From Rhodobacter xanthinilyticus (GTDB taxonomy: Bacteria; Pseudomonadota; Alphaproteobacteria; Rhodobacterales; Rhodobacteraceae), in NCBI RefSeq assembly GCF_001856665.1, contig NZ_CP017782.1, positions 124,001 to 188,000 on the forward strand: 64,000 nt of DNA, written 5' to 3'. This document shows positions 1 to 64,000 of the stretch, piece after piece. How positions within the stretch are numbered: the stretch's first letter is position 1; each line of letters starts with the position of its first letter. Made by a program: the position numbers and the translations under genes. A model generated the notes under the pieces. It did not search any database. It saw only the letters and a program-made list of their open reading frames with translations, and had not been told where the DNA came from.

Positions 1-95
1 CCGCTCATACCCGACATGCTGTCGGCCAGTGCCACGCCGCCGACGGCGCCGGCGCACAGCAGGATGGCCAGAGCTCCCTTAACCATAGCTTTCAT
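1..95 (-). CDS. Secreted small protein, N-terminal part only
   Basis: A minus-strand gene starts with ATG at 93-95 behind a strong Shine-Dalgarno (AAGGAGAGTGAA just upstream) and runs off the left edge of the window. The visible 31 residues are a basic start (MKAMVKG), a hydrophobic alanine/glycine-rich core and an ALA-D junction, so a Sec signal peptide cleaved near residue 24 is likely. The mature start is rich in Ser, Met and Gly (SMSGMSG). Methionine-rich periplasmic proteins are often copper-related, but with so little sequence that is only a guess. Confidence 0.7.
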   Translation of the reverse strand, partial: MKAMVKGALAILLCAGAVGGVALADSMSGMS

Positions 96-187
96 TTCAC
101 TCTCCTTGGTGATGGCCGCTCACGGGGTCGCCCGTCAGGGCCTGTTGCCCGGGGAACCCCCCGGATGGGCAGCGCCGCGCGCCGCTC

Positions 188-553
188 TCATTCGATGTCG
201 TGCCAGTGCCGCAGGTCGTAAGGCCCGGTCATTCCGGGATGGATGAACGGGGTGAACCAGGCGCCCTGATCGTCGAGCCATGCTAGGATGGTCGGGGGAA
301 TGGGGGCCTCGATCCCGTGGGCCGCGTTTTCCTGCCAGTTTGCGTCCGGCGTGAATTGCACGATGACCGGTGCACCCTCGGGCCGCGCGTTGGGGGCGAT
401 GCCGCCGATGAACCCGGTTGCGTCCTGCGAATGCGCTGCGGAAGCCAGGGCAATGCCGAGGCTAGATGCGAGGCTGGCGATCATCAGAGACCGGATAAGA
501 CGTTTGGGCTTGGTCGGTTTCGCATTGGCCGCAGGACAGATCATCGCACTCAC
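188..553 (-). CDS. Hypothetical secreted protein
   Basis: Up to 121 residues; the start may be GTG at 551-553 or ATG at 542-544. The N-terminus has a basic patch (KPTKPKRLIR) followed by a hydrophobic, alanine-rich segment ending ASAAHS, consistent with a Sec signal peptide cleaved near residue 42. The mature part is about 78 residues, rich in Pro, Trp and acidic residues (for example ending HWHDIE), with no domain I recognise. It lies upstream of, and on the same strand as, the secreted protein at the window edge, with 90 bases between them that contain a short GC hairpin at 149-164. The pair may be one small envelope operon. Function unknown. Confidence 0.6.
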   Translation of the reverse strand: MSAMICPAANAKPTKPKRLIRSLMIASLASSLGIALASAAHSQDATGFIGGIAPNARPEGAPVIVQFTPDANWQENAAHGIEAPIPPTILAWLDDQGAWFTPFIHPGMTGPYDLRHWHDIE

Positions 554-684
554 TTTCGCTGGGGCCCGGCCTTTGTGTTCAGAGGCCCGGGTTGGCAGCG
601 AAACCTTAGCAAAAGATCATGCGCTAAGAAGTATAAATGCTTTAAATACAGTAACTTGGCTTGCTGCGTGGGTTGGTATATGGC

Positions 685-760
685 TGCCAAATTGGCACGC
701 CGCGTCGCGGCATCGCGTGGCGTGGCCACGATAGCGCGGCGCGGTCCTGCCAATTTGGCA
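685..760. promoter_or_regulatory. Two 13-bp palindromes TGCCAA-N-TTGGCA
   Basis: Positions 685-697 read TGCCAAATTGGCA and 748-760 read TGCCAATTTGGCA. Each is a perfect dyad with one central base, and together they form a 14-bp inverted repeat (684-697 with 748-761). Their centres are 63 bp apart, six helical turns. This looks like a paired repressor operator able to loop. It lies about 130-200 bp upstream of the minus-strand secreted-protein gene. The binding protein is unknown. Confidence 0.6.
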
Positions 761-943
761 GAAGCCGGGATGACGGGTTGTCATGCGGCGCATTGACGCA
801 TGAGTTCGGCGCGGGCGTTCCAAAGGGCCTGGGAGCACGTCGCGGTCTTCGCGGTGGTGCGGAATCGACGGGAACTCGATTCGCGGCAAGGCGGAAAAGC
901 CCGATCCAGGGCGAGGATGTGTGGGGGTGTTCAGCAAAAGGAA

Positions 944-971
944 ACCCGCCGCAGAGTGACCTGCGGCGGGT
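944..971 (-). terminator. Rho-independent terminator of the lipoprotein gene
   Basis: Perfect 11-bp stem (ACCCGCCGCAG / CTGCGGCGGGT) with a 6-base loop, followed on the minus strand by TTCCTTTT. It sits 58 bases past the stop of the lipoprotein gene at 1029. The rest of 554-1028 holds no gene I can support, only the palindrome pair at 685-760. Confidence 0.8.
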
Positions 972-1028
972 GCGCGGCGCGACCGCTTTGGCGCGCCCCT
1001 CGGCAGCGTTGCGCCGCCGAGGCCTGAA

Positions 1029-1295
1029 TCAGTTGCAGGGGGCTTCGTAAATCGCGCCGGTCTGCGGGTTGCGGTAGGTGCAGAGCTTGTTGGTGGGCGT
1101 CGCATTGGCGCCGATCGCGGTGCCGATGGCCGCGCCCGCAAGCGTCGTTGCCGCCGTACCCTTGCCGCCGCCCAGCTGGCTGCCGACAGCCGCGCCTGCA
1201 AGTGCGCCCGTTGCGGCATTGATCCCCTGGTCGTTGGTGCAACCCGCCAGGAACCCGATCAACACCAACATCCCGATAGATGCCGTCTTCCGCAT
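1029..1295 (-). CDS. Glycine-zipper outer-membrane lipoprotein
   Basis: 88 residues. It has a lipoprotein signal peptide with lipobox (IGFLAGC; Cys19 is the lipidation site). A glycine/alanine-rich segment at residues 26-65 has repeated GxxxG spacing (GALAGAAVGSQLGGG, then GAAIGTAIGANA), as in small YMGG/glycine-zipper lipoproteins. The C-terminus contains a Cys pair around CTYRNPQTGAIYEAPC. It has its own terminator at 944-971. Proteins of this kind sit in the outer membrane or periplasm; a precise role is not known. Confidence 0.75.
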   Translation of the reverse strand: MRKTASIGMLVLIGFLAGCTNDQGINAATGALAGAAVGSQLGGGKGTAATTLAGAAIGTAIGANATPTNKLCTYRNPQTGAIYEAPCN

Positions 1296-1472
1296 GATAT
1301 TTCCTTTCGCTCAGTGCCAGATCATACCCACAGCAGGGTGAGGCACATAACTACACTCTCCCATCCGTCTAATATGCGGACAGGGTTGTCCTTTGCGAAC
1401 CATCCCGAGGTGGAGGCTGCGCTTTGCGCGCACTGTACCGGGGCACGGTTATGAGACAGCGCGTTGCGCTGG

Positions 1473-2396
1473 TCATGCCGCCATTTTGAACCCTTTGGCG
1501 GCGTCGGTTTCAAGGGCCTTCTGTTCGGCCCTGATCTGATCGGGCGTTTTGTAGCCGTGCCGTTCCCGCAGCCATGATGCGTTGTATCGCGCGGCGAAGG
1601 CGGCCAAAGCATGCCTGAGCTCTTCGACGGTCACAAAATGGCGGACCCAGAGCAGTTGCTCCTTGAGGGTGCGTATGGCCCGTTCGGCCACCCCATTGCC
1701 CTCGGGCTGGCGCACGAAAGCTGGTGAACTGGTGATCCCGAAGCATTTGATCTCGCTCTGGAAGTCTTCTGACATGTAGTTCGATCCGTGGTCGTGCCGC
1801 AGGATCAGGCCGAGGGCCGTATCCGGCCCGATACAGCCGAAGTGCCGGGTGACGCCCTGACGGATCGGTTCCAGCGCCTCCCACCGGCTGGCACTTGAAG
1901 ACGCATGGGTGCCGACGAACTCGCCCGAGCAATGATCCACCGCGATGAACACGTAGGCCCGTCCCTCCCCGATGGTGACCGTCTGGGTCATGTCCGTGCC
2001 CCAGACCTGATCGACCCGCTCAGTGACGATCGTCCCGTCATGGGGATGCGCATCCCGCTGGACGGGTCGCTGAGGTGCCAGAAGGTCGTTCTCCTTCATG
2101 ACCCGCCGCACCCGACGGGGGGCGGTACAGACGCCCAGATGCCGAAGCCGCGCCCATATCTTCCGGTAGCCTTCCCCGGAAAACGGCGAGGCTTCGATGA
2201 TGGCCTCGATATGCTCCAGAAGCGCGCTGTCGCTGCAGGCCCCCTCCGGACCACGACGACGTGGCGGCCGCGCCTCATTGGCGGCATTGCCCGTAACACG
2301 ATGCCGGTACACCGTCGCCCGGGGGACCCCCCAGATGTTGCAGACACGCGTCGTCCCGTAGCGCCGGTGCGTGGAGATCGAGTGCGCCTGGCTCAT
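1473..2396 (-). CDS. IS3-like transposase OrfB (rve/DDE integrase core)
   Basis: 307 residues. The N-terminus is HTH-like (GVPRATVYRHR), followed by an HTH_21-like segment and an integrase core. Catalytic acidic residues are visible in WGTDMT, in VDHCSGEFVG, and as the D...E pair with 35 residues between in HDHGSNY...GVAERAIRTLKE. The start codon overlaps the orfA stop (ATGA at 2393-2396), implying translational coupling. The protein catalyses cut/join steps of the element that carries it. It is identical to the product at 7359-8282. Confidence 0.9.
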   Translation of the reverse strand: MSQAHSISTHRRYGTTRVCNIWGVPRATVYRHRVTGNAANEARPPRRRGPEGACSDSALLEHIEAIIEASPFSGEGYRKIWARLRHLGVCTAPRRVRRVMKENDLLAPQRPVQRDAHPHDGTIVTERVDQVWGTDMTQTVTIGEGRAYVFIAVDHCSGEFVGTHASSSASRWEALEPIRQGVTRHFGCIGPDTALGLILRHDHGSNYMSEDFQSEIKCFGITSSPAFVRQPEGNGVAERAIRTLKEQLLWVRHFVTVEELRHALAAFAARYNASWLRERHGYKTPDQIRAEQKALETDAAKGFKMAA

Positions 2397-2794
2397 GTCC
2401 TCGACCTCCGCCGGGCCAAAGGGCGGCCGCCCTCCAGCTTGTCGATCTTCGCGTACAGCAACTCGTTGGCCATGGTGATCTCGCCCACCTTGGCCTGCAG
2501 CCGCGCAATCTCGTCGTCACGCTCATCGCGCTCGCGTTCCTTCAGCGCACTCTCGGCCGCCATGAGCACCCGGTCGCGCCATTCGGACAGCCGGTGAACC
2601 GGAACGTTCAGGTCCCGCGACACCGCCTCCAAGCTCTCACCCCGCATGAGCCGCTGAACCGCCACGAGTTTGCGCTTCGCCGAAAGGCGCCTGGCAGGAC
2701 CGGCCACGGCCCCGCCGTCGCCAGCGTGATGGGCGCGCGCCGACGGGGCCGTGGCCTCCGTCGCACCTGAGGTGTCGTCGATCTTCTTGTCCAT
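2393..2794 (-). CDS. IS3-like transposase OrfA (HTH plus coiled coil)
   Basis: 133 residues. After a low-complexity Ala/Gly/His-rich start, residues about 40-70 form a helix-turn-helix (ESLEAVSRDLNVPVHRLSEW). Residues about 80-120 form a charged heptad-like coiled coil (ERERDERDDEIARLQAK...), the multimerisation zipper typical of IS3 OrfA. It ends in an arginine-rich tail. It binds the element ends and works with OrfB. A GGGGAG lies 8-9 bases before the ATG. Confidence 0.88.
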   Translation of the reverse strand: MDKKIDDTSGATEATAPSARAHHAGDGGAVAGPARRLSAKRKLVAVQRLMRGESLEAVSRDLNVPVHRLSEWRDRVLMAAESALKERERDERDDEIARLQAKVGEITMANELLYAKIDKLEGGRPLARRRSRT

Positions 2795-2883
2795 GCTCTA
2801 CTCCCCTTTCCTGAGAGAAATAGCGCTCCGAACTGTCTCAAGAAACCGTGCACCAGCCCAATCCGAACACTGTTTATGTCAAA

Positions 2884-4554
2884 CCCACATTTCCCAAGTA
2901 AGGCGCTGATTTCGCTGTCCTGACCATTATATTTCCTATATAAAACATGGTGTTGAAGGCTGCGAGGGGCGCGTTTCATGGATCACCCAGAGGGTGCGGG
3001 CTTGCAACGGGCAGATCGGGTGGATTTCGACCCTCGCGTGCGGCTGGAATTTCGCGGCACGCAGCTCAGTTCCGACGGCGGCCTTCTGGTGATGCGCGAG
3101 CTTGATGACGCGCTCGGGTTGTCCGATTTGGCGTCAGCGGCGCTGCGCGATACTCGCTCTGGCAAGAACACGGTCCATCGGCTCGACGGCCTGTTCCGGC
3201 AATCAGTCTTTGGGCGGCTGGCCGGATACGAGGATGTCAACGACGCCAACCGTCTCGCCTGCGATCCGGTCATGCGCCAAGTTGTCGGCGGCAGAGCGGT
3301 CGATGCACAAGCGGCCTCGGCATCGCAGATGGGACGGTTCGAGACCGAGACGCTGGCTCTGGCCGGGAACCGTGCCGCGCTGGCCGACCTGAACGGGCAA
3401 TGGATCGACCGGTTCCATGACCGTAACGGGCTGAAGTACATCGTTCTGGACATGGACAGCTCGGTCAGCCCGACCCATGGCGACCAGGAAGGGTCCGCCT
3501 GGAATGGCCATTTCGACTGTAGCTGCTATCACCCCAACTTTCTGTTCAACCAGTTCGGGATGCTGGAACGCTGCGCCCTGCGCCATGGCAACGTCCACAG
3601 CGCCGATGGCTGGCGTGATGTTCTCGACCCCGTCATTGCGCGCTACGCGGAGCGCGACCTTGGTGGCAGGTTCTTCCGGGCCGATGCTGCCTACGCGATC
3701 CCGGCGATCTATGAGCGATTGGAAGAAGCGCGGTTCTTCTACGCCATCCGGCTGCCCGCAAACGCGGTCCTCAAGGACAAGATCGCGCATCGGCTAACGC
3801 GCCCTGTCGGGCGGCCGTCACTGACCAAGGTCAAGCGGTTCTTCGAGGAATTCGAGTATCAGGCGGCGTCCTGGGACAAGGAACGCCGGGTGATCGCCAA
3901 GATCGAATGGCATCCGGGCGAACTGTTCCCGCGTGTCGGCTTCATCGTCACCAACCTGCCGATGGAGCCGGACTGGGTGGTGCGGTTCTACAACCAGCGC
4001 GGCACCGCCGAGCAGCACATCAAAGAGGGCAAATACGCCTTTCGCTGGACGCGGCTGTCGTGCCGGAAGTTCCGCGACAATGAGGTGCGGCTGCAACTGC
4101 ACGCCCTGGCGTACAACCTGGCCACCTTCTTGCACTGCATCGAGCTGCCCGAGGCCATGGCCGACTGGTCGTTGACCAGCCTGCAACTGAAGCTGATCAA
4201 GATCGGGGCACGTGTGGTCCGTCACGCCCGCACCATCACCTTCCAGCTGGCCGAGGTCGCTGTCACCGGCACGATGGTACGCGCCATCCTCGCCGCTATC
4301 CGCCGATTGCGAGCGCCACCGCTATGCGCATGATCGCGATCCACGCTCAAACTGAACGAAAGCGGCTGGACAGATCTGTCCGCTGCGCTGAAAAACGCCG
4401 CCCCTGGGCAAGGAAACAGCGGCTTCGCGGTCTGATCCGTCCAGATCCAGCAGTCTGCGCGACCGCAGGTGCCGCTTGCGGCAGAAAATCCTTGTCTAGC
4501 GCTCGGATACAGGCGATCTTCACCTCAAACGACACGCCACTTGGGGAATGCAGG
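2884..4554 (+). mobile_element. IS1380-family insertion sequence
   Basis: 1671 bp with 16-bp imperfect terminal inverted repeats, CCCACATTTCCCAAGT at the left and CCTGCATTCCCCAAGT at the right (read inward). It is flanked by a direct TCAAA duplication (2879-2883 and 4555-4559). The CC ends and 4-5 bp duplication fit the IS1380 family. It contains one transposase gene and lies within the dehydrogenase gene, whose frame is restored when the element is removed. Confidence 0.88.
2978..4333 (+). CDS. IS1380-family transposase
   Basis: 451 residues, the normal length for this family. Recognised from the opening FDPRVRLEFRGTQLSSDGGLLVMRELD, written here in parts because of its length: it is the conserved N-terminal block of IS1380 proteins. 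Other features are VLDMDSSVSP (catalytic Asp region), FFRADAAYA (second Asp) and FYNQRGTAEQHIKEGK, which carries the Y-(2)-R-(3)-E-(6)-K signature with the catalytic Glu. It catalyses transposition of the element at 2884-4554. The gene appears intact. Confidence 0.93.
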   Translation: MDHPEGAGLQRADRVDFDPRVRLEFRGTQLSSDGGLLVMRELDDALGLSDLASAALRDTRSGKNTVHRLDGLFRQSVFGRLAGYEDVNDANRLACDPVMRQVVGGRAVDAQAASASQMGRFETETLALAGNRAALADLNGQWIDRFHDRNGLKYIVLDMDSSVSPTHGDQEGSAWNGHFDCSCYHPNFLFNQFGMLERCALRHGNVHSADGWRDVLDPVIARYAERDLGGRFFRADAAYAIPAIYERLEEARFFYAIRLPANAVLKDKIAHRLTRPVGRPSLTKVKRFFEEFEYQAASWDKERRVIAKIEWHPGELFPRVGFIVTNLPMEPDWVVRFYNQRGTAEQHIKEGKYAFRWTRLSCRKFRDNEVRLQLHALAYNLATFLHCIELPEAMADWSLTSLQLKLIKIGARVVRHARTITFQLAEVAVTGTMVRAILAAIRRLRAPPLCA

Positions 4555-4706
4555 TCAAAACCAATTGTTGGAATTTTCTTGCCGAACGCAGCGGCCAACG
4601 GAAGGCCGACATATCCCAAACCGATAACGCCAACGGTCAGATTACCAATAGCGGGCAACTGTACAGCATCTGAAAATATTCGCGCGTCTTGTATTTCGTT
4701 CATTGG

Positions 4707-5813
4707 TCAGTTTCCTAAAGAGCCTACGCTACGCGCCGCTCCTAGAAGCGGCGACAGCATGATCGACACAAAGCGATTGAAATCAGCAGCGTCGGCGGAA
4801 GCTACGTACGTTATGTCAGTGGGCATAAGCCTGAACGCGCTTGCGAGAAGAAGTGCGTCAGGCCGAGAGAAGTCAAACTTATAGACTGTAGCCAATCCGG
4901 CAGTCGCAGAAGGTCGAAACACGAATACCGATCGTGTCTGCGCTACTCGATCGTTGAGGCCCCCGACTTCTGCGAGAAGATACGCGAGATGAGCATCTTC
5001 CACGGGAATTTCGATATTGGCTGGCCGGCTCACACCTCCGTAAACTGCGAAGCGTCGCGGTTCATGAGAGACATGCACCGTGTCACCAGGCAGAATAACG
5101 ATGTTGTTCGTCGAGCTTCGGACGATGTCCGAGAGTAGAAGTGATGTGGAGGCTGATCCGCGTTGTACGGAAACCAGAACTTCCCAGGGGGCTTGGGACA
5201 CGCCTCCGGTGCTTGCGAGGAGATCAAGCAGCCGAATCCCGCGCGGTGGTATTTCAATACGCCCCGCGCTTCGGACATTACCCAACACAGTGGCTGATCT
5301 GGCTTCCGTCGACGTGATCGCAACAGCGATTTCCGGTTCTACGGCCTGCCCGTAGTATCGAGCCAGTAGCTCGCTGCGGAGTTCAGCAGTGGTAAGACCT
5401 CGTGCTGCGATGTTGCCGGCATAGGGAACGCTGATATTGCCGGAGTTCGAAACCTGCACATTCAAAACGGTCTCGCGATTGCCAGCTGAGGCAAACAGAC
5501 CATCCTCGGCGACTTCCCAAATGCGGACTTCAAGGTAATCGCCAACGCCAACGACTTCGTCCGAGGCACGATATTGCTGAGTTCGGAACGACGCCGGAAA
5601 TCTTGCTTGTGACTCTGACACAACTGGCAAGGTGGCGGCGGTGACTTCGACGACTTGAAACGGTAGCGCGTCCCGATCCTCTGCCTGTCCGTCGGCAACG
5701 TCACTGGTGATGGCCCTCGCATCCGGCCCGAAGGCGGGCATCGCCGTACAGCCAGCGAGAAGTGATGCCAGCGTGACCAAATACACCGCCTCGTGCACAC
5801 GGACCCCAATCAT
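4707..5813 (-). CDS. Capsule polysaccharide export outer-membrane lipoprotein (OPX family)
   Basis: 368 residues. The lipoprotein signal ends at LASLLAGC (Cys22). Residues about 85-170 form the polysaccharide-export domain (VGVGDYLEVRIWEV ... GNISVPYAGNIAARGLT ... ARYY), and SLBB-like repeats follow around residues 175-330. It is similar in plan to Wza/KpsD/BexD proteins, which form the outer-membrane channel for group 2/3 capsules. Its ATG overlaps the kpsS stop (ATGA at 5810-5813), and the dehydrogenase starts 3 bases after its stop, so the three genes form one operon. This gene looks intact although both partners are broken. Confidence 0.88.
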   Translation of the reverse strand: MIGVRVHEAVYLVTLASLLAGCTAMPAFGPDARAITSDVADGQAEDRDALPFQVVEVTAATLPVVSESQARFPASFRTQQYRASDEVVGVGDYLEVRIWEVAEDGLFASAGNRETVLNVQVSNSGNISVPYAGNIAARGLTTAELRSELLARYYGQAVEPEIAVAITSTEARSATVLGNVRSAGRIEIPPRGIRLLDLLASTGGVSQAPWEVLVSVQRGSASTSLLLSDIVRSSTNNIVILPGDTVHVSHEPRRFAVYGGVSRPANIEIPVEDAHLAYLLAEVGGLNDRVAQTRSVFVFRPSATAGLATVYKFDFSRPDALLLASAFRLMPTDITYVASADAADFNRFVSIMLSPLLGAARSVGSLGN

Positions 5814-6604
5814 TCGCGAGCCCTCTCGGGGATGCAGGACAAGTGCTGACGCTGCTTTAATCTGTCGATAATCCCAGAAATGGCGACCTGCCGACCGCTC
5901 GACACATAGAAGTCGCCCGGGATGAGGCTCTGCGACTTGAGCTCCGCAACAAACGCATCGACCAGAAGGCGCGATTTCGCGTGCCTGATCTTGAAGAACG
6001 ACGCCACGTCTGCCTCGGATTCGCCAAGTGTCACGAGCGCGTCATGCCGGAATACAGCATCTCCCAAGACAAGAACCGGGACACCATGGCGAAGCGCAGA
6101 AAAGGCGGACGTGGAGTTGATGACGACCATGCCGCTCGACTGCTTGGTCAACTCGCCCATACGCCCTGAGTGCAGGATACGTATCCGATGACGGTCAACG
6201 CCCATTTCGGCCGCTCTGCGAAGGATGAGGCGCTTAGATGCAGCACTCCCACGCTCGAGAGGGTGCAATTTGAATACCACCAGGGGAGTATTGGGGTTGG
6301 CTCGAAGCGCCATCAGGCTCGCATCAATCAACCTTGACGTTGACCAACCGCGCGATGCCACTTGAAGTTGACTGTCGCTCGAAACCTGCAGTGGAACGAG
6401 AAGATAGCCCGGGCGGCGGCGTAGCGCCCGTTTGGCCAGATACTCAGTAATCCGCGCCGCAAGCCTACGGAGCAAATGAATGCCCCAACTCATGGCCAAC
6501 GGAACCACCCGTTCTCTCTGTCGATGAAAAAGATACGTATCGGAGGGCTTTGACGCCAAATCTCGTACCAGATAGTAGGCTGCTGCCCAAATGCAAAATC
6601 TCAA
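5810..6604 (-). pseudogene. kpsS: Capsular polysaccharide export protein KpsS-like, C-terminal part
   Basis: 264 residues remain. They match the C-terminal part of KpsS/LipB-type proteins, recognised from the pattern YLVRDLASKPSDTYLFHR, then YLLVPLQVSSDSQL, VVFKLHPLERG and the VVINSTSAFSALRHGVPVLVLGDA block. Full KpsS is about 400 residues and adds Kdo residues to the phospholipid anchor of group 2 capsules. The N-terminal third is absent: an in-frame stop and then the IS21-type element lie directly upstream. The sequence beyond the element at 10503 is not kpsS, so a deletion accompanied the insertion. It is probably non-functional. Confidence 0.8.
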
Positions 6605-6879
6605 CTACTTGCTCACCCCCTTCTCATAGGTTTGACCGGACAGTCTTATTAAGATTGCCCGGTCAATTTGTCAGCGCATCGACCTGCCCTTCAACAGCAG
6701 AAAGTGGGCGCGGCTTCTGACACGGTCCATGAAGGCGTCAGCAAGCAGCGGATCGCCGATGAAGTCGTACCATTCCTCGGGAGCCCGCTGTGCGGTCATG
6801 ATCGTCGAACTGCGCGTCGAGCGATCCTCGATGATCTCGAAGAGATCGGTCAGCTCTTGTTTACTCATTGGGCTGAGAG

Positions 6880-6894
6880 CGAAATCGTCGACGA
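6880..6894. repeat. 15-bp target duplication, left copy
   Basis: CGAAATCGTCGACGA directly abuts the left end of the IS3-like copy 2 and is repeated exactly at 8322-8336. Both belong to the istB reading frame (IVDDF codons), so this is a duplication made by insertion. Confidence 0.88.
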
Positions 6895-6960
6895 TGGGCT
6901 GGTGCACGGTTTCTTGAGACAGTTCGGAGCGCTATTTCTCTCAGGAAAGGGGAGTAGAGC

Positions 6961-7362
6961 ATGGACAAGAAGATCGACGACACCTCAGGTGCGACGGAGG
7001 CCACGGCCCCGTCGGCGCGCGCCCATCACGCTGGCGACGGCGGGGCCGTGGCCGGTCCTGCCAGGCGCCTTTCGGCGAAGCGCAAACTCGTGGCGGTTCA
7101 GCGGCTCATGCGGGGTGAGAGCTTGGAGGCGGTGTCGCGGGACCTGAACGTTCCGGTTCACCGGCTGTCCGAATGGCGCGACCGGGTGCTCATGGCGGCC
7201 GAGAGTGCGCTGAAGGAACGCGAGCGCGATGAGCGTGACGACGAGATTGCGCGGCTGCAGGCCAAGGTGGGCGAGATCACCATGGCCAACGAGTTGCTGT
7301 ACGCGAAGATCGACAAGCTGGAGGGCGGCCGCCCTTTGGCCCGGCGGAGGTCGAGGACATGA
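6961..7362 (+). CDS. IS3-like transposase OrfA
   Basis: 133 residues, the same product as the minus-strand gene at 2393-2794. It has an HTH at about residues 40-70 and a charged coiled coil at about 80-120. A GGGGAG precedes the ATG. It overlaps orfB by ATGA at 7359-7362. Being intact and in a complete element, it could still be active. Confidence 0.88.
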   Translation: MDKKIDDTSGATEATAPSARAHHAGDGGAVAGPARRLSAKRKLVAVQRLMRGESLEAVSRDLNVPVHRLSEWRDRVLMAAESALKERERDERDDEIARLQAKVGEITMANELLYAKIDKLEGGRPLARRRSRT

Positions 7363-8282
7363 GCCAGGCGCACTCGATCTCCACGCACCGGCGCTACGGG
7401 ACGACGCGTGTCTGCAACATCTGGGGGGTCCCCCGGGCGACGGTGTACCGGCATCGTGTTACGGGCAATGCCGCCAATGAGGCGCGGCCGCCACGTCGTC
7501 GTGGTCCGGAGGGGGCCTGCAGCGACAGCGCGCTTCTGGAGCATATCGAGGCCATCATCGAAGCCTCGCCGTTTTCCGGGGAAGGCTACCGGAAGATATG
7601 GGCGCGGCTTCGGCATCTGGGCGTCTGTACCGCCCCCCGTCGGGTGCGGCGGGTCATGAAGGAGAACGACCTTCTGGCACCTCAGCGACCCGTCCAGCGG
7701 GATGCGCATCCCCATGACGGGACGATCGTCACTGAGCGGGTCGATCAGGTCTGGGGCACGGACATGACCCAGACGGTCACCATCGGGGAGGGACGGGCCT
7801 ACGTGTTCATCGCGGTGGATCATTGCTCGGGCGAGTTCGTCGGCACCCATGCGTCTTCAAGTGCCAGCCGGTGGGAGGCGCTGGAACCGATCCGTCAGGG
7901 CGTCACCCGGCACTTCGGCTGTATCGGGCCGGATACGGCCCTCGGCCTGATCCTGCGGCACGACCACGGATCGAACTACATGTCAGAAGACTTCCAGAGC
8001 GAGATCAAATGCTTCGGGATCACCAGTTCACCAGCTTTCGTGCGCCAGCCCGAGGGCAATGGGGTGGCCGAACGGGCCATACGCACCCTCAAGGAGCAAC
8101 TGCTCTGGGTCCGCCATTTTGTGACCGTCGAAGAGCTCAGGCATGCTTTGGCCGCCTTCGCCGCGCGATACAACGCATCATGGCTGCGGGAACGGCACGG
8201 CTACAAAACGCCCGATCAGATCAGGGCCGAACAGAAGGCCCTTGAAACCGACGCCGCCAAAGGGTTCAAAATGGCGGCATGA
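7359..8282 (+). CDS. IS3-like transposase OrfB
   Basis: 307 residues, the same product as the gene at 1473-2396, with the rve/DDE core: WGTDMT, VDHCSGEF, and HDHGSNY...GVAERAIR with 35 residues between D and E. It is translationally coupled to orfA. The element has two ORFs like IS3, yet it makes a 15-bp target duplication, which is unusual for that family. Confidence 0.9.
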   Translation: MSQAHSISTHRRYGTTRVCNIWGVPRATVYRHRVTGNAANEARPPRRRGPEGACSDSALLEHIEAIIEASPFSGEGYRKIWARLRHLGVCTAPRRVRRVMKENDLLAPQRPVQRDAHPHDGTIVTERVDQVWGTDMTQTVTIGEGRAYVFIAVDHCSGEFVGTHASSSASRWEALEPIRQGVTRHFGCIGPDTALGLILRHDHGSNYMSEDFQSEIKCFGITSSPAFVRQPEGNGVAERAIRTLKEQLLWVRHFVTVEELRHALAAFAARYNASWLRERHGYKTPDQIRAEQKALETDAAKGFKMAA

Positions 8283-8321
8283 CCAGCGCAACGCGCTGTC
8301 TCATAACCGTGCCCCGGTACA

Positions 8322-8336
8322 CGAAATCGTCGACGA
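8322..8336. repeat. 15-bp target duplication, right copy
   Basis: CGAAATCGTCGACGA, identical to 6880-6894, directly abutting the right end of the IS3-like copy 2. The next base (T) equals the first base of the element, so the exact length is 15 or 16. Confidence 0.88.
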
Positions 8337-8832
8337 TAAGCACGTCAAGGTGTGAGAGCCTTTTTCGAAACTTGCCAATCGTCCCGTCAAGGCGCGCGAA
8401 TTTGACGACCTCCGCCAGACGACCAGCGCGGAAGTATGCGGCGGAATATTCGCGCCGAACTGCCGCGACGCCAAATGCGCACGCGAGCCACGTTTTGCCA
8501 GTTCCTGAAGCCCCTGTCAGAACAAGGTTCTGTTGCCGGGCGATCCAGTCACAAGAAAGGAGCCCCAAGACTTCCGATTTATCAAGGTTGCGACTGTGCT
8601 GGTAGTCAATGTCTTCAGGTTCCGCCTGGTATTTGAAAAGAGCCGCCTTCAGAAGCCGGTCGATCTTGTTCCGGTATCTACGCGTAGTTTCCGCTTGTAG
8701 AAGCTGAAGAAGGCGATCCCGAAAGGGCAGATCGGCGTAGCTTGGGTGCTGCAATTGATGCTCGAGCTCCGCGCGGAATCCGGCGAGGCGCAACTCGTGC
8801 AGCAGGTTAAAGAGCTGTGCCTCAGACATCGT

Positions 8833-10407
8833 TCAGCCCTCCCGCGCACTATTGATGAGCTCGGCAAAGTATCCTGCTCCTCGAATATTCCTTTGAGCCA
8901 CGGGACGGGTGTTGATCACAGCTTCTGTCTCGTCGGCATCGAGACCGGCAACGAGGATTGCCTCGACTTTTCTGACATTGGCCTTCTTGATCGAAATAGC
9001 GAGTTCACAGGCATTTTCGACGCGCTCGGCCGGGTAGCGCTCTGCCAAGGCACGAAGATTGATAGCGGCCGTTGCCGTCAACGCGGGCTTCTTGTTTGCG
9101 CGAAAATGGGCGTCGATCAGCGCCTCCGCGTTCGGGCCGATTTCGGCGACATAGCGCTTCATACCTGCAAGCCGTGTCAACGCACCGGCTGCGTGGGCTG
9201 CGGGCATATGCGTTGGCGTTGTGATCGGTCCCGCGGCCTGATCGTGACGTGGATGTGTCGCAACGGTCCGTCCCTCATGGATGAGATGAACAGACGTTGG
9301 CGTAATCTTCACATTGAGAAGTTCGCCCGCAAAATGCCAGGGCACGGAATATCTGCTTCCCTCCACTTCGACATGATAGTCGCGCCCGGCGCGTAGTTTC
9401 AGGATGTATCGCCCAACCTCGTAGCCTCTGGAAGGCAACGGCTGATATCCGGAAAAGTCAGACCTAGAAAAGAGATCGTTTCTGCTGGCATCGCCATGCC
9501 CTCGCATGGGGCGCTCGTTCAACTGTGTGACGCGGTCTGACAGGGCCGCATTCATCTCCGCAAGCGAGAAGAAACGGCGGTTCCGCAGGGGCGCCAATAC
9601 ATCATCCTGGACGATACCAACTGCATTCTCGACGATCCCCTTGTCTCGGGGTTTGCGAACCCGGGTGGCGATGAAGCTGAACCCGTAGTAATCTGCGAAT
9701 GCCGCGAATTCACTGGTGATTGTCGCCTCCTCGGCTCCACGTCGCGGCACGGCAACGGCTGCTTTGAAATTGTCGATCGTCACCAAGACCGGGACGCCGC
9801 CGAAGTATTCAAGCATTCTGACCATGACGCCCAAAACTGGGACGGTTGCCTGACTTTCCAACGCGCAAACGAAGATCTTACGGCTCTTGGCACTGGCTGC
9901 ACAGAAGACCTCATAGTCCCGCTCAGACCCACCCTCATCGAGCAACAGAGGCTGTTTGAGCTTCTTTCTTCCCACGAAATCGGCCTGGATCATCTCGCCG
10001 GGCTCATAATCGAAGGAAAGGGTGACATCCTTCTTGTCCGCCATTTGCGCGACAGTGCGGTAGAATGTGGTCCGTGACATCGCGCGAAAGCCGTCTGGAA
10101 CGCCCTGTCGATAGTCGATGTAGAGCGTTTTCAGCCTGACGCTGCGCTCATCGACCTCGAACCGGATCTTGTCGAAATCTGGCTCTGCCAGATCCTGTTT
10201 GCGGCTGAACACCCCTGGCGCCACCAAGCGCCGCAACTCGGTTTCCGACAACTCGCTGATCGCGTTTGGGGCGAGATCACAATCTTTCAACCGTTCGCGC
10301 CAGGTACGAACGGTTGCGCGTGAGCAGTTTGTCAGATCGGCGATCTGGGTGTTGTTGAGTCTGCCTTTCAAAAGCATCTGAACACGGCGATGCGTATCTG
10401 TAAGCAT
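8833..10407 (-). CDS. istA: IS21-type transposase IstA
   Basis: 524 residues from the ATG at 10405-10407, chosen because CAGGAGAAG lies 3-10 bases upstream. The N-terminal HTH (LNNTQIADLTNCSRATVRTW) is followed by an rve core: GEMIQADFVGRKK with the first Asp, VTIDNFKAAV with the second, and RKPRDKGIVENAVG with the catalytic Glu. A Mu-transposase-like C-terminal domain lies around residues 330-400 (DYHVEVEGSRYSVPW). It is intact, but its partner IstB is split by the IS3-like copy. It is clearly different from the IstA at 12551-14038, so two unrelated IS21 elements are present. Confidence 0.9.
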   Translation of the reverse strand: MLTDTHRRVQMLLKGRLNNTQIADLTNCSRATVRTWRERLKDCDLAPNAISELSETELRRLVAPGVFSRKQDLAEPDFDKIRFEVDERSVRLKTLYIDYRQGVPDGFRAMSRTTFYRTVAQMADKKDVTLSFDYEPGEMIQADFVGRKKLKQPLLLDEGGSERDYEVFCAASAKSRKIFVCALESQATVPVLGVMVRMLEYFGGVPVLVTIDNFKAAVAVPRRGAEEATITSEFAAFADYYGFSFIATRVRKPRDKGIVENAVGIVQDDVLAPLRNRRFFSLAEMNAALSDRVTQLNERPMRGHGDASRNDLFSRSDFSGYQPLPSRGYEVGRYILKLRAGRDYHVEVEGSRYSVPWHFAGELLNVKITPTSVHLIHEGRTVATHPRHDQAAGPITTPTHMPAAHAAGALTRLAGMKRYVAEIGPNAEALIDAHFRANKKPALTATAAINLRALAERYPAERVENACELAISIKKANVRKVEAILVAGLDADETEAVINTRPVAQRNIRGAGYFAELINSAREG

Positions 10408-10522
10408 GGTCTTCTCCTGAAGCCTGGACAAGCGCCATCGTTGACGGAGGCGGTCCGCCTTGACAGAGCTTGGGATTTAAAGGAGAAAAGGCTGTCGGAG
10501 CTAAACGACAACATTTTCTGCG

Positions 10523-10556
10523 AAGCCGCCTTTGTGTTCGAGCACGCTGGCGGCTT
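10523..10556. terminator. Hairpin with T-rich tail
   Basis: 8-bp stem AAGCCGCC / GGCGGCTT with an 18-base loop, followed on the plus strand by TTGCTTTTC. It lies between the IS21-type element and the stop of the Ner-like gene at 10572. It could terminate plus-strand read-through from the element. Confidence 0.5.
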
Positions 10557-10571
10557 TTGCTTTTCTATGGG

Positions 10572-10793
10572 TTATGGATCTTTGTACCTCTCTGGCCAAA
10601 GCTGCTCGGGGGTCGTCTCGAGCGCTTGAGCGATTGCAGTTTCAATTTTGACCGAACGGTTCTTCCCAATGCTGACCATCGACATGGCTGCGCTTGAGAC
10701 GCCTAATGCCCGCCCGATCCCGGACAGCGAGGTTCCGCGGATGCGCAGCTCAGCCTTGAGCCGCTCATGCTTTGCGCGCGTTTCGTTTGGCAA
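10572..10793 (-). CDS. Ner/Nlp-like winged-helix DNA-binding protein
   Basis: 73 residues with a TTG start at 10791-10793, chosen for GGAGG 7 bases upstream; the extension upstream of it has no protein-like character. It reads as one helix-turn-helix domain: AELRIRGTSLSGIGRALGVSSAAMSMV, then a helix and ETTPEQLWPERY, the usual ending of Mu Ner and Nlp/SfsB regulators. Such proteins are small transcription repressors or activators. It is divergent from the XRE regulator at 11031, and the 237 bases between them likely hold both promoters. No clear operator was seen there. Confidence 0.7.
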   Translation of the reverse strand: MPNETRAKHERLKAELRIRGTSLSGIGRALGVSSAAMSMVSIGKNRSVKIETAIAQALETTPEQLWPERYKDP

Positions 10794-11030
10794 TTTAGAA
10801 CCTCCACCGGACCATCGCAGTCGGTAGGCCTTTGGTAAGCAACTTAGCTCGCAAAGCTCAATGCTCATGCGGCCTTCGGTGCGCTTCGGCGTGCGGACAC
10901 TTGTGCGCAATAGCGCGAACATGCGTCCGCATAATTCGATGTTCTCGTTGAGAAGAAACCGCTTAACAAAAACAGTACTTTTCCGCATTTTTGGGGTCGA
11001 GTGTGCGCTCTAAGAACGAGAGATAGGCCT

Positions 11031-11747
11031 ATGCGACCTAAAGCCAGATCAAGAAGAGATGTCCTGTTCCTGCAAAATGTAGGGCGCCACCTACGTACGA
11101 TTCGGCGCGGCCGCGGGCTGACCCAAGCGGAATTTGCGGAGCTCTTGGACCTGTCCCGAGAAGGATATGCGAACTATGAGCTCGGCAAGCGTGAAATGGG
11201 CATCACCGTGGCGCGCGATGTCCGGCATAAGATGCAAGTCGACTTACTCGCGCCCGACACTGAAGCAGATCATAGCCGTTCAGCACCACTGCCTCATGAA
11301 GCTGAAGTGGAAAGGAGCCCAAAGTGGCTGACAGCCCTAATGGACTTGCGTGTCCGCCTCATCGCAGCACGCGAGGCCTTTGATCGTGAGCAGTTCACCG
11401 CCTTGCGGCGACGCCTGCACTCAATCCGTGACGTCGCCTTTGTAAGCTCGACGATAACGGTGTGGCTCCGCCTGGTGGCACCGGAGTTCGGCTGGCATAG
11501 AGTGGACGCAGTAGCCCAAATCGATTGGGCCCTTTTGCTAGGCTTCGCAATGGCAGCCCTACTTCTACCTTTTCAGGGTTGGTACATTGGCCGGTTCTTC
11601 TACTGGATGCACGCTACACCAAGATGTCAACGGCGGAGTAAAATTGGGCCACGGGGCGGCGCAAAATTGGGCCACTTTGGGTTTGCGCGAGACGCGGCTG
11701 ATGGGCGGCGGCCAGTCAGCCGCGCTCTCCATATAGCTTGCGGGTGA
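11031..11747 (+). CDS. XRE-family regulator with membrane segment, truncated by IS21
   Basis: The start is taken as ATG 11031 (MRPKARSRRD); an upstream ATG at 11001 is possible. Residues about 17-70 are a Cro/CI-type HTH (LRTIRRGRGLTQAEFAELL ... NYELGKREMG). About 90 residues follow, then a hydrophobic segment (WALLLGFAMAALLLPFQGW). The native coding sequence ends at 11624, after about 198 residues. The IS21-type element begins at 11625, and the last 40 residues of the open frame are element sequence. A membrane-tethered DNA-binding protein is suggested. The missing C-terminus was not found on the other side of the element. Confidence 0.7.
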   Translation: MRPKARSRRDVLFLQNVGRHLRTIRRGRGLTQAEFAELLDLSREGYANYELGKREMGITVARDVRHKMQVDLLAPDTEADHSRSAPLPHEAEVERSPKWLTALMDLRVRLIAAREAFDREQFTALRRRLHSIRDVAFVSSTITVWLRLVAPEFGWHRVDAVAQIDWALLLGFAMAALLLPFQGWYIGRFFYWMHATPRCQRRSKIGPRGGAKLGHFGFARDAADGRRPVSRALHIACG

Positions 11748-11789
11748 CTGGCCGCCTTGGACCGTCAGGTCCAAGTCTGATACTTTGGA

Positions 11790-12554
11790 TCAGGTGTTGT
11801 CGCCGGTCTTGCGCGCGCGACTTTGCGCGAGGCGATAGCTTTCGCCGTTCATCTCGAGGATGTTGACGTGGTGGGTCAACCGGTCGAGGAGCGCGCCGGT
11901 CAGCCGCTCGGTGCCGAAGGTCTCGGTCCATTCATCGAAGGGCAGATTGCTGGTGATCAGCGTGGCACCGCGCTCGTAGCGCTGGGAGATCATCTCAAAA
12001 AGCAGCTCGGCGCCGGTCTTTGACAGGGGCACGAACCCGAGCTCGTCGATGATCAGCAGCTTGACGGCAGCCATCTGCTTCTGGACGCGCAGCAGCCGAC
12101 GTTCGTCTCGCGCCTCCATCAGCTCGTTGACCAGCGCGGCGGCGGTGGTGAAGCTGACAGACATGCCCTTCTGGCAGGCCGCCAACCCGAGGCCCAAGGC
12201 AATGTGGGTCTTGCCGGTTCCGCTGGGGCCAAGGGCGATCACGTTCTCACGCCGTTCGATCCATTCGCAGCGCGCCAGTTCCAGCACCTGCATCTTGTTC
12301 AGCTTCGGGATCGCCTTGAAGTCGAAGCTGTCGAGGCTTTTGGTGGCCGGGAACTTCGCAGCCTTGATGCGGCGCTCGACCATCCGCCGCTCGCGGTCAA
12401 TGAGTTCCAGTTCAACGAGGCGCGACAGGAATTGGACATGGTCCAACCCTTCGGCGGCGCATTGGCGCGCAACCTTCTCGTGTTCCCGCAGGAAGGTGGG
12501 CAGCTTCAGCGTCTTCAGATGGTGGGCAAGCAGGATCTTCGGAGCCTCGCTCAT
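11790..12554 (-). CDS. istB: IstB-like ATPase (IS21 copy A)
   Basis: 254 residues, normal IstB length. Walker A at about residues 109-117 (GPSGTGKTH), Walker B VKLLIIDELGFVPL, and sensor region TLITSNLPFDEW. It is the AAA+ helper that delivers target DNA to IstA. Its start overlaps the istA stop by 4 bases (12551-12554). The protein encoded at 62437-63201 is identical. Confidence 0.95.
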   Translation of the reverse strand: MSEAPKILLAHHLKTLKLPTFLREHEKVARQCAAEGLDHVQFLSRLVELELIDRERRMVERRIKAAKFPATKSLDSFDFKAIPKLNKMQVLELARCEWIERRENVIALGPSGTGKTHIALGLGLAACQKGMSVSFTTAAALVNELMEARDERRLLRVQKQMAAVKLLIIDELGFVPLSKTGAELLFEMISQRYERGATLITSNLPFDEWTETFGTERLTGALLDRLTHHVNILEMNGESYRLAQSRARKTGDNT

Positions 12555-14038
12555 TCCGCCGCCTCCGACATCAAGGCCATGTAGCTGGCCGCACGCGTCG
12601 TCTCGACGTTCGCCCGCGGCAGGTAGGGGTAGACATCGAGATCAAGCCTTGGGGGGCGCTTCTCGACCTGGCAAAGCACGAGGTGCTTCACGGCGTCAAA
12701 GCCGACCGCGCCCAGCTTCAGGGCCTTCTTCACGGCGGCATGCAGGTCATCCATGCCAAAGGTCTCAAGCAGCCGCAGCACCTGCACATACTCGCGGCGC
12801 CCCATCTTGAGCATGCGCGCCTCCATCAGGCGGCGCAAAGTCTGGAACTCTTCGGGCAGGTCCCATTCCGCCAGAGGCGCAGCCTGGTCCAAGGCATTGA
12901 TCTTGCGCTCGATCAGCGGGAGGTAGTGAACCGGGTCGAAGATCATGTCCTCGCGATCGTAACAGCGCGGGTGTCGGGCGATCACCTCCCCGCGACAGCC
13001 GATCACGACCTCATCGACATAGCCGCGGATCCAGACATCCTGATGGCCATAGGCGACCGGGACCGAGTAATCGTTGGTGTCATAGCGCACGAGCGACTGC
13101 GAGCTGACCCTGCCGCTCGCTTGGTCGCAGGCGTCGAACGGGGCAGTAGGCAATGGGCGCATCGCCGCCAGATCGCGCTGCAGCCTCTCGCCGATCGTCT
13201 CCTTGTGACCCCGAAGAATGCGCGTGAGGCGTGCGCAGCACTGCCCTTCAAGGTCGGCGTTGAAGGCGTCCCAACTGGCAAAGTGGGGGATCGGCACCAT
13301 GTGGTTGCGGCGGGCGTAGCCGACCATCCCCTCGACAGCGCCCTTGTCGTTCCCCTTCCCGGGCCGACCATAGCGATCCCGAAACAGGTAATGCGACTGC
13401 AAGCCGCTGAACAGCGTGGCGCGGATGCGCGTGCCATCTGGCTGGATCTTCGAGACCAGGCAGCGGTCGTTATCGTAGAGCACCGACTGCGGCACCCCGC
13501 CGAAGAAGGCAAAGGCGCGGACATGCCCGTCTATCCAGGCCTCCGCCGTCGCCGCCGGATAGGCCCGGACGAAATAGGCATCGCTGTGCGGCAGGTCGAT
13601 GACAAAGAAATGCGCCTTCTGCTCGACACCGGCGATGACGACGACCGCTTCGCCAAAATCGGCCTGAGCATGGCCCGGCGGATGGGCCAGTGGCACGAAC
13701 ATCTCCCGTGTCCGCCGCTCACGCTCACGCACGTAATCCTTGACGATCGTATAGCCGCCGGTGAAGCCATGCTCGGCCTGAAGCCGTTCCCATATCCGCT
13801 TGGCCGTATGACGCTGCTTGCGATGCACCGCCTTGTCGGCTTCAAGCCAGGCGTCAATGAACTCGGTGAACCCGTCCAGCTTCGGCCGCCTGATCGGCTT
13901 GTCCCGCCGGTAGCCAGGCGGCACCGAGAAGGCCAACATCTTCTCAACCGTCCCGCGCGAAATGTTGAAATGCTTCGCCGCCGCCCGCGCGCTCATGCCC
14001 TCGGCACACGCCAAGCGAACCTTCTTGTAAAGTTCCAC
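12551..14038 (-). CDS. istA: IstA transposase (IS21 copy A)
   Basis: 495 residues. The N-terminal HTH is at about residues 15-35 (MSARAAAKHFNISRGTVEKM). The rve core has GHAQADFGEA (first Asp), SVLYDNDRCLV (second Asp) and KGNDKGAVEGMVGYARRN (catalytic Glu). A C-terminal strand-rich region (QSLVRYDTNDYSVPVAYG) follows. It transposes the element and, as usual for IS21, works with IstB. Intact. Confidence 0.95.
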   Translation of the reverse strand: MELYKKVRLACAEGMSARAAAKHFNISRGTVEKMLAFSVPPGYRRDKPIRRPKLDGFTEFIDAWLEADKAVHRKQRHTAKRIWERLQAEHGFTGGYTIVKDYVRERERRTREMFVPLAHPPGHAQADFGEAVVVIAGVEQKAHFFVIDLPHSDAYFVRAYPAATAEAWIDGHVRAFAFFGGVPQSVLYDNDRCLVSKIQPDGTRIRATLFSGLQSHYLFRDRYGRPGKGNDKGAVEGMVGYARRNHMVPIPHFASWDAFNADLEGQCCARLTRILRGHKETIGERLQRDLAAMRPLPTAPFDACDQASGRVSSQSLVRYDTNDYSVPVAYGHQDVWIRGYVDEVVIGCRGEVIARHPRCYDREDMIFDPVHYLPLIERKINALDQAAPLAEWDLPEEFQTLRRLMEARMLKMGRREYVQVLRLLETFGMDDLHAAVKKALKLGAVGFDAVKHLVLCQVEKRPPRLDLDVYPYLPRANVETTRAASYMALMSEAAE

Positions 14039-14233
14039 GGTATAAATCTCCCCACCCTCCCTGCTGCCGCAAGAAGGGAAAAGTGGCAGGATTTTACTCC
14101 GCCCGCAGCGAGACGATCCCGCCGCTACCGTGGCCTAATTTTGCACCGCCGTTTCCACCCGAAAGGGCTTAATTGCTTTGTTGGGGGGCATCGACTACAT
14201 TGACGGACCAGAAATCCGTACAGAGTTGATGCC

Positions 14234-14497
14234 ATGGCCTCGGTTGCAGCAAAGGTGATGTCGACAGTCAGCGCGCCCTACGGTGTGCTGTTGACGGCTG
14301 CAGAGCTTGCCGAGAAGATCGCCGATATCAGGAGTGCCGAGTCCTGCGATTGCAGCGTGTTCACCTTCCTGTCGGAGGTTTCGCCCAAACTGCAGCACTC
14401 GTTCATCGACGAGATGGATGTGAGCAAAGACGCCGTCACCGCCGTCGCCAAGAAGTTCTCCGATCTCGCCGGATACGAGCTTCCCCTCGCGATCTGA
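14234..14497 (+). CDS. Hypothetical small protein
   Basis: 87 residues with globular, largely helical composition (TAAELAEKIADIRSAESC, then FIDEMDVSKDAVTAVAKKF). No signal peptide and no family that I recognise. The codon pattern looks coding, but there is no strong Shine-Dalgarno, and it follows the right end of the IS21 element by only 77 bases. It may be the tail of a gene damaged by the insertion. A competing minus-strand frame over the same bases looks less protein-like. Confidence 0.4.
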   Translation: MASVAAKVMSTVSAPYGVLLTAAELAEKIADIRSAESCDCSVFTFLSEVSPKLQHSFIDEMDVSKDAVTAVAKKFSDLAGYELPLAI

Positions 14498-14622
14498 ATG
14501 AACACCCCTCAACCAAGCCGCTTGCCCGAGCTCTTCGACGTTGCAATGGCGATCATTGACCAGGCGAGCCGAGCCTTCGCCATCCTCGTCGCGTCTATGG
14601 GAATCACAGAAGACCGGTGAAC

Positions 14623-14799
14623 TCAGTCGGTGGTTGGAAGCCCTGTTTTTCGGCAAAATGACCGCGTTTTCGCCCGACGAAAGGCCGAGCGCAGGGCTTC
14701 GGTCGGCGAAGGCAGCGAGTCTATCGCCTCAAAGAAACACTCATTGTCGATCTTCTTGAGATCGGTGCGGTCAGGGCTTTCGATATCGGGTGTTGCCAT
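14623..14799 (-). CDS. Hypothetical small protein downstream of the RES toxin
   Basis: 58 residues, start ATG 14799 with GGAGG about 9 bases upstream. Charged N-terminus (ESPDRTDLKKIDNECFFEAID), basic C-terminus (RSAFRRAKTRSF). No recognised domain. It follows the RES-domain gene on the same strand after 36 bases and could be a third gene of that unit. Weakly supported. Bases 14498-14622 show no gene. Confidence 0.35.
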   Translation of the reverse strand: MATPDIESPDRTDLKKIDNECFFEAIDSLPSPTEALRSAFRRAKTRSFCRKTGLPTTD

Positions 14800-14835
14800 C
14801 TTTACGTGCCTCCGCGACAATTACTTTTCGACCGA

Positions 14836-15537
14836 TCAGCCGACCGCCATGATTGCGTAGTGCGGCGTCCCATCCCAAACAAGGTCCCAAGACGCGCCCG
14901 GCCGAACGTTCTGGATTGCTCGCGGCTCGAAACATACCAGACAATTGCCTCTTGGAGCTGGTGCCCGCACCGAGGGGTAAATCAGGCCTCGGGAACCCGC
15001 TCGACGGAGATGCTGCGCGAGGCTTTGCCCCTCCGGATAACCAACTTCCGGCTCCGGATGAAGTGCGGGATGATCCGGCTCATCGGAGATGTCATCAAAT
15101 GCCCCGATAAAATCCGCAAGCAGTTCCACATAGCGGGCGCTGTCCTCGAAACAGCCGGTAAAGCCGAGTTCCCGTGTGCGATGCCAGGCAACCTCACTGA
15201 CGGAAACCATAACGTCCCAAGCGCAATACCAGGCACCACGTTCTTCCGAGTTGAACCGGTTTCCACCGGCTCGAGTGTAAGTGAAAGCCGCGTTGACGTG
15301 GCTGTCGCCATAGATTCTGAGATCTCGGCTGCGGCGCTGCCAAGCAAGCTCGCGCGGGTCCAGATGCGGGTTTCGGCCACGTTCAGCCAAAAGCCGGCCG
15401 CTTGTCAGCCCCTCGATTTCCGCGAGGATCTCCATCTCGTCATCGTTATCGACGAGTCCGCGCAGCGTAGGTGGCTTGTGGTACGTTGCGGGCAAGAGAC
15501 GAACGAGACCACGATCGGAAATCTCGGTCCGCTTCAT
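14836..15537 (-). CDS. RES-domain toxin
   Basis: 233 residues. The RES fold is recognised from the arrangement of R-x-x-P-x-x-Y-like and acidic motifs: GGNRFNSEERGAWYCAWDVMVSVSEVAW (in two halves, the NRF-ERGAWY block followed by SEVAWHR) and later the GSRGLIYPSVRAP block containing the Ser. RES toxins of the COG5654 type (for example MbcT and ParT relatives) degrade or modify NAD+ or transfer ADP-ribose. Here it follows an Xre/MbcA-type antitoxin with a 4-base overlap (15534-15537), the standard antitoxin-first operon order. It appears full length. Confidence 0.88.
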   Translation of the reverse strand: MKRTEISDRGLVRLLPATYHKPPTLRGLVDNDDEMEILAEIEGLTSGRLLAERGRNPHLDPRELAWQRRSRDLRIYGDSHVNAAFTYTRAGGNRFNSEERGAWYCAWDVMVSVSEVAWHRTRELGFTGCFEDSARYVELLADFIGAFDDISDEPDHPALHPEPEVGYPEGQSLAQHLRRAGSRGLIYPSVRAPAPRGNCLVCFEPRAIQNVRPGASWDLVWDGTPHYAIMAVG

Positions 15538-15923
15538 GCCCCACCACGCAACGCATCAAGATAGCTCCGCACGGCAAGGATCTGCGGCAAGCCCCCGTCG
15601 ATGGCGGTGTCGACTGGGCGGCTGCCCCCAAACAGCGGACCGGTGTTCGGTCGGGTGAACCAGCTGCGCGCGAGCGGCTCGGAGAAATAGAGCTCAAGCG
15701 ATTTGTAGATGCCGATGACGGCGCTCAACCGCAAAAGCTGATCCTTGGTGAGCTCCCCCGCAAACGCCGGCTTCTTCGCACGCTTCCACGTGCTCTCTGA
15801 CATGTCGGCAAGGCCAGCCGCTTCCTTCAGGCTGAGACCCCAGGCATCGGCCACGCGGGCATAGGCCTTCAGCGCGACGGCGTTGATCTGTGCGGGTTCC
15901 CGGATTTTCTCTGCGACGTACAT
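15534..15923 (-). CDS. Xre/MbcA/ParS-type antitoxin
   Basis: 129 residues from ATG 15923, chosen because GGAGGA lies 4 bases upstream and the upstream extension covers the promoter. The N-terminal HTH-like region (LKAYARVADAWGLSLKEAAGLADMS) is written here in the form typical of Xre antitoxins of RES systems. The C-terminal toxin-binding domain contains AFAGELTKDQLLRLS, WFTRPNTGPLFGGSRPVD and the terminal helix LPQILAVRSYLDALRGG. It neutralises the RES toxin and represses its own promoter. A matching promoter/operator lies at 15943-15970. Confidence 0.9.
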   Translation of the reverse strand: MYVAEKIREPAQINAVALKAYARVADAWGLSLKEAAGLADMSESTWKRAKKPAFAGELTKDQLLRLSAVIGIYKSLELYFSEPLARSWFTRPNTGPLFGGSRPVDTAIDGGLPQILAVRSYLDALRGGA

Positions 15924-15942
15924 GGCGTCCTCCATCGGCTTC

Positions 15943-15970
15943 AATATAGACCATATGGACCGCCTGTAAA
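15943..15970 (-). promoter_or_regulatory. Promoter and operator of the RES/Xre operon
   Basis: On the minus strand TTTACA (15965-15970) and TATATT (15943-15948) are 16 bases apart. The spacer contains the palindrome CCATATGG (15951-15958), well placed for autorepression by the Xre antitoxin. The start codon lies 20 bases past the -10 box. Confidence 0.65.
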
Positions 15971-16055
15971 GATCACATGAACCCACCGTCATGCTTTCTG
16001 CTCACCCGAAACGCTGATCCAGATCCACCTGGATCACCTGAGGCGAAGGAATTCC

Positions 16056-16649
16056 TCAGCCATGGACCATTTTTCCGACCAATCGAGCCAGCCAAGTCGG
16101 GAACTGAGGCGCGGCGGAAACCAGTTCGGTCTTTGCCGCCTCCGTGAGCTTGGATCGCAGGATTTGCAGGGCCATCGGAGCTTCATCCGGTCCAAGCCAA
16201 GCCAGCGCTCGGACGGCCTGGCCCGATATTTTGTTTCCAAGAACCAACTGCCAGCGCGGCGCATGACGCAGTTCAACAGCCTGCCGACCAAGGTTCAGCA
16301 CACGGCTTCGACCGGAAGTCAGGTAAACCGATTTGACCGGCACCTGCGTCGTCAGGCCCAGAGCGTTCGCAGCGGCAGCACCGCTCGGCACAATCGTCTC
16401 GCCACGCTGAACAGCCAGCGCTTCAATCGCCTGTTCGGCCGACGGGCTGCGCGGCCCAAAGCGGGTCTGGACCGGGCGCATGTAGATGCCGCGTCCCGCT
16501 CGGATCAACTCGCCGCGTGCCGCCAGACGCGATAGCGTCTGATCGACCGCCGCGCGCGAGCCGAGGTGCAACAGGCTCTTCGCTGCCAAGGGCACCCCCT
16601 CCGGCAGCGCCGCGGCAACGTTCAGAATGCTCTCAGCCATGCGCTCCAT
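16056..16649 (-). CDS. AbiEi-like antitoxin / DUF6088-type protein (orphan)
   Basis: 197 residues. The N-terminal winged helix (SRAAVDQTLSRLAARGELIRAGRGIYMRP) is the AbiEi-antitoxin wHTH pattern. The rest (QAIEALAVQRGETIVPSGAAAANALGLTTQVPVKSVYLTSGRSR, in sections) matches the DUF6088/AbiEi C-terminal half. In AbiE type IV systems this protein represses its own operon and counteracts an AbiEii nucleotidyltransferase. No AbiEii gene follows: the next gene is the Xre antitoxin. AAGGAG lies 5 bases before the ATG. A strong promoter and dyad operator lie just upstream (16661-16696). Confidence 0.85.
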   Translation of the reverse strand: MERMAESILNVAAALPEGVPLAAKSLLHLGSRAAVDQTLSRLAARGELIRAGRGIYMRPVQTRFGPRSPSAEQAIEALAVQRGETIVPSGAAAANALGLTTQVPVKSVYLTSGRSRVLNLGRQAVELRHAPRWQLVLGNKISGQAVRALAWLGPDEAPMALQILRSKLTEAAKTELVSAAPQFPTWLARLVGKMVHG

Positions 16650-16660
16650 GATCGCTCCTT

Positions 16661-16696
16661 TGTCAGAAATATACGCGGTTTTCTGACAGCTTTCAA
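16661..16696 (-). promoter_or_regulatory. AbiEi promoter with overlapping dyad operator
   Basis: Minus-strand TTGAAA (16691-16696), 17-base spacer, TATATT (16668-16673): a near-consensus sigma-70 promoter. A perfect inverted repeat TGTCAGAAA (16661-16669) / TTTCTGACA (16680-16688) with a 10-base spacer covers the -10 box and most of the spacer. AbiEi antitoxins bind inverted repeats at their own promoters, so autorepression is likely. Confidence 0.8.
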
Positions 16697-16706
16697 CCGT
16701 GCGGCG

Positions 16707-17351
16707 TCACCCGAAGCGCCGCCCCTCTTCGGTGAAGGTATACGCGTTGACGATGATCCCCTCTTCGATCACCTCATCCGAGGTGAGGTGATCGTATTCG
16801 GCCTGAAGCTGGCGGTAGAGCCAGCGGGCCAGATCGCGCAGCGCCTCGGCCACGATCTCCTCGGCATCCTCGGTGGGCGGTTGACAGGTTGGGCTGTCGC
16901 GCGTGACATCCACGGACATGGTATATTCGTGGTAGTAGCGTCCGCGATGGGTCGCCTCGGCGGCGAGCTGATAGAAGTTCCGGCGCTGGATGGCCTGGAG
17001 CCGGTCGGCAATGCCGTGCAGCGTCGCGTCGGTCGGCGCGTAGTCCCGAATGCGCGCGGCGGCACCCTTGGCGTTGTGGAGGTAGCCCTCGAAGCAGGCG
17101 CCATCCCCCTGGCTCCAGAACCCGGAGAACCAGATGCAGGGCTTGGCCCGCGTCCCGCCGCCCATCAGGCGGACGGGCGTGGTCTTCAGGCGGATGCCGA
17201 GGATCTCGCAGATCCGCTCGAAATCCTCATAGACCGCGTCCCACCAATCGTCATAGGGCGCGAGGTCGCGATACCAGCTGCGCGCTTTCTCCTTGGCGGC
17301 ATCCGAGAGTTCAGGGAACTGGTAGACGGTGGTGCAGATAACCTCAGGCAT
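16707..17351 (-). CDS. Plasmid/phage conserved protein of unknown function
   Basis: 214 residues. The start TTVYQFPELSDAAKEKARSW followed by DDWWDAVYEDFERICEILG matches a family found on plasmids and phages that databases often label antitoxin of toxin-antitoxin stability system; I know of no experimental support for that label. It is rich in aromatic residues (WFSGFWSQGDGACFEGYL) and acidic, with no signal peptide. It overlaps the upstream gene by 8 bases (17344-17351), so the two are co-translated. It belongs to the long minus-strand accessory block that ends with ssb. Function unknown. Confidence 0.75.
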   Translation of the reverse strand: MPEVICTTVYQFPELSDAAKEKARSWYRDLAPYDDWWDAVYEDFERICEILGIRLKTTPVRLMGGGTRAKPCIWFSGFWSQGDGACFEGYLHNAKGAAARIRDYAPTDATLHGIADRLQAIQRRNFYQLAAEATHRGRYYHEYTMSVDVTRDSPTCQPPTEDAEEIVAEALRDLARWLYRQLQAEYDHLTSDEVIEEGIIVNAYTFTEEGRRFG

Positions 17352-17763
17352 CGATGTCCTCGCCGTTCAGCGCCGCGGTCAGCCATTCCTCGGTGCTGGT
17401 CCAACCGATGGATTTGCGCGCGCCCAGATCGATGACATGCGCGCCGCCGCCGAAGGCATCGAGGCGGGGCCGGGAACAGGTCAGGGCATATTGGAAGCCC
17501 CAGAGGCCGGTGAGGTCGAGGTCTTCGGCGAGGCGCAGCACGAAGCGGATCACAGCCTCGACATCGCCGTGTTCGTCGTCATGGATCCAGAGGATGCTGC
17601 CCTCGGGTGCATCCTGAAGCGCGAGATCGAAGCCCGCGACCTCCGGGTCGTCGGCGTCCTGATCGGCCGCGCGCAAATCCGCAAACAGCGCGAGCGCGCG
17701 GGCGGCCTTTTCGGCCGTCCCGACATCGATCAGGCACGAAAAATGGGTGAAGTAGTCCGCCAT
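17344..17763 (-). CDS. Hypothetical plasmid protein
   Basis: 139 residues, acidic, no signal peptide. Begins MADYFTHFSCLIDVGTAEKA and contains GSILWIHDDEHGDVEAVIRF and LTGLWGFQYALTCSRPRLDAFGGGAHVIDLG. A GGAGGT lies upstream of the ATG. It is translationally coupled to the next gene by an 8-base overlap. I recognise the pair as a common neighbourhood on alphaproteobacterial plasmids but cannot assign a function. A GC hairpin at 17786-17805 precedes it. Confidence 0.75.
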   Translation of the reverse strand: MADYFTHFSCLIDVGTAEKAARALALFADLRAADQDADDPEVAGFDLALQDAPEGSILWIHDDEHGDVEAVIRFVLRLAEDLDLTGLWGFQYALTCSRPRLDAFGGGAHVIDLGARKSIGWTSTEEWLTAALNGEDIDA

Positions 17764-17785
17764 GGGAACCTCCTGAGAGTGAAAT

Positions 17786-17805
17786 GCCCGGCCAAGGGGC
17801 CGGGC
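17786..17805 (-). terminator. GC hairpin between accessory genes
   Basis: Perfect 8-bp stem GCCCGGCC / GGCCGGGC with a 4-base loop, 34 bases past the stop of the gene at 17839 and just before the next start. It has no strong T tract, so it may be an attenuator or mRNA processing hairpin rather than a full terminator. Confidence 0.4.
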
Positions 17806-17838
17806 GCTGGATTGGAACGAAACGATGGGCGGGCGCGC

Positions 17839-18120
17839 TCAGCCGGTGCGCTGGTCGCCTGCGGCCTGACGCGCCGCATGGGCACAAAGCATCTGCCGGT
17901 AAAACCGCTTGCGCGCCGCCCGAAACCCCCGAACGGCGCGGGTATCGGAATGAAGCGCCCGGACCGCCGCGCGAAGGACGGCCAGCGGCGATGCCGTCAC
18001 CGGCAGGCCGAGGCGCAGATAGGCGGGATCGGTCACGTCAGCGGCGCGGCAAAGATCCGGGCCAGATCGACGGCCGAAGGCGCCATCTGCGGCGCGCAGG
18101 GGGACTTCGGTCATGGTCAT
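17839..18120 (-). CDS. Hypothetical basic protein
   Basis: 93 residues, arginine- and alanine-rich in the C-terminal half (LRAAVRALHSDTRAVRGFRAARKRFYRQML). The N-terminal half (DLCRAADVTDPAYLRLGLPVTASPLAVLR) is proline/leucine patterned. The start at 18120 overlies two possible ATG codons. No domain recognised. It is part of the minus-strand accessory block, between two other unknown genes. The start of this small gene is uncertain. Confidence 0.5.
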   Translation of the reverse strand: MTMTEVPLRAADGAFGRRSGPDLCRAADVTDPAYLRLGLPVTASPLAVLRAAVRALHSDTRAVRGFRAARKRFYRQMLCAHAARQAAGDQRTG

Positions 18121-18219
18121 CGGGTCAACTCCGGTTCGGGAAAAGGGGGAACGCCGGACCGGGCGATCTCTCCCCCGGCGACGCCCTAAGCCCCCCTGCC
18201 CTTCTCGATCTCTCGGTTT

Positions 18220-18735
18220 TCACGCCGCAACCTGCAGCGCGCGGGCGGCGATGGCACGCCAGAGCGGATCGACAAGACGTCCCTCGAGTTGATCCGCGCG
18301 ACGGCGCAGATGCGCCACGAACCCATGTTCGCGCCATCCGGCCGCCTGGCTCGCCCGCGCACGCAAGCCGCTCGCCTCGCGCAACACCGAACGGGCCTCG
18401 GGCGCGGAGAGGACCGGGTTGCACCAGGCAATCGCGCCGTCCGCCAACTCTCCCGCCAGCACGAGCCGCTCTTCACGATCGAGGATCACCATCATATGCG
18501 GGGCAACATCGGCGCCGACTTCCTGTGCCAACACGACCGCAGCGAACATCGCGTCAGCGAGCGACGCATAGCGGTCAAGCTCGACCGGGCGGTCCAGCCC
18601 GGCCATTGCCGCGCCCCTATCCGGGGCGACAAGTTTCAGAACGAAGGGCAGATCGGGATTGGGCGCGGGGAAGGCATCGGCGTCAAAGCACTTCGTCGGT
18701 GTCGCCTTTCGCGCATGGAACCCTTGATCGAGCAT
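18220..18735 (-). CDS. Hypothetical plasmid protein
   Basis: 171 residues. The N-terminal half contains LPFVLKLVAPDRG and a predicted helical stretch (YASLADAMFAAVVLAQEVG), then MMVILDREERLVLAGELADGAIAW. The C-terminal half is arginine-rich and helical. It is preceded by one of three related leader sequences (18741-18780) that also occur before the DUF932 gene and the ParB-like gene. It may therefore share control with the plasmid partition genes. No family recognised. Confidence 0.65.
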   Translation of the reverse strand: MLDQGFHARKATPTKCFDADAFPAPNPDLPFVLKLVAPDRGAAMAGLDRPVELDRYASLADAMFAAVVLAQEVGADVAPHMMVILDREERLVLAGELADGAIAWCNPVLSAPEARSVLREASGLRARASQAAGWREHGFVAHLRRRADQLEGRLVDPLWRAIAARALQVAA

Positions 18736-18740
18736 CTCAA

Positions 18741-18780
18741 ATTCTCCTGCGACGGGGGCGGGAAGCCTCTCTCCCCACCT
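18741..18780 (-). repeat. Shared 5' leader, copy A
   Basis: Minus-strand leader containing GGGGAGAGAGGCTTCCCGCCC...GTCGCAGGAG ending in the Shine-Dalgarno of the gene at 18220-18735. It is related to the leaders at 20624-20652 and 27687-27718. Confidence 0.6.
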
Positions 18781-18846
18781 TCACCGTCACCCCAAAACCG
18801 CCGCCCTCTTCCTCGAAGGGCGACGGTTCAGGACCCGGCTTGATCT

Positions 18847-19287
18847 TCAAAGCTTGCCGAGGGCCCTCAGGCTCATCTCGGCCCCGGCACCGACGATGAT
18901 GTGGTCATGCAGCGTCAGGCTGAGATAACGGCAGCCCTTCTGGATCTCCTTGGTCATGCTGAGATCGGCCTCCGACGGCGTCGGATCCCCCGAAGGGTGG
19001 TTGTGGATCAGGATCAGCGCGCTCGCGTTCAGCATCAGCGCCCGCTTGATCACCTCGCGCGGATAGACGGGGACGTGATCGACCGTTCCGGTCGAAAGCA
19101 GCTCGTCGGAGATGATGCGGTTCTTGCGGTCGAGATAGAGCACATGGAACCGCTCGATCGGTCCGCGCACGGTGAGCGCGCAATAGTCGAGCAGCGCCTG
19201 CCAGCTGCCGATGACCGGGTTCTGGCTGAGGTATCGGCCAAGGATGTCCCGGGCCTCGAGGATGACGGTTTCTTCCTGGGGGGTCAT
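18847..19287 (-). CDS. RadC-like JAB-domain protein (short form)
   Basis: 146 residues. It carries only the JAB/MPN domain of RadC: ERFHVLYLDRKNRIISDEL, then LILIHNHPSGDPTPSEADLSM with the H-x-H...D metal-binding motif, and HDHIIVG. The helix-hairpin-helix part of chromosomal RadC (about 225 residues) is absent, which is usual for plasmid and prophage versions (YkfG/YeeS type). The name DNA repair protein is historical and the biochemical role is unsettled. It lies in the accessory block with ssb and DUF932, a typical mobile-element set. Confidence 0.88.
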   Translation of the reverse strand: MTPQEETVILEARDILGRYLSQNPVIGSWQALLDYCALTVRGPIERFHVLYLDRKNRIISDELLSTGTVDHVPVYPREVIKRALMLNASALILIHNHPSGDPTPSEADLSMTKEIQKGCRYLSLTLHDHIIVGAGAEMSLRALGKL

Positions 19288-19413
19288 GGGGGTCTCGCTG
19301 AAGTGAAAGCGCCGAAGCCCCTGCCCGTTCGGGCGCGGGGTCAGCGGCGTGCGGATGAACGGGAAGAGGAGCGGCCACCACGCATAGGGGTGGCCGCTCC
19401 GCAGGGTGTCGCC

Positions 19414-20613
19414 TCAGCCGACCCGGTCGAGCAGTTTCTTGGCCCGCCCTTCCATGTCGAGGCGGACATCTTGCTGGGTCTTGTCGCGCGCGAGCCGGGT
19501 GATCCCCTGCACGAAGTCGAAGATGCTCTCGGGTGGGCGGCCCTCTTCCATCAGCACCTTCTCGATGATCTTGCCGGATTCGGCCTTCGAGAAGCCGCGC
19601 TTGCGCAGAAAATCATCCCGGTCCTCGTCGGTCCGCGCCACGATCTGCTGCCGCGCGGCCTGAATGCCGTTCACGAATCCCTGCGGCGAGGAATTGGCAA
19701 AGCGCGTCAGCGCCGGGGCCGCCTCATGGGCGAAGCGCGAGGCGGCGTATTTCGAGTGGCGGATCTTGATCTCCTGAAAATCCTCGACGCCCCAGAGGTT
19801 GCGGTTCTGGCACACCGCCCTGAGGTAGAAGCTCGCCATGCCGAGGGTCTTCGCACCCACCTCGGAGTTCCAGCAATAGAAGCCCCGGAAGTAGAGATCG
19901 GGGGAGCCGTCGGGCAGACGTCCCGCTTCGATCGGGTTGTGATCATCGACGAGGAACAGGAAGACGTCGCGGTCCGAGGCATAGAGCGTGGTCGTGTCAC
20001 GGCTGATCTCGACATCGGGGTTGTAGACCCCCGTCGACCAGTCGAGTACGCCCGGCACCTTCCAGCGCGTGTCGCCGGTGCCATTGCCCGCAAGACGCTG
20101 CACCGCCTCGACCAGTTCGTAATCGTGGATACGGCCGTAATCAGGCCCCGTCACGGCGCGCAGTTCGGTGCGGCCATCCTCGGTTTCGAAGGTTTTGACC
20201 TGCTCGGCGCGGTGGTTGGAGAGGCCGTATTGCAGGTTGATCCCCGCCAGTGGCGCGGGCAGCTGCCGCAGGTAGGAGGCCGGGGCGCCCACGATGCTGG
20301 CAAGCTGGCCGAAGGCCCAATGCGTCGGCGCAACCGGCGCCTCGGCTTTCGGCAGGACCAGATGCAGCCGCTCGGCGCTATCGCGCGCGGCCTCGACGCG
20401 TATATCGGCCGTCTGCACCACCCGGCTGCGGCTGCGCTCGGAGCGCCCCTTCACCGAGGCCCAGAGATCGTCGAGCGACAGATACCGCTCGTCATCGGGC
20501 CGGTTGAACCATTCGGACGACACCCGCCCGTTGCGCTCCCCCCGGCTCACATCCACCTTCCAGCCACCAGCCCGCGCCGGTGCGACCGGATCCAGAACTT
20601 CCACAACGCCCAT
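19414..20613 (-). CDS. DUF932 family plasmid protein
   Basis: 399 residues from ATG 20613, chosen because GGAGG lies 7 bases upstream; an ATG two codons earlier is too close to it. It has the DUF932/TIGR03299-like core: HWAFGQLASIVGAPASYLRQL, GRIHDYELVEAVQRLAG, VFLFLVDDHNPIEAG, FYCWNSEVGAKTLGMASF and NRNLWGVEDFQEIKIRHSK. These proteins are widespread on plasmids and phages and may act in DNA metabolism or anti-defence, but no mechanism is established. It carries the shared leader (copy B). Confidence 0.85.
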   Translation of the reverse strand: MGVVEVLDPVAPARAGGWKVDVSRGERNGRVSSEWFNRPDDERYLSLDDLWASVKGRSERSRSRVVQTADIRVEAARDSAERLHLVLPKAEAPVAPTHWAFGQLASIVGAPASYLRQLPAPLAGINLQYGLSNHRAEQVKTFETEDGRTELRAVTGPDYGRIHDYELVEAVQRLAGNGTGDTRWKVPGVLDWSTGVYNPDVEISRDTTTLYASDRDVFLFLVDDHNPIEAGRLPDGSPDLYFRGFYCWNSEVGAKTLGMASFYLRAVCQNRNLWGVEDFQEIKIRHSKYAASRFAHEAAPALTRFANSSPQGFVNGIQAARQQIVARTDEDRDDFLRKRGFSKAESGKIIEKVLMEEGRPPESIFDFVQGITRLARDKTQQDVRLDMEGRAKKLLDRVG

Positions 20614-20623
20614 CGGCATTCCT

Positions 20624-20652
20624 CCGCGACAGGCGCCGGGAGCCTCTCTCCC
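20624..20652 (-). repeat. Shared 5' leader, copy B
   Basis: Minus-strand GGGAGAGAGGCTCCCGGCGCC followed by TGTCGCGGAGG, immediately before the DUF932 start. GGGAG and CTCCC can pair as a small hairpin. It is nearly identical to copy C at 27687-27718 before the ParB-like gene. Confidence 0.7.
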
Positions 20653-20776
20653 AGCCCTCAACCCGTCACCGGAAAACCGGCACGCCTCTCACTCTCAAGG
20701 AGGCTGGCGCGCGAGACGCGGATCGCAGGAGAAGCCCTTCGCTCAAGCGTCGACCGCGTCCATTCCTGCACATAGA

Positions 20777-21163
20777 TCAGGCTTTCCGGGGAGCCCCCAG
20801 TCCTGCCACGGCATCAAGAAATGCCTTGTCGAGCACAGGGTTGTCCCATTTGTTCGACGCAGCCATCCAGCGGTCGAGATGGTCCCGAAAACTTGGATCG
20901 TCCCGCCGCATGTGGAAGGTGAAGAGGCGCTCGACAATCTCCCGCATCAAGTCCGCCATCTGCTGATCATCGAGATGCGACACCTCACGCCAAGGAATGG
21001 TCCGCCCCGTCCCGTCGACCACGTTCACGTCCGAATAATCGCCTGTCAGGGTCACCGGCTGCAGTCCGGCATGCAAATCCTCCAGCCGCGTGTTGCGGAT
21101 GCAGATCATGGCCATGATCTTCGAGAGATTGGCCGCGATGCGTTCTTCGTCCTCGACCTTCAT
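20777..21163 (-). CDS. Hypothetical plasmid protein
   Basis: 128 residues from ATG 21163, with GAGGAG 6 bases upstream. The N-terminal half has EERIAANLSKIMAMICIRNTRLEDLHAG and TGDYSDVNVVDGTGRTIPWREV. The C-terminal half is charged (REIVERLFTFHMRRDD ... FRDHLDRWMAASNKWDNPVLDKAFL). I recognise the pattern as a conserved unknown common on alphaproteobacterial plasmids, but no function can be given. It lies upstream of the DUF932 gene and downstream of parDE. Confidence 0.7.
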   Translation of the reverse strand: MKVEDEERIAANLSKIMAMICIRNTRLEDLHAGLQPVTLTGDYSDVNVVDGTGRTIPWREVSHLDDQQMADLMREIVERLFTFHMRRDDPSFRDHLDRWMAASNKWDNPVLDKAFLDAVAGLGAPRKA

Positions 21164-21223
21164 GTTCAACTCCTCTCGGTGAGCAGCACCCGCTCGGGCA
21201 AAGATGGCGGCGAAAGCGTCGGG

Positions 21224-21535
21224 TCACTCAGTCAGATACGCGGCCCAGTTCTGCCGCGCATGCACGATGCGCAGCACCTCAAGCCACTCCGCCTCGATAC
21301 GGTAAATGATCAGATGCGATCCCGAGCGGTAGAGGCGGATACGAGGGCGGATTTCGGTCCGCTCGCGCGCAATGCCCGGGTGCTGGACCAGCAGGTCCAT
21401 GTCAGAGGCGAGCCCGCGGATATAGGTTTCAGCCTGCGTGGCGGACCACATGCGTGCGCTATAATCCCAGATCGCGTCGAGATCGCTCAGCGCGGCAGGT
21501 GAGAGCCGATATTCAACGATCTTCGGCTCTGGCAT
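21224..21535 (-). CDS. parE: ParE-type toxin
   Basis: 103 residues from ATG 21535. RelE/ParE fold: YRLSPAALSDLDAIWDYSARMWSATQAETYIRGLASDMDLL (shown in part), HPGIARERTEIRPRIRLYRSGSHLIIYRIE and VLRIVHARQNW, the standard ParE blocks. ParE toxins poison DNA gyrase. It overlaps the end of the upstream ParD gene by 23 bases (21513-21535). As a pair with ParD it stabilises the plasmid by post-segregational killing. Confidence 0.92.
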   Translation of the reverse strand: MPEPKIVEYRLSPAALSDLDAIWDYSARMWSATQAETYIRGLASDMDLLVQHPGIARERTEIRPRIRLYRSGSHLIIYRIEAEWLEVLRIVHARQNWAAYLTE

Positions 21536-21767
21536 CTTGTTGCCGCTTGCGGGCAAGAAAAGCCTCCACATCCAGACGCGCACCCGGGCCGCTGGCCAAA
21601 CCCTCATCGACAATCTGCTGCAACTCGGCAATGGCCTGCTGGCGGTCCTGATCGCGGCGGATCAGATCGCGCACATAATCACTGGCATTGCTGTAGCGCC
21701 CATCTTGGGTCTGAGCCTCGACCCAGGCCTTCATAGGGGCCGGCAAAGAGACGTTCATTGTTGCCAT
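21513..21767 (-). CDS. parD: ParD-type antitoxin
   Basis: 84 residues from ATG 21767 (MATMNVSLPAPMKAWVEAQ). The N-terminal ribbon-helix-helix (NVSLPAPMKAWVEAQTQDGRYSNASDYVRDLIRRDQD) is in the canonical ParD form. A C-terminal toxin-wrapping helix ends KRQQDARAEDR. An upstream in-frame ATG (21809) exists but lacks a ribosome site. It binds its own promoter; a minus-strand TTGACA box lies at 21814-21819, inside TTTGCCAAA/TTTGACAAA repeats that may be the operator. Confidence 0.92.
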   Translation of the reverse strand: MATMNVSLPAPMKAWVEAQTQDGRYSNASDYVRDLIRRDQDRQQAIAELQQIVDEGLASGPGARLDVEAFLARKRQQDARAEDR

Positions 21768-21865
21768 GGTCGCGATCTCCTTCGCAAAAATGGTGACACG
21801 ATTTGGCAAAGTTTGTCAAACCGTACCGACGCCGTCCTGCGCGACTTGCCATGAGCGCGCAGCGA

Positions 21866-21889
21866 GCCCGGCGGGTTTCCCCGCCGGGC
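21866..21889 (-). terminator. GC-rich terminator hairpin after ssb
   Basis: Perfect 10-bp stem GCCCGGCGGG / CCCGCCGGGC with a 4-base loop (GAAA on the minus strand), 21 bases past the ssb stop. It shares the core GGCGGGGAAACCCGCC with the hairpin at 25488-25509. Confidence 0.65.
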
Positions 21890-21910
21890 CCGAGGGGGAG
21901 ACCCCGTTCC

Positions 21911-22315
21911 TCAGAACGGGATATCGTCGTCGCGGTCGACCAGCTCGGGGTTTTCGTTCTCGGCCGACTTCGGGCGGCTCAGGAAGTCGACCTTCTCGGC
22001 GATGATCTCGCAGCCGTAGCGGTCGGTCCCCGCGCTGTCGGTCCATTTGGTGTAGTGGATGCGGCCGTGGACGAGGACCTTCATGCCCTTTTCGCAGTGC
22101 TCAGCGACCGTCTTGCCGAGACCGTTGAAGCAGGTGATGCGGTGCCATTCCGTGTCCATGATCCGGTAGCCGTTCTCGTCGCGCAGGACGCGACCTTCCG
22201 AGAGGCGGGGGCGCGAGGTGGCAAGGCTGAAGTTGGTGATCTTGGTGCCGCCCTGGGTGGTGCGGATTTCGGGGGCCTGACCGATGTTGCCGGCGAGGAT
22301 GACGATGTTTTGCAT
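21911..22315 (-). CDS. ssb: Single-stranded DNA-binding protein
   Basis: 134 residues from ATG 22315 with AGGAG 7 bases upstream. OB-fold start MQNIVILAGNIGQAPEIRTT, then KITNFSLATSRPR, WHRITCFNGLGKTVAEHCEKG and VLVHGRIHYTKW. It ends with the acidic protein-docking tip DRDDDIPF. The linker is short compared with chromosomal SSB (about 170 residues), as in plasmid copies. It probably supports single-stranded transfer and plasmid replication. Bases 22316-22739 upstream contain no gene that I can support. Confidence 0.93.
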   Translation of the reverse strand: MQNIVILAGNIGQAPEIRTTQGGTKITNFSLATSRPRLSEGRVLRDENGYRIMDTEWHRITCFNGLGKTVAEHCEKGMKVLVHGRIHYTKWTDSAGTDRYGCEIIAEKVDFLSRPKSAENENPELVDRDDDIPF

Positions 22316-22739
22316 GGTAAGCTCCTGTGTGTCCTGTCTTCGGGACCGTCCCTTCGACAAGACCCGGAAAAAGCCCGTCGGTTGACGCGTGCACGGGGAC
22401 GGAACGGACACCGGAAACCCCCAGAGGACCGGGGTGGAGCGGGCAGGACGCCAAAGGCGGCCAACACGGCCCGGGCTGACGCGGGGTTGCGCGCAGGAGG
22501 CCGAACGGGATTAGGGGATTGTCAGTCGAAGGGATGGCCCAGGAGACAGAGAGGCGCGGGGAGCCCCTGCCAGAACGTGTCACCTTGCAAATCGGAACTG
22601 TCTGCCCCCCGGTTCAGCCCCCATTGGCGAAAACATCGATCACAAGCCTTTGCCACCCCAGCCCTTGCCTGCCGGGAGTTGCGGCACCCCGCCGCGACAG
22701 GCTATCAATACCGGAATATTCAAGACACGGACCGCATAA

Positions 22740-23057
22740 ATGGCTGATTTCGATCTCGAGGCACTGTCGCTCAGCGAGCTGAAGAAAATGCAGAAGGACG
22801 TCGCCAAGGCGATCTCCACCTATCAAGACCGGCAGAAGGCGGAAGCCCGCGCCAAGGTGGAAGCTCTCGCCCGGGATCTGGGCTACTCGCTGACCGACCT
22901 TGTCAGCACGGCAACGAAAACCACCCGCGCGCCCGCCGCGGCGAAATATCGCCACCCTGAGAATTCGGCGGTCACCTGGTCCGGCCGTGGGCGCAAACCG
23001 CAGTGGTTCGTGGATTCAATCAATGCGGGCAAAGACCCGGATGGCCTGATGGTGTGA
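22740..23057 (+). CDS. H-NS/HvrA-family nucleoid protein
   Basis: 105 residues. The N-terminal coiled coil (LSLSELKKMQKDVAKAISTYQDRQKAEARAKVEALARDLG, in parts) is followed by a C-terminal DNA-binding part with the signature YRHPENSAVTWSGRGRKPQWF. In Rhodobacter, HvrA is such a regulator of photosynthesis genes. Plasmid copies usually silence AT-rich foreign DNA. It is the only plus-strand gene in the 14.5-31.6 kb block. A weak promoter (TTGCGG 22679-22684, 18 bases, TATCAA 22703-22708) precedes it. Confidence 0.9.
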   Translation: MADFDLEALSLSELKKMQKDVAKAISTYQDRQKAEARAKVEALARDLGYSLTDLVSTATKTTRAPAAAKYRHPENSAVTWSGRGRKPQWFVDSINAGKDPDGLMV

Positions 23058-23058
23058 C

Positions 23059-23092
23059 ACCGAAGCTAAAGACTGCCGCGTCAGTCTTCGGT
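23059..23092. terminator. Bidirectional hairpin between convergent genes
   Basis: Stem formed by ACCGA...AGACTG and CAGTCT-TCGGT with a 6-base loop and a small internal bulge. It begins 2 bases past the hvrA-like stop and overlaps the stop codon of the convergent gene at 23081. Confidence 0.5.
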
Positions 23093-24166
23093 TCTCGGCT
23101 TGGTGTTTGACAGTTCGAACCTAACCGCATCAGACCTCGGCCCCATGACGCGCGTCGGCAGGTCTGGCGCACGCGCGTGACCTCGATGATGCCCTTTGAC
23201 CAGAACGACTTTGCCGCTCCGATAATGTCGCTCATGTTCGGCAACCCAGTGACGAATGGGCCCGTTGCGCGACTCTCGTGCTTGTCGTTCGAACTCGAGG
23301 CGAGCCGTCCTTTCCGCCATGTGCGCGGCGGCCTGCGGCCCGATCCGGATCGTGAGATGTGACTTCCGGGCACCCAGAATCCATGATTTTCCGAACTTTC
23401 GGGCTGTTTTGGTGTCCTTGTTGGTGAAGGTTTCGGTTTCAGTGGGGATGATCCCGCCCAGGTCCGGTGAAACCAGCATGGCAAACAGCGCATAAGGAAT
23501 GAACAGGTCGTATCCCGTTTCAACCTGGTGCACCGTGCGCCTTTCGTGGATCATTTCGAGCGTATCTCCACTCCGCAACCGGTACTCGACCATCGAACGG
23601 CTCAAATCGACCACGACGTCATCATAGTTCAGCCTACCCTCGGCAGTGCGCTTTACGAGCAAGGAACAGATCGGGTCGACGACACGCGAATTCTCTCTCC
23701 GATGGAACATTGTGATACGCAGGTGGGCTTGGTTGCGATCATCAAGCAGATAGCCGCGTAGGCCGGTGCCGATCGGCTTTTCATCATATCTCGTGACAGG
23801 TGAAGCACGATTAAAGCGCGCAGCACCCAGCGCTCGATCGTCGAACTCTACCCAAACGATGTCGGCAGGGAGCTTCACCTCACCAAGGATTTCCATGGCC
23901 GGCAGGCCTGTTTCCGCCGCCTCCTCGGCAACGGCCTCATGCAGCGTGTCGGCATAGGCGGCTGCCAAATGATCGAGCAGATACACTTTGGCCTGCTGCA
24001 GGGCATCCAGCGCATAATCGCGAAAGAGCCGCAAGTCTTCGGATGGGGTGAAGTGCCAGACCAAGTCTTCAGTAGGGAGTGATTTGCCCGCCAGCGACGA
24101 TCCATATAATGAAATCAATGATTTATATAGCATGATGGGGCACCCAAACGAGTTGCGAACGAGCAT
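23081..24166 (-). CDS. Hypothetical protein, plasmid-borne
   Basis: 361 residues from ATG 24166, which has GGCGGAG 8 bases upstream; ATG 24133 is an alternative. No signal peptide. Visible blocks are LVWHFTPSEDLRLFRDYALDALQQAKVYLLDHLAAAYADT (helical), LPADIVWVEFDDRAL, GTGLRGYLLDDRNQAHLRITMFHRR and LVSPDLGGIIPTETETFTNKDT. The C-terminus is basic (RTARLEFERQARESRNGPIRHWV, then VLVKGHHRGHARA), resembling a nucleic-acid-binding tail. No family recognised. Bases 24191-24385 upstream show no gene. Confidence 0.65.
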   Translation of the reverse strand: MLVRNSFGCPIMLYKSLISLYGSSLAGKSLPTEDLVWHFTPSEDLRLFRDYALDALQQAKVYLLDHLAAAYADTLHEAVAEEAAETGLPAMEILGEVKLPADIVWVEFDDRALGAARFNRASPVTRYDEKPIGTGLRGYLLDDRNQAHLRITMFHRRENSRVVDPICSLLVKRTAEGRLNYDDVVVDLSRSMVEYRLRSGDTLEMIHERRTVHQVETGYDLFIPYALFAMLVSPDLGGIIPTETETFTNKDTKTARKFGKSWILGARKSHLTIRIGPQAAAHMAERTARLEFERQARESRNGPIRHWVAEHERHYRSGKVVLVKGHHRGHARAPDLPTRVMGPRSDAVRFELSNTKPRTED

Positions 24167-24385
24167 CTGACGAACTCCGCCGATGATCAAGCGGCTTTCA
24201 CGACACAGCCGGTGACGGCTATTGCTCGTGAACTCGGCAACGCGCGGATGCGCTTGGTTTCATCGCATGGCGATGGGCAGGCCGACCAATGTCGGCACAT
24301 TCTGAAAGTCGACCGAAACGGATGACTGACCAAGGGGCTGGATCGGAGCCTTGCTCCGACCCAGAGCCCGTCGAGGGGGTGGGCA

Positions 24386-24550
24386 TTACGCCCACGGATC
24401 GACCTCAGCGACCACTTGCACCTCGTCGCCGTCGATTTCATCGGCGGGGACGGCGCCAAAGGTTCCATCCCCAGCCTGAAAGACGACGATCGAAACCATG
24501 AGCGTGGCGGCGAGGGAGGCGGCGAAGGCGTGAGCATCTTTGCGGGACAT
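24386..24550 (-). CDS. Small single-pass or secreted protein
   Basis: 54 residues. Short basic start (MSRKDAHAF), a hydrophobic segment (AASLAATLMVSIVVF) and an acidic C-terminus (EIDGDEVQVVAEVDPWA). It could be an inner-membrane anchor with an acidic outer tail, or a small exported protein. No homologue recognised. The 24551-24943 stretch upstream has no gene that I can support. Confidence 0.5.
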   Translation of the reverse strand: MSRKDAHAFAASLAATLMVSIVVFQAGDGTFGAVPADEIDGDEVQVVAEVDPWA

Positions 24551-24943
24551 CTGTTTGGCTCCTGTCTGGGAGGCGGGGGACCGTCCCCCGCGCGACAGGA
24601 CCCCGCAGGCCCGAAGACTGGCTGACATCACCGGGTGCGTTCGGCCCCCCTCTTCAAACGGGGCCGAATCCGCCCGGCGGCACGGGCTCGCCCGTAGTCC
24701 GACCCCTTGCGGGTTGATCTCGAAGACGGGATTCGGGGCAAGGAAGGGAATGGCGAGCGGGGGATGGTCCCCCAACGACAGGAGCCGGTTGTCCCGCTGA
24801 TGCTTGCGCCGCCAGCCTTCCGGCCACGCTCTTGGTTGAAGCCCCACGTCTTTGGTGGATGGAACCTATGGCGCTCCGCGGTATCGCGGGGCGAGGTTGT
24901 GGTCGGTGAGGGGTCGGCCAGCGGGCCTGCCCCTCACGCCTTG

Positions 24944-25423
24944 TCAGGGCTCAGGCGGCCAAGTCTGCCCCCCTGCCCTATCGCTGTCCGCAGTGCCGAC
25001 GATTTCGAGACGGGCGTTGCGATAGCCCTCCCGCGCAATCCAGAGCTCGGCCGCGGTGATGGATTCAGCCAGATGCAACAGTTCGGTGTTGCTGCCGAAG
25101 TCCAGAAGAACACGCACCTGTCCGGCTTTGGGTTTCTCGGCCACCTCGAAGATCAGTCGGCTGTCCGCCGAATGGCTTCGCATGATGGTGACGAGGATGA
25201 CCCCGTCCGAGGAGAAGTTCCCCTCATGCAGCGTAAAGGAGGCCGGTGCCGTCCAGGTCGGATAGGCACGTGGCGATTCCTTCTTCACGAGACGGCCGAC
25301 GCCGTTCGATCTTTCCCAGGCCGCGAGCTTTTTGGTGAAGCGTGCGGGCGGTTTGGGACTGCCGTCGGTGTAGCGGATCAACGCCCCGAGCGGGGCGGTG
25401 TCGATGATGGTCGTTGCAGACAT
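24944..25423 (-). CDS. Hypothetical plasmid protein
   Basis: 159 residues. Start MSATTIIDTAPLGALIRYTDGSPKPPARFTKK (in two parts), then ASFTLHEGNFSSDGVILVTIMRSHSAD and TAAELWIAREGYRNARLEIVGTAD. No signal peptide. It lies between the terminator of the repABC/ParB block and the small membrane protein, on the same strand as the other accessory genes. It is one of several conserved plasmid unknowns here. Function cannot be assigned. Confidence 0.65.
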   Translation of the reverse strand: MSATTIIDTAPLGALIRYTDGSPKPPARFTKKLAAWERSNGVGRLVKKESPRAYPTWTAPASFTLHEGNFSSDGVILVTIMRSHSADSRLIFEVAEKPKAGQVRVLLDFGSNTELLHLAESITAAELWIAREGYRNARLEIVGTADSDRAGGQTWPPEP

Positions 25424-25487
25424 GGTTCCTCATCCCGAATGCGAGTATTCGCATTCATCATATTGATATTAATAATTTTTTCAGATT

Positions 25488-25509
25488 GAGGGCGGGTTTC
25501 CCCGCCCTC
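25488..25509 (-). terminator. Terminator hairpin of the repABC-ParB unit
   Basis: Perfect 9-bp stem GAGGGCGGG / CCCGCCCTC with a 4-base loop, 12 bases past the stop of the ParB-like gene. It shares the GGCGGGGAAACCCGCC core with the hairpin after ssb. The adjoining 25445-25485 bases are unusually AT-rich. Confidence 0.65.
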
Positions 25510-25521
25510 GAACGGCATCGG

Positions 25522-27678
25522 TCACTCCGCAGCGATCATCGGCGCAACGCTGTCAGACAGATCGGCGGTCAGGAAGGCCGGAAGATCGACCTCCGCGGGC
25601 ACAGCCGTGTCCTCCCCCTGCCCTTCTGCGCCTTCCGCGTCGCCCAGAGCGATCAGATCGGCGCGACGCAAGACCTCGGGAAGCCAGCCGCTGCCCTTGA
25701 GCAGCCGCTCGGCCTCGATGGCCATTTCGCCCTTCTTCAGGTGGTCGAGAAGCTGAGCGGTCCCCTCCCCCTTCGCCTCGCGCACGGCTTCGAGGATGCG
25801 GGCCTTGGGCACGCGGTTGAGATAACCGTCCACCGTGGGCTCCCACCCCGCTTCGACCATGTCGAGGTCCACCGCACGGGCCACGAGATCGGCATGCGCC
25901 ATGCGGCGGCTCAGACCGCTGGCGGAGATACCCGCGCCATAGGGGTTCACCTTCTCATGCAGCGCGTTGATCCCGAAGCTGAGGCAATGCGCGAGGAGGG
26001 CCAGACGGCTGCCCTGGTCGAGCGCCGTCAGGTAATCCCAGAGCGCGGCATCGTCACCGAGGGGCAGCTCGGCCTCCCACGCGGCGTGGCGCTCATGAAC
26101 CAGCTTCGCCACCACGCTGTCCTTCAGATCGGGAGCCTGCGCCGACATGAAAACGTGGCGCACCGAGGCCTCGAGACAACTGCCCGAGGCATTGGAGGTG
26201 CGGAACGTGTCCGTCACGAGCTTCAGAAGCAAGAGCGTCAGCGCAACGTCGGGCGAGCGCCCGATGGCCTCACGCAGGGCGAGCGTCCGGTGGGCGGTCA
26301 TTTCCATGACCAACCGCTCGGGCAGCGGCTTCCGCGCACCCTCCTCCTCTTCGTCGGGAAGTTCCCCTCCGAGGGGCTGACCGCCCGAGGTGATGACGGT
26401 TGCGCCAGGCTGCCAGCCCGCGCCATTCGTGTCGCCCCCCTGCCCCATCGCTTCGGCACCTTCAGCATCCTGAGCCGCAGCCTCCTCGCTCGGCTCGTCC
26501 TCGGGCCGGACATAGCCGCGATAGACCGCGAGGCGGCCATCCCGATCGACGGTCACGAAGGCCCCAGCACGGCAGACCTCGGCCGGGTCGAAGATCAGTG
26601 GGCGATGCTCAAGGCGCTCCATCGCCAGTTCGAGCTCCCCAAGGCGGGCGTCGATCTCCTCGGGGTAATCGTCCCGCCCGGAGTATTCGTCTTCCAGCGC
26701 ACGATACTCGGCGAGCAGCGCGGCATGCGTGGCGCTTTCCTCCCCGCTCATCGGCGCCGGATCGCCCGCCAGACGCCGCAGACCATGGCTGTAGCCATAG
26801 GGCAGATCGGTCGCCACTTCGATCCACTTCCAGCCTTCTGCGGCAAGCGCTTCGGCCTCCGTCTGGAGTTTCGCGCTGACGAGCTGATCGAGAAGGGCAG
26901 GGGACTCGAGCCACCCTTCATGCGCTTCCTGAAAGAGATCGCGCATGAGGATGCCGCCGGCCGCTTCATAGCCCTCGACACCGACGAAAATCGCGCGGCG
27001 ATCGTCAGCGCGCACCGCGGTTTCGGTCAGCATCCGCCGGATCGTGTGCGGCTCGCGGTTCCAGGAGTTCCGCACCGCATCCCAGACCTGGATCTGGCGA
27101 TCGTGATCTTCATTGACGGTGAAAGCCATGAGCTGCTCAAGCGTCATGCCGTCTTCGGCATAGGCCTCGAGCAGGGCAGGGGCCACGGAGGCAAGCCGCA
27201 GACGTTGCTTGACGATCTGAGGCGTGACGAAGAAGGCGGCGGCGATTTCTTCCTCGCCCTGACCTTTCGCCCGCAATTCCGCGAAAGCGCGAAACTGGTC
27301 GAGCGGATGCAGGGCCACACGCTGCATGTTTTCCGCGAGCGAGTCATCCTCGGCAAGGATATCGGATGCGGCGTCGCGCAGGATGCAGGGGATCGGCGCG
27401 GTCTTCGCCAGGCGCTTTTGCTTGACCAGCAGCGACAGCGCCTGGAACCGGCGACCCCCGGCCGGGATTTCGAACATGCCGGTTTCGACGCCTTCGGCAT
27501 CAAGCACGGGACGGACGTTCAAGCTCTGCAGGAGCCCGCGGCGGGCGATATCCTCGGCCAGTTCCTCGACCGAAACGCCCGCCTTGATGCGCCGGACATT
27601 GGACTGGCTCAACACGAGCTTGTCGAAGGGGATGTCCCGCGAGGGGGACAGGGTGATTTTCTGGGCAGCCTTCGCCAT
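25522..27678 (-). CDS. Large ParB/RepB/KorB-like DNA-binding protein
   Basis: 718 residues from ATG 27678 (MAKAAQKITLSPSRDIPFDKL); the upstream in-frame extension overlaps repC and a parS-like site and is rejected. The N-terminal ParB/sulfiredoxin-like domain runs from about residue 15 to 120: LSQSNVRRIKAGVSVEELAEDIARRGLLQSL, then IPAGGRRFQAL and AEDDSLAENMQRVALHPLDQF. A ParB HTH follows (GEEEIAAAFFVTPQIVKQRLRLASV). The remaining 500 residues are acidic/helical and unassigned. Chromosomal ParB is about 300 residues; this long form occurs on alphaproteobacterial plasmids next to replication genes. It may regulate or organise the plasmid. It is preceded by the shared leader (copy C). Confidence 0.85.
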   Translation of the reverse strand: MAKAAQKITLSPSRDIPFDKLVLSQSNVRRIKAGVSVEELAEDIARRGLLQSLNVRPVLDAEGVETGMFEIPAGGRRFQALSLLVKQKRLAKTAPIPCILRDAASDILAEDDSLAENMQRVALHPLDQFRAFAELRAKGQGEEEIAAAFFVTPQIVKQRLRLASVAPALLEAYAEDGMTLEQLMAFTVNEDHDRQIQVWDAVRNSWNREPHTIRRMLTETAVRADDRRAIFVGVEGYEAAGGILMRDLFQEAHEGWLESPALLDQLVSAKLQTEAEALAAEGWKWIEVATDLPYGYSHGLRRLAGDPAPMSGEESATHAALLAEYRALEDEYSGRDDYPEEIDARLGELELAMERLEHRPLIFDPAEVCRAGAFVTVDRDGRLAVYRGYVRPEDEPSEEAAAQDAEGAEAMGQGGDTNGAGWQPGATVITSGGQPLGGELPDEEEEGARKPLPERLVMEMTAHRTLALREAIGRSPDVALTLLLLKLVTDTFRTSNASGSCLEASVRHVFMSAQAPDLKDSVVAKLVHERHAAWEAELPLGDDAALWDYLTALDQGSRLALLAHCLSFGINALHEKVNPYGAGISASGLSRRMAHADLVARAVDLDMVEAGWEPTVDGYLNRVPKARILEAVREAKGEGTAQLLDHLKKGEMAIEAERLLKGSGWLPEVLRRADLIALGDAEGAEGQGEDTAVPAEVDLPAFLTADLSDSVAPMIAAE

Positions 27679-27686
27679 CAGATCTT

Positions 27687-27718
27687 CTCCGCGACGGGCG
27701 CCGGGAGCCTCTCTCCCG
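27687..27718 (-). repeat. Shared 5' leader, copy C
   Basis: Minus-strand GGGAGAGAGGCTCCCGGCGCC followed by CGTCGCGGAGAAG, ending in the Shine-Dalgarno of the ParB-like gene. The 21-base core is the same as in copy B before the DUF932 gene. Confidence 0.7.
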
Positions 27719-27776
27719 ATCTTCCAACCCGTCAAAATCTCCAGCGCAGCCCTCTCCCTCTCAGTGTTCGCTTGGC

Positions 27777-27792
27777 GTTGTCCGCGGACAAC
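27777..27792. promoter_or_regulatory. parS-like 16-bp palindrome, site 1
   Basis: GTTGTCCGCGGACAAC, a perfect palindrome of the form GTTNNNNGCNNNNAAC known for centromere sites of repABC plasmids, where RepB binds. It lies one base beyond the repC stop codon, upstream of the ParB-like gene. Confidence 0.85.
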
Positions 27793-27793
27793 T

Positions 27794-28885
27794 TCATGTC
27801 GGCGCCATCTGCACCGGCGATGCAGAAGCAAGTCTCTTGATGAAGCGGACGGCATCGAAATCACGGCTCTTGGCGCCGCTTGTCAACGCTCTGAAATAGG
27901 CGCCTGCATTTCTGATCCGGTCGTGACACTGGACAATGGCCCAAACCGTTATTGCGCTAGGCAAAACGCCGATGGTGCGTACGCCCTGCGTGTAGGTTGT
28001 CTCGTCGATCCCGATCATCGGTGCCAAGGTTTGAGCGTGAGCGACCACATCTCCAAAGTGTTCGATGTTCCTAAGCGAAAAGGACGCTGCCTCCGGGCAC
28101 GCCGTTACCAGTTCTCCAAGCGTCAGTGTTTCGCCAGGCTGTGGCGACACGTCCGGCACGCTTTCTTCTTCAGTATTTTCTTTTTTTGATCTCTGATGGT
28201 GCCGGACATTTTGTCCGTCGTTGGCGGACATGGCAGGTGCTAGCACACAGGCTTTTCCTCCGTCACTTGCGGTTTCATGCACAGCCTTGGGCAGGGTTTT
28301 CGAGATCGCTGCGAGTTCATCTGCTGTCAGTTTGTTTCGAAGCTTGCGCAGTGTTTCCAGCGCTTGGCTGTCGTTCGGGTCGGCATGAAGCAACGGGCGA
28401 AGCTGGGCGCGGATCTTCGATTTGAGATAGGCAATCTGTTCGCTTTGTTCCTGCGCCGCCACGGCCATCGCCGCTATTTCGCCAAGCTTGCAAAACAGCG
28501 GGCTAAGATCGAAGCCGAAGTGCATCGATTGCTTGTGCGCAGGATCGTAACGGGTGAAACGCTTGCCGTTCGCACTGTCCTTGCGTTCAAGAAGGCCAGC
28601 TTCCATCAGTGTCGCTGCGTGGCGGCGCAGCGTGCGCTCCGAAAGCCCGTTGCGGCGGGCGCTCAGGGTCATGTTCGAGGCGAAGACCATGTTGTGGTTT
28701 CGCTTCGGGGCAAGGCACGAAAGCATAGCGTCGAGCGTTGCGATCACCGTCGGCTTCAACCCGAGAAGAGGCGCCGCTTTTCGCAGGGTTTCGATGATGA
28801 TGTGACGTTCGGGCAGAGCGTTGTCCGCGGACAACACTTCTGAAGCCCGCGAACCAAAGGCTGCGGTTGCGTGGATGAAGGTCAT
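27794..28885 (-). CDS. repC: Replication initiator RepC
   Basis: 363 residues. The N-terminal replication-initiator domain is recognised from ERHIIIETLRKAAPLLGLKPTVIATLDAML (in parts), then NHNMVFASNMTLSARRNGLSERTLRRHAATLMEAGLLERKDS, a winged-helix block typical of RepC. After a charged, variable linker rich in Glu/Lys comes the C-terminal domain, SFSLRNIEHFGDVVAHAQTLAPMIGI and AGAYFRALT. RepC starts plasmid replication, and its own gene usually contains the origin. It is third in the repABC operon, about 220 bases after repB, and under control of the antisense RNA between them. It is slightly shorter than the usual 400 residues. Confidence 0.93.
   Translation of the reverse strand: MTFIHATAAFGSRASEVLSADNALPERHIIIETLRKAAPLLGLKPTVIATLDAMLSCLAPKRNHNMVFASNMTLSARRNGLSERTLRRHAATLMEAGLLERKDSANGKRFTRYDPAHKQSMHFGFDLSPLFCKLGEIAAMAVAAQEQSEQIAYLKSKIRAQLRPLLHADPNDSQALETLRKLRNKLTADELAAISKTLPKAVHETASDGGKACVLAPAMSANDGQNVRHHQRSKKENTEEESVPDVSPQPGETLTLGELVTACPEAASFSLRNIEHFGDVVAHAQTLAPMIGIDETTYTQGVRTIGVLPSAITVWAIVQCHDRIRNAGAYFRALTSGAKSRDFDAVRFIKRLASASPVQMAPT
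28160..28215. other. Candidate replication origin (AT-rich segment in repC)
   Basis: Within the linker-coding part of repC the sequence becomes abruptly T-rich (AGTATTTTCTTTTTTTGATC around 28170-28190) and is followed by GACATTTTGTCCG. In characterised repABC plasmids oriV lies in an AT-rich stretch inside repC. Placement here is by analogy only. Confidence 0.4.
28820..28835. promoter_or_regulatory. parS-like 16-bp palindrome, site 2
   Basis: A second perfect GTTGTCCGCGGACAAC, identical to site 1, placed inside the first 22 codons of repC (coding for SADNA). Two exact 16-bp copies about 1 kb apart around one gene are very unlikely by chance. Confidence 0.85.
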
Positions 28886-29010
28886 GCGTTTTTCACGGCA
28901 AACCGGGTGGGAAGGGCCCTTTGGCCATCAGCTCTTGCGCGAAGACAAAATGAATTCGCCAACCGAATCGGTTGTTGTTGACTGCTACGGAGAAGCTGAT
29001 ACATCTGAAG

Positions 29011-29067
29011 GTGCAAAAGACAGATGGGGCTCTCCGAGGATGACCTTGGGGGGCTCTTTCACTTTTT
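29011..29067 (+). ncRNA. Candidate counter-transcribed RNA (incompatibility RNA)
   Basis: In the repB-repC gap, antisense to the operon. A plus-strand promoter TTGACT (28978-28983), 16-base spacer, TACATC (29000-29005) would start an RNA near 29011. A hairpin CCGAGG-ATGA-CCTTGG (29034-29049) followed by a C/T-rich stretch ending TTTTT (29063-29067) would end it after about 57 bases. Size, position and strand match the ctRNA of repABC plasmids that blocks repC translation. An AACCGA-A-TCGGTT dyad lies just upstream (28961-28973). Confidence 0.55.
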
Positions 29068-29107
29068 CGGGTTGCGGTCGTGCTCCTTTCTTTGCTGCTC
29101 TGCCTCG

Positions 29108-30082
29108 TCAGTCGGCTTTTCTGGCCGACTGCCATTCCTTGTAGAGGCGCTGCAATTCGGCCTCTGCGTTCTCAAGCCACCACATCGCAAACTCGGGAGC
29201 CTCGGTCTTGGAGAGCTTCACCGTGACCGATTTGGCCTGGTCCGAAACCTGAGCGAGCCGGCGCCCATCTTCTGAGAGAACCGGCAGGGCAGGGGAGGGG
29301 GCTTTGGTCGTGCTCGCCGTTTGACGCACGGCGGCTGCCGCGGCATCGGCAATCTGCGCGAACCGTCCGTCCGAGGTTGCGCTCGCAGGAGCCAAGGCAT
29401 CCTGCGCGAGAGCGACAAGATCAAGGTCATGATTGTTGACCAGATCGGCGAGATCTTCCCAGCGACGCCGCCCGATACCATGTGCGGGACCGATCTCGCG
29501 CACGACGGCTTCGGGAATGCTCCGGGCCACCTTCTGCATCCGCGACAGCATCGGCTTGTCGACCGCGAGGGCATCCAAAATCACCGCTGTTTCGTAACCG
29601 CTTGCCGCCAGTTCTGCCGCAAAGAGCGATTTCTCGATGAAGCTGGGGTCGAGCCGCTGCGCGTTTTCCTGCCCTTGGGCCAGGATCGCTTCGTCATCGC
29701 TGAGGGCGCGCACCAGCGCCTTCGCGGGTTGGCCGAGAAGACGAAGCGCACGCAACCGACGACGACCATAGACGATGCGATAGGAACCCGGTTTTTCGGC
29801 CATCGGCCGAACCATGATGGGCACCTGCTGGCCGTGCTGGCGGATGCTCTCGGCCAACTGAGCCACATCGGCATCGGCGAAGGCCAAGCGGTCCTTCGGC
29901 CCGTCTTCTTCGATCAGATCGGGGGCAATCTCGCGCACTGCGTTGCTGGAGAGATCCTTCAACGTCGACTTGACGCCGCTCATCGCGCCGGTGTTCGGGA
30001 ACCGAGACTTGTCGGGGGCGGGCGCCTCGGTGGCGCTGGATGCCGGCAGGGCAGGGGGCTGAAACAGGTTGCGGCGCGCCAT
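29108..30082 (-). CDS. repB: Partition protein RepB
   Basis: 324 residues, normal for RepB. It opens MARRNLFQPP. The ParB nuclease-like region is at about residues 55-150: DADVAQLAESIRQHGQQVPIMVRP, YRIVYGRRRLRALRLLG and DEAILAQGQENAQRLDPSFIEKSLFA. An HTH follows (LDALAVDKPMLSRMQKVARSIPEAVV). It binds parS sites (here probably the GTTGTCCGCGGACAAC palindromes) and partners RepA in segregation. Its ATG overlaps the repA stop by one base (30082). Confidence 0.94.
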   Translation of the reverse strand: MARRNLFQPPALPASSATEAPAPDKSRFPNTGAMSGVKSTLKDLSSNAVREIAPDLIEEDGPKDRLAFADADVAQLAESIRQHGQQVPIMVRPMAEKPGSYRIVYGRRRLRALRLLGQPAKALVRALSDDEAILAQGQENAQRLDPSFIEKSLFAAELAASGYETAVILDALAVDKPMLSRMQKVARSIPEAVVREIGPAHGIGRRRWEDLADLVNNHDLDLVALAQDALAPASATSDGRFAQIADAAAAAVRQTASTTKAPSPALPVLSEDGRRLAQVSDQAKSVTVKLSKTEAPEFAMWWLENAEAELQRLYKEWQSARKAD

Positions 30083-31284
30083 CAGTCAGTCTCCCGTCCC
30101 CATGCGGTCTGGATCACCTTCTCGAACTCGTCGGCCACGCCGTTCACGCTCTCGAGAATACGATCGAGCGTTTTTTTCAGCACCTGTGAGGGCTCTATTT
30201 CGTAGATCGTCTGTTGCGTCATCCCGGCATCGGAAATCGCGGTCGATTTCAGCATCGGCGTCGTCAGCACCTGGTCGAGCAGGATCGAGCGCAGGAAGCC
30301 CGCCATTTGCGATTGTGGAACGTCGGTCGGCTCGTAGCGCGCGATCAGGAACTTGAGGAAATTCCAGTGGATCGGCCCCGCAGCCTCCTCCAGCGCACGA
30401 ACAGTTTCTCCAGCCATTTCAAGGAATTGCGCCATGGATGCCACATCCAGCATGCTCGGCACGACAGTGATCAGTAACCCGGTCGAGGCCAAAAGCGCAG
30501 TCATCGTGGTGAAACCAAGCTGCGGCGGGCAATCGATGATGACGAGGTCGTAGTTCGCTTCGACCTCATCAAGCGCGATTGCGAGGCGCTGCGTGAAAGG
30601 CGGGTCGATCTTGTGTTGCAGCGCATAGGCCGTTTCGGTCTCGTATTCCGAGAGCATCAGCCCGGCTGGAGCCAGATCGAGATCGTGGAAATAGGTCTTG
30701 CGGATGACCTGGCTGAGCGGGACCGGCTCTTCATATTTGAGCGCGTCATAGATCGTCCCACCCTCGGCGAATTCGATCTCCGGCCTGTAGCCGAACATCG
30801 TCGTAAGGCTGGCCTGCGGATCCATGTCGATCGCCAGCACCCGGTAGCCGCGCAGCGCATACCGCTGGGCAAGGTGGATGGCTGATGTCGTCTTGCTGGA
30901 TCCACCCTTGAAGTTGACGATCGAGATGACCTGCAACGCATCGCCAGAGCGTCGGCCGGGCAGGTAGGCTTCGCCATTGCGCCCGGTCTTGGCCATGATG
31001 TGGCGGATCTGGTCGATTTCGGCGGCGGAATAGAGCCTGCGCCCGCGAGAATCCGTCTCCACCTCGGGGAAATCACCCTCTTGATGACGGGTCCGCAGGT
31101 TCGACATGCTGATCCCGGTCAGCTCCGAAACCTCGGCGGGCTGGAACTTCCGAAGCGTCTTTTTGCTTTCGGGCTGAAAGCTGTTACGCATATGATTGTC
31201 GAGCGCCTCCGACAGCCTGATGGCGTTCGCGGCGATGGATGCAGCAACAGATCCGGACGCAGCCGGTTTCGACGGTGTGCTCAT
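30082..31284 (-). CDS. repA: Partition ATPase RepA (ParA family)
   Basis: 400 residues from ATG 31284 (MSTPSKPAASG), with GAGAGGGCAG just upstream; longer in-frame readings run through the operator and are rejected. A MerR-like HTH is at about residues 50-100 (FQPAEVSELTGISMSNLRTRHQEGDFPEVE). The deviant Walker A KGGSSKTTSA begins at Lys126, followed by RVLAIDMDPQASLT and YDLVIIDCPPQLG (Walker B). RepA drives plasmid segregation with RepB and represses the repABC promoter. First gene of the operon. Confidence 0.95.
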   Translation of the reverse strand: MSTPSKPAASGSVAASIAANAIRLSEALDNHMRNSFQPESKKTLRKFQPAEVSELTGISMSNLRTRHQEGDFPEVETDSRGRRLYSAAEIDQIRHIMAKTGRNGEAYLPGRRSGDALQVISIVNFKGGSSKTTSAIHLAQRYALRGYRVLAIDMDPQASLTTMFGYRPEIEFAEGGTIYDALKYEEPVPLSQVIRKTYFHDLDLAPAGLMLSEYETETAYALQHKIDPPFTQRLAIALDEVEANYDLVIIDCPPQLGFTTMTALLASTGLLITVVPSMLDVASMAQFLEMAGETVRALEEAAGPIHWNFLKFLIARYEPTDVPQSQMAGFLRSILLDQVLTTPMLKSTAISDAGMTQQTIYEIEPSQVLKKTLDRILESVNGVADEFEKVIQTAWGRETD

Positions 31285-31322
31285 TCTGCCCTCTCGGCCT
31301 CTTGGTGGGCCCTGGTGGTTTC

Positions 31323-31357
31323 GTCGCGAAAACGCGTTGTTTGCGCTTTTTCGCGAC
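31323..31357 (-). promoter_or_regulatory. Large dyad operator upstream of repA
   Basis: Inverted repeat GTCGCGAAAACGCG (31323-31336) / CGCTTTTTCGCGAC (31344-31357), 13 of 14 bases paired, 7-base centre. It lies 39-73 bases upstream of the repA start. RepA, helped by RepB, represses repABC from an operator at this place. The rest of 31358-31690 contains no gene that I can support. Confidence 0.75.
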
Positions 31358-31690
31358 AACACTAGACATTGCACGCAACTTTCTTCCAGACAACAGTTTT
31401 TTGCAAATCCAGCCGATGAGAGGTTTCTCGTGCCGCTGTGCTTCAGGTGGCGAATCTGACAACTCGCTGATTTAATAAGATTTTCGCTCTGCGCGCTGTC
31501 GTATCGACCAAATGTAGTGGCTGTCACCACAAGCCATACAACCCGTCGGTGAAATGCAGCGCGTCGAATCGCCAGGGTTGTTCTGCTGAGTCTGTATCTC
31601 GTTGGAACAACCGGCAGATCAGAGGAGGACAATTGCCCCGCGCTCGGGCATCTTGTCGCCTTACCGACCAGCAAGGGGGGGGGCTTGATC

Positions 31691-32317
31691 ATGTGCGGTC
31701 GGATCATCGACCCCAATCTGCGTAACACCGAAGTGGACATGTCGCAGATCAAGCTCGACCCGTTCGGGGTCCGGTTCAATGTCAAGCCGACCGAGACGGT
31801 GGTGATCCTCGCCAAGCGCCCGCTGGTGGCGATGGAGGCGCGCTGGGGCCTCATTCCGTCGTGGTTCGATGGCGCCCGTGCGAAGGACTGGAAGGCGGCG
31901 ACGTTCAACGCCCGCATCGAGGATGCGCGCGATAAGTCCACGTTTCGTCAGGTCTGGCGGCATGGCCGGTGCCTCGTGCCGGTCGGTGGTTTCTATGAGT
32001 GGAGCGGCCCCAAAGGTGCCCGTCAGCCGCATTTCTTCCACCCGGCGGGCAATGAGGCGAACCTTTATCTGGCCGGGCTGGCGAGTCGTTGGCACGATCT
32101 CCTGACCTGCACCATCATGACGCGGGTGGCGACAGGGGCGATTGGCGGGCTGCATGACCGGATGCCGGTCATCCTGAATGCCGACGAGCAAGAGGCGTGG
32201 CTGGGCAGTTCCGACGAGGTTGCGGCCCTCGGCTCCGAGGCCATGCTGACGCATCACCCGGTCGCCCCGTTTGGGTTGAACGATGACGGACCGGAGTTGA
32301 TTGAGCGCGTGAGCTGA
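31691..32317 (+). CDS. SOS response-associated peptidase (SRAP, YedK/HMCES family)
   Basis: 208 residues from ATG 31691, which makes Cys the second residue (MCGRIID), as required: Cys2 becomes the N-terminal nucleophile. Other family motifs are RWGLIPSWFDG, TFNARIEDARDKSTFRQVWRHGRCLVPVGGFYEW (in parts, with the conserved Asn, Glu and GFYEW) and GLHDRMPVIL with the active His. SRAP proteins form a covalent thiazolidine link with abasic sites in single-stranded DNA. Plasmid copies may protect transferred single strands. No operon partner. Bases 32318-32636 downstream hold no gene that I can support. Confidence 0.94.
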   Translation: MCGRIIDPNLRNTEVDMSQIKLDPFGVRFNVKPTETVVILAKRPLVAMEARWGLIPSWFDGARAKDWKAATFNARIEDARDKSTFRQVWRHGRCLVPVGGFYEWSGPKGARQPHFFHPAGNEANLYLAGLASRWHDLLTCTIMTRVATGAIGGLHDRMPVILNADEQEAWLGSSDEVAALGSEAMLTHHPVAPFGLNDDGPELIERVS

Positions 32318-32636
32318 TAGGTACTAGCCGCCGGTCGTTTGCGCCACGGGGCGCGATGCAAAATGCGAGCGTCGGAAACGCAGTATGGATCTCGCGTCCA
32401 TCGTGATCGACGTGCTCGGCCCTTTGCCGCCGGTCGGCCCTCCCGGCGCACGCCGCTGAAACGGCCGATCGAGCGCACCGCAGCGAGATACGTGCGCAGC
32501 CCAAAGGGGCCATCTGTGCTGCGCCCAGCTTTCGCCTTGGCGCGATCACGAGGGACGCTTTCTCCGCGCGCAAGCGATGGCGTGATCTGCCCCGAACAGT
32601 GCCGCCCCGCCTTGGCCCTTCCCTGATGGGCGGGGA

Positions 32637-34001
32637 TCATGCCAACCCGGCCAGATGCGCCAGCACCCCAAGCGCCGCCGCACCGGCCAGCACCCGTGCC
32701 ATGCCCCAACCACGCTTGAACACCGCCCAGATCGCGAGGGCGGCAATCCCCGCCGCAGGCGGATCGAGCGTGCCGAGTTGCGGCAGATCGAGGCTCAGCG
32801 GGCCAAGGCTGACCCGCGTCACCTCGCGCCAGATCAGATGCAGCCCGAACCAGAGCGCCAGATTGGCGATCACCCCCACTACCGCCGCCGTCACCGCCGA
32901 AAGGGCGGCGCCAAGGGTCCGGTTCGCCCGCAGCCGCTCGACAAAGGGGGCGCCAAGCAGGATCCAGGCGAAACAGGGGGCAAAGGTCACCCAGGTCGCC
33001 AGAAGCCCGCCAAGCGTGCCTGCAAGCAGCGGCCCCTCCCACCCAGCGGTGCGAAAGGCCGCCATGAAGCCCACGAATTGCAGCACCATGATCAACGGAC
33101 CTGGCGTCGTTTCCGCCATCCCGAGCCCGTCTAGCATCTCGCCGGGCGCAAGCCAGCCGTAATGACCAACCGCGGCCTGCGCCACCCAGGCCAGCACCGC
33201 ATAGGCGCCGCCAAAGGTCAGTACCGCGAGCTTCGAGAAAAAGAGCGCGATCGCCGTGAAGACGCTTTCGGGCGCGGTGAGCCACAGCGTCGCCACGGGA
33301 ACGAGCCAGAGGACAAGCGCGATCCCGCCTGCCTTCAGGGCCGCGCGGCGTTCGGGTCCGGCCGGGTCGCCGTGTTCTGCGCCGAGCAGTGTTTCCCCAT
33401 CCCTCACGGTGGCGGGGCCCTGCGCGCCGTGGCCGCCCGCGCCAAAGGCCTTCGGCACCATCACGCCGCCAAGCGCGCCGATCAGCGCCGCGGCGGCGAC
33501 GATCAGCGGGAAGGGCAGGGCGAAGGCAAAGAGCCCGATGAAGGCGAAAATCGCCACAAGCCGCTGCGCCCGCGTCGTCAGCGCCCGTTTCGCCACCCGC
33601 TGCACCGCCTGCGCCACGATCGCCAGCACCCCGGCCTTGAGGCCGAAGAACAACCCGGACACCGCGCCCACATCGCCCCAAAGCGCATAGATCCAGCTGA
33701 GCGCCATCAGCACCAGCACCCCCGGCGTGATGAAAAATAGCCCCGCCAGCAGCGCGCCCCTGACCCCATGCAGCAACCAGCCGACATAGGTCGCCAGCTG
33801 CATCGCCTCGGGCCCGGGCAGGAGCATGCAAAAGTTCAGCGCATGCAGGAACCGGGCATCGCCCAGCCAGCGTTTTTCCTCGACAAGGATGCGGTGCATC
33901 ACCGCGATCTGTCCGGCCGGGCCGCCAAAGGACAAGGCCGCGATCCGCGCCCAGACAAGGGCGGCTGCACCGAAAGCGGGTCGTGTGATCGTCGCGGTCA
34001 T
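32637..34001 (-). CDS. chrA: Chromate transporter ChrA
   Basis: 454 residues, long two-domain form. The first CHR domain opens WARIAALSFGGPAGQIAVMHR and has LNFCMLLPGPEAMQLATYVGWLLHG. The second begins SKLAVLTFGGAYAVLAWVAQ with GLGMAETTPGPLIMVLQFVGFMAAF. About ten to twelve hydrophobic segments. ChrA exports chromate across the inner membrane using ion gradients. A linker at about residues 190-220 is polar. It lies 82 bases past the DUF411 gene on the same strand, and no chrB is present in the window. Confidence 0.94.
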   Translation of the reverse strand: MTATITRPAFGAAALVWARIAALSFGGPAGQIAVMHRILVEEKRWLGDARFLHALNFCMLLPGPEAMQLATYVGWLLHGVRGALLAGLFFITPGVLVLMALSWIYALWGDVGAVSGLFFGLKAGVLAIVAQAVQRVAKRALTTRAQRLVAIFAFIGLFAFALPFPLIVAAAALIGALGGVMVPKAFGAGGHGAQGPATVRDGETLLGAEHGDPAGPERRAALKAGGIALVLWLVPVATLWLTAPESVFTAIALFFSKLAVLTFGGAYAVLAWVAQAAVGHYGWLAPGEMLDGLGMAETTPGPLIMVLQFVGFMAAFRTAGWEGPLLAGTLGGLLATWVTFAPCFAWILLGAPFVERLRANRTLGAALSAVTAAVVGVIANLALWFGLHLIWREVTRVSLGPLSLDLPQLGTLDPPAAGIAALAIWAVFKRGWGMARVLAGAAALGVLAHLAGLA

Positions 34002-34083
34002 GCTGGACCCTCCGGCAGCGAAGATGCGGTGCCCGGCGCAGGATTGTCAAATCCGCACCGGGCACCACACGGGCATGCCGGGC

Positions 34084-34554
34084 TCAGGCCGCGTCGTAAT
34101 GGGCGAAGATCGGGGTCTGCCCGTCGGCCTTGATCAGATGCACGTCATAGGCCTCGCGCTGATCCTCGGGGCCCATGCCGGGGGCGCCGAGCGGCATGCC
34201 CGGAACCGCCAGCCCCAGCGCCGCGGGGCGCTCGGCCAGAAGCCTGCGAATGTCGGCGGGGGGAACGTGGCCCTCGATCACATAACCCTCGACCTGGGCG
34301 GTGTGACAGGACCGCATAGGCTCGGGGATGCCGCTTTGCACCTTGAGCGCCTGCAGCGCGTCATAGTCGATTACCTTTGTCGTGACGGCAAAGCCGTCGG
34401 CGCGCAGCACATCGATCCAGGCCTCGCAGCAGCTGCAATCGGGATCCTTGACGACAAGGATCGCGACCGGCTCGGCGGCGGCAAGGGGCGCGGCGGCAAG
34501 AAGCCCCGCGGCAAGGGCAAGGATCTGACGGCGGGACAGGTCGTGCTTGGTCAT
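34084..34554 (-). CDS. DUF411 copper-associated exported protein
   Basis: 156 residues. Tat-like signal (SRRQILALAAGLLAAAPLAAAEP). The DUF411 thioredoxin-like domain begins ILVVKDPDCSCCEAWIDVLR with the conserved CSCC cysteines, then GIPEPMRSCHTAQVEGYVIEGHVPPADIRRLL (in parts, with SCHT), AVPGMPLGAPGM and the C-terminal DVHLI. These proteins are usually encoded next to copper oxidases, as here, and may act in periplasmic copper handling. It follows the multicopper oxidase by 12 bases and likely shares its operon. Confidence 0.9.
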   Translation of the reverse strand: MTKHDLSRRQILALAAGLLAAAPLAAAEPVAILVVKDPDCSCCEAWIDVLRADGFAVTTKVIDYDALQALKVQSGIPEPMRSCHTAQVEGYVIEGHVPPADIRRLLAERPAALGLAVPGMPLGAPGMGPEDQREAYDVHLIKADGQTPIFAHYDAA

Positions 34555-34566
34555 CTCGGTTCTCCC

Positions 34567-36041
34567 TCAGGCACGCACAAGGAATTCGGTCATCATGCCG
34601 GTCGCAAGATGGCCCATGTTGTGACAATGCAGCATCCAGGGCGCGGCCTCGCCCGCATCCAGCGCGACCGTCACGCTGCCCATCGGCGGCACCGAAACGG
34701 TGTCGCGCACGGCGCCGGCAAAGCGGGCGCCGTTCACTTCGATCACCTGGAAAGTATGGCCGTGCAGGTGCATCGGATGCGCCATCATCGACATGTTGTG
34801 AAACATCATCTCGACCCGCTCGCCCGATTTCGCCTCGACCGGAAGGCGGTTTTCCCAGCTGCGCCCGTCGATCGTCCATTGATAGGGCAGCATCGACCCC
34901 ATCAGCATCACCATCGGCTGCGCCGTGGCAGGCCGGGCGACGAGTGGCGTGACGGCGCGCAGCGCGATCTCCTGCCTCATGTCCCCCGAAACCGCCGGAT
35001 GCGGGTCCTCGGACAGATCGGCCAGCTTCGGCACCGCGGCCCCTTTCGGCACTAGGATCAGCCCGGTGCGCTCGCGCGTGCCTTCGCGCAGCGCAAGGAT
35101 CGGCACGGCAGCGCCATCGCCGGACAAGTCGATCTCGATGTCGAGCCGCTGGCCCGGCGAAATCGCAAACCGCGTGCCGGGCAGCGGCACCACCGGGTTG
35201 CCATCGACCGCGACGAGCCGCGCCGTGGCCGTGCCGGTGTCGATCCAGAAGGCCGTCATCGACGCGCCGTCGATCACCCGCAGCCGCACCCGGCCACCCC
35301 GCTCGACCCTCACCACCTCGGGATCGGCCAGCGTGCGGTCGTTCGCCAGATAGGCGTCGAACTCGTAATCGTTCAGATCCATCGACAGGCTGCCCGCCAT
35401 CGAGGCGTGCATCTCGGCCATGCCGGGCATCGCCATCATGTCCCCCATGCCGTTCATCCCGGGCATCGGCGCGGCGGCATGATCCATGGCGCCGTGATCA
35501 ATCGCCGTGCCGCCGGTGAGCGTCGCAAGCACCTCCTGCGGGGGCGCGAAGGCGAAATCATGCAGCAGCATCACCACCTCCTGCCGGTCTTGGGTGACCT
35601 CTTCGGGGCGGCGCACGATCAGCGGCGCGGCCAGAAGGCCGATTTCCTGCTCGGGATATGGCTGTGCATCCAAAACGTGCCCGGGCGGGCCTCGAAATCA
35701 AAGCTGCGGCTTTGACCCGGTTTCAGCATCGGGTTGGTGTTCGGCACGCCATCCTGCGCATTGGGCGGGATCTGCCCGTGCCAATGCACGATGGTGTCGA
35801 TATCAAGCGCATTCGTCAGATCGGTGCGGAAGCGCTGGCCCGGATCAAGGCGCAGGCCGGGGCGGCCCTGCGCATCGAGCAGGCCCATCACCGTGGCCGC
35901 GCGGCCGTTGACCTCGATCACCCGCGTCGTGGCGGTAAGCGAGAAACTGTCGGCGGCCGCCCGGGCGCGGGCGGGAACAAGGGGGAGCGCGGCAAAGGCT
36001 GCGGTTGCGGCCAGAAAGCCGCGGCGGGAAAGATTGGTCAT
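34567..36041 (-). pseudogene. Multicopper oxidase (CopA/CueO type), one-base frameshift
   Basis: A Tat signal (SRRGFLAATAAF...) starts at 36041. Copper motifs in order: HWHG and FWMHSH in the first frame; HPMHLHGHTFQV and HCHNMGHLATGM in the second. A Met/His-rich loop (MPGMNGMGDMMAMPGM) lies between, as in periplasmic copper oxidases. The frames meet at about 35655-35675: after HSH the reading jumps from IPSRKS to YPEQEIGLL, which one missing T (CATTATCCC read as CATATCCC) would explain. The restored length is about 490 residues. It oxidises Cu(I) to protect the periplasm. It may be a real pseudogene, but see the sequencing-error finding. Confidence 0.88.
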
Positions 36042-36054
36042 GGTGATCTCCGGT

Positions 36055-36420
36055 TCAAGAAAGGGGAACGTGGCGAAGATCAGGTGCGGGGCGGTGGGGC
36101 CTCGGGTTCCGGGGTTCCAAGGGCGGCCAGCGGCAAACGCGCGGGCGGGTCAGGGTCGAGACCCGTTCGGCCCGCGCGGCAGGTTGTACAGGGTCGGGCG
36201 TCAGCGAACTTGCCAGACAATGCTGCAGGCAGCCGTCAGCGGTGGCAGGGGCGGTCTTGCCCGGGGTCATGGCGTGATGGCCGCCCCCCATCTGATGGGC
36301 GCAATCGACGCTTTGGGCATGGTCCGGGCAGGACGCTGCCATGACGGGCGCGGGCAGGACAAGACCCGCCAGAAAGATGGCGAGCAGGGCAAGCCGAAGC
36401 AGGGCGAAAACAGCGCGCAT
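36055..36420 (-). CDS. Small exported Cys/His-rich protein of the copper group
   Basis: 121 residues. Clear signal peptide (RLALLAIFLAGLVLPAPVMAA). The mature N-terminus carries Cys and His clusters (SCPDHAQSVDCAHQMGGGHHAM, written as two groups, and GCLQHCLASSL), suited to metal binding. It resembles CopL/DUF2946-type proteins found upstream of copper oxidases. The C-terminal third is proline/arginine-rich and may be poorly conserved. It starts the copper group: the oxidase start follows its stop by 13 bases. Confidence 0.65.
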   Translation of the reverse strand: MRAVFALLRLALLAIFLAGLVLPAPVMAASCPDHAQSVDCAHQMGGGHHAMTPGKTAPATADGCLQHCLASSLTPDPVQPAARAERVSTLTRPRVCRWPPLEPRNPRPHRPAPDLRHVPLS

Positions 36421-36495
36421 GGGTCAACCTTCGCATGCCGCCCAGCCCTTGTCAGGTAAGAAAGGCGCGATCGACCCGGGCTTTGGCGGGATCGA

Positions 36496-37575
36496 TCAGA
36501 GCGCGGCCTCGATCACCGCGCGGTCGCGCCCACGGCTTTTGGCGCGATAAAGCGCCCGGTCCGCAGCTTCGGAAACGATCTCGAGCCGCTGCGTTCCGGG
36601 CTGCCAGCAAACGGCGCCGACGCTGGCGGTGATGCAGATCGCGCAGGTATCGGAGAGGCGGCAGGGCGCGGCCAGATCGGCGCGCAGCCGCTCGGCGGTC
36701 GCCCGGACCTCTGCCGTGTCGACATTGGTCAGCAGCACGGCGAATTCCTCTCCGCCAACCCGCGAGACGGTGTCCTGCCCCCGTGCCGCATGCTGCAACC
36801 GCTCGCCCGCAAGGCGCAGCACCGCATCGCCCGCACCATGGCCCCAGGTGTCGTTGACCGCCTTGAAATGATCGAGATCGACCAGAAGCAGCGCCGAGCC
36901 CTTCGAGCCCCGCGCCCCCTCGCTGGCCTGAAACCGCCGCGCCAGACCGCGCCGGTTCAGCAGTCCGGTCAGGGGATCAGTGGCCGCAGCCAGCCGCGCC
37001 TCGGCCTCGGCGGCAGCCATCTGGCGCTCGCGGTCGATGAAGGCACCGAGAACGACAGAGCCGATGATGTTGAATGTCATCATGGCAGAGAGTTTGAGCG
37101 CATAGTCATGCGGTTCGCCAAATCCCGGAAGCAGCAGAAAGGCCGTCAGCGCCCCCGAGATCATCACGCCCAGCAGCAGGTGGCGTCCGGGCAGGCCGGG
37201 GCGCGCTGCGGTCAGCCGGGCCCAGACAAGGCCGAGGCCCGCCGCCATTATCAGCCCGACCACACCGATCAGGGCCGCGAATTGATGGTTGATCGAGAGC
37301 CTGCCAAGGATCGCCACGCCAAGCGCGACCGCCGCCCCCTCGGCGCCCAGAAAGGCACCGGCAAAGCCGATGAACAGGCTCCGGGCGTCGATGATGGCGT
37401 CCTGATAGACAAAGACGGGTTGCAGCATGGAAAACACGGCTCCAAGCCCGAAGGCGGCGCCGAGACTGATGTGCCTGACCCGCTCGGACCATTGCCGACG
37501 GCCGATCACCCCGAAGACAAGCGCAATCGAGGCCATCATGGCCATCGCGTCGATCAAGTGCAGGATCGTTTCCAT
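36496..37575 (-). CDS. Membrane diguanylate cyclase (GGDEF)
   Basis: 359 residues from ATG 37575 (METILHLID), with AGGAGG 8 bases upstream. Residues about 1-175 have five to six hydrophobic segments resembling the LytS/5TM receptor module (SLFIGFAGAFLGAEGAAVALGVAIL, GVVGLIMAAGLGLVWARL). The GGDEF domain follows: DPLTGLLNRRGLARRF, LLLVDLDHFKAVNDTWGHGAGD and SRVGGEEFAVLL. The active-site GGEEF is intact, and RGQD five residues before it is the RxxD product-inhibition site. It makes cyclic di-GMP from two GTP at the inner membrane. A likely single-gene unit. Confidence 0.92.
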   Translation of the reverse strand: METILHLIDAMAMMASIALVFGVIGRRQWSERVRHISLGAAFGLGAVFSMLQPVFVYQDAIIDARSLFIGFAGAFLGAEGAAVALGVAILGRLSINHQFAALIGVVGLIMAAGLGLVWARLTAARPGLPGRHLLLGVMISGALTAFLLLPGFGEPHDYALKLSAMMTFNIIGSVVLGAFIDRERQMAAAEAEARLAAATDPLTGLLNRRGLARRFQASEGARGSKGSALLLVDLDHFKAVNDTWGHGAGDAVLRLAGERLQHAARGQDTVSRVGGEEFAVLLTNVDTAEVRATAERLRADLAAPCRLSDTCAICITASVGAVCWQPGTQRLEIVSEAADRALYRAKSRGRDRAVIEAAL

Positions 37576-37942
37576 CGGGTGCCTCCTGAGGACCTCGCGA
37601 CCCGAAGACGCATGTCTTGCGCAAGATAGCACGGATGCGATGGCTCGTCAGCAGGGAGGATGCGGGATGGTGCAGTCGCACCGCGGTCACCATGGTCTGT
37701 TTTCTGCGCATCGCTTCGCATCTGGGCGCCACGCGAATGGCCGCTATTGCAGATTTCTGCGGCCGCAATGCCGCGACATCACGGGCCGCTCACCGCCCGT
37801 TTTGACGGGGCGAAGTTTCGCGAAGCGCCCGCTCAAGGGTCGGAATGACCTGCACACGCCTCTCGCTGTGACATGCATCAACGGCGGCTTCGGATGACTG
37901 CGCCAAGACGGGCTATCTGCGGATCACGGTCGGGTGCCCCGG

Positions 37943-38221
37943 TCAGCGATGCGCCAGATATTCGGCCGAGACATAGCCCGAGACGTTGGGCCTGTCGGTG
38001 AGGAAGACCCGGCACCAGACCTTGCCCGCCCGTGTCACACAGGCGCCGCGGGTGAGTCGGGTGCCATCTGGCAGGCCGATGAGGATCTTGTGATCGAGGC
38101 CCGGGCCTTCGCGCAGTTTCAGAAGATCGTCGGGCCCGGCCCCCTTCACCACGGCGCCGTTGCCAATGGCACAGCCGGCGGCAATCAGCAGGGTGAGGAG
38201 GGCGGCAAAAGGAAGGCGCAT
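37943..38221 (-). CDS. SH3-domain lipoprotein
   Basis: 92 residues. Signal with lipobox LIAAGC (Cys17). The mature part is a bacterial SH3 domain: LLKLREGPGLDHKILIGLPDGTRLTRG (in two parts), then VWCRVFLTDRPNVSGYVSAEYLAHR, with the usual LNVRSGPS-like and GWV-like positions. It is probably a periplasmic peptidoglycan- or envelope-associated protein. Bases 37576-37942 upstream of the GGDEF gene and around this stop hold no gene that I can support. Confidence 0.85.
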   Translation of the reverse strand: MRLPFAALLTLLIAAGCAIGNGAVVKGAGPDDLLKLREGPGLDHKILIGLPDGTRLTRGACVTRAGKVWCRVFLTDRPNVSGYVSAEYLAHR

Positions 38222-38283
38222 GATATGTCCTGACCTGTTTTGCGCCAGCATAGGGCATCCCTGCGCGCGCCGAAAGCCGGGCG

Positions 38284-38631
38284 TCATCGGAGCAGCTTCT
38301 GCAGCCGGGGGCGCAGGCGCAGGAAGCGGCGATAGGCGGCCTCGAAAGCCGGGGCGAGGGGCGGCCACCCGGCCAGGAGCCCAAGCGGGCGCAGGATCGG
38401 AACCGCCCGCCACATCGCGCCAAAAGCCGCCGCGCCCGAGAGCAGGCGGCCGTTTTCCTCGGCGTGAAAGCGGGCGAGCAGATCGGCGCGGTCGATCGGG
38501 CAGGGGGCCTCGGGGGTGTGCAGATCGACGAAGCGGATCGCTCCGCGCCGGTCGAGCCTGCGCACAAGCGAGATCTCGCGCGCACAGAGCGGACAGCCGC
38601 TGTCGAACCAGACCGTCAGAGAAGGTGCCAT
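38284..38631 (-). CDS. DUF393 (DCC family) thiol oxidoreductase-like protein
   Basis: 115 residues. The N-terminus FDSGCPLCAREISLVRRLD carries the DxxCPLC motif that names the DCC family, a thioredoxin-like group. It continues RFVDLHTP, then LLARFHAEENGRLLSGAAAFGAMWRAVPILRPLG (in parts), another conserved block with the aromatic/AW segment. Function is little known; a disulfide exchange role is inferred from the motif. It lies next to the LysR gene on the same strand, separated by 93 bases. Confidence 0.88.
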   Translation of the reverse strand: MAPSLTVWFDSGCPLCAREISLVRRLDRRGAIRFVDLHTPEAPCPIDRADLLARFHAEENGRLLSGAAAFGAMWRAVPILRPLGLLAGWPPLAPAFEAAYRRFLRLRPRLQKLLR

Positions 38632-38724
38632 GCCGGGTCTCGCTTTGCCAGAGGGGTCGGTTGAGACATGGGGCGGGTCTCGCGGCAGTCAAGCCCGGTG
38701 CGAGTGTCGCCTACCGCTTCCCCC

Positions 38725-39587
38725 TCAACCCGCAGCTTCGCGGCCGATCCAGTCGCAGAAGGTGCGAGTTTTTTTCGGCGCCTCCTCGCGGCGCAGCGCG
38801 ACATAGGCGAGCCCCGAGGGCAGGAAGCCGAAGGGCGCGATCAGCCGCCCCGCCGCGAGATCGTCGGCCACATGCGGTTCGGGGGCGAGGGCGACACCAA
38901 GCCCGGCACTAGCGGCCTCAAGCATGAAGTAGAAATGCTCGTAGGGCGCACCGCCCTCGAGAGCCGTGCAGCCGCTGCGGGCGCACCAATCAGCCCAGGC
39001 ATTTGGCCTTGTGCGAGCCCAGAGGCGCGGCGCGCGGGCGAGGTCGGCGGGGCGCGCAGGGCCAGCCTCTCGGCCAGGGCGGGCGCGAGCACCGGGCCGA
39101 ACCGCTCGGTGAAAAGCGGGGTGACATGGGTGCCCGCGGGCAATTCATGGTCGGTCACCCGGATCGCCACATCGTAGCGGCTGCGGCTGAAGTCGCAGGG
39201 CGCATCGGATTGCGAGAGCCGCACTTCGAGGCCGGGATGGGTGGCCGTGAACCGGCTCAGCCGCGGGATCAGCCAACGCAGGGTGAAGGTGCCAAGGCAG
39301 GAGACGTCGAGGACGCCCCCCGCATCGTCGCGCAGCGCCGCCACGCCTGCCTCGATCTCGCGAAAGCCGCGGGTGAGGCGCTCGGCTAGTGCGGCCCCCG
39401 CCTGGGTCGGCACCAGACCGCTGCGAGTGCGCGTGATGAGCTGCGCGCCGAAGGTTTCTTCGAGAAGCCGGACCTGCCGGCTGATCGCACCATGGGTCAC
39501 GCCCAGCTCCTCGGCGGCGCGGGTCATGCGGCCGTGGCGGATCGCGGCTTCGAAAGCGCGCAGGGCGGTGAGCGGCGGCAGGGACAC
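38725..39587 (-). pseudogene. LysR-type regulator (GcvA-like), one-base frameshift
   Basis: Restored length about 286 residues. The N-terminal HTH is PLTALRAFEAAIRHGRMTRAAEELGVTHGAISRQVRLLEE, given in the order seen. The effector domain includes LDVSCLGTFTLRWLIPRLSRF, YDVAIRVTDHELPAG and, after the shift, EHFYFMLEAASAGLGVALAPE. The first frame loses sense after LALRAP near 39050, and the correct continuation (ADLARAPRLWARTRPNAWADW) lies in another frame. One extra C in the CCCC run would join them. A GcvA-type regulator of an unknown neighbour, perhaps the divergent DUF1127 gene. Possibly a sequencing artefact rather than a dead gene. Confidence 0.85.
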
Positions 39588-39602
39588 GGGCGGGACCGAG
39601 GA

Positions 39603-39621
39603 CTGTGAGATTTACTCACAG
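39603..39621. promoter_or_regulatory. LysR-type operator dyad
   Basis: CTGTGAG-ATTTA-CTCACAG, perfect 7-bp arms, 16 bases upstream of the LysR start and 56 bases upstream of the divergent DUF1127 start. Position and dyad fit an autoregulatory LysR site. Confidence 0.6.
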
Positions 39622-39676
39622 CAACCCGGCCAAGACATCGTTTGTCAAGCGAGATGTGCGAAGGCAGGTTGCGCAC

Positions 39677-39915
39677 ATGTCACATCTTTCCGCGCCCCCG
39701 CCTGTCTGCGAAACGCCCGGTCGCGCCATCCGGCGCAACTTGGGCCGTTCGGCACCTTGCGCCTGTTGTGGCGTCTTGCGCTCTGGCATCGCCGCGCCAG
39801 GACCCGCGCGCGCCTGGCCCGGCTTGGGGCAGAGGCGCTCGACGACATCGGGCTGAGCGAGGCCGACCGCTGCGCCGAATGCGGGCTGTGGTTCTGGCAG
39901 GGCAGGGATCGGTGA
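39677..39915 (+). CDS. DUF1127 small basic protein, one-base frameshift near the start
   Basis: The C-terminal part reads LLWRLALWHRRARTRARLARLGAEALDDIGLSEAD (in parts), the DUF1127 (YjiS-like) pattern RRxxRxxLxxLxxxxLxDIGL. The best start, ATG 39677 (MSHLSAPP), is in a different frame. One extra C in the CCCCC run near 39695 would join them into about 79 residues. Such proteins are small RNA/stress-linked regulators in Rhodobacterales. It is divergent from the LysR gene with a shared operator region. Confidence 0.65.
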
Positions 39916-39998
39916 GAGGCGCGACCGGTGGCGATCGCATCGGGTGGCTTGACCAGACCGTTCAGGCGAAGAAACTTGCGGGCGTGACGAAGGCGTTG

Positions 39999-40718
39999 CT
40001 AGTAATCAACCTGCTCGAACCCATAACTGCCTTCATGATCGTGCCACTCGATGAACACGGATCGCTTGTATATTCCCGGGCAGTGGCTGCTGTCCGGGCT
40101 GCTGAAATCCGCCCAGCCTTTCACCCCCTTGAACGCTGCGGGCAGAGCCTTCACCGAGGACGCGCGCCAACCAAAATTGCCCTGCGTGCCATATGTACCT
40201 ACTCGGACGCTTTGAGCTTGCTCGCAGATATCAGCGTCTCCACCGCGCCAGCGCTGCCAAGCGATCTCCACGCTGAACACCCTTATTGAGCGCACGAAGT
40301 CGAACTCGGGGCCGCTGATATCGGCATCTGCGGTTTGGTTCCCATCGGAGTATTCGCCGGTCGCAACCTGCACCAGCTGATCGACGAGCTTTGCCTCGCT
40401 CGGGGGTAGGGCAGGGGAGCGAGGTGTTTGTGCTGAGGTCGCCGCGATCTGATAAAGGCGCGCCGCCGGACGTTGCGTTGCAGGTAGGTCGAAGGCCGCA
40501 TGCATTGGACAGCGCCAGATTTGCAGCGGCGGCTCGACGGGCCAAGGGGTGATGCGTCGGATCATTTCTGCACGGGCCTGAGCACAGGGCACGCTCGGAG
40601 GAAAACCGCCTGCAAGGCAAAGAAGGATCGCGCAGTCGATCTGATAGGCGCTTGCTGGGGCGGGGACGAAGAACGCCAGGGCAAGGCCGAGTGAAAGGGC
40701 CGGGCGAATAGGGTTCAT
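39999..40718 (-). CDS. Exported protein next to the type IV secretion locus
   Basis: 239 residues from ATG 40718. Signal peptide (LSLGLALAFFVPAPASAYQ). The mature N-terminus has cysteines (DCAILLCLAGGFPPSVPCAQA) followed by MIRRITPWPVEPPLQIWRC. This matches a conserved protein encoded beside virB clusters on Rhodobacterales plasmids, with no known function. The C-terminal half contains EFDFVRSIRVFSVEIAWQRW and FIEWHDHEGSYGFEQVDY. It overlaps the upstream gene by ATGA (40715-40718). Minus strand, divergent from virB. Confidence 0.75.
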   Translation of the reverse strand: MNPIRPALSLGLALAFFVPAPASAYQIDCAILLCLAGGFPPSVPCAQARAEMIRRITPWPVEPPLQIWRCPMHAAFDLPATQRPAARLYQIAATSAQTPRSPALPPSEAKLVDQLVQVATGEYSDGNQTADADISGPEFDFVRSIRVFSVEIAWQRWRGGDADICEQAQSVRVGTYGTQGNFGWRASSVKALPAAFKGVKGWADFSSPDSSHCPGIYKRSVFIEWHDHEGSYGFEQVDY

Positions 40719-41140
40719 TGAAAGTGCTCCGGTACGGGGATGGTGTCGAGAAAGGCTGCGTAGCTCTTGGTTGCCAGCCGAGCCTCGTCGAGGCTGCGGC
40801 TTCGCTCCGCATCGAGGCAAGCGATGTAAGGGCCGACCTGCGCGAAATAGCTCTCGAACTCGGCAGAGATCTCGGCGCGATAGTCCGTCAATACGGCCGC
40901 AGGAAGCGCGGTCGATGGCGGATCTGGAGGCAGGCAGGGCAGGGGGTCTGCAGCGGCCGAGAGGGGGCAAAGGATCAAGGGCGTGGCAGCGCGCACCACG
41001 TCGGTCGACCGTGCGAAGCGCCTAAGGAAACAGTCGCGCGCATTCCGACCCGGGACGCGCCACTGCGACATTACGCCGACAAATTGCCCCAACAGGCTGG
41101 AAAGAAACGCTTTGTTGGCGCTTTTGCCGCGTCGAAACAT
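40715..41140 (-). CDS. Hypothetical protein paired with the exported protein
   Basis: Up to 141 residues; the start may be further in. The N-terminal third is basic (MFRRGKSANKAF ... FLRRFARS), then a hydrophobic/proline stretch (AATPLILCPLSAAADPLPCLPPD) that may be the true signal peptide if a later start is used. The C-terminal part is a helical domain: AEISAEFESYFAQVGPYIACLDAERSRSLDEARLATKSYAAFLDTIP (in parts). It is translationally coupled to the exported protein downstream, and the pair probably functions at the cell envelope with the secretion system. Confidence 0.65.
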   Translation of the reverse strand: MFRRGKSANKAFLSSLLGQFVGVMSQWRVPGRNARDCFLRRFARSTDVVRAATPLILCPLSAAADPLPCLPPDPPSTALPAAVLTDYRAEISAEFESYFAQVGPYIACLDAERSRSLDEARLATKSYAAFLDTIPVPEHFQ

Positions 41141-41181
41141 GCATCACAAGGCATTTTCACTCGTGTTTGTCATTTTTACGA

Positions 41182-41209
41182 TTGAAACATACTTATACTT
41201 CGTTAATCA
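41182..41209 (+). promoter_or_regulatory. Candidate promoter of the virB operon
   Basis: TTGAAA (41182-41187), 16-base spacer, TAATCA (41204-41209), in an AT-rich island (41150-41215) within otherwise GC-rich DNA, 60 bases upstream of the first gene. It shares the divergent region with the gene starting at 41140. Confidence 0.4.
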
Positions 41210-41270
41210 TGGAGTCACGAAGAAACTCTTGTTACAACGATCCCCGCTGATCAATCCAAGGGGAGCCAAG

Positions 41271-41603
41271 ATGAAACGGCGTGCATTGCCTGTTCTGCTG
41301 GAACGGGATTTTCGCAAAATGGCCGCCACCGATGGAGCGACGGTTGAGATCGAGTGTGTCAGTGCGCCAGACCCCGCGGAGCGGTTTTCCGGGGAATGGC
41401 TGTTTTATGTGGTCTCGCGCGAGGGCGATCGGTTCATGCTGGTCACCGCGACCGCGCGAGAGCGGATCATCAACTCGCCGATCGGTCTCTTCGGAATGGC
41501 CAGCGGCAAACTCAACCTCGATCATCTCGACGTGCCTTTTGTCGCTGGTGATGTCCGTGGCGGGATGCACAGCCGTCCGGGCGGAAGTGATCCGCTGGAA
41601 TGA
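41271..41603 (+). CDS. Hypothetical protein, first gene of the virB operon
   Basis: 110 residues, with AAGGGGAG 8 bases before the ATG. No signal peptide. Sequence: [20 protein letters not shown], then [38 protein letters not shown]. It looks like a small mixed alpha/beta protein, possibly regulatory. It overlaps the start of the transglycosylase gene, which suggests co-translation. No homologue recognised. Confidence 0.7.
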
Positions 41604-42213
41604 GGCAGGGCAGGGGGGCGAGGCGGACCTCGCCCCCGCGACTTTCGACGCGCCTTCCGCTGACTCTTCGGTTTTGCGCTACGACGCCAAGGGGTACCTG
41701 ATCCGCCCGACCGCAGCAAAGGCGGATCGGAGGGACGAGAACACGACCTCCCGGGCACCGGTGATGAGCACGAAAAGCGTTGCGGCGCCGCAGTCAGTGT
41801 TGCCCGCAATCCGGCTGGTGGCGGCGCGCTATCAAGATCATCCGGCGCTTCGGCGACTTCAGCTCACTCCCCGGCAGTGGTCGGCCTTCTTTCAGGCCAT
41901 GATCAAGATCGAGAGCAATTATTCCCAACGCGCCGTGAGCGGGGCAGGGGCCCAGGGTCTTGCGCAACTCATGCCCGACACCGCGCGGTATCTGCGTGTC
42001 GACCCTGCCGATCCGATGCAAAACCTCGATGGCGGCGCGCGCTACCTGCTTGAACAGATCGGCTCGTTCGAGAGCCTGACGCTTGCGCTTGCAGCCTATA
42101 ACGCCGGGCCGGAGGCCGTGCGCAAATATGGCGGCGTGCCGCCTTACACCGAGACCCGCAATCACATCGTCAAGGTGATGGCGGCTTACGACCGCATTCT
42201 TGCGGAGCTTTGA
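41551..42213 (+). CDS. virB1: VirB1-like lytic transglycosylase
   Basis: 220 residues if starting at ATG 41551; the exact start is uncertain, and an upstream start inside the overlap with the previous gene would add a hydrophobic signal segment ([11 protein letters not shown]). SLT domain at about residues 110-205: [32 protein letters not shown] (in parts, catalytic Glu121), [52 protein letters not shown] (in parts). It opens peptidoglycan for assembly of the secretion channel. It is one of two transglycosylase domains in the locus. Confidence 0.88.
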
Positions 42214-42227
42214 TTCAGGAAAATCCC

Positions 42228-42527
42228 ATGCACATGACCCCAGCGATCCGGCTGGCCCTCGCGGTCGGCCTCGTCACTCTCTCTCAAGTTGAACCGGCGC
42301 TCGCAAATATCGTCTTCACCAAGGCCGAGAACGTGGCCACCGGTGTGCTGGACTCGTTCCGCGGCACGCTGGCGACGGCCTTCTTCGGCATCGCCTTCGT
42401 GGTGACGGGCTTCCTTGCTGCGTTCAACCGGATCAGCTGGGCCTGGGTCTCGCTGGTGGTTGTCGGCGCGTTCCTCGTTTTCGCCGGGCCGGCGATCGTC
42501 GCAAACCTGCGTTCGTCGTTCAGCTGA
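42228..42527 (+). CDS. virB2: VirB2 pilin
   Basis: 99 residues from ATG 42228 with CAGGA upstream. Long signal peptide (RLALAVGLVTLSQVEPALA), then mature pilin with two hydrophobic helices (ATAFFGIAFVVTGFLAAF and WVSLVVVGAFLVFAGPAIVANL). Size and topology match VirB2/TrbC, the main subunit of the conjugative pilus. It is followed 12 bases later by virB3, the standard order. Confidence 0.92.
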   Translation: MHMTPAIRLALAVGLVTLSQVEPALANIVFTKAENVATGVLDSFRGTLATAFFGIAFVVTGFLAAFNRISWAWVSLVVVGAFLVFAGPAIVANLRSSFS

Positions 42528-42538
42528 GGATCGCGAAC

Positions 42539-42805
42539 ATGGAAAAGAGTGCGGTCATCCTTGGTCTTTCACGGCAGGCGAAGTTTCTTGGGCTGCCGAT
42601 GCCCTATGCCATGGCGGTGGGCGGGATGGCCGTGCTCCCGTTCATCCTTTTCAAGGTGATGACGTGGTTCCTGACGGTGCCGCTCTGGTACGGTCTCGCG
42701 CGCGCCGCGACGCGGATCAATCCGAACGGTCATCACGTGCTTTCGGTGATGATGCAGGTAACGCCGATGGCGCTCCTGCGGCGGGAGCGACGCCATGTTT
42801 CCTGA
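42539..42805 (+). CDS. virB3: VirB3
   Basis: 88 residues. Typical VirB3 plan: short N-terminus, two hydrophobic stretches (GLPMPYAMAVGGMAVLPFILF, written in overlapping parts, and MTWFLTVPLWYGL) and a basic C-terminus (ALLRRERRHVS). An inner-membrane protein needed for pilus assembly, often acting with VirB4, whose start it overlaps by 11 bases (42795-42805). Confidence 0.9.
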   Translation: MEKSAVILGLSRQAKFLGLPMPYAMAVGGMAVLPFILFKVMTWFLTVPLWYGLARAATRINPNGHHVLSVMMQVTPMALLRRERRHVS

Positions 42806-45143
42806 GCTTGCCGAAACGAAACGGACGCCGAGAGCGCGCGGGCTGCATACGCGCGACCCGAAGGTCTATGCGCATCTGCCCTATCTCATCGAGATCGACG
42901 ACGAAACCGTGCGCACCCGCGAGAACGCGCTGATGGTGTCGTTCGAGATCATCGGGATCGATGGCGTCACCTCCGGCCAGTCGACCATTCTCGCGCTGCG
43001 GGCGGGGCTCGCGCATCTCTTCGACACGCTCGATGAGCGGTTTTGTTTCTACCTGCATCGCCTCATGCGCCCGACGACGACGGGTGTCGCACCGATCCGC
43101 GGGTCCGGCTTCGCCGCGGATGTCGATCGCGTCTGGACCGACGAGCTGGCGCTGCGCAACCTGCAAGAAAGCGTGCTCGTTTTGACCGTGGTGCGCCGCC
43201 AAACGTCGGTGCTGCCGGTCCCGCTCTTTCGGCGCGCGGCCTCGAAAGTCTGGGGCGATGACACGGCGCGCAGGCTTGAGGAACTGCGTGAGGTTGCGGC
43301 GATCCTTGAGAGCGGGCTCGGGGTGCGCACGAAACGGCTCAGGACCAGCGATGGCAGCCTGCTCGGGTTTTATGCCTCGCTCCTGACGGGCGAGATGAAA
43401 CCCCTGCGCCGGGCGCCTTTCTGCCTTCTCGCCGAAGATGCGGCCGCAGCATCGCTGCACTTCGGGAAGGGGCAGTTTACCGTGGAGGAGGGAGGTCTGC
43501 GGCCGCGCGTCGGCGCACTCCTCTTTGTCAAATCCTACCCGACTTCCACCTGGCCCGGGATGCTCGATGCGCTCGGCGCGAGCCGGGATGTGATCATCTC
43601 CCACAGCTATTCGCCCATCGAACGCACCGGCATCGCAGAGCGGGTCAAGCGGCGTGTTGCGCAAATGCGTGCGGCCGAGGACATCGCGGCCACGATCGAG
43701 GCGCAGCTTTTCGAGGCGGCCGACAAGGCCGAAAGCGGCACGTTGGGCTTTGGTCTGCACCAGATGACCATCACCATTTTCGCCGATGACGTGGCCGCCC
43801 TCGAGACCGAAGTGGCGCGCGTTCGCGGCATTGCGCACCAGAACGGCATGCGGCTAGTGCGCGAGGTGACCGCGCTCGAGGCCGGTGTGTTCGCCATGCA
43901 TCCGGGCAACATGGACTACCGCGCCCGCGACATGACGGTTTCCTCGATCAATTTCGCCGATCTCGCGGCGCTACATGCGGCGGACACCGGAACTGGCGCG
44001 GAGGCTCTGCCCTGGCGCACCCCGATCACCGTGTTTCCCACCCTGCAGGGCAGTCTGCACCGGTTCAGCTTTCACGAACCGGGCGACCCGCAGGCAGAGC
44101 CCACCAATGGCCACACACTTGTTCTGGGCAAATCCGGGGGCGGCAAGACAACGACTGTCGCGTTTCTGGCGGCGCAGGCTCAGCGCGCCGGGGGCCGCAC
44201 GATCATCTTCGACAAGGAGGCCGGTCTTAAAATGGCCGTCCATGCCTTGGGCGGGCGCTATGCGGAGATCCGGGCGGGTCGGCCGACGGGCCTCAACCCT
44301 TTGGCGACCGAGGCAGGCGAGCGCGGCGAGGCCTGGTTGCTCGATTGGCTGGTGAGCCTGCTGGAATCTCGAAGCGGTGCCATGACGCCGCTGCAGTCGG
44401 AGGCGATCAAATCGGCCATCGCGCAAAACGGGAAAGCGCGTGCGGGGCTTCGCAACTTCCGCGCCTTTCAGGAGCTGTTCGGCGATGTGGGCGATGGGCT
44501 CGATCTGGCGCAGCGGCTTGCCGAATGGGGGCCGGGGGGACGTTACGGCTGGGTCTTTGGCGAAGCGAATGAGCCGGTCGTGGATTTCGAAAGCCATGAC
44601 GTGACCGCGGTCGATCTGACCGAGATCCTCGACCTTGGCACCGAGCGCAGCGCAATTCTGGGCTATCTTTTCCGGCGCATCGAGATGCTGATCGAAGAAA
44701 AGCGCCCGACGCTGATCTTGATCGACGAGGCCTGGAAGGTGCTCGACGACGATTACTTCTCGCGCAAGCTCGCCGAATGGCTCGTCACCGCGCGCAAGAA
44801 GAATGTCGTCGTGGTGATGATGACGCAGTTTCCGAGCCAGATCCGCGGCTCGAAAGCGCGCTCGATCCTTGAGGCCTTGCCGAACCAGCTTCTCTTTCCG
44901 AACGGCGAAGCCGAGGCGTCCGACTATGACGGCTTCCGCCTCACGGATGGCGAGCTGGATTTCGTACTGACCCCGATCCCGGGCCAACGGCTCGTGCTCT
45001 CGCGCAATCCGCGCGGATCAACGGTGCTCGATGTCGATCTGAAGGCGCTGGGGTCGCTGTTGACGGCTTTGGGCGGCGGCCAGGCCGGGATCAACGCTTT
45101 CGGCGCGGATTACGCCACGCGCCCGCAGTTCTGGAAAGAGTGA
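42795..45143 (+). CDS. virB4: VirB4 ATPase
   Basis: 782 residues, normal VirB4 size. The N-terminal CagE/TrbE-type half includes PYLIEIDDETVRTRENALMVSFEI. The ATPase half has Walker A GKSGGGKTTT from Gly445, then IIFDKEAGLKMAVHALGGRY, Walker B LILIDEAWKVLDDDYF near residues 638-652, and VVVMMTQFPSQI. It powers pilus biogenesis and substrate transfer at the inner membrane. Intact and well conserved; translationally coupled to virB3. Confidence 0.96.
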   Translation: MFPELAETKRTPRARGLHTRDPKVYAHLPYLIEIDDETVRTRENALMVSFEIIGIDGVTSGQSTILALRAGLAHLFDTLDERFCFYLHRLMRPTTTGVAPIRGSGFAADVDRVWTDELALRNLQESVLVLTVVRRQTSVLPVPLFRRAASKVWGDDTARRLEELREVAAILESGLGVRTKRLRTSDGSLLGFYASLLTGEMKPLRRAPFCLLAEDAAAASLHFGKGQFTVEEGGLRPRVGALLFVKSYPTSTWPGMLDALGASRDVIISHSYSPIERTGIAERVKRRVAQMRAAEDIAATIEAQLFEAADKAESGTLGFGLHQMTITIFADDVAALETEVARVRGIAHQNGMRLVREVTALEAGVFAMHPGNMDYRARDMTVSSINFADLAALHAADTGTGAEALPWRTPITVFPTLQGSLHRFSFHEPGDPQAEPTNGHTLVLGKSGGGKTTTVAFLAAQAQRAGGRTIIFDKEAGLKMAVHALGGRYAEIRAGRPTGLNPLATEAGERGEAWLLDWLVSLLESRSGAMTPLQSEAIKSAIAQNGKARAGLRNFRAFQELFGDVGDGLDLAQRLAEWGPGGRYGWVFGEANEPVVDFESHDVTAVDLTEILDLGTERSAILGYLFRRIEMLIEEKRPTLILIDEAWKVLDDDYFSRKLAEWLVTARKKNVVVVMMTQFPSQIRGSKARSILEALPNQLLFPNGEAEASDYDGFRLTDGELDFVLTPIPGQRLVLSRNPRGSTVLDVDLKALGSLLTALGGGQAGINAFGADYATRPQFWKE

Positions 45144-45150
45144 GGATCGG

Positions 45151-45333
45151 ATGCGATCAGAATTTTACATAAGATTGATTACAGGACTCGCGGTACTGAT
45201 GCTCGCGGCCTGCGCCGAGGTGCCCGTCGCCCGCACGAATTGTTGGGCAAGTGCGAGCCCGAGTGCAAGCGTTTCATCGAAAGGATCGAGCCCGGTTCTG
45301 GGCCGCGCCAGCCATGCCCCTTTCTGCCGCTGA
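45151..45333 (+). CDS. Small lipoprotein (VirB7-like position or entry-exclusion type)
   Basis: 60 residues with a lipoprotein signal ending LMLAAC (Cys21), followed by a short polar, Ser-rich mature region ending HAPFCR with two further cysteines. It lies 8 bases after virB4 and overlaps the next gene by 20 bases. No virB7 is present in its usual place between virB6 and virB8, so this may take that role. Small lipoproteins after virB4/virB5 also act in entry exclusion. The choice cannot be made from sequence. Confidence 0.6.
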   Translation: MRSEFYIRLITGLAVLMLAACAEVPVARTNCWASASPSASVSSKGSSPVLGRASHAPFCR

Positions 45334-46456
45334 TCTGAACTCCTCCCTCTCGGGCTTTGCCCTTGCGGCGATCGTGCTGGCTGGCACGGCCGCCGCGAAT
45401 GGTGTGCCGACGGTCGATGGAAAAGCCGCGATCCAGCATGGCCTAGAGGTCTCGCAGATGACGGCGCTGAGCGAGGCGCGTCAGCTGGAGACGGCGAAGA
45501 AAAGCAAGATCGATGACTTGCACAAGGAACAGCTCGCAGCACTCGATCAGACGCTTGCCCTGCTCTCGGGCTCTCCGATGCCTGTCGCGGGTCTCGAGTC
45601 ACTGCCCGGGGCCGAGGCAACCACTGTCTATTCGGTGGATGACAGCAACCCCTATGCGGCTCGGCTCTTTGGCGATGCGAAATCGAGCATCGAGGAGATG
45701 ATCGTGGAGACGGCGCGCAAATATGCGGGCCATCCCGGGCTTTCGAAGGCGGGTCTGAACCCGACCGAGTTCCGGATCTGGTTTCAGTCCTTGGTCAAGC
45801 AGGAGTCCGGGTTCTCGATCGGTGCGCGCAGCCCGGTTGGAGCATTCGGGCTTACTCAGGTCATGCCCGACACCGCGAAGGGGCTCGGCATCTACCCGGG
45901 TTACTATGATGACCCGCGGCTGCAACTCGATGGCGGGGCGCGGTACTTTCTCGCCCAGCTCAACCGCTTCGGCTCGGTGCCGATGGCGCTTGCGGCCTAT
46001 AACGCGGGTCCCGGCAATGTCCTCAAATACGGAGGGGTGCCGCCCTTCAAGGAAACGCAGAATTACGTGCTGCGCATCACCAGCTTCTTCAACGGCTATG
46101 CGGCGAAGATCGGCGGGATCGATCAGATCGGGACGCTCGATCCGCGCGACATGGCGATCGCGGAAAGCAGCAACGTTGCCGATGCCGGGATGCATTACGG
46201 CATGGAAGCGACGAGCGACATCGCCGCCTCGCTCACCCGTCTGCGCGCGATCATCGAGCAGATTCCGAAAACGAAGAGCGCGGAAGAGGCGATGGGCCTC
46301 AACACCTATGCCCGGGTCGAGGCGATGCGCATTGCCGTCATGGTGGCCCGGGTGAAAGCCGCGCGCGTTCGCGTGGATCAGGCGCGCTATGCGCTCTTCC
46401 TGCAGGCCTATGCCGAAGACGCCACATTCATCAAGGTCAAGGGAGGGATCGAATGA
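45314..46456 (+). CDS. VirB5-like protein with an internal lytic transglycosylase domain
   Basis: 380 residues from ATG 45314 (MPLSAADLNS), with a signal peptide ending TAAANG. Residues 31-90 look like a VirB5/TrbJ N-terminus (GVPTVDGKAAIQHGLEVSQM ... long helix), matching GVPTIDLSAIAKVGEVLTEA of the next gene. Residues about 150-260 are an SLT domain (SLVKQESGFSIGARSPVGAFGLTQVMPDTA in parts, catalytic Glu164; YNAGPGNVLKYGGVPPFKETQNYVLRI in parts). Residues about 310-380 again resemble VirB5 (IPKTKSAEEAMGLNT ... EDATFIKV versus IPDTKGLKEAVDLNT ... EEQKFIKV). This suggests a pilus-tip protein carrying a wall-cutting enzyme. Its stop overlaps the virB5 start. Confidence 0.85.
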   Translation: MPLSAADLNSSLSGFALAAIVLAGTAAANGVPTVDGKAAIQHGLEVSQMTALSEARQLETAKKSKIDDLHKEQLAALDQTLALLSGSPMPVAGLESLPGAEATTVYSVDDSNPYAARLFGDAKSSIEEMIVETARKYAGHPGLSKAGLNPTEFRIWFQSLVKQESGFSIGARSPVGAFGLTQVMPDTAKGLGIYPGYYDDPRLQLDGGARYFLAQLNRFGSVPMALAAYNAGPGNVLKYGGVPPFKETQNYVLRITSFFNGYAAKIGGIDQIGTLDPRDMAIAESSNVADAGMHYGMEATSDIAASLTRLRAIIEQIPKTKSAEEAMGLNTYARVEAMRIAVMVARVKAARVRVDQARYALFLQAYAEDATFIKVKGGIE

Positions 46457-47253
46457 AAGCCCGGTATTTGCGTTTCCTGATCAATGCGTGCGCGGTGTCC
46501 GGTCTGTCCTTCGTCCCGCTCGCGGTTTCGGCGCAAGGCGTGCCGACGATCGACCTTTCTGCGATTGCCAAGGTTGGCGAGGTGCTGACCGAGGCAAAAT
46601 TGCAGGTCAAGGAATTGATCGCCTCGAACCTGAAGCTGGATGATCAGATCCTCAAGCAGGCTCAACAGATCCTGCTCCTCAAGGATCAGATCGAGGCACT
46701 GCGTCACGGGCTTACCCTTCAGGCGCTTGGCATCCCGGATCCGAACACCTTCTTCGACGATATCCTGCCCGATGTGAACGATCTGACCGGCGGGCTGCAG
46801 TCGGCCAAGAGCGGCAGCTATTCCTTGATCACCACCTCGGGCAAGGTGGGCGACAAGCCTGCGGCGGAATATGTGTCGGAGTTTTTCACCTCCGTCGGGC
46901 TCGACGTGAAAACCGTCGACACCCTCTCGACCAGCGAGAACCCGAGCGCCGCGCGGATCGGCTCGCAGGCGAATACCGCAGCGTTCCTTTCTGCGGCGGC
47001 GGAATCCTCCTCGGTGAAAGCCTCGGAAAGTCTGGGCAGGGTGAATGAACTCGTCCAAGCAATCCCGGACACGAAAGGCCTCAAGGAGGCGGTCGATCTC
47101 AACACGCGGGTGACGGCTGAGCTTTCGATCGCGCTCGCCAATATCTGGAACATGGAGTCGGCCCAGCTGATGGGCATGGGCGAGGCCGGGGTGATGGATG
47201 CCGCCACCGCCGCCGAAGAGCAGAAATTCATCAAGGTTTTGGGGGAGAAATGA
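46453..47253 (+). CDS. virB5: VirB5 minor pilin
   Basis: 266 residues. Signal peptide (CAVSGLSFVPLAVSAQG). The mature N-terminus is a long helix (KLQVKELIASNLKLDDQILKQAQQILLLKDQIEAL, in parts), typical of VirB5/TrbJ/TraC pilus-tip proteins. The C-terminal helical segment (DTKGLKEAVDLNTRVTAELSIALANIWNMES) packs back in known structures. It shares N- and C-terminal blocks with the preceding gene, so the two arose by duplication. The ATG overlaps the previous stop by ATGA. Confidence 0.9.
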   Translation: MKARYLRFLINACAVSGLSFVPLAVSAQGVPTIDLSAIAKVGEVLTEAKLQVKELIASNLKLDDQILKQAQQILLLKDQIEALRHGLTLQALGIPDPNTFFDDILPDVNDLTGGLQSAKSGSYSLITTSGKVGDKPAAEYVSEFFTSVGLDVKTVDTLSTSENPSAARIGSQANTAAFLSAAAESSSVKASESLGRVNELVQAIPDTKGLKEAVDLNTRVTAELSIALANIWNMESAQLMGMGEAGVMDAATAAEEQKFIKVLGEK

Positions 47254-47747
47254 GCATGTGGGGCGCTGGCATGAAGGGTGGTGTGGCAAAAGGTGCGACG
47301 GCAGCGGCGCTGATATGGGCGATCATCGGTGTGGCCGCGGCGGAAACGCCGGTCGGACTTGGGATGGAGGGGGAAGAGGCTTTCCTCGATGTCCTGCCCA
47401 AGGTCGCCGTGCCCGCAGATGTGCAACCGATCCCGGGTGCGATGAACGAGCCTTGGCGCAGCTGTCAGTCAGTGTGGCCGCAAGAATATTTGCGAACGCA
47501 AGAAGGGCCGGAGGCACGCGCCTATCGCGATATTTATGGATTTGTCCGCGCTCAGGCGGTCATTGAGCACCAAGACTGCGGCTGCAGAACGAAAGTTGCA
47601 AGCTGGGCGCAGGTCGAAGATATCGCTGTCCGCTTGCGAAATTCGACCAACACCTCAGTTCTTACTTGGGCGCAGACCAAGGACGTTTCGGATGAGGCAG
47701 ACAAGCTGACCGTCGTGGCCGAAGTCATGTGTGCCGGACCGTTCTGA
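47250..47747 (+). CDS. Exported protein of the virB locus, unknown
   Basis: 165 residues. N-terminal signal or anchor (AAALIWAIIGVAAAETP). The mature part has cysteines in PWRSCQSVW, HQDCGCRTKVASW and VMCAGPF, so disulfides are likely in the periplasm, and a helical centre (ARAYRDIYGFVRAQAVIEHQD). No family recognised. It sits between virB5 and virB6 with overlapping ends on both sides (ATGA with virB5; a one-base stop/start overlap with virB6), so it is co-translated and probably a structural or accessory part of this T4SS. Confidence 0.75.
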   Translation: MSMWGAGMKGGVAKGATAAALIWAIIGVAAAETPVGLGMEGEEAFLDVLPKVAVPADVQPIPGAMNEPWRSCQSVWPQEYLRTQEGPEARAYRDIYGFVRAQAVIEHQDCGCRTKVASWAQVEDIAVRLRNSTNTSVLTWAQTKDVSDEADKLTVVAEVMCAGPF

Positions 47748-48745
47748 TGGACAGCGTCTCAAGCATCCTGTCGACGCTTGATGGGGCAATCAGTGCCGCA
47801 GGGAAGCAGTATTTCGAGCTGACCGCTGTGGCCCTAGCCCCTGTCTTCACTGCCCTTTTGACGCTGCTTCTGGTTCTCATCGGCATCAACATGGCGCTCA
47901 ATGTCTATCGGATTGCGATGCGCGACGCGATGCAACTCGCCTTTCGCATCGTGCTGGTGATGATGTTCGGGCTTTCGTGGCTGAACTTCAGCCAGATCTA
48001 TGATGCGGCAAGCAATGGGCTTGGCGATCTTGCTCTCGCCTTTTTCAAGGAGGGTGGGACCGGTGTCGGGGCCTCTGCCACTGCCGCGATGGACGACATG
48101 GCCAACATGATGGCGGGCAATGTCGACAGCGTTTCTTCGGCGATGTCCTCGATCATGCGCGGGTTTGTCGCCGCCTTCCTCTACCTCGTTCTCGGCCTGC
48201 TGATGGCGGTCTACGTATTCATTGTCGGCTTTGCGAAGTTGATGATCGCTTTCCTTTTGGGCGTGGCGCCTCTCTCGATTGCCGCTACGATATTCGAGAA
48301 GACCAAGGGAATGTTTGAAGCTTGGCTCTCAGCGATGATCGGCTATCTGATGTATCCCGTTGCTTCGGCCGGGATCATCGTCGCCGTTGTCACCGTGGCG
48401 CACAGTGTCTTTACGAAGGCGACCGATGTCACCGACCTCGGCTCGATCCTCGGTTTCTTCGTGATCGTCTTTGTCGGGATCTTCGCCTTGCTCGCCATCC
48501 CGATGGCGGTTTCGCACATCACCGGGCAGATCAATCTCGCCTCGATCGCGCCACAAGCCCTGCGCGTTGCGGGTAAACCGCTCGAGAAAACCTCGGATTA
48601 TGCCGCGCGCCGGATGGGACAGTTCCAATCGGGTTTCCTGACCGGAAAGACGGAACATCATCACTTGCGAGATCAGGCCCGGTCGGATGCCGAACGCGGC
48701 CACGCGGTTCGGCTCAGGCTCAGCCAGTTCATCCGCGGCGGCTGA
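47747..48745 (+). CDS. virB6: VirB6 channel protein
   Basis: 332 residues from ATG 47747. Polytopic: hydrophobic segments at about residues 30-55 (ALAPVFTALLTLLLVLIGINMAL), 65-85, 145-170 (AAFLYLVLGLLMAVYVFIVGFAKLM, in parts), 175-200, 215-235 and 245-265. This is the TrbL/VirB6 pattern of inner-membrane T4SS channel components. The conserved periplasmic loop lies at about residues 85-140 (Gly/Ala/Met-rich). Start overlaps the previous stop. Confidence 0.92.
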   Translation: MDSVSSILSTLDGAISAAGKQYFELTAVALAPVFTALLTLLLVLIGINMALNVYRIAMRDAMQLAFRIVLVMMFGLSWLNFSQIYDAASNGLGDLALAFFKEGGTGVGASATAAMDDMANMMAGNVDSVSSAMSSIMRGFVAAFLYLVLGLLMAVYVFIVGFAKLMIAFLLGVAPLSIAATIFEKTKGMFEAWLSAMIGYLMYPVASAGIIVAVVTVAHSVFTKATDVTDLGSILGFFVIVFVGIFALLAIPMAVSHITGQINLASIAPQALRVAGKPLEKTSDYAARRMGQFQSGFLTGKTEHHHLRDQARSDAERGHAVRLRLSQFIRGG

Positions 48746-48792
48746 CGCCACTACACCGCCACCCGCGATCCCCGATATCATTGGAGTAGACG

Positions 48793-49473
48793 ATGACAGG
48801 TTCACCACCTGAATTGAGAAGTTTTCTCGAAGGCGAGATGTTCTTCGGCGTGCGCAAGCGCGAGCGCATCGCCTATGGCATCGCGGGCGGTGGCTTGGCC
48901 ATCGGCCTCATGGGCATGATCGCGGTCACGGTGCTTTTGCCGCTCAAGGAGACCGAGGCCTATCTAGCCATCGTCGACAAGGACACCGGCGTGGCGGAGC
49001 GCGTCGTCTCGGTCGAGAAGGCCGGGATGGAGCAGGCCGAAGCGATCCGGCAGAGCCTGCTCTACGCCTATGTGACGGACCGCGAGACCTACGATCAGCA
49101 CGACAACGAAACCCGGATCCTGCGCGCCTACACCTGGAGCGAGGGCGACGCGAGAACATCGCTCAAGAGCCTCTGGACCGAAGGGCACCCGAATTACCCG
49201 CCCAAGATTTATGGGGAAAATTCACGGGTCATGGTGCGGATCCTCTCGATCACGCCGGTCACCGAAACCACCTCGCAGGTTCGGTTCACAAAGACCTGGG
49301 TGAGCGACGGCGAAGGCGTGCCCGATCGCGAGGGCAAATTCACCGCCACCGTCACCTTCCGCTTCGAGCCGAGCAAGGAAAGCGCGCTCGATCTCGTCTG
49401 GCAAAACCCGACCGGGTTTCTCGTGACCGATTACCGCCTGACCGCGGAATCCCTGCAGCCTCAGGAGGGCTGA
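48793..49473 (+). CDS. virB8: VirB8
   Basis: 226 residues. Cytoplasmic N-terminus, one transmembrane segment (IAGGGLAIGLMGMIAVTVLL) at about residues 30-50, then a periplasmic NTF2-like domain: AYLAIVDKDTGVAERVVSVE, YVTDRETYDQHDNETRI, FTKTWVSDGEGVPDREGKFTATVTFRFEP (in parts). VirB8 is an inner-membrane assembly factor. It is 47 bases after virB6; the gap has no virB7 gene. Confidence 0.93.
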   Translation: MTGSPPELRSFLEGEMFFGVRKRERIAYGIAGGGLAIGLMGMIAVTVLLPLKETEAYLAIVDKDTGVAERVVSVEKAGMEQAEAIRQSLLYAYVTDRETYDQHDNETRILRAYTWSEGDARTSLKSLWTEGHPNYPPKIYGENSRVMVRILSITPVTETTSQVRFTKTWVSDGEGVPDREGKFTATVTFRFEPSKESALDLVWQNPTGFLVTDYRLTAESLQPQEG

Positions 49474-49475
49474 AG

Positions 49476-50189
49476 ATGAAGTTTGCGCCGTTTGCACTTG
49501 CCGCCATCCTCGCCGGGGTGACCGCCCTGCCCGTCCTTGCCGAAACCGCCCCGCGCGCCGGCAGCCGCGATCACCGCGTGACCTATGCGACCTATCAGGA
49601 GGGGCAGGTTTACACCGTCACCACCCGGTTGCGCACGGTGACGCTGGTCGAACTGGCCGATGGCGAGCGGATCCAGTCGATTGCCATCGGCGATCTCGAA
49701 AGCTTCAAGATCGACAAGCTCGAACGGCCGAACCTTTTCATCATCAAGCCCGTCATCGCCGGGGCCTCGACGAACCTCACGATCGAGACGCAACGCAACA
49801 TCTACTTCCTGCGCGTGACCGAAAGCTCGCGCGGAACGGCCCAATACTCGGTGAAGTTCACCGTGCCGGGAACAGGGGCGGGAGCGCGGAGCACAGCCGA
49901 AATCCCGGCGGAGCCGCCCATGCGATATCGGGTGATGAAACATGCGGGACGCCTGCCCGGTTTTGCACCGATCGCGGTTTCCGATGATGGCCGGAAGACC
50001 TCCTTCAAGATCCCCGCCGGCGCGCCCATGCCGACGGTCTTCCGCGCCGATGAGCGCGGTCAGGAATATGCGGTCAATTCGGCTGTCTCGGGCACGGTGA
50101 TCACCGTCAGCACCCGCTCCGAACGTTGGGTCCTGCGTTATGGCGCGGATTATGTCTGCGTCGCGGCCGAAACGGGGGCGCAGCGATGA
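49476..50189 (+). CDS. virB9: VirB9
   Basis: 237 residues. Signal peptide (PFALAAILAGVTALPVLAET). The N-terminal VirB9/CagX domain starts DHRVTYATYQEGQVYTVTTRLRTVTLVELADGE (in parts), with LFIIKPVIAGASTNLTIETQRNIYFLRV (in parts). The C-terminal beta domain, MRYRVMKHAGRLPGFAPIAVSDDGRKTSFKI (in parts), contacts VirB7 and VirB10 in the outer core complex. Starts 2 bases after virB8 and overlaps the VirB10 start by 4. Confidence 0.94.
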   Translation: MKFAPFALAAILAGVTALPVLAETAPRAGSRDHRVTYATYQEGQVYTVTTRLRTVTLVELADGERIQSIAIGDLESFKIDKLERPNLFIIKPVIAGASTNLTIETQRNIYFLRVTESSRGTAQYSVKFTVPGTGAGARSTAEIPAEPPMRYRVMKHAGRLPGFAPIAVSDDGRKTSFKIPAGAPMPTVFRADERGQEYAVNSAVSGTVITVSTRSERWVLRYGADYVCVAAETGAQR

Positions 50190-51480
50190 CCGATCTTCCC
50201 GAGAGTGAAAAGCTCGCCGAGCGCCTTGCGAGGATGCAGCCGCAAGACCCAAAGCCGAAGCGGCGCGGGTGAACCCCTATGCGCTTTCGGCCGTCACCGC
50301 CGTGACAGGGCTCGGCGCCGGGGTTTGGTTGGCTCTTTCCGCGCCAGAAGCTCCCGCACCCGCTCCGCCGATCGCAACCGCATCGGTGAGCGATTTTCAA
50401 CAGGACGGGATCGGAACCGATGGTTTCACCATTGCGCGCCCAAAGCCCGATCTGACGATCAAGCCCGACCGCAGCGCGGAGGAGCGCCTCAAATTGGAAA
50501 TCGTGGATCTACAAGCGCAGATCGCCGCATTGAAGGCCAATCCGGTCACGGTTCCCGACGAAGCGAAGCTGCAGGAGCTCAGCGCCAAGATTGCGAAGCT
50601 CGAAGACGATGCTCGTAGCGAAGCCGCAGCGCGGGCGGAACTCGAACGAGACAACATTCGGCTTCAGACCGAGCTTGACACCGCAAAGCTGGTACAGGGC
50701 GACAGCGAGGCCGAGGCGGTGCGGGCGCGCGAGGAAGAGTTGGCGCGGCGTCGGCAAGAAGCGAAGGCCCTCAGCGCTGCGCAGATCAATTCCGACATGG
50801 TTGCATTGCGAAACGAGTCCTCTGGCGGCAGCGGCAGTGGTGCCGGCACTTCCGGTGCAACAGGGGCGGATGCTTTCCGGCGCGCGGGCGCCAAGGCTTC
50901 AGCCGCCACCCAATCTGAGGTGATCGCCAATCCCGCGCATACGATCGTTCAGGGCACGGTGATCGAGGCGGCACTTGAAACGGCGATCAACACCGATCTT
51001 GCGGGCAATGTTTCTGCTGTCGTCAGTCGCGATGTCTGGTCCTTCGACATGACGCGGGTTCTGGTACCGCGTGGCTCGAAGCTCTTTGGCCGGTACGACT
51101 CCGATGTCTCGCCGGGGCAGAGACGTGTGCTGATTGCCTGGGACCGGTTGATCACCACCGATGGCCAGACCGTCGTTCTGGCAGCCTTTGGCACAGATCG
51201 GGTTGGCCGCTCGGGCCTTTCCGGCCGAGTGCGTACCCATTTTCTTGAACGGTTCGGTTCAGCCGCGCTGATATCGGTCATTGGCGCGGTCCCTGCTCTG
51301 GCAGCCGCGAAATACGCCTCGAACGAGGTTGCCGCGGACACGGCCAAGGATGTCGGCACCGATCTAGGCAATGCTGTCGGCGACGCGATGACCGACTATC
51401 TCAACATCCCCTCGACGATCAGCGTCGATCAAGGCGCGGTGGTGATGGTGCGTGTCGATACCGATCTCGAGTTTTTCTGA
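50186..51480 (+). CDS. virB10: VirB10, apparent one-base frameshift near the N-terminus
   Basis: The natural start is ATG 50186 (MTDLPESEKLAERLARMQPQ), overlapping virB9 by ATGA. This frame stops at TGA 50270-50272 after 28 residues. A GTG at 50269 in another frame opens the rest: membrane segment YALSAVTAVTGLGAGVWLAL, a Pro-rich and coiled-coil region (residues about 70-170), then the TrbI/VirB10 beta-barrel domain (ANPAHTIVQGTVIEAALETAINTDLAGNVSAVVSRDVWS in parts; LVPRGSKLFGRYDSDV; VAADTAKDVGTDLG). One extra G in CGCGGGTGA would fuse both parts into about 431 residues. VirB10 spans both membranes as the energy sensor. Confidence 0.92.
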
Positions 51481-52466
51481 TGAGCTATCTTGATACCTAT
51501 CTGGGGCAGCTCGATGCGGCGCTCTCCGACCCGGGCGTGATGGAAATCGCGATCAACGCCGATGGCGAGATCTGGGTTGAGCGCTCGGGCTCGACACATA
51601 TGATGAGGGCGGGTCTCCCGCCCCTGCCCGCGCGCGAAGTTCGCGATCTCGCGGCGCAGATCGCGAACTCGACCTCGAATACGTTCACCGAATCCCTGCC
51701 GCTCGTTTCCGCTGCGGTGCGCTATCGCAATTTGATGCTGCGCTGCCAGATTGTCGGCAGCCCTGCGGTCTCCGGGGGCACCGTGATCGGCATCCGGGTG
51801 TTTCGGGCGCGTGACGCCGAGGGCAAGCGCGCGCCGCGCTGGTTTGAATTCCTGCGCGCGCAGGTCAAATCGCTCGAAGAGGAACGGCGCGAGATGGTTG
51901 CAAGCATTCGGAAAGATGCGCGCGCCACGGATGTGGACGCGTTCTTGCAACGGCTCGTCACCGAGCGGCTCAACATCATCGTCTCGGGCGGCACGTCCAC
52001 GGGCAAGACCGAACTCGGTCGCCGTCTGCTGTCACTCGTCCCCGAAAACGAGCGCATCGTGACCATCGAGGACTCGCTCGAGCTGTTGCCCGCCCAACCG
52101 AATGCGGTCAGCCTGATTGCGCAGCGTGATGACAGCTCGGCGCGCTCGGCCGACAAGCTCTTGCAGGCCACGCTGCGGTTGCGACCCGATCGGATCATCC
52201 TTGGCGAGTTGCGCGGATCGGAAGCTGCGACGTTCCTCGATGCGATCAACACCGGCCATTCGGGCTCGTTCACGACGCTGCACGCGCATTCCGCCCGCAA
52301 GGCGATGGACCGGCTCGCGCTTCTGGTAATGGCGCAGGGCACGCGGCTCGGGTTTGCCGAGGTGATCCGCTACCTGCAAAGCTCGATAGACGTGATCTTG
52401 CAGATGGGCCGTGACGGCGAGCGGCGCGGCATCATGGAGATGTACTTCCCAGGGCTCGACGACTGA
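51480..52466 (+). CDS. virB11: VirB11 ATPase
   Basis: 328 residues. Walker A GGTSTGKT at residues 170-177, Walker B region DRIILGELRGSEA, and the His box GHSGSFTTLHAHSARKAMDRL. It is the hexameric traffic ATPase at the base of the T4SS channel. The ATG shares a base with the virB10 stop (TGATG at 51478-51482), so it is coupled. Full length. Confidence 0.96.
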   Translation: MSYLDTYLGQLDAALSDPGVMEIAINADGEIWVERSGSTHMMRAGLPPLPAREVRDLAAQIANSTSNTFTESLPLVSAAVRYRNLMLRCQIVGSPAVSGGTVIGIRVFRARDAEGKRAPRWFEFLRAQVKSLEEERREMVASIRKDARATDVDAFLQRLVTERLNIIVSGGTSTGKTELGRRLLSLVPENERIVTIEDSLELLPAQPNAVSLIAQRDDSSARSADKLLQATLRLRPDRIILGELRGSEAATFLDAINTGHSGSFTTLHAHSARKAMDRLALLVMAQGTRLGFAEVIRYLQSSIDVILQMGRDGERRGIMEMYFPGLDD

Positions 52467-52516
52467 GGGGGCATCCTCTTCTGCGCGCCCCCCAAAAACT
52501 TCTTCCGAAGGTGATC

Positions 52517-54451
52517 ATGGACGACGATCTTGACCCAGCCGGTTCCCGGCCGAAAGAAACCTATGCGCTGCACCTGACAATGAGCGGGGCTGAGCAGAAA
52601 TTCACCGACCCGGTTGAGGCAGGCACGGCCTTTTTCCGCGCCGACCCGGCCGAGCGCCCCTACGTTTTGCATTTGGAAGACGGCAAGGCGCGGCGGATGG
52701 CTGCTACGCATTTGATCCGAGAACCGGGGGCTGAGGAGACGTTCGGAAAATCCCTTCCCGACTCGCATGCATCGGACGGGGCGTTCCGGACAGGATATTT
52801 CAACGCGATGGAAGCTTCGCTCTCTGAACGGCTTTCCAAGATCTCTTGGGATGGGCCCGATGCGGAAAACGCCGTGCGCAGCGACAGGCGTCTTGTTGCC
52901 GATCTCGAAGCCTTGGCGCGGACCGAGCCCGAAAAGGCGGCAGCTCTGTGGTCCACTGCGACCGACCTTGACCCTCCCGGCCCTACCCTGACGAACGCGG
53001 TGCAACTGGCTGCGACGGGGCGGATGACCGAGCACGAAGACGTGGCACCCACCCGCTCGCCGGAGATCCTCGCGACGGGAGAATGGGTGCGCACGGATCA
53101 GTCCGTCGATCTCCGCCCGGCCGCCATCGGGACAGAGGCTGGAATTCACACCGGCTATGAGGCGGCACTACCAACCGGGGAGAAGGAACTATCGCATTCC
53201 GCCCGCACCTTCGAGACCGCATCCGAGGCGATGAAATACGCCTATGAATTCTACGAAGGCGGCGAAGAGCGGGTGGAAGCTGCGGTTGCTCGGGACGCAG
53301 CCGTGGCGCGAGAGGCCGCGGATGGCCCGGCGGCGATCCCGAAGGGGGTCTTGATCACGCACGAGGCCCGCCCCGAATTTGCCCGCCCCGAGGCGGCGAT
53401 CTATGCGGGCAAAGACGCCCAATTGGTTGTGAGTTTCGACCGTGACACCCCCGTCACCCGGGCGATTGCGGAGCAACTCGTCGAGGATCCCGCGTTCCGA
53501 AAAGCTGTTGGGGCGCATATCTCCGATGCGACAGCCACGATCGGAACAGGGCGGTTTGTGGACGGGGAAGGATCGCGGGGCTTCCTGCCAAGCGAGTCTC
53601 TCGCCCTCATGGCCTTCGACCGCGCCGGAGAGCCCGAGGTCATCGCAAGGTTCCCCGATGACAGCCCGCTCAGCCAGACCTTGGCCAAGCATCTCTCAGA
53701 AAATCGGGTCCTCCTGCGCCATGTCGCGGATCGCGAGGCACAGGCTGAAAACTGGCAAAGCCCGGAAAAGGCGATTTCGGCCTGGGTGAAGGAGGTCGGC
53801 ACGCAGATCGACCAATTGCCCAAAGCGGAGCAAACCGACTTGCGGGCCGAGATGAAGGAAATCGCCGCCGAAGCCTCTGCCGCTTTTGGGACGGAACGCG
53901 GCCGGAGCGAAGCAGCCGTTTTGGAAAAGGCAGCACCAGATCGATCCGACGTCCGCGAGATTGCAGCGCGCCACAAACGCGACCTCGGAAAAGAAGAGGG
54001 CCGCGAGCACGCATCAGACATTACGGATCGGATTATTGAGCGGGCAGCTCGGGGAATCGAGGCCACCCGCTCCGATGCGGCGTCCCGTGAGTTGGATCCG
54101 CTTCTTTCCACCCTTCATAAAATGGCGGCGTTTCAGACTCAACAGGAACCGGTTTCGTTTCGGACGGAAGAGCAGGCAGGTGCCTTTGGTGCCGATCTGC
54201 GCGCTCGCTATGGCGAGAATGTGCTCGAGGATATTGCGCAGGGCCGGACCGAGGCCTTGGCGAAGGATTTTGCGGAACCCTCTGCGCGTGAGGCCGCCGC
54301 CAAGGCCATCCTTTTCGCGGCGAAGGAACATCCTGCGCTTGGCGTCACGGTGCAGGAGGCCGAACGCGCCGAGCGCCGTCTGGAAAGCGACCGAGCGGAC
54401 CACACCCAACCCGCCCCGATCCGCAAGCTCGAACGCGAACTGGAGTTCTGA
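52517..54451 (+). CDS. Large acidic protein between virB11 and virD4, unknown
   Basis: 644 residues from ATG 52517. No signal peptide or membrane segment. Rich in Ala, Glu and Arg. The N-terminal part reads TYALHLTMSGAEQKFTDPVEAGTAFFRADPAERPYVLHLEDGKARRMAATHLI (in parts). A similar unit (DRDTPVTRAIAEQLVEDPAFR ... SPLSQTLAKHLSENRVLLRHV) recurs around residues 305-405. The C-terminal third is a long series of charged helices ending KLERELEF. Related alanine/glutamate-rich unknowns occur beside mobilisation genes on alphaproteobacterial plasmids. It could be a mobilisation factor or a secreted substrate. The stop is 2 bases before virD4, so it is co-expressed with transfer genes. Confidence 0.75.
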   Translation: MDDDLDPAGSRPKETYALHLTMSGAEQKFTDPVEAGTAFFRADPAERPYVLHLEDGKARRMAATHLIREPGAEETFGKSLPDSHASDGAFRTGYFNAMEASLSERLSKISWDGPDAENAVRSDRRLVADLEALARTEPEKAAALWSTATDLDPPGPTLTNAVQLAATGRMTEHEDVAPTRSPEILATGEWVRTDQSVDLRPAAIGTEAGIHTGYEAALPTGEKELSHSARTFETASEAMKYAYEFYEGGEERVEAAVARDAAVAREAADGPAAIPKGVLITHEARPEFARPEAAIYAGKDAQLVVSFDRDTPVTRAIAEQLVEDPAFRKAVGAHISDATATIGTGRFVDGEGSRGFLPSESLALMAFDRAGEPEVIARFPDDSPLSQTLAKHLSENRVLLRHVADREAQAENWQSPEKAISAWVKEVGTQIDQLPKAEQTDLRAEMKEIAAEASAAFGTERGRSEAAVLEKAAPDRSDVREIAARHKRDLGKEEGREHASDITDRIIERAARGIEATRSDAASRELDPLLSTLHKMAAFQTQQEPVSFRTEEQAGAFGADLRARYGENVLEDIAQGRTEALAKDFAEPSAREAAAKAILFAAKEHPALGVTVQEAERAERRLESDRADHTQPAPIRKLERELEF

Positions 54452-54453
54452 TC

Positions 54454-56379
54454 GTGCCGCGCATTCTCCTTTTCCTGCCGCTCGGACTTTTCACGGGGTT
54501 GATCGTCGGTCTCATCGCCGGGGGCGTGGTGCTGAACCTGATCCTCGGCCGCGATCCGAATGCGACCGGCATCTTCGTGCTTCTGAGCGAATTTCCGGGC
54601 TTTGGGCGACTGCTGACCCCGCCTTGGATTGTCCCATGGCAAATCGTCGGGGGCGCCACCGTTGTCTTCGGTCTTGCTGCCGCAGTGCTGTCGCTGAGCC
54701 AACAGCTCACGGAATATGGGCAGGCAAAATTCCAGACCCGCCGGGAGATGCGCAAGAACGGTCTTTTGCAGCCGCTTGGCACAGGGCTCGTTTTCGGCAA
54801 GCTGAGGGCGCCGCGGAAGTCCGCGCCCTATGTCAGCGCGACCTTCGAGAAATTTCCGCATTGTCTTGTCGTGGCGCCAACCCGCGCCGGCAAGGGTGTG
54901 GGCTATGTGATCCCGAACACGCTTCTTTTCAACGGCTCCTGCGTGATCCTCGACGTCAAGGGCGAGATCTTCGAGGCGACTTCGCGCCACCGCAAGGCCC
55001 AGGGCGACGAGGTCTATCGTTTCTCGCCTTTCGACTTCGAACACCCGACGCATCGCTACAACCCGCTCGAGCGCGTCGCCCGCATCGAAAATCCCGAGCA
55101 ACGCTATACCGAGCTTTCAAAGATCTCGGACTATTTCCTGACCGTTTCCGACAAAGGCACGGCGGGCGATTTCCTGACCGAGGGCCGAGAGCTTTTCGTC
55201 GCGGCAGGGCTTCTGGCGATCGAGCGCAATCGCCCGACCATCGGCGAAATCAGCCGCATCCTCTTTGGTCAGGGCGCCACATCCGAGGTCTATGCCGAGC
55301 ACGCGCTTGAGGTGAAACACCCGAACGCCGCGCAGACCTTCCGCAAGTTCGCGGGCTATTCCGACCGCACGCTTTCCTCGCATGCTTCCGTTCTCGGCGG
55401 GGCGGGCATGACGCTCTGGAACAACCCGGCTGTCGATCGCGCCACGGGCGGCAACGACTTCTCCTTCGCCGATCTGCGCAAGCGGCCGATGTCGATCTAT
55501 GTCGTGGTCAATGCCGATGACATCCGCACCCTGGCACCACTGGTGCGGCTCTTCTTCGGCGAACTCATCGCCACGATGCGCGCCACGATGCCTTCCCCCA
55601 AGACCGAGCCCTGGCCCATGATGGTGCTGCTTGATGAATTCGACCAGCTTGGCCCGATGCCGATCGTCGAACAGGCCCTCAAGCAACTTGCAGGGCATGG
55701 GGCACGGGTTTCGATCATTACCCAGTCGATCCCTGGCCTCGACAACATTTACGGCGAGAATGTCCGCCTGTCGCTTGAAGCCGCCGCTGGCATGAAGCTT
55801 TATCTCGCCGCCAACGACAAGAAGACCGCCGGAGAGATTTCGGACGCGCTCGGCAAGACCACCAAACTCGCGGTCTCCGACAGCCTGTCGCGGGATCGGG
55901 ATTTCGTGCAGCGCCGCTCGGTCAGCCGCCGCATGGAGGAGCGCCCGCTTCTGACCCCGGACGAAGTGCGCCGCCTCAGCCCGGATCAGGCGATCCTGAT
56001 CCCCGAACGGCAGAACCCGCTTTTGGTCAGCCGTATCGTCTATTTCGAGGATCCGACGTTTCTGTCGCTCTTCAACGCGCAAACTGGCCCCCTGCCCTAT
56101 CCCTCGCGCGAGAGCGCCAAGGTTCTCGGGCTTGTCGAGCGCATGGAGGCGCTCGAACGTCGGCTCGCAAGTCTCGGCAAGATCGACTATCCCATTGCTC
56201 CCGAACCAGCGCCGCCCGCCGCAGTTCCGAAAACCGCAGAGAAGATTGCTTCAGGGGGAACGGGAAAAACCCAGGATATCACCGCCGAGTTCGGGCTCGA
56301 AGCTCTGACGCCATCGCAGGAAAACGCATTGGCGCGGATGGCGAAGTTTTCGAAGCGGATCTCCGAAATGACCGGGTGA
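54454..56379 (+). CDS. virD4: VirD4/TraG-type coupling protein
   Basis: 641 residues. Two N-terminal transmembrane segments (LPLGLFTGLIVGLIAGGVVLNLIL and IVGGATVVFGLAAAVLSL, in parts). Walker A APTRAGKG at residues 141-148. Further motifs are VILDVKGEIFEATS, NPLERVA, MMVLLDEFDQLG (Walker B) and VSIITQSIPGLDNIYG. It recruits the relaxase-DNA substrate or effector proteins to the channel. The C-terminal tail (EFGLEALTPSQENALARMAKF) is plasmid-specific. With virB1-B11 it completes a transfer-competent VirB/D4 set. Confidence 0.95.
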   Translation: MPRILLFLPLGLFTGLIVGLIAGGVVLNLILGRDPNATGIFVLLSEFPGFGRLLTPPWIVPWQIVGGATVVFGLAAAVLSLSQQLTEYGQAKFQTRREMRKNGLLQPLGTGLVFGKLRAPRKSAPYVSATFEKFPHCLVVAPTRAGKGVGYVIPNTLLFNGSCVILDVKGEIFEATSRHRKAQGDEVYRFSPFDFEHPTHRYNPLERVARIENPEQRYTELSKISDYFLTVSDKGTAGDFLTEGRELFVAAGLLAIERNRPTIGEISRILFGQGATSEVYAEHALEVKHPNAAQTFRKFAGYSDRTLSSHASVLGGAGMTLWNNPAVDRATGGNDFSFADLRKRPMSIYVVVNADDIRTLAPLVRLFFGELIATMRATMPSPKTEPWPMMVLLDEFDQLGPMPIVEQALKQLAGHGARVSIITQSIPGLDNIYGENVRLSLEAAAGMKLYLAANDKKTAGEISDALGKTTKLAVSDSLSRDRDFVQRRSVSRRMEERPLLTPDEVRRLSPDQAILIPERQNPLLVSRIVYFEDPTFLSLFNAQTGPLPYPSRESAKVLGLVERMEALERRLASLGKIDYPIAPEPAPPAAVPKTAEKIASGGTGKTQDITAEFGLEALTPSQENALARMAKFSKRISEMTG

Positions 56380-56439
56380 GGCTGGCGCCACACGCCGCGA
56401 TCAGGCAATCTGACAGGGTTCCTTTTGTTCAGGTTTCCG

Positions 56440-58178
56440 ATGGCGCCCGTTTCCAGATCGCGACTTGATCGGCTGATTGAAAAGGCCCTCACCTTGGATC
56501 GCCCTCCGATCCCCGGGGACTGGGTTCGTATCGGTGCCCAGGATGATCGACAGTCGCTTGAGCCGGAAGGCCTCACGTTCAGGTCGATCTGGTTCCCGTA
56601 TCTGCCAGCGTCGGGGGTGGCGCGGGTCACCGGTGGCAAGCGCCCCAACCTTGAGGTGGAGTTCTGGCTCCGCCCGATGCGCGTGACACGCCGTAACGGC
56701 GTCTATCGACCGCTCAACCTTCTCGGCCGCCTGCTGGCGCGCGAGCGGATCGGACTTTGGCTGATGGAGCGTGCGATTGCGCGCGGCAATCCCCCGCAGA
56801 CGATCCTGCGTGCCCCCAGGCTCCAAGGCGCCTTTGGTTGCTCAAGCGGCGCGAAGCCCGGGTCAGGGGCGGGTTGCGGATTGTGCGGGCTTTCGGCGGC
56901 AGATGGCCCAACTGGCTCGAGTTCCGCATTTGGCTCATGGCGCGCCGAATTGCCCGTGCGCTCTTCGCTTACCCCGAAATCCCGACCGAGGGTCTGCACG
57001 GCATTTTGATTGACCGCTGCCAGGCCATCTTGCGGTTCACCTATCACGGCAAAGAACGGGTTTTCCGCCTCGATCAGGTACGTCGCCACCACAATGACAA
57101 GATCCATCTTCTTGGCCGCCTTCTGCCCTCGGGCGAGCCCCGAACCTTCACGCTCGGGATGAATATCTTTGATATCGAGGGGTTCGGGACCGTCGGCACC
57201 GGAGAGCTTTGGGTGGAGTTGCAGGCCCTGACGAACACGGCGGCGGGGCATCATCGTATCTGGATCAACTGGTGCCGAAAGCACGATTTTCCGCTGCCAC
57301 CAGACCCCGACCGGTTCGATCGCATGGTCGAGCGTTTGCGGTCCTCGGGCGCCGATCTTCTGAATCGGCGCAGGCAAAAGGAACTCGAAGTCATCACGGC
57401 AGAGACCCTTGAGCGCCGGAGCTTCCGGCTGCGTCGTTGGTGGCTCGAGCGCAAGTTTGCCCTGAGACTCTTGCGCCACAAACACGCCTGGAGACTGCGT
57501 GACTGGTGGGGGCTTCCCCGGCCGAAGCAGGACCTGCGGTCGAAATCCGCGCGCTGGCGCGGGTTCATTTCTCAGCTCGCCGATCGGGTTGAGGCGGGCG
57601 AAACCGTCGATCCGCGCCTGCTTCTGAGCCTCGACAAACTGCGCAACGACCCGATCTTGGCGCGCCGGTTGCTGCGCGCCATGTTGCGCAATGAACTGTC
57701 GGGGATATCCACCGATGACCCCCGCAGTGCGTGGATCGAGCGGGCTCTCGCTCTCTCACCCGATAACCGCCAATGGCTTCCCGCGCGCGAGCGGCGCGCA
57801 GCAGACGATTTGCGCCTGGAGTTGCTCGACGATCTTCCGGCCGGACCGACGCGCTGGAACCGGATCCGACGTGGCGATCGTGATACAGTCCTGCTTCTGG
57901 TCCGCTCGGTCGTATGTGCAATCTACGCGCCTGAATCTCGCAGCCATGAGGCACGCGATTTCACGACCACTCAGCGGCCATTGAAAACCCCATTCCTTGC
58001 TGCGCTTTTTCTCAGTGTTGCCGAGTGGAACGGCAAAAACTGGACGCTGACGCCGCGCTCAGTTCCGAAACTTCGATGGCTGGCAGCGCTCGCGTGCGAA
58101 GAACATTGGCTCCACCCTGTCGGGTCTGCCCTCTCTCGGGGCAAGAAGAGCCCGGCCGTGAACTCCGCGCGGCCGTAG
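56440..58178 (+). CDS. Large basic protein after virD4, unknown, apparent one-base frameshift
   Basis: The first frame from ATG 56440 (MAPVSRSRLDRLIEKAL) makes sense up to ARGNPPQTILRAP. The second frame, from about 56820, continues RRLWLLKRREARVRGGLRIVRAFGG to the end. One extra C in the CCCCC run near 56815 would join them into about 580 residues. The protein is rich in Arg and Trp (EFRIWLMARRIARALF; RSFRLRRWWLERKFALRLLRH; ESRSHEARDFTTTQRPLKTPF). No signal peptide and no domain recognised. Position after virD4 suggests a transfer or substrate role, but that is inference from position only. It is probably co-transcribed with virD4 (60-base gap). Confidence 0.65.
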
Positions 58179-58232
58179 GTTCCATGATGAAATCCACGGG
58201 TTCGGTCTCCAAGTCGAATTGGGCCGCACGCA

Positions 58233-58387
58233 TTTAGGCAACGAAATTCAGCCCCGAACTGCCGTCGAATTAGGTTGCTGACAACCGTCTATCGTCAAAT
58301 GCGCTTGATGTCAGGATTTGGCCAAATTCTGTTGCCTAAGCATCTTGGCGTGTCTACCCTAGCATCAAGCAAGTTAGGCAACAGAAT
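58233..58387. promoter_or_regulatory. Repeat cluster TTAGGCAAC upstream of fic
   Basis: A perfect 14-bp inverted repeat ATTCTGTTGCCTAA (58326-58339) / TTAGGCAACAGAAT (58374-58387) with a 34-base spacer. A third related copy, TTTAGGCAACGAAATTC, starts at 58233. The last arm ends 10 bases before the fic start codon, so a bound repressor would block ribosome or polymerase access. Confidence 0.7.
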
Positions 58388-58397
58388 CGGGGCAAAA

Positions 58398-59531
58398 ATG
58401 ATCGCCAAAACCTATGATCTCGCCGATGCCGTGACCTACCACTCAGGCGAGTTTCCCCCGACCGCCCTCGACTATGAAGCCTTGCTTGGGCCTGCCGAGG
58501 ATGCCGCGGCTTCCCTCGCGCGATACGACGCCAAGATGTCGGGCATGGTCAACAGCGAACTCTTCCTCGCCCCCCTGCGTCGCCAGGACGCCGTGACCTC
58601 CTCGCGGATGGAGGGAACGATCTCGACCATCGAAGAACTCTACAGGCTCGAGGCAGAGGAGGACGCGGGCAGCACCGATCCCTACCGAGAAGCGCGCAAT
58701 GACGATGTCGAGACGTTTCTCTATTCGCGCGCGCTCCGCAATGCGAGCCAGGCCCTTGCCGAGGGGGAACCGCTCAGCGAGCACCTCATCCGCACCGCAC
58801 ATCAGCAACTTCTGTCCTTCGGTCGGGGGGCTCAGAAACACCCGGGCAGTTACAAGACCGAACAGAACTACATCGGCGACGAAAGGCGCGGCAAAATCTA
58901 CTATGTCCCGATCGCGCCCGAGCACCTCGCACCGGCGATGACGGAACTCGTGCGTTTCATGACGGAAAGCAAGCTGCGGCCTCTGATCCGGACCGCCGCG
59001 GCACATGTCGAATTCGAGGCGCTGCACCCGTTCGAAGACGGCAATGGCCGGATCGGTCGGATGCTGATTACCCTGATGCTCTGGAAGCTTGGCATTCTGG
59101 GACAGCCAAACTTCTTCGTGTCCGGCTACTTCGAGGCGCATAAGGACGAATACATCGAGAGGATGCGCGCCGTCTCCGCCAACCGTGATTGGACCGGCTG
59201 GGTCATCTTCTTTCTTCAGGCGATGCATGAGCAGGCCTGCGTCAACATCCGAACGGCGGATGCCATCTTCGGGCTGCACGGCGCCATGCGCGAACGTTTC
59301 CGGGAGGTCCTGAATTCGCAGTTCCATGATCAGGCGCTTGATTTCGTCTTCGCCAGTCCGATTTTCCGCAACGACCGGTTCGTCGATCGCTCCGGGATCC
59401 CCGCCTCCTCGGCCCGCGCCCTCTCTCGCCGCCTCGTCGAGGCTGGCTTGCTGCGGACCATCGAACCCGCCTCGGGACGCCGGGCAGCGCTCTATGCCTT
59501 CGATCCTTTGCTAGATCTCTTGAAAGTTTGA
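58398..59531 (+). CDS. Fic-family protein (AMPylase type), class II inhibitory motif
   Basis: 377 residues from ATG 58398; longer in-frame starts run through the repeat operator. The N-terminal Fic_N region contains the inhibitory motif SSRMEG (residues 68-73, Glu72) of the (S/T)xxxE(G/N) type. The Fic core motif is HPFEDGNGRIGR from His210. The C-terminal winged helix (IPASSARALSRRLVEAGLL) is likely DNA-binding. Fic proteins transfer AMP or other phosphate groups to target proteins. The N-terminal glutamate would keep it off by default. Secreted Fic effectors exist in other VirB/D4 systems, but this protein has no obvious secretion signal. Bases 59532-59884 after it hold no gene that I can support. 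Confidence 0.92.
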   Translation: MIAKTYDLADAVTYHSGEFPPTALDYEALLGPAEDAAASLARYDAKMSGMVNSELFLAPLRRQDAVTSSRMEGTISTIEELYRLEAEEDAGSTDPYREARNDDVETFLYSRALRNASQALAEGEPLSEHLIRTAHQQLLSFGRGAQKHPGSYKTEQNYIGDERRGKIYYVPIAPEHLAPAMTELVRFMTESKLRPLIRTAAAHVEFEALHPFEDGNGRIGRMLITLMLWKLGILGQPNFFVSGYFEAHKDEYIERMRAVSANRDWTGWVIFFLQAMHEQACVNIRTADAIFGLHGAMRERFREVLNSQFHDQALDFVFASPIFRNDRFVDRSGIPASSARALSRRLVEAGLLRTIEPASGRRAALYAFDPLLDLLKV

Positions 59532-59884
59532 TCCGGAGCCGACCGACGTTGAGGGCGGAAAGCCGACTTGCGGCAGTGCGGCGCGGTAAACGCAGCAAAC
59601 TGTCGGAGCAGCCGTTTGGGCGTGCCGAAGCGAAATCATACCATGGCGAAAACTACCGACTAAAATTACCGCCACCATTGAATTAAGGACTGGCGACATG
59701 CTTCAGGACAACAGTGAAGCGAAACAATAAATCTTTGACTTCAATCCCGGCATCGGGATGGCCGAAGCGGGCTCATCGATCTCGTCCGCCCGGCCACGCC
59801 ATCACGGCAGGCCTTGCATAACGCAAAAAATAAAGCTATAAATCCTCCATAACGCAATCACGCCAGAGATGATAGGGTGCAGGA

Positions 59885-60586
59885 ATGGCTGTGGACAGAT
59901 TGAAGCGGTTGCTGCCGCGCGGCTTGCTTCTCGATCTCGAGGATCGCGCAGGGGCCGGCTCCGTCAAGGCGTTCCAGATGGTCCGTGATTATTCGGGTTT
60001 GGACACGAAACGTGGCCGGGCGCTTGAAGGCCAAGCGCGCTTTCACATCTGGGAGCATGCGTTCGAGGACGTCTGCGCTTTGCATGGCGGTGAGCCGCTG
60101 GCTGGCGCTGTCATCCCCGGAACCACCCTGAAGGTGTTCCAGCCTTTCCGGCGTTTTGGCGGCCGTGAACCTGGCGTGATCCTTGGCCTTGCCGCAATGC
60201 CGGAACGCAACAAGCTGCCGGTCAAGAACCGCTCACGCGTTGCAGGGGTTACCGTCAACTTCGGCCTTACGCCGCACTTCGACTTCGATGGCACCGGACC
60301 GAAAATTGGCGACATATTTGCGCTTTTCCTTGTCGCGCGAGATCGGGAGCAGTCTGGAAAAATTGAAGAAATTGCCATCGGCGTCATCGATTCGTTGTAT
60401 GAGCAGTTTCTGTTCTATGAGCCTCTTGACAAGTTCCTGTCGGATGAGGCCGATGCGCCCGAAACTGCACCTCCCTCGCCGCCAGCTTCAGGCAGAGTCG
60501 GCTTGGTGCGCCTGAAGAAGAAGGTTTCGCCCTATATTCCTCCCGAAGTGCCGACACAGGTGGAGGATGAGGACGGCACAGCGTGA
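59885..60586 (+). CDS. Hypothetical protein, first gene of a two-gene module
   Basis: 233 residues with AGGA just upstream of the ATG. The N-terminal part is leucine-rich (DRLKRLLPRGLLLDLEDRAG), then ARFHIWEHAFEDVCALHGG and PGTTLKVFQPFRRFGGREPGVILGLAAMPERNKLP (in parts). The centre is GVTVNFGLTPHFDFDGTGPKIGDIFALFLVARDREQSGKIEEIAIGVIDS (in parts). The C-terminal 50 residues are Pro/Lys-rich and look disordered (PSPPASG ... PPEVPTQVEDEDGTA). No family recognised. It is followed after 31 bases by an XRE-ImmA gene, the usual layout of a toxin or effector with a regulator/protease. Confidence 0.7.
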   Translation: MAVDRLKRLLPRGLLLDLEDRAGAGSVKAFQMVRDYSGLDTKRGRALEGQARFHIWEHAFEDVCALHGGEPLAGAVIPGTTLKVFQPFRRFGGREPGVILGLAAMPERNKLPVKNRSRVAGVTVNFGLTPHFDFDGTGPKIGDIFALFLVARDREQSGKIEEIAIGVIDSLYEQFLFYEPLDKFLSDEADAPETAPPSPPASGRVGLVRLKKKVSPYIPPEVPTQVEDEDGTA

Positions 60587-60617
60587 TCGGTATCCTTGAT
60601 ACCGACAGGAGGAAGAA

Positions 60618-61817
60618 ATGCGCGTAGGAACGCCCGGTTTTGTGCCGGAACGCCTTTCAGAAATCAGGGCGGCCCGCCGCATTCTGAGTATGACGGAACT
60701 GGCCCGGATGTTGGGGGTGAACCCGGCTGCCGTTTCACGTTGGGAAAATGGCATACATGCGCCTGATGTAGACGCTTTGAGCGATCTGGCTCGTGAGTTG
60801 CGGGTGCGCAGGGAGTATTTCCTGCGGCCGATGCATGTCAGTGACCATCCGATGTTCTCGCGCTCTTATGCAAGTGCGCTAAAGCGCGATACTTCCTATC
60901 AGGGTTCACAGATGCAGTGGCTCCAGGAGATCTCGTCGACGCTGCAGCACTACGTGGATTTCCCCGAGGTCGACATTCCCAACGTAATGAAGGGGCTGAC
61001 CTACAAGCAGCTCCGCGACGAAGACATCGAAGGTATCGCACAAGATCTGCGGGCACATTGGAATCTGGGCCAAGGCCCGTGCCTGAATGTGCTGGAAGTG
61101 CTTGAGCGGATCGGCATCGTGGTTGGCTCGATCGAGATGGGCACATCCAAGCTGGACGGTCTTTGCAGCTGGTCACAAGGAGAGGAGCGCCCCCATATCC
61201 TGCTCGCGAGCGACAAGATGTCGTTGCCGCGCAGGCAGATGGACGCCGCCCACGAGCTTGGCCATGCCGTTTTGCACAGAGGGGTGACTGAGGCAGAACT
61301 GAAGGCCGATCTGAAAGAGATCGAGCGTCAGGCTTTCCGCTTCGCCAGCGCCTTCCTGATGCCCGCGACCACCTATGTTTATGAGGTGAAACACTATTCC
61401 CTTGCTGGCTTGCTGTCGCTCAAGGAAAAATGGCGCGTCTCGGTCAAAGCCCAGATCCGGCGCCTTAAGGATCTGGATGTTATTCCGGACCATCACGCGA
61501 CGCAGCTCCACAAGAGCTATTCGGCCAGGGGCTGGCAAAAGGAAGAGCCGATGGACCGGGAATGGCCGATCCCCGAGCCAAGTCTGCTGCGGGATGCGCT
61601 CAATCTCATTGTCGATTCTGGGACCAGAACGAAAGCTCAGCTGCTTGCAGAAGAGTTTACGATGCACCCCGCAGATATCGAGAATTTGTCCTGCCTGCCA
61701 AGTGGATGGTTCAACAAGGGCGAGGCGAGTATTGTCCAGCTAACCCTGAAGGCGGGCCCGCAGAAGAACGCCGACCAGAGTATGCCGGGAGAAATTATAC
61801 CGTTCTCCAAGCGTTAG
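60618..61817 (+). CDS. XRE-ImmA/IrrE regulator-metalloprotease
   Basis: 399 residues, with AGGAGGAAG 3-11 bases before the ATG. N-terminal Cro/CI HTH at about residues 10-70 (LSEIRAARRILSMTELARMLGVNPAAVSRWENG, in parts). A middle helical region follows. The ImmA/IrrE zinc-protease domain contains DAAHELGHAVLHR (HExxH type, His212-His216), with a downstream Glu in ERQAFRFASAFLMP. Such proteins pair DNA binding with cleavage of a repressor or toxin partner (COG2856 type). The likely partner is the 233-residue protein just upstream. A hairpin overlaps its stop codon. Confidence 0.92.
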   Translation: MRVGTPGFVPERLSEIRAARRILSMTELARMLGVNPAAVSRWENGIHAPDVDALSDLARELRVRREYFLRPMHVSDHPMFSRSYASALKRDTSYQGSQMQWLQEISSTLQHYVDFPEVDIPNVMKGLTYKQLRDEDIEGIAQDLRAHWNLGQGPCLNVLEVLERIGIVVGSIEMGTSKLDGLCSWSQGEERPHILLASDKMSLPRRQMDAAHELGHAVLHRGVTEAELKADLKEIERQAFRFASAFLMPATTYVYEVKHYSLAGLLSLKEKWRVSVKAQIRRLKDLDVIPDHHATQLHKSYSARGWQKEEPMDREWPIPEPSLLRDALNLIVDSGTRTKAQLLAEEFTMHPADIENLSCLPSGWFNKGEASIVQLTLKAGPQKNADQSMPGEIIPFSKR

Positions 61818-61839
61818 AGGGGACCGTCCTCTCTAACGC
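61811..61839 (+). terminator. Hairpin overlapping the ImmA stop codon
   Basis: Inverted repeat GCGTTAGAGGGGAC / GTCCTCTCTAACGC, 13 of 14 paired, one-base centre. It contains the stop TAG (61815-61817). No T tract follows, so it may protect the 3' end or terminate weakly. Bases 61840-61985 hold no gene that I can support. Confidence 0.4.
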
Positions 61840-61985
61840 CCGCTCCACTGCCTCCATCGCATCCGCGCTGGTCGATCTGATCTCAACCTGGCGTTCTGAA
61901 AAAGGATCGCGACCGTGAACTGGTCTTTGACCGCCAGCGGACCCAGTCTTCTGATGATGTCGGCTATTTGCTCTGAAGGTTTCGG

Positions 61986-62271
61986 ATGTCATTGCTCGCC
62001 GCCACCCAAATTCCGAGGCCCGCAGATGAGCAGGCGTTTGAGCGTGCGTCTGTGGTATTGTGGTGTGGCATTCTCAATGATCCTGCGGTTCAGCGGAATG
62101 GCCGACGTGGTCAGCGCCAGAACGGTGTCGATCTCTTCGGCATTCGCGACGGAAATGCCGATTGGCAAGTTGGCATCCAATGCAAATTGAAAAGCGATGG
62201 CCATTTTCTTTCAGAAGACGAAGTTCGAGATGAGGTGAAAAAGGCGCAGACCTTCAAACCACCCCTCAAAG
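61986..62271 (+). pseudogene. Restriction-endonuclease-fold protein, N-terminus only
   Basis: 95 residues remain before the IS21 copy B cuts the frame. They read DEQAFERASVVLWCGILNDP, then NGRRGQRQNGVDLFGIRDGN and VGIQCKLKSDGHFL. The pattern G-R-R-G-Q-x-Q-x-G-V-D-(h)-x-G ... (h)-Q-C-K is the D...QxK core of PD-(D/E)xK (Mrr-like) nucleases that often sit at the N-terminus of multi-domain defence proteins such as STAND/Avs-type proteins. The rest of the gene lies beyond the window or is lost. It is broken and probably inactive. Confidence 0.7.
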
Positions 62272-62436
62272 TGTCAACGGCGGAGTAAAATTGGGCCACG
62301 GGGCGGCGCAAAATTGGGCCACTTTGGGTTTGCGCGAGACGCGGCTGATGGGCGGCGGCCAGTCAGCCGCGCTCTCCATATAGCTTGCGGGTGACTGGCC
62401 GCCTTGGACCGTCAGGTCCAAGTCTGATACTTTGGA

Positions 62437-63201
62437 TCAGGTGTTGTCGCCGGTCTTGCGCGCGCGACTTTGCGCGAGGCGATAGCTTTCGCCGTTCATC
62501 TCGAGGATGTTGACGTGGTGGGTCAACCGGTCGAGGAGCGCGCCGGTCAGCCGCTCGGTGCCGAAGGTCTCGGTCCATTCATCGAAGGGCAGATTGCTGG
62601 TGATCAGCGTGGCACCGCGCTCGTAGCGCTGGGAGATCATCTCAAAAAGCAGCTCGGCGCCGGTCTTTGACAGGGGCACGAACCCGAGCTCGTCGATGAT
62701 CAGCAGCTTGACGGCAGCCATCTGCTTCTGGACGCGCAGCAGCCGACGTTCGTCTCGCGCCTCCATCAGCTCGTTGACCAGCGCGGCGGCGGTGGTGAAG
62801 CTGACAGACATGCCCTTCTGGCAGGCCGCCAACCCGAGGCCCAAGGCAATGTGGGTCTTGCCGGTTCCGCTGGGGCCAAGGGCGATCACGTTCTCACGCC
62901 GTTCGATCCATTCGCAGCGCGCCAGTTCCAGCACCTGCATCTTGTTCAGCTTCGGGATCGCCTTGAAGTCGAAGCTGTCGAGGCTTTTGGTGGCCGGGAA
63001 CTTCGCAGCCTTGATGCGGCGCTCGACCATCCGCCGCTCGCGGTCAATGAGTTCCAGTTCAACGAGGCGCGACAGGAATTGGACATGGTCCAACCCTTCG
63101 GCGGCGCATTGGCGCGCAACCTTCTCGTGTTCCCGCAGGAAGGTGGGCAGCTTCAGCGTCTTCAGATGGTGGGCAAGCAGGATCTTCGGAGCCTCGCTCA
63201 T
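62437..63201 (-). CDS. istB: IstB-like ATPase (IS21 copy B)
   Basis: 254 residues, identical to the IstB of copy A (11790-12554). Walker A GPSGTGKTH and Walker B VKLLIIDELGF are present. It overlaps the istA stop by 4 bases. Intact. Confidence 0.95.
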   Translation of the reverse strand: MSEAPKILLAHHLKTLKLPTFLREHEKVARQCAAEGLDHVQFLSRLVELELIDRERRMVERRIKAAKFPATKSLDSFDFKAIPKLNKMQVLELARCEWIERRENVIALGPSGTGKTHIALGLGLAACQKGMSVSFTTAAALVNELMEARDERRLLRVQKQMAAVKLLIIDELGFVPLSKTGAELLFEMISQRYERGATLITSNLPFDEWTETFGTERLTGALLDRLTHHVNILEMNGESYRLAQSRARKTGDNT

Positions 63202-64000
63202 TCCGCCGCCTCCGACATCAAGGCCATGTAGCTGGCCGCACGCGTCGTCTCGACGTTCGCCCGCGGCAGGTAGGGGTAGACATCGAGATCAAGCCTTGGG
63301 GGGCGCTTCTCGACCTGGCAAAGCACGAGGTGCTTCACGGCGTCAAAGCCGACCGCGCCCAGCTTCAGGGCCTTCTTCACGGCGGCATGCAGGTCATCCA
63401 TGCCAAAGGTCTCAAGCAGCCGCAGCACCTGCACATACTCGCGGCGCCCCATCTTGAGCATGCGCGCCTCCATCAGGCGGCGCAAAGTCTGGAACTCTTC
63501 GGGCAGGTCCCATTCCGCCAGAGGCGCAGCCTGGTCCAAGGCATTGATCTTGCGCTCGATCAGCGGGAGGTAGTGAACCGGGTCGAAGATCATGTCCTCG
63601 CGATCGTAACAGCGCGGGTGTCGGGCGATCACCTCCCCGCGACAGCCGATCACGACCTCATCGACATAGCCGCGGATCCAGACATCCTGATGGCCATAGG
63701 CGACCGGGACCGAGTAATCGTTGGTGTCATAGCGCACGAGCGACTGCGAGCTGACCCTGCCGCTCGCTTGGTCGCAGGCGTCGAACGGGGCAGTAGGCAA
63801 TGGGCGCATCGCCGCCAGATCGCGCTGCAGCCTCTCGCCGATCGTCTCCTTGTGACCCCGAAGAATGCGCGTGAGGCGTGCGCAGCACTGCCCTTCAAGG
63901 TCGGCGTTGAAGGCGTCCCAACTGGCAAAGTGGGGGATCGGCACCATGTGGTTGCGGCGGGCGTAGCCGACCATCCCCTCGACAGCGCCCTTGTCGTTCC
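63198..64000 (-). CDS. istA: IstA transposase (IS21 copy B), C-terminal part in window
   Basis: The visible part equals residues from about 229 to 495 of the copy A IstA, beginning within the KGNDKGAVEGMVGYARRN block that holds the catalytic Glu. The N-terminal HTH and the first two catalytic Asp residues lie beyond the window edge. There is no sign of damage in the visible part. Confidence 0.93.
   Translation of the reverse strand, partial: NDKGAVEGMVGYARRNHMVPIPHFASWDAFNADLEGQCCARLTRILRGHKETIGERLQRDLAAMRPLPTAPFDACDQASGRVSSQSLVRYDTNDYSVPVAYGHQDVWIRGYVDEVVIGCRGEVIARHPRCYDREDMIFDPVHYLPLIERKINALDQAAPLAEWDLPEEFQTLRRLMEARMLKMGRREYVQVLRLLETFGMDDLHAAVKKALKLGAVGFDAVKHLVLCQVEKRPPRLDLDVYPYLPRANVETTRAASYMALMSEAAE

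Follow-up and report, generated by a model that had tools for sequence, protein, structure and literature searches.

A VirB5-related protein with a lytic transglycosylase domain in place of its middle, paired with ordinary VirB5 in type IV secretion operons of Rhodobacteraceae

The virB operon of the Rhodobacter xanthinilyticus DNA presented above raises the question of why a protein with a wall-cutting type of domain should begin and end like VirB5, and why it should be encoded beside an ordinary VirB5 in an operon that also has a VirB1. In passages of a recent review of type IV secretion systems (T4SS), the task of breaching the wall during assembly is given to VirB1, and the opening of the donor wall for the stalk and pilus, the stopping of the cutting and the crossing of the recipient envelope are counted among the steps that are not fully understood (PMC12624023). 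In the R388 system, as given in excerpts of the structural work, a VirB5 pentamer sits on one of VirB6, and in the model the growing pilus pushes the VirB5 ring outward (PMC9259494). The window discussed here is the whole stretch of 64,000 nucleotides, and all positions are counted from its first letter.

Named by position, the genes of the cluster follow the order virB1, virB2, virB3, virB4, a lipoprotein-like ORF, the hybrid, virB5, a gene for a Cys-containing protein, virB6 and virB8 to virB11, all on the plus strand, and the same gene order is present on an annotated plasmid of Gemmobacter aquarius. The separate VirB1 reported in the preliminary description is indeed there, as an SLT protein at 41281..42213 (longest frame, start codon assignment approximate; PF01464, E 2.2e-19) that is 44% identical to the hybrid, over the SLT part only. 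VirB2 (42210-42527), VirB3 (42539-42805) and VirB4 (42795-45143) are ORFs named after the genes in the corresponding places of annotated relatives, where the order is the same. A 60-residue lipoprotein-like ORF (45151..45333), with a LAAC lipobox recognised by eye, comes after virB4 and overlaps the start of the hybrid; it has homologues in near-relative loci, has no Pfam or NCBIfam match over the curated cut-offs, and is a candidate for VirB7 or for an entry-exclusion protein. The hybrid itself occupies 45314..46456, stop included, and encodes 380 residues. Its stop codon and the start codon of the ordinary VirB5 (46453..47253, 266 residues; PF07996, E 2.2e-10) share the four bases ATGA at 46453..46456, an overlap that may couple the translation of the two genes. 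This VirB5 scores 21.6 bits against the NCBIfam VirB5 model, far under the cut-off of 132 bits. A 165-residue, Cys-containing, exported-looking protein follows (47250..47747), with no match in Pfam or NCBIfam and with homologues only in near relatives among the loci searched; VirB6 (47729-48745), VirB8 (48793-49473), VirB9 (49476-50189), VirB10 (50269-51480) and a VirB11-like protein (51480-52466), assigned by position against the annotated Gemmobacter operon, complete the cluster.

The same 264-kb contig carries a second cluster of VirB1-type, hybrid and VirB5 genes, which belongs to a different clade (L206; G000:C2:43529-49050, minus strand) and lies about 125 kb from the first. Another SLT ORF, of 319 residues, is found on a different contig of the genome (G000:C1:114504-114902, E 1.4e-35 to the SLT part of the hybrid) and is possibly another VirB1.

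The hybrid opens with a signal-peptide-like segment (45314..45400), read from the sequence with an unsure start codon: from the ATG at 45314 there is no basic residue before the hydrophobic segment, and the alternative start, a GTG at 45251, would add several. The VirB5-like N-terminal part comes next, with the GVPTVD motif and a helix (residues 30-83, 45401..45562), then the SLT domain with its conserved lead-in (residues 122-266, 45677..46111) and, at the end, the VirB5-like C-terminal part (residues 267-380, 46112..46453), modelled as a long helical hairpin and finishing with the tail FIKV. The Pfam core of the SLT domain covers residues 159-251 (PF01464, E 5.9e-17) and includes Glu164 in the catalytic motif. 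ORF, Pfam and hhalign results agree on the arrangement first put forward in the preliminary description, an SLT domain between VirB5-like blocks in one 380-residue product; the normal VirB5 that it placed in tandem is the PF07996 protein directly downstream, and the mature start GVPT(V/I)D and the end IPxTK..EA..LNT...FIKV that it attributed to both neighbours are seen in the translations. Its further idea, that an SLT domain had been inserted into one virB5 copy, is right as to place but not as to kind: the domain does stand between VirB5 ends, but it replaces the VirB5 middle and is not added to a whole VirB5, since VirB5 profile columns ~60-140 are unmatched in the hybrids listed and the SLT domain occupies that place. 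A virB5 duplication as the origin of the pair is plausible.

How firmly the two ends can be assigned to VirB5 was evaluated at several levels. A BLASTP comparison of the hybrid with the VirB5 of the window aligned a C-terminal block at 26% identity (E 2e-6) and an N-terminal block at E 0.006. When profiles of 35 hybrids and 33 VirB5s were compared by hhalign, the C part (267-380) matched with probability 97.4 and E 1e-11 over 104 ungapped columns, ending at the VirB5 C-terminus, the N part (30-121) matched the N-terminus of VirB5, with 50 columns aligned at probability 95.5, and the SLT part, as an internal control, gave 0.35. (L006, whose hybrid gene is broken into two frames in its contig, was excluded from the alignments, as were the VirB5 frames of L006 and L087 from the VirB5 profile.) It could be argued that such likeness is a generic helical or coiled-coil similarity, or a convergence on a common motif, given that both ends are helical in the model, that neither has a fold match there (the models are weak) and that the C part also matches, weakly, the unrelated helical family HrpB7 (E 0.0035). 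Against this argument stands a control in which heptad blocks were shuffled with helical periodicity retained, 100 times per part: the C part scored 73.8 against a shuffled maximum of 38.5 (best shuffled probability 80.3, 0/100 as good), clearly above the shuffles and also above its own reversal, at 15.1. For the N part the shuffles come close (score 53.3 against a maximum of 47.3, best probability 93.8 against 95.5 observed, 0/100 as good), and the reversed sequence scored 13.2. On these comparisons the VirB5 homology of the C-terminal part appears clear, and that of the N-terminal part is weaker and modest, leaning as it does on the GVPT.D motif, which the shuffles retained as a block. Similarity at both ends, in the correct order, is thus what hhalign and the shuffles returned, in line with the initial proposal; the contrary outcome, similarity at neither end, did not arise.

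Searches with other models lead in the same direction. The hybrid of the window has no VirB5 match of its own in Pfam or NCBIfam, and the Pfam VirB5 model finds 9/18 aligned hybrids at E≤0.1 (best 1.5e-8); the eight whole-genome PF07996 matches that fall under the Pfam cut-off all lie within hybrid ORFs, at the expected ends. A profile built from VirB5s, which contains no hybrid but does contain VirB5s from many of the same operons, matched 27/27 hybrids at E≤0.01, finding the C end in 26 of them and the N end in 12; 26/27 pass E≤1e-4 as well. It matched 0/27 of the other SLT-bearing ORFs of the same 33 loci at E≤0.01 (26 VirB1-type and one fragment); ORFs in the profile searches run from stop to stop. 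Conversely, among all ORFs of 154 loci of SLT relatives, the C-part and N-part profiles each matched one at E≤0.01, and this is the plain VirB5 of L009 (E 1.4e-11 and 1.1e-6, respectively, in the correct places), a locus with the order virB1-virB2-virB3-virB4-virB5 and no hybrid.

On a larger scale, the C-part profile at E≤0.001 found 11 places in 5 of 385 genomes of the class, namely 5 hybrids, 5 adjacent VirB5s and 1 plain VirB5. In 398 genomes of the phylum, some of them common to the class search, it found 23 places in 12 genomes, including 10 hybrids and as many adjacent VirB5s (both assigned from the length and position of the frames) and a plain VirB5 in G794 (L233; E 1.1e-7 to the VirB5 profile). 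The two remaining matches, in ORFs of ~675 residues, are marginal (E 7e-4 and 9e-4) and are the sole exceptions to hybrids and VirB5s in 34 places over these two overlapping draws. With matches so confined, with order and ends in agreement, and with half of the aligned hybrids recognised by the Pfam model, we find it very hard to credit that the ends are VirB5-like by generic similarity.

The hybrid is an old family and not a local event. In 394 genomes of the family, with up to four candidates scored per genome, it occurs in at least 120 places in at least 89 genomes; the 120 were chosen from the matches listed, 117 at E≤1e-62 (4 of these match only the SLT and C parts) and 3 weaker and partial. 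VirB5 over the Pfam cut-off was found in 130 places in 95 of the 394 genomes, a count that leaves out 8 PF07996 rows under the cut-off. Among the matches listed, 119/120 hybrids have VirB5 directly downstream and the remaining one ends at a contig end; seen from the other side, at least 119 of the 130 VirB5s have a hybrid directly upstream. The six best-scoring of the 11 VirB5s without a listed hybrid belong to a type that the Pfam model fits better, and two of the 11, one of them among these six, begin at a contig start; because four candidates were scored per genome, some of the 11 may have hybrids that were missed. One hybrid (G497) lies outside the family by taxonomic coding. Two divergent VirB5s of the same family (L224:5905-6666 and L225:3911-4723), which form long branches in the C-part tree, have no hybrid in the stretch covered.

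Plasmids are among the carriers. The hybrid C part matches 151 of 72,556 plasmid records at E≤0.001, and 58 of the 60 matches listed are labelled lytic transglycosylase or SLT, the other two being unlabelled; the genera of these 60 are ones that we take to be Rhodobacterales. Hybrids are encoded on plasmid pP72_e of Phaeobacter inhibens P72 (57,427 bp) and on pDSHI03 of Dinoroseobacter shibae (126,304 bp, strain DSM 112351). Parts of a 2024 study describe conjugation assays in which the donor plasmids were one of 57 kb, native to P72, and one of 126 kb from D. shibae DFL-12 (PMC11481893); they are presumably these same plasmids because strain or species and size match.

In a tree of SLT domains, the 27 hybrids form one group (support 98/93), near the VirB1-type domains; the 26 VirB1-type rows fall outside it, and the hybrid is therefore not orthologous to the VirB1 of the same operons. 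The group holds one other sequence, an SLT fragment on a Tateyamaria contig (L008:5848-6420), nested among the hybrids and without VirB5-like ends, which is apparently a decayed hybrid. The C-part tree separates the 27 hybrids from 31 VirB5s as two groups (100/98), and the branching within one largely repeats that within the other; the two trees would together fit one old origin followed by long co-divergence. The virB5 duplication may or may not have taken place within this lineage, the C-part tree being unrooted and carrying a long-branch warning from the tool.

As for the enzyme itself, Glu164, GLTQ and AYNAGPG, to which we assign the catalytic roles known for such motifs, are invariant in 35/35 hybrids, and for this reason an active enzyme is to be expected. 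A separate VirB1-type ORF is present in 24/27 hybrid loci, a count that includes both L193 and L205, whose hybrids and VirB1s are identical; of the three loci without one, L211 and L195 have little upstream sequence and L209 has none within 5.8 kb. SLT proteins of ~1900 residues occur on viral contigs (L168:2846-8596, L184:2349-8099 and L187:2861-8596); the full hybrid profile matches them beyond the SLT region, and they gave no match to the C-part profile.

The last residues of the hybrid tend to resemble those of its neighbouring VirB5 more closely than those of VirB5s from other operons. In the last 23 columns, identity between hybrid and VirB5 is 35.8% within the same operon and 20.9% between operons, with 0/5000 permutations as high, for 9 representatives under 70% identity drawn from 33 pairs, whose operons share ancestry and are not independent. 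In the rest of the C part, the values are 22.8% and 20.5%, a small excess (p 0.0074); this remainder of the alignment serves as the one control for a stretch (the last ~20 residues) that was chosen after the sequences had been seen. The best tail match is the VirB5 of the same operon for 5/9 hybrids, a tie for one and the VirB5 of another operon for three; FIKV goes with FIKV, for example, and ERQFMDF with ERRYMDF. Such operon-matched tails suggest a docking site or partner common to the hybrid and VirB5.

Structure prediction was less informative, the AlphaFold2 models of the two proteins, made from 5 sequences each, being weak (mean pLDDT 62.5 and 64.4). In the weak model of the hybrid both ends are helical and the C part is a long helical hairpin, and Foldseek and VIA-align, run on these models, matched the ends to no confident VirB5 structure, with CagL rows at background level only. 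The SLT domain shows an MltF-like fold in the structure matches, among which is the EscI-EtgA fusion 8urn.

We propose that the hybrid is a VirB5 paralogue with an SLT middle that acts as a wall-cutting enzyme in the periplasm, where it is docked on the stalk of VirB6 and VirB5, a reading that we hold to be, on balance, probable. A VirB1-like SLT domain would have taken the place of the middle of a VirB5 paralogue, in what looks like a single, ancient event, and the product would since have been kept as the partner of ordinary VirB5 in the T4SSs of Rhodobacteraceae. Because of its signal-like start, it is expected to be exported to the periplasm, where the VirB5 N-terminal helix and C-terminal hairpin, retained according to the profiles and most strongly at the C end, would serve as its scaffold. 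By this hairpin and the tail it would dock on the site used by VirB5, which is probably on the VirB6 platform or on the VirB5 pentamer, as the operon-matched tails suggest; the SLT domain, whose catalytic motif is intact, would then cut the peptidoglycan through which the stalk and the growing pilus pass. Room for the core complex would still be made in the wall by VirB1, and the hybrid would add a second and focused cut that is bound to the stalk.

The same evidence can be arranged in other ways. If the hybrid joined the VirB5 tip, in a mixed pentamer or as a cap, it would be pushed out with the pilus and would cut the recipient peptidoglycan as a phage tail-tip lysozyme does. The retention of both VirB5 ends and the tendency of the tails to match the VirB5 of the same operon agree with this, as does the R388 model, in the excerpts cited, where pilus growth drives the VirB5 pentamer outward through the core (PMC9259494), and a section of the 2025 review calls recipient membrane penetration poorly understood (PMC12624023); however, the arches and the O-layer channel would have to let through something as bulky as an SLT domain, and the VirB5 middle that was replaced may be needed for the pentamer, so that we consider a place at the tip unlikely, if still worth keeping in view. 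We also doubt that the hybrid is simply a second VirB1-like transglycosylase, anchored by its VirB5-like arms during assembly and absent from the final machine. Its SLT motifs are intact, its domain lies near the VirB1-type domains in the tree, and VirB1 is described, in the passages cited, as acting at assembly (PMC12624023), but with a separate VirB1 in 24/27 hybrid loci (two of them identical), a simply redundant enzyme would leave unexplained why the hybrid is so closely paired with VirB5, as it is in 119/120 among the matches listed.

A signal-peptide-like start, VirB5-like ends and a site fixed beside VirB5 in 119/120 of the hybrids among the matches listed speak against a further reading, in which the T4SS would secrete the protein as an effector against bacteria or a host and the SLT domain would do the damage. 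Wall-degrading T4SS effectors do exist in bacteria-killing systems, which is the point in favour of this idea; here it seems very improbable.

If the hybrid is placed on the stalk, as we prefer, then cutting of the wall would be a function of the central stalk of the machine itself in many Rhodobacter- and Roseobacter-type bacteria. A scaffold of VirB5 type that brings along a wall-cutting type of domain, kept beside VirB5 across the T4SSs of the family, bears on both the opening of the donor wall and the crossing into the recipient; were the tip-borne arrangement true, the T4SS pilus of Rhodobacteraceae would be armed like a phage tail, opening the peptidoglycan of the recipient. The database label "lytic transglycosylase" or "transglycosylase SLT domain-containing protein" hides a VirB5-related T4SS component. 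The VirB5 and SLT parts are known separately. In the literature searched, which consisted of titles, the opening parts of abstracts, and passages of T4SS reviews and roseobacter papers, no description of a VirB5-SLT hybrid as a T4SS component was found, and the word transglycosylase is absent from the main text of the roseobacter papers searched; as a T4SS component the hybrid is new to that literature.

With respect to known systems, the hybrid has the same N- and C-terminal parts, in the same order, as VirB5 and its counterparts TraC of pKM101, TrwJ of R388 and CagL (PF07996), and likewise an exported-looking start and the same virB operon neighbourhood; it differs from them in its middle (profile columns ~60-140), which is an SLT domain, and in having an ordinary VirB5 in the operon besides. 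With VirB1 (SLT, PF01464) it has in common an SLT domain with intact motifs, the operon and, in the window, 44% identity in the domain, whereas the VirB5-like arms on both sides, its separation from the VirB1 groups in the SLT tree and the presence of VirB1 itself set it apart. In the type III secretion protein EtgA with EscI, and in phage tail-tip lysozymes, a wall-cutting enzyme is tied to the inner rod or the tip of a machine; these belong to other machines, we know of no homology between them and VirB5, and the likeness is one of analogy only. PrgK, TraG of pIP501 and Orf14 of Tn916, VirB1-like enzymes of Gram-positive bacteria, are described as having wall-hydrolase domains within a T4SS component (PMC12857230), as the hybrid does; they are membrane-anchored enzymes, in contrast to a hybrid made on a VirB5 scaffold.
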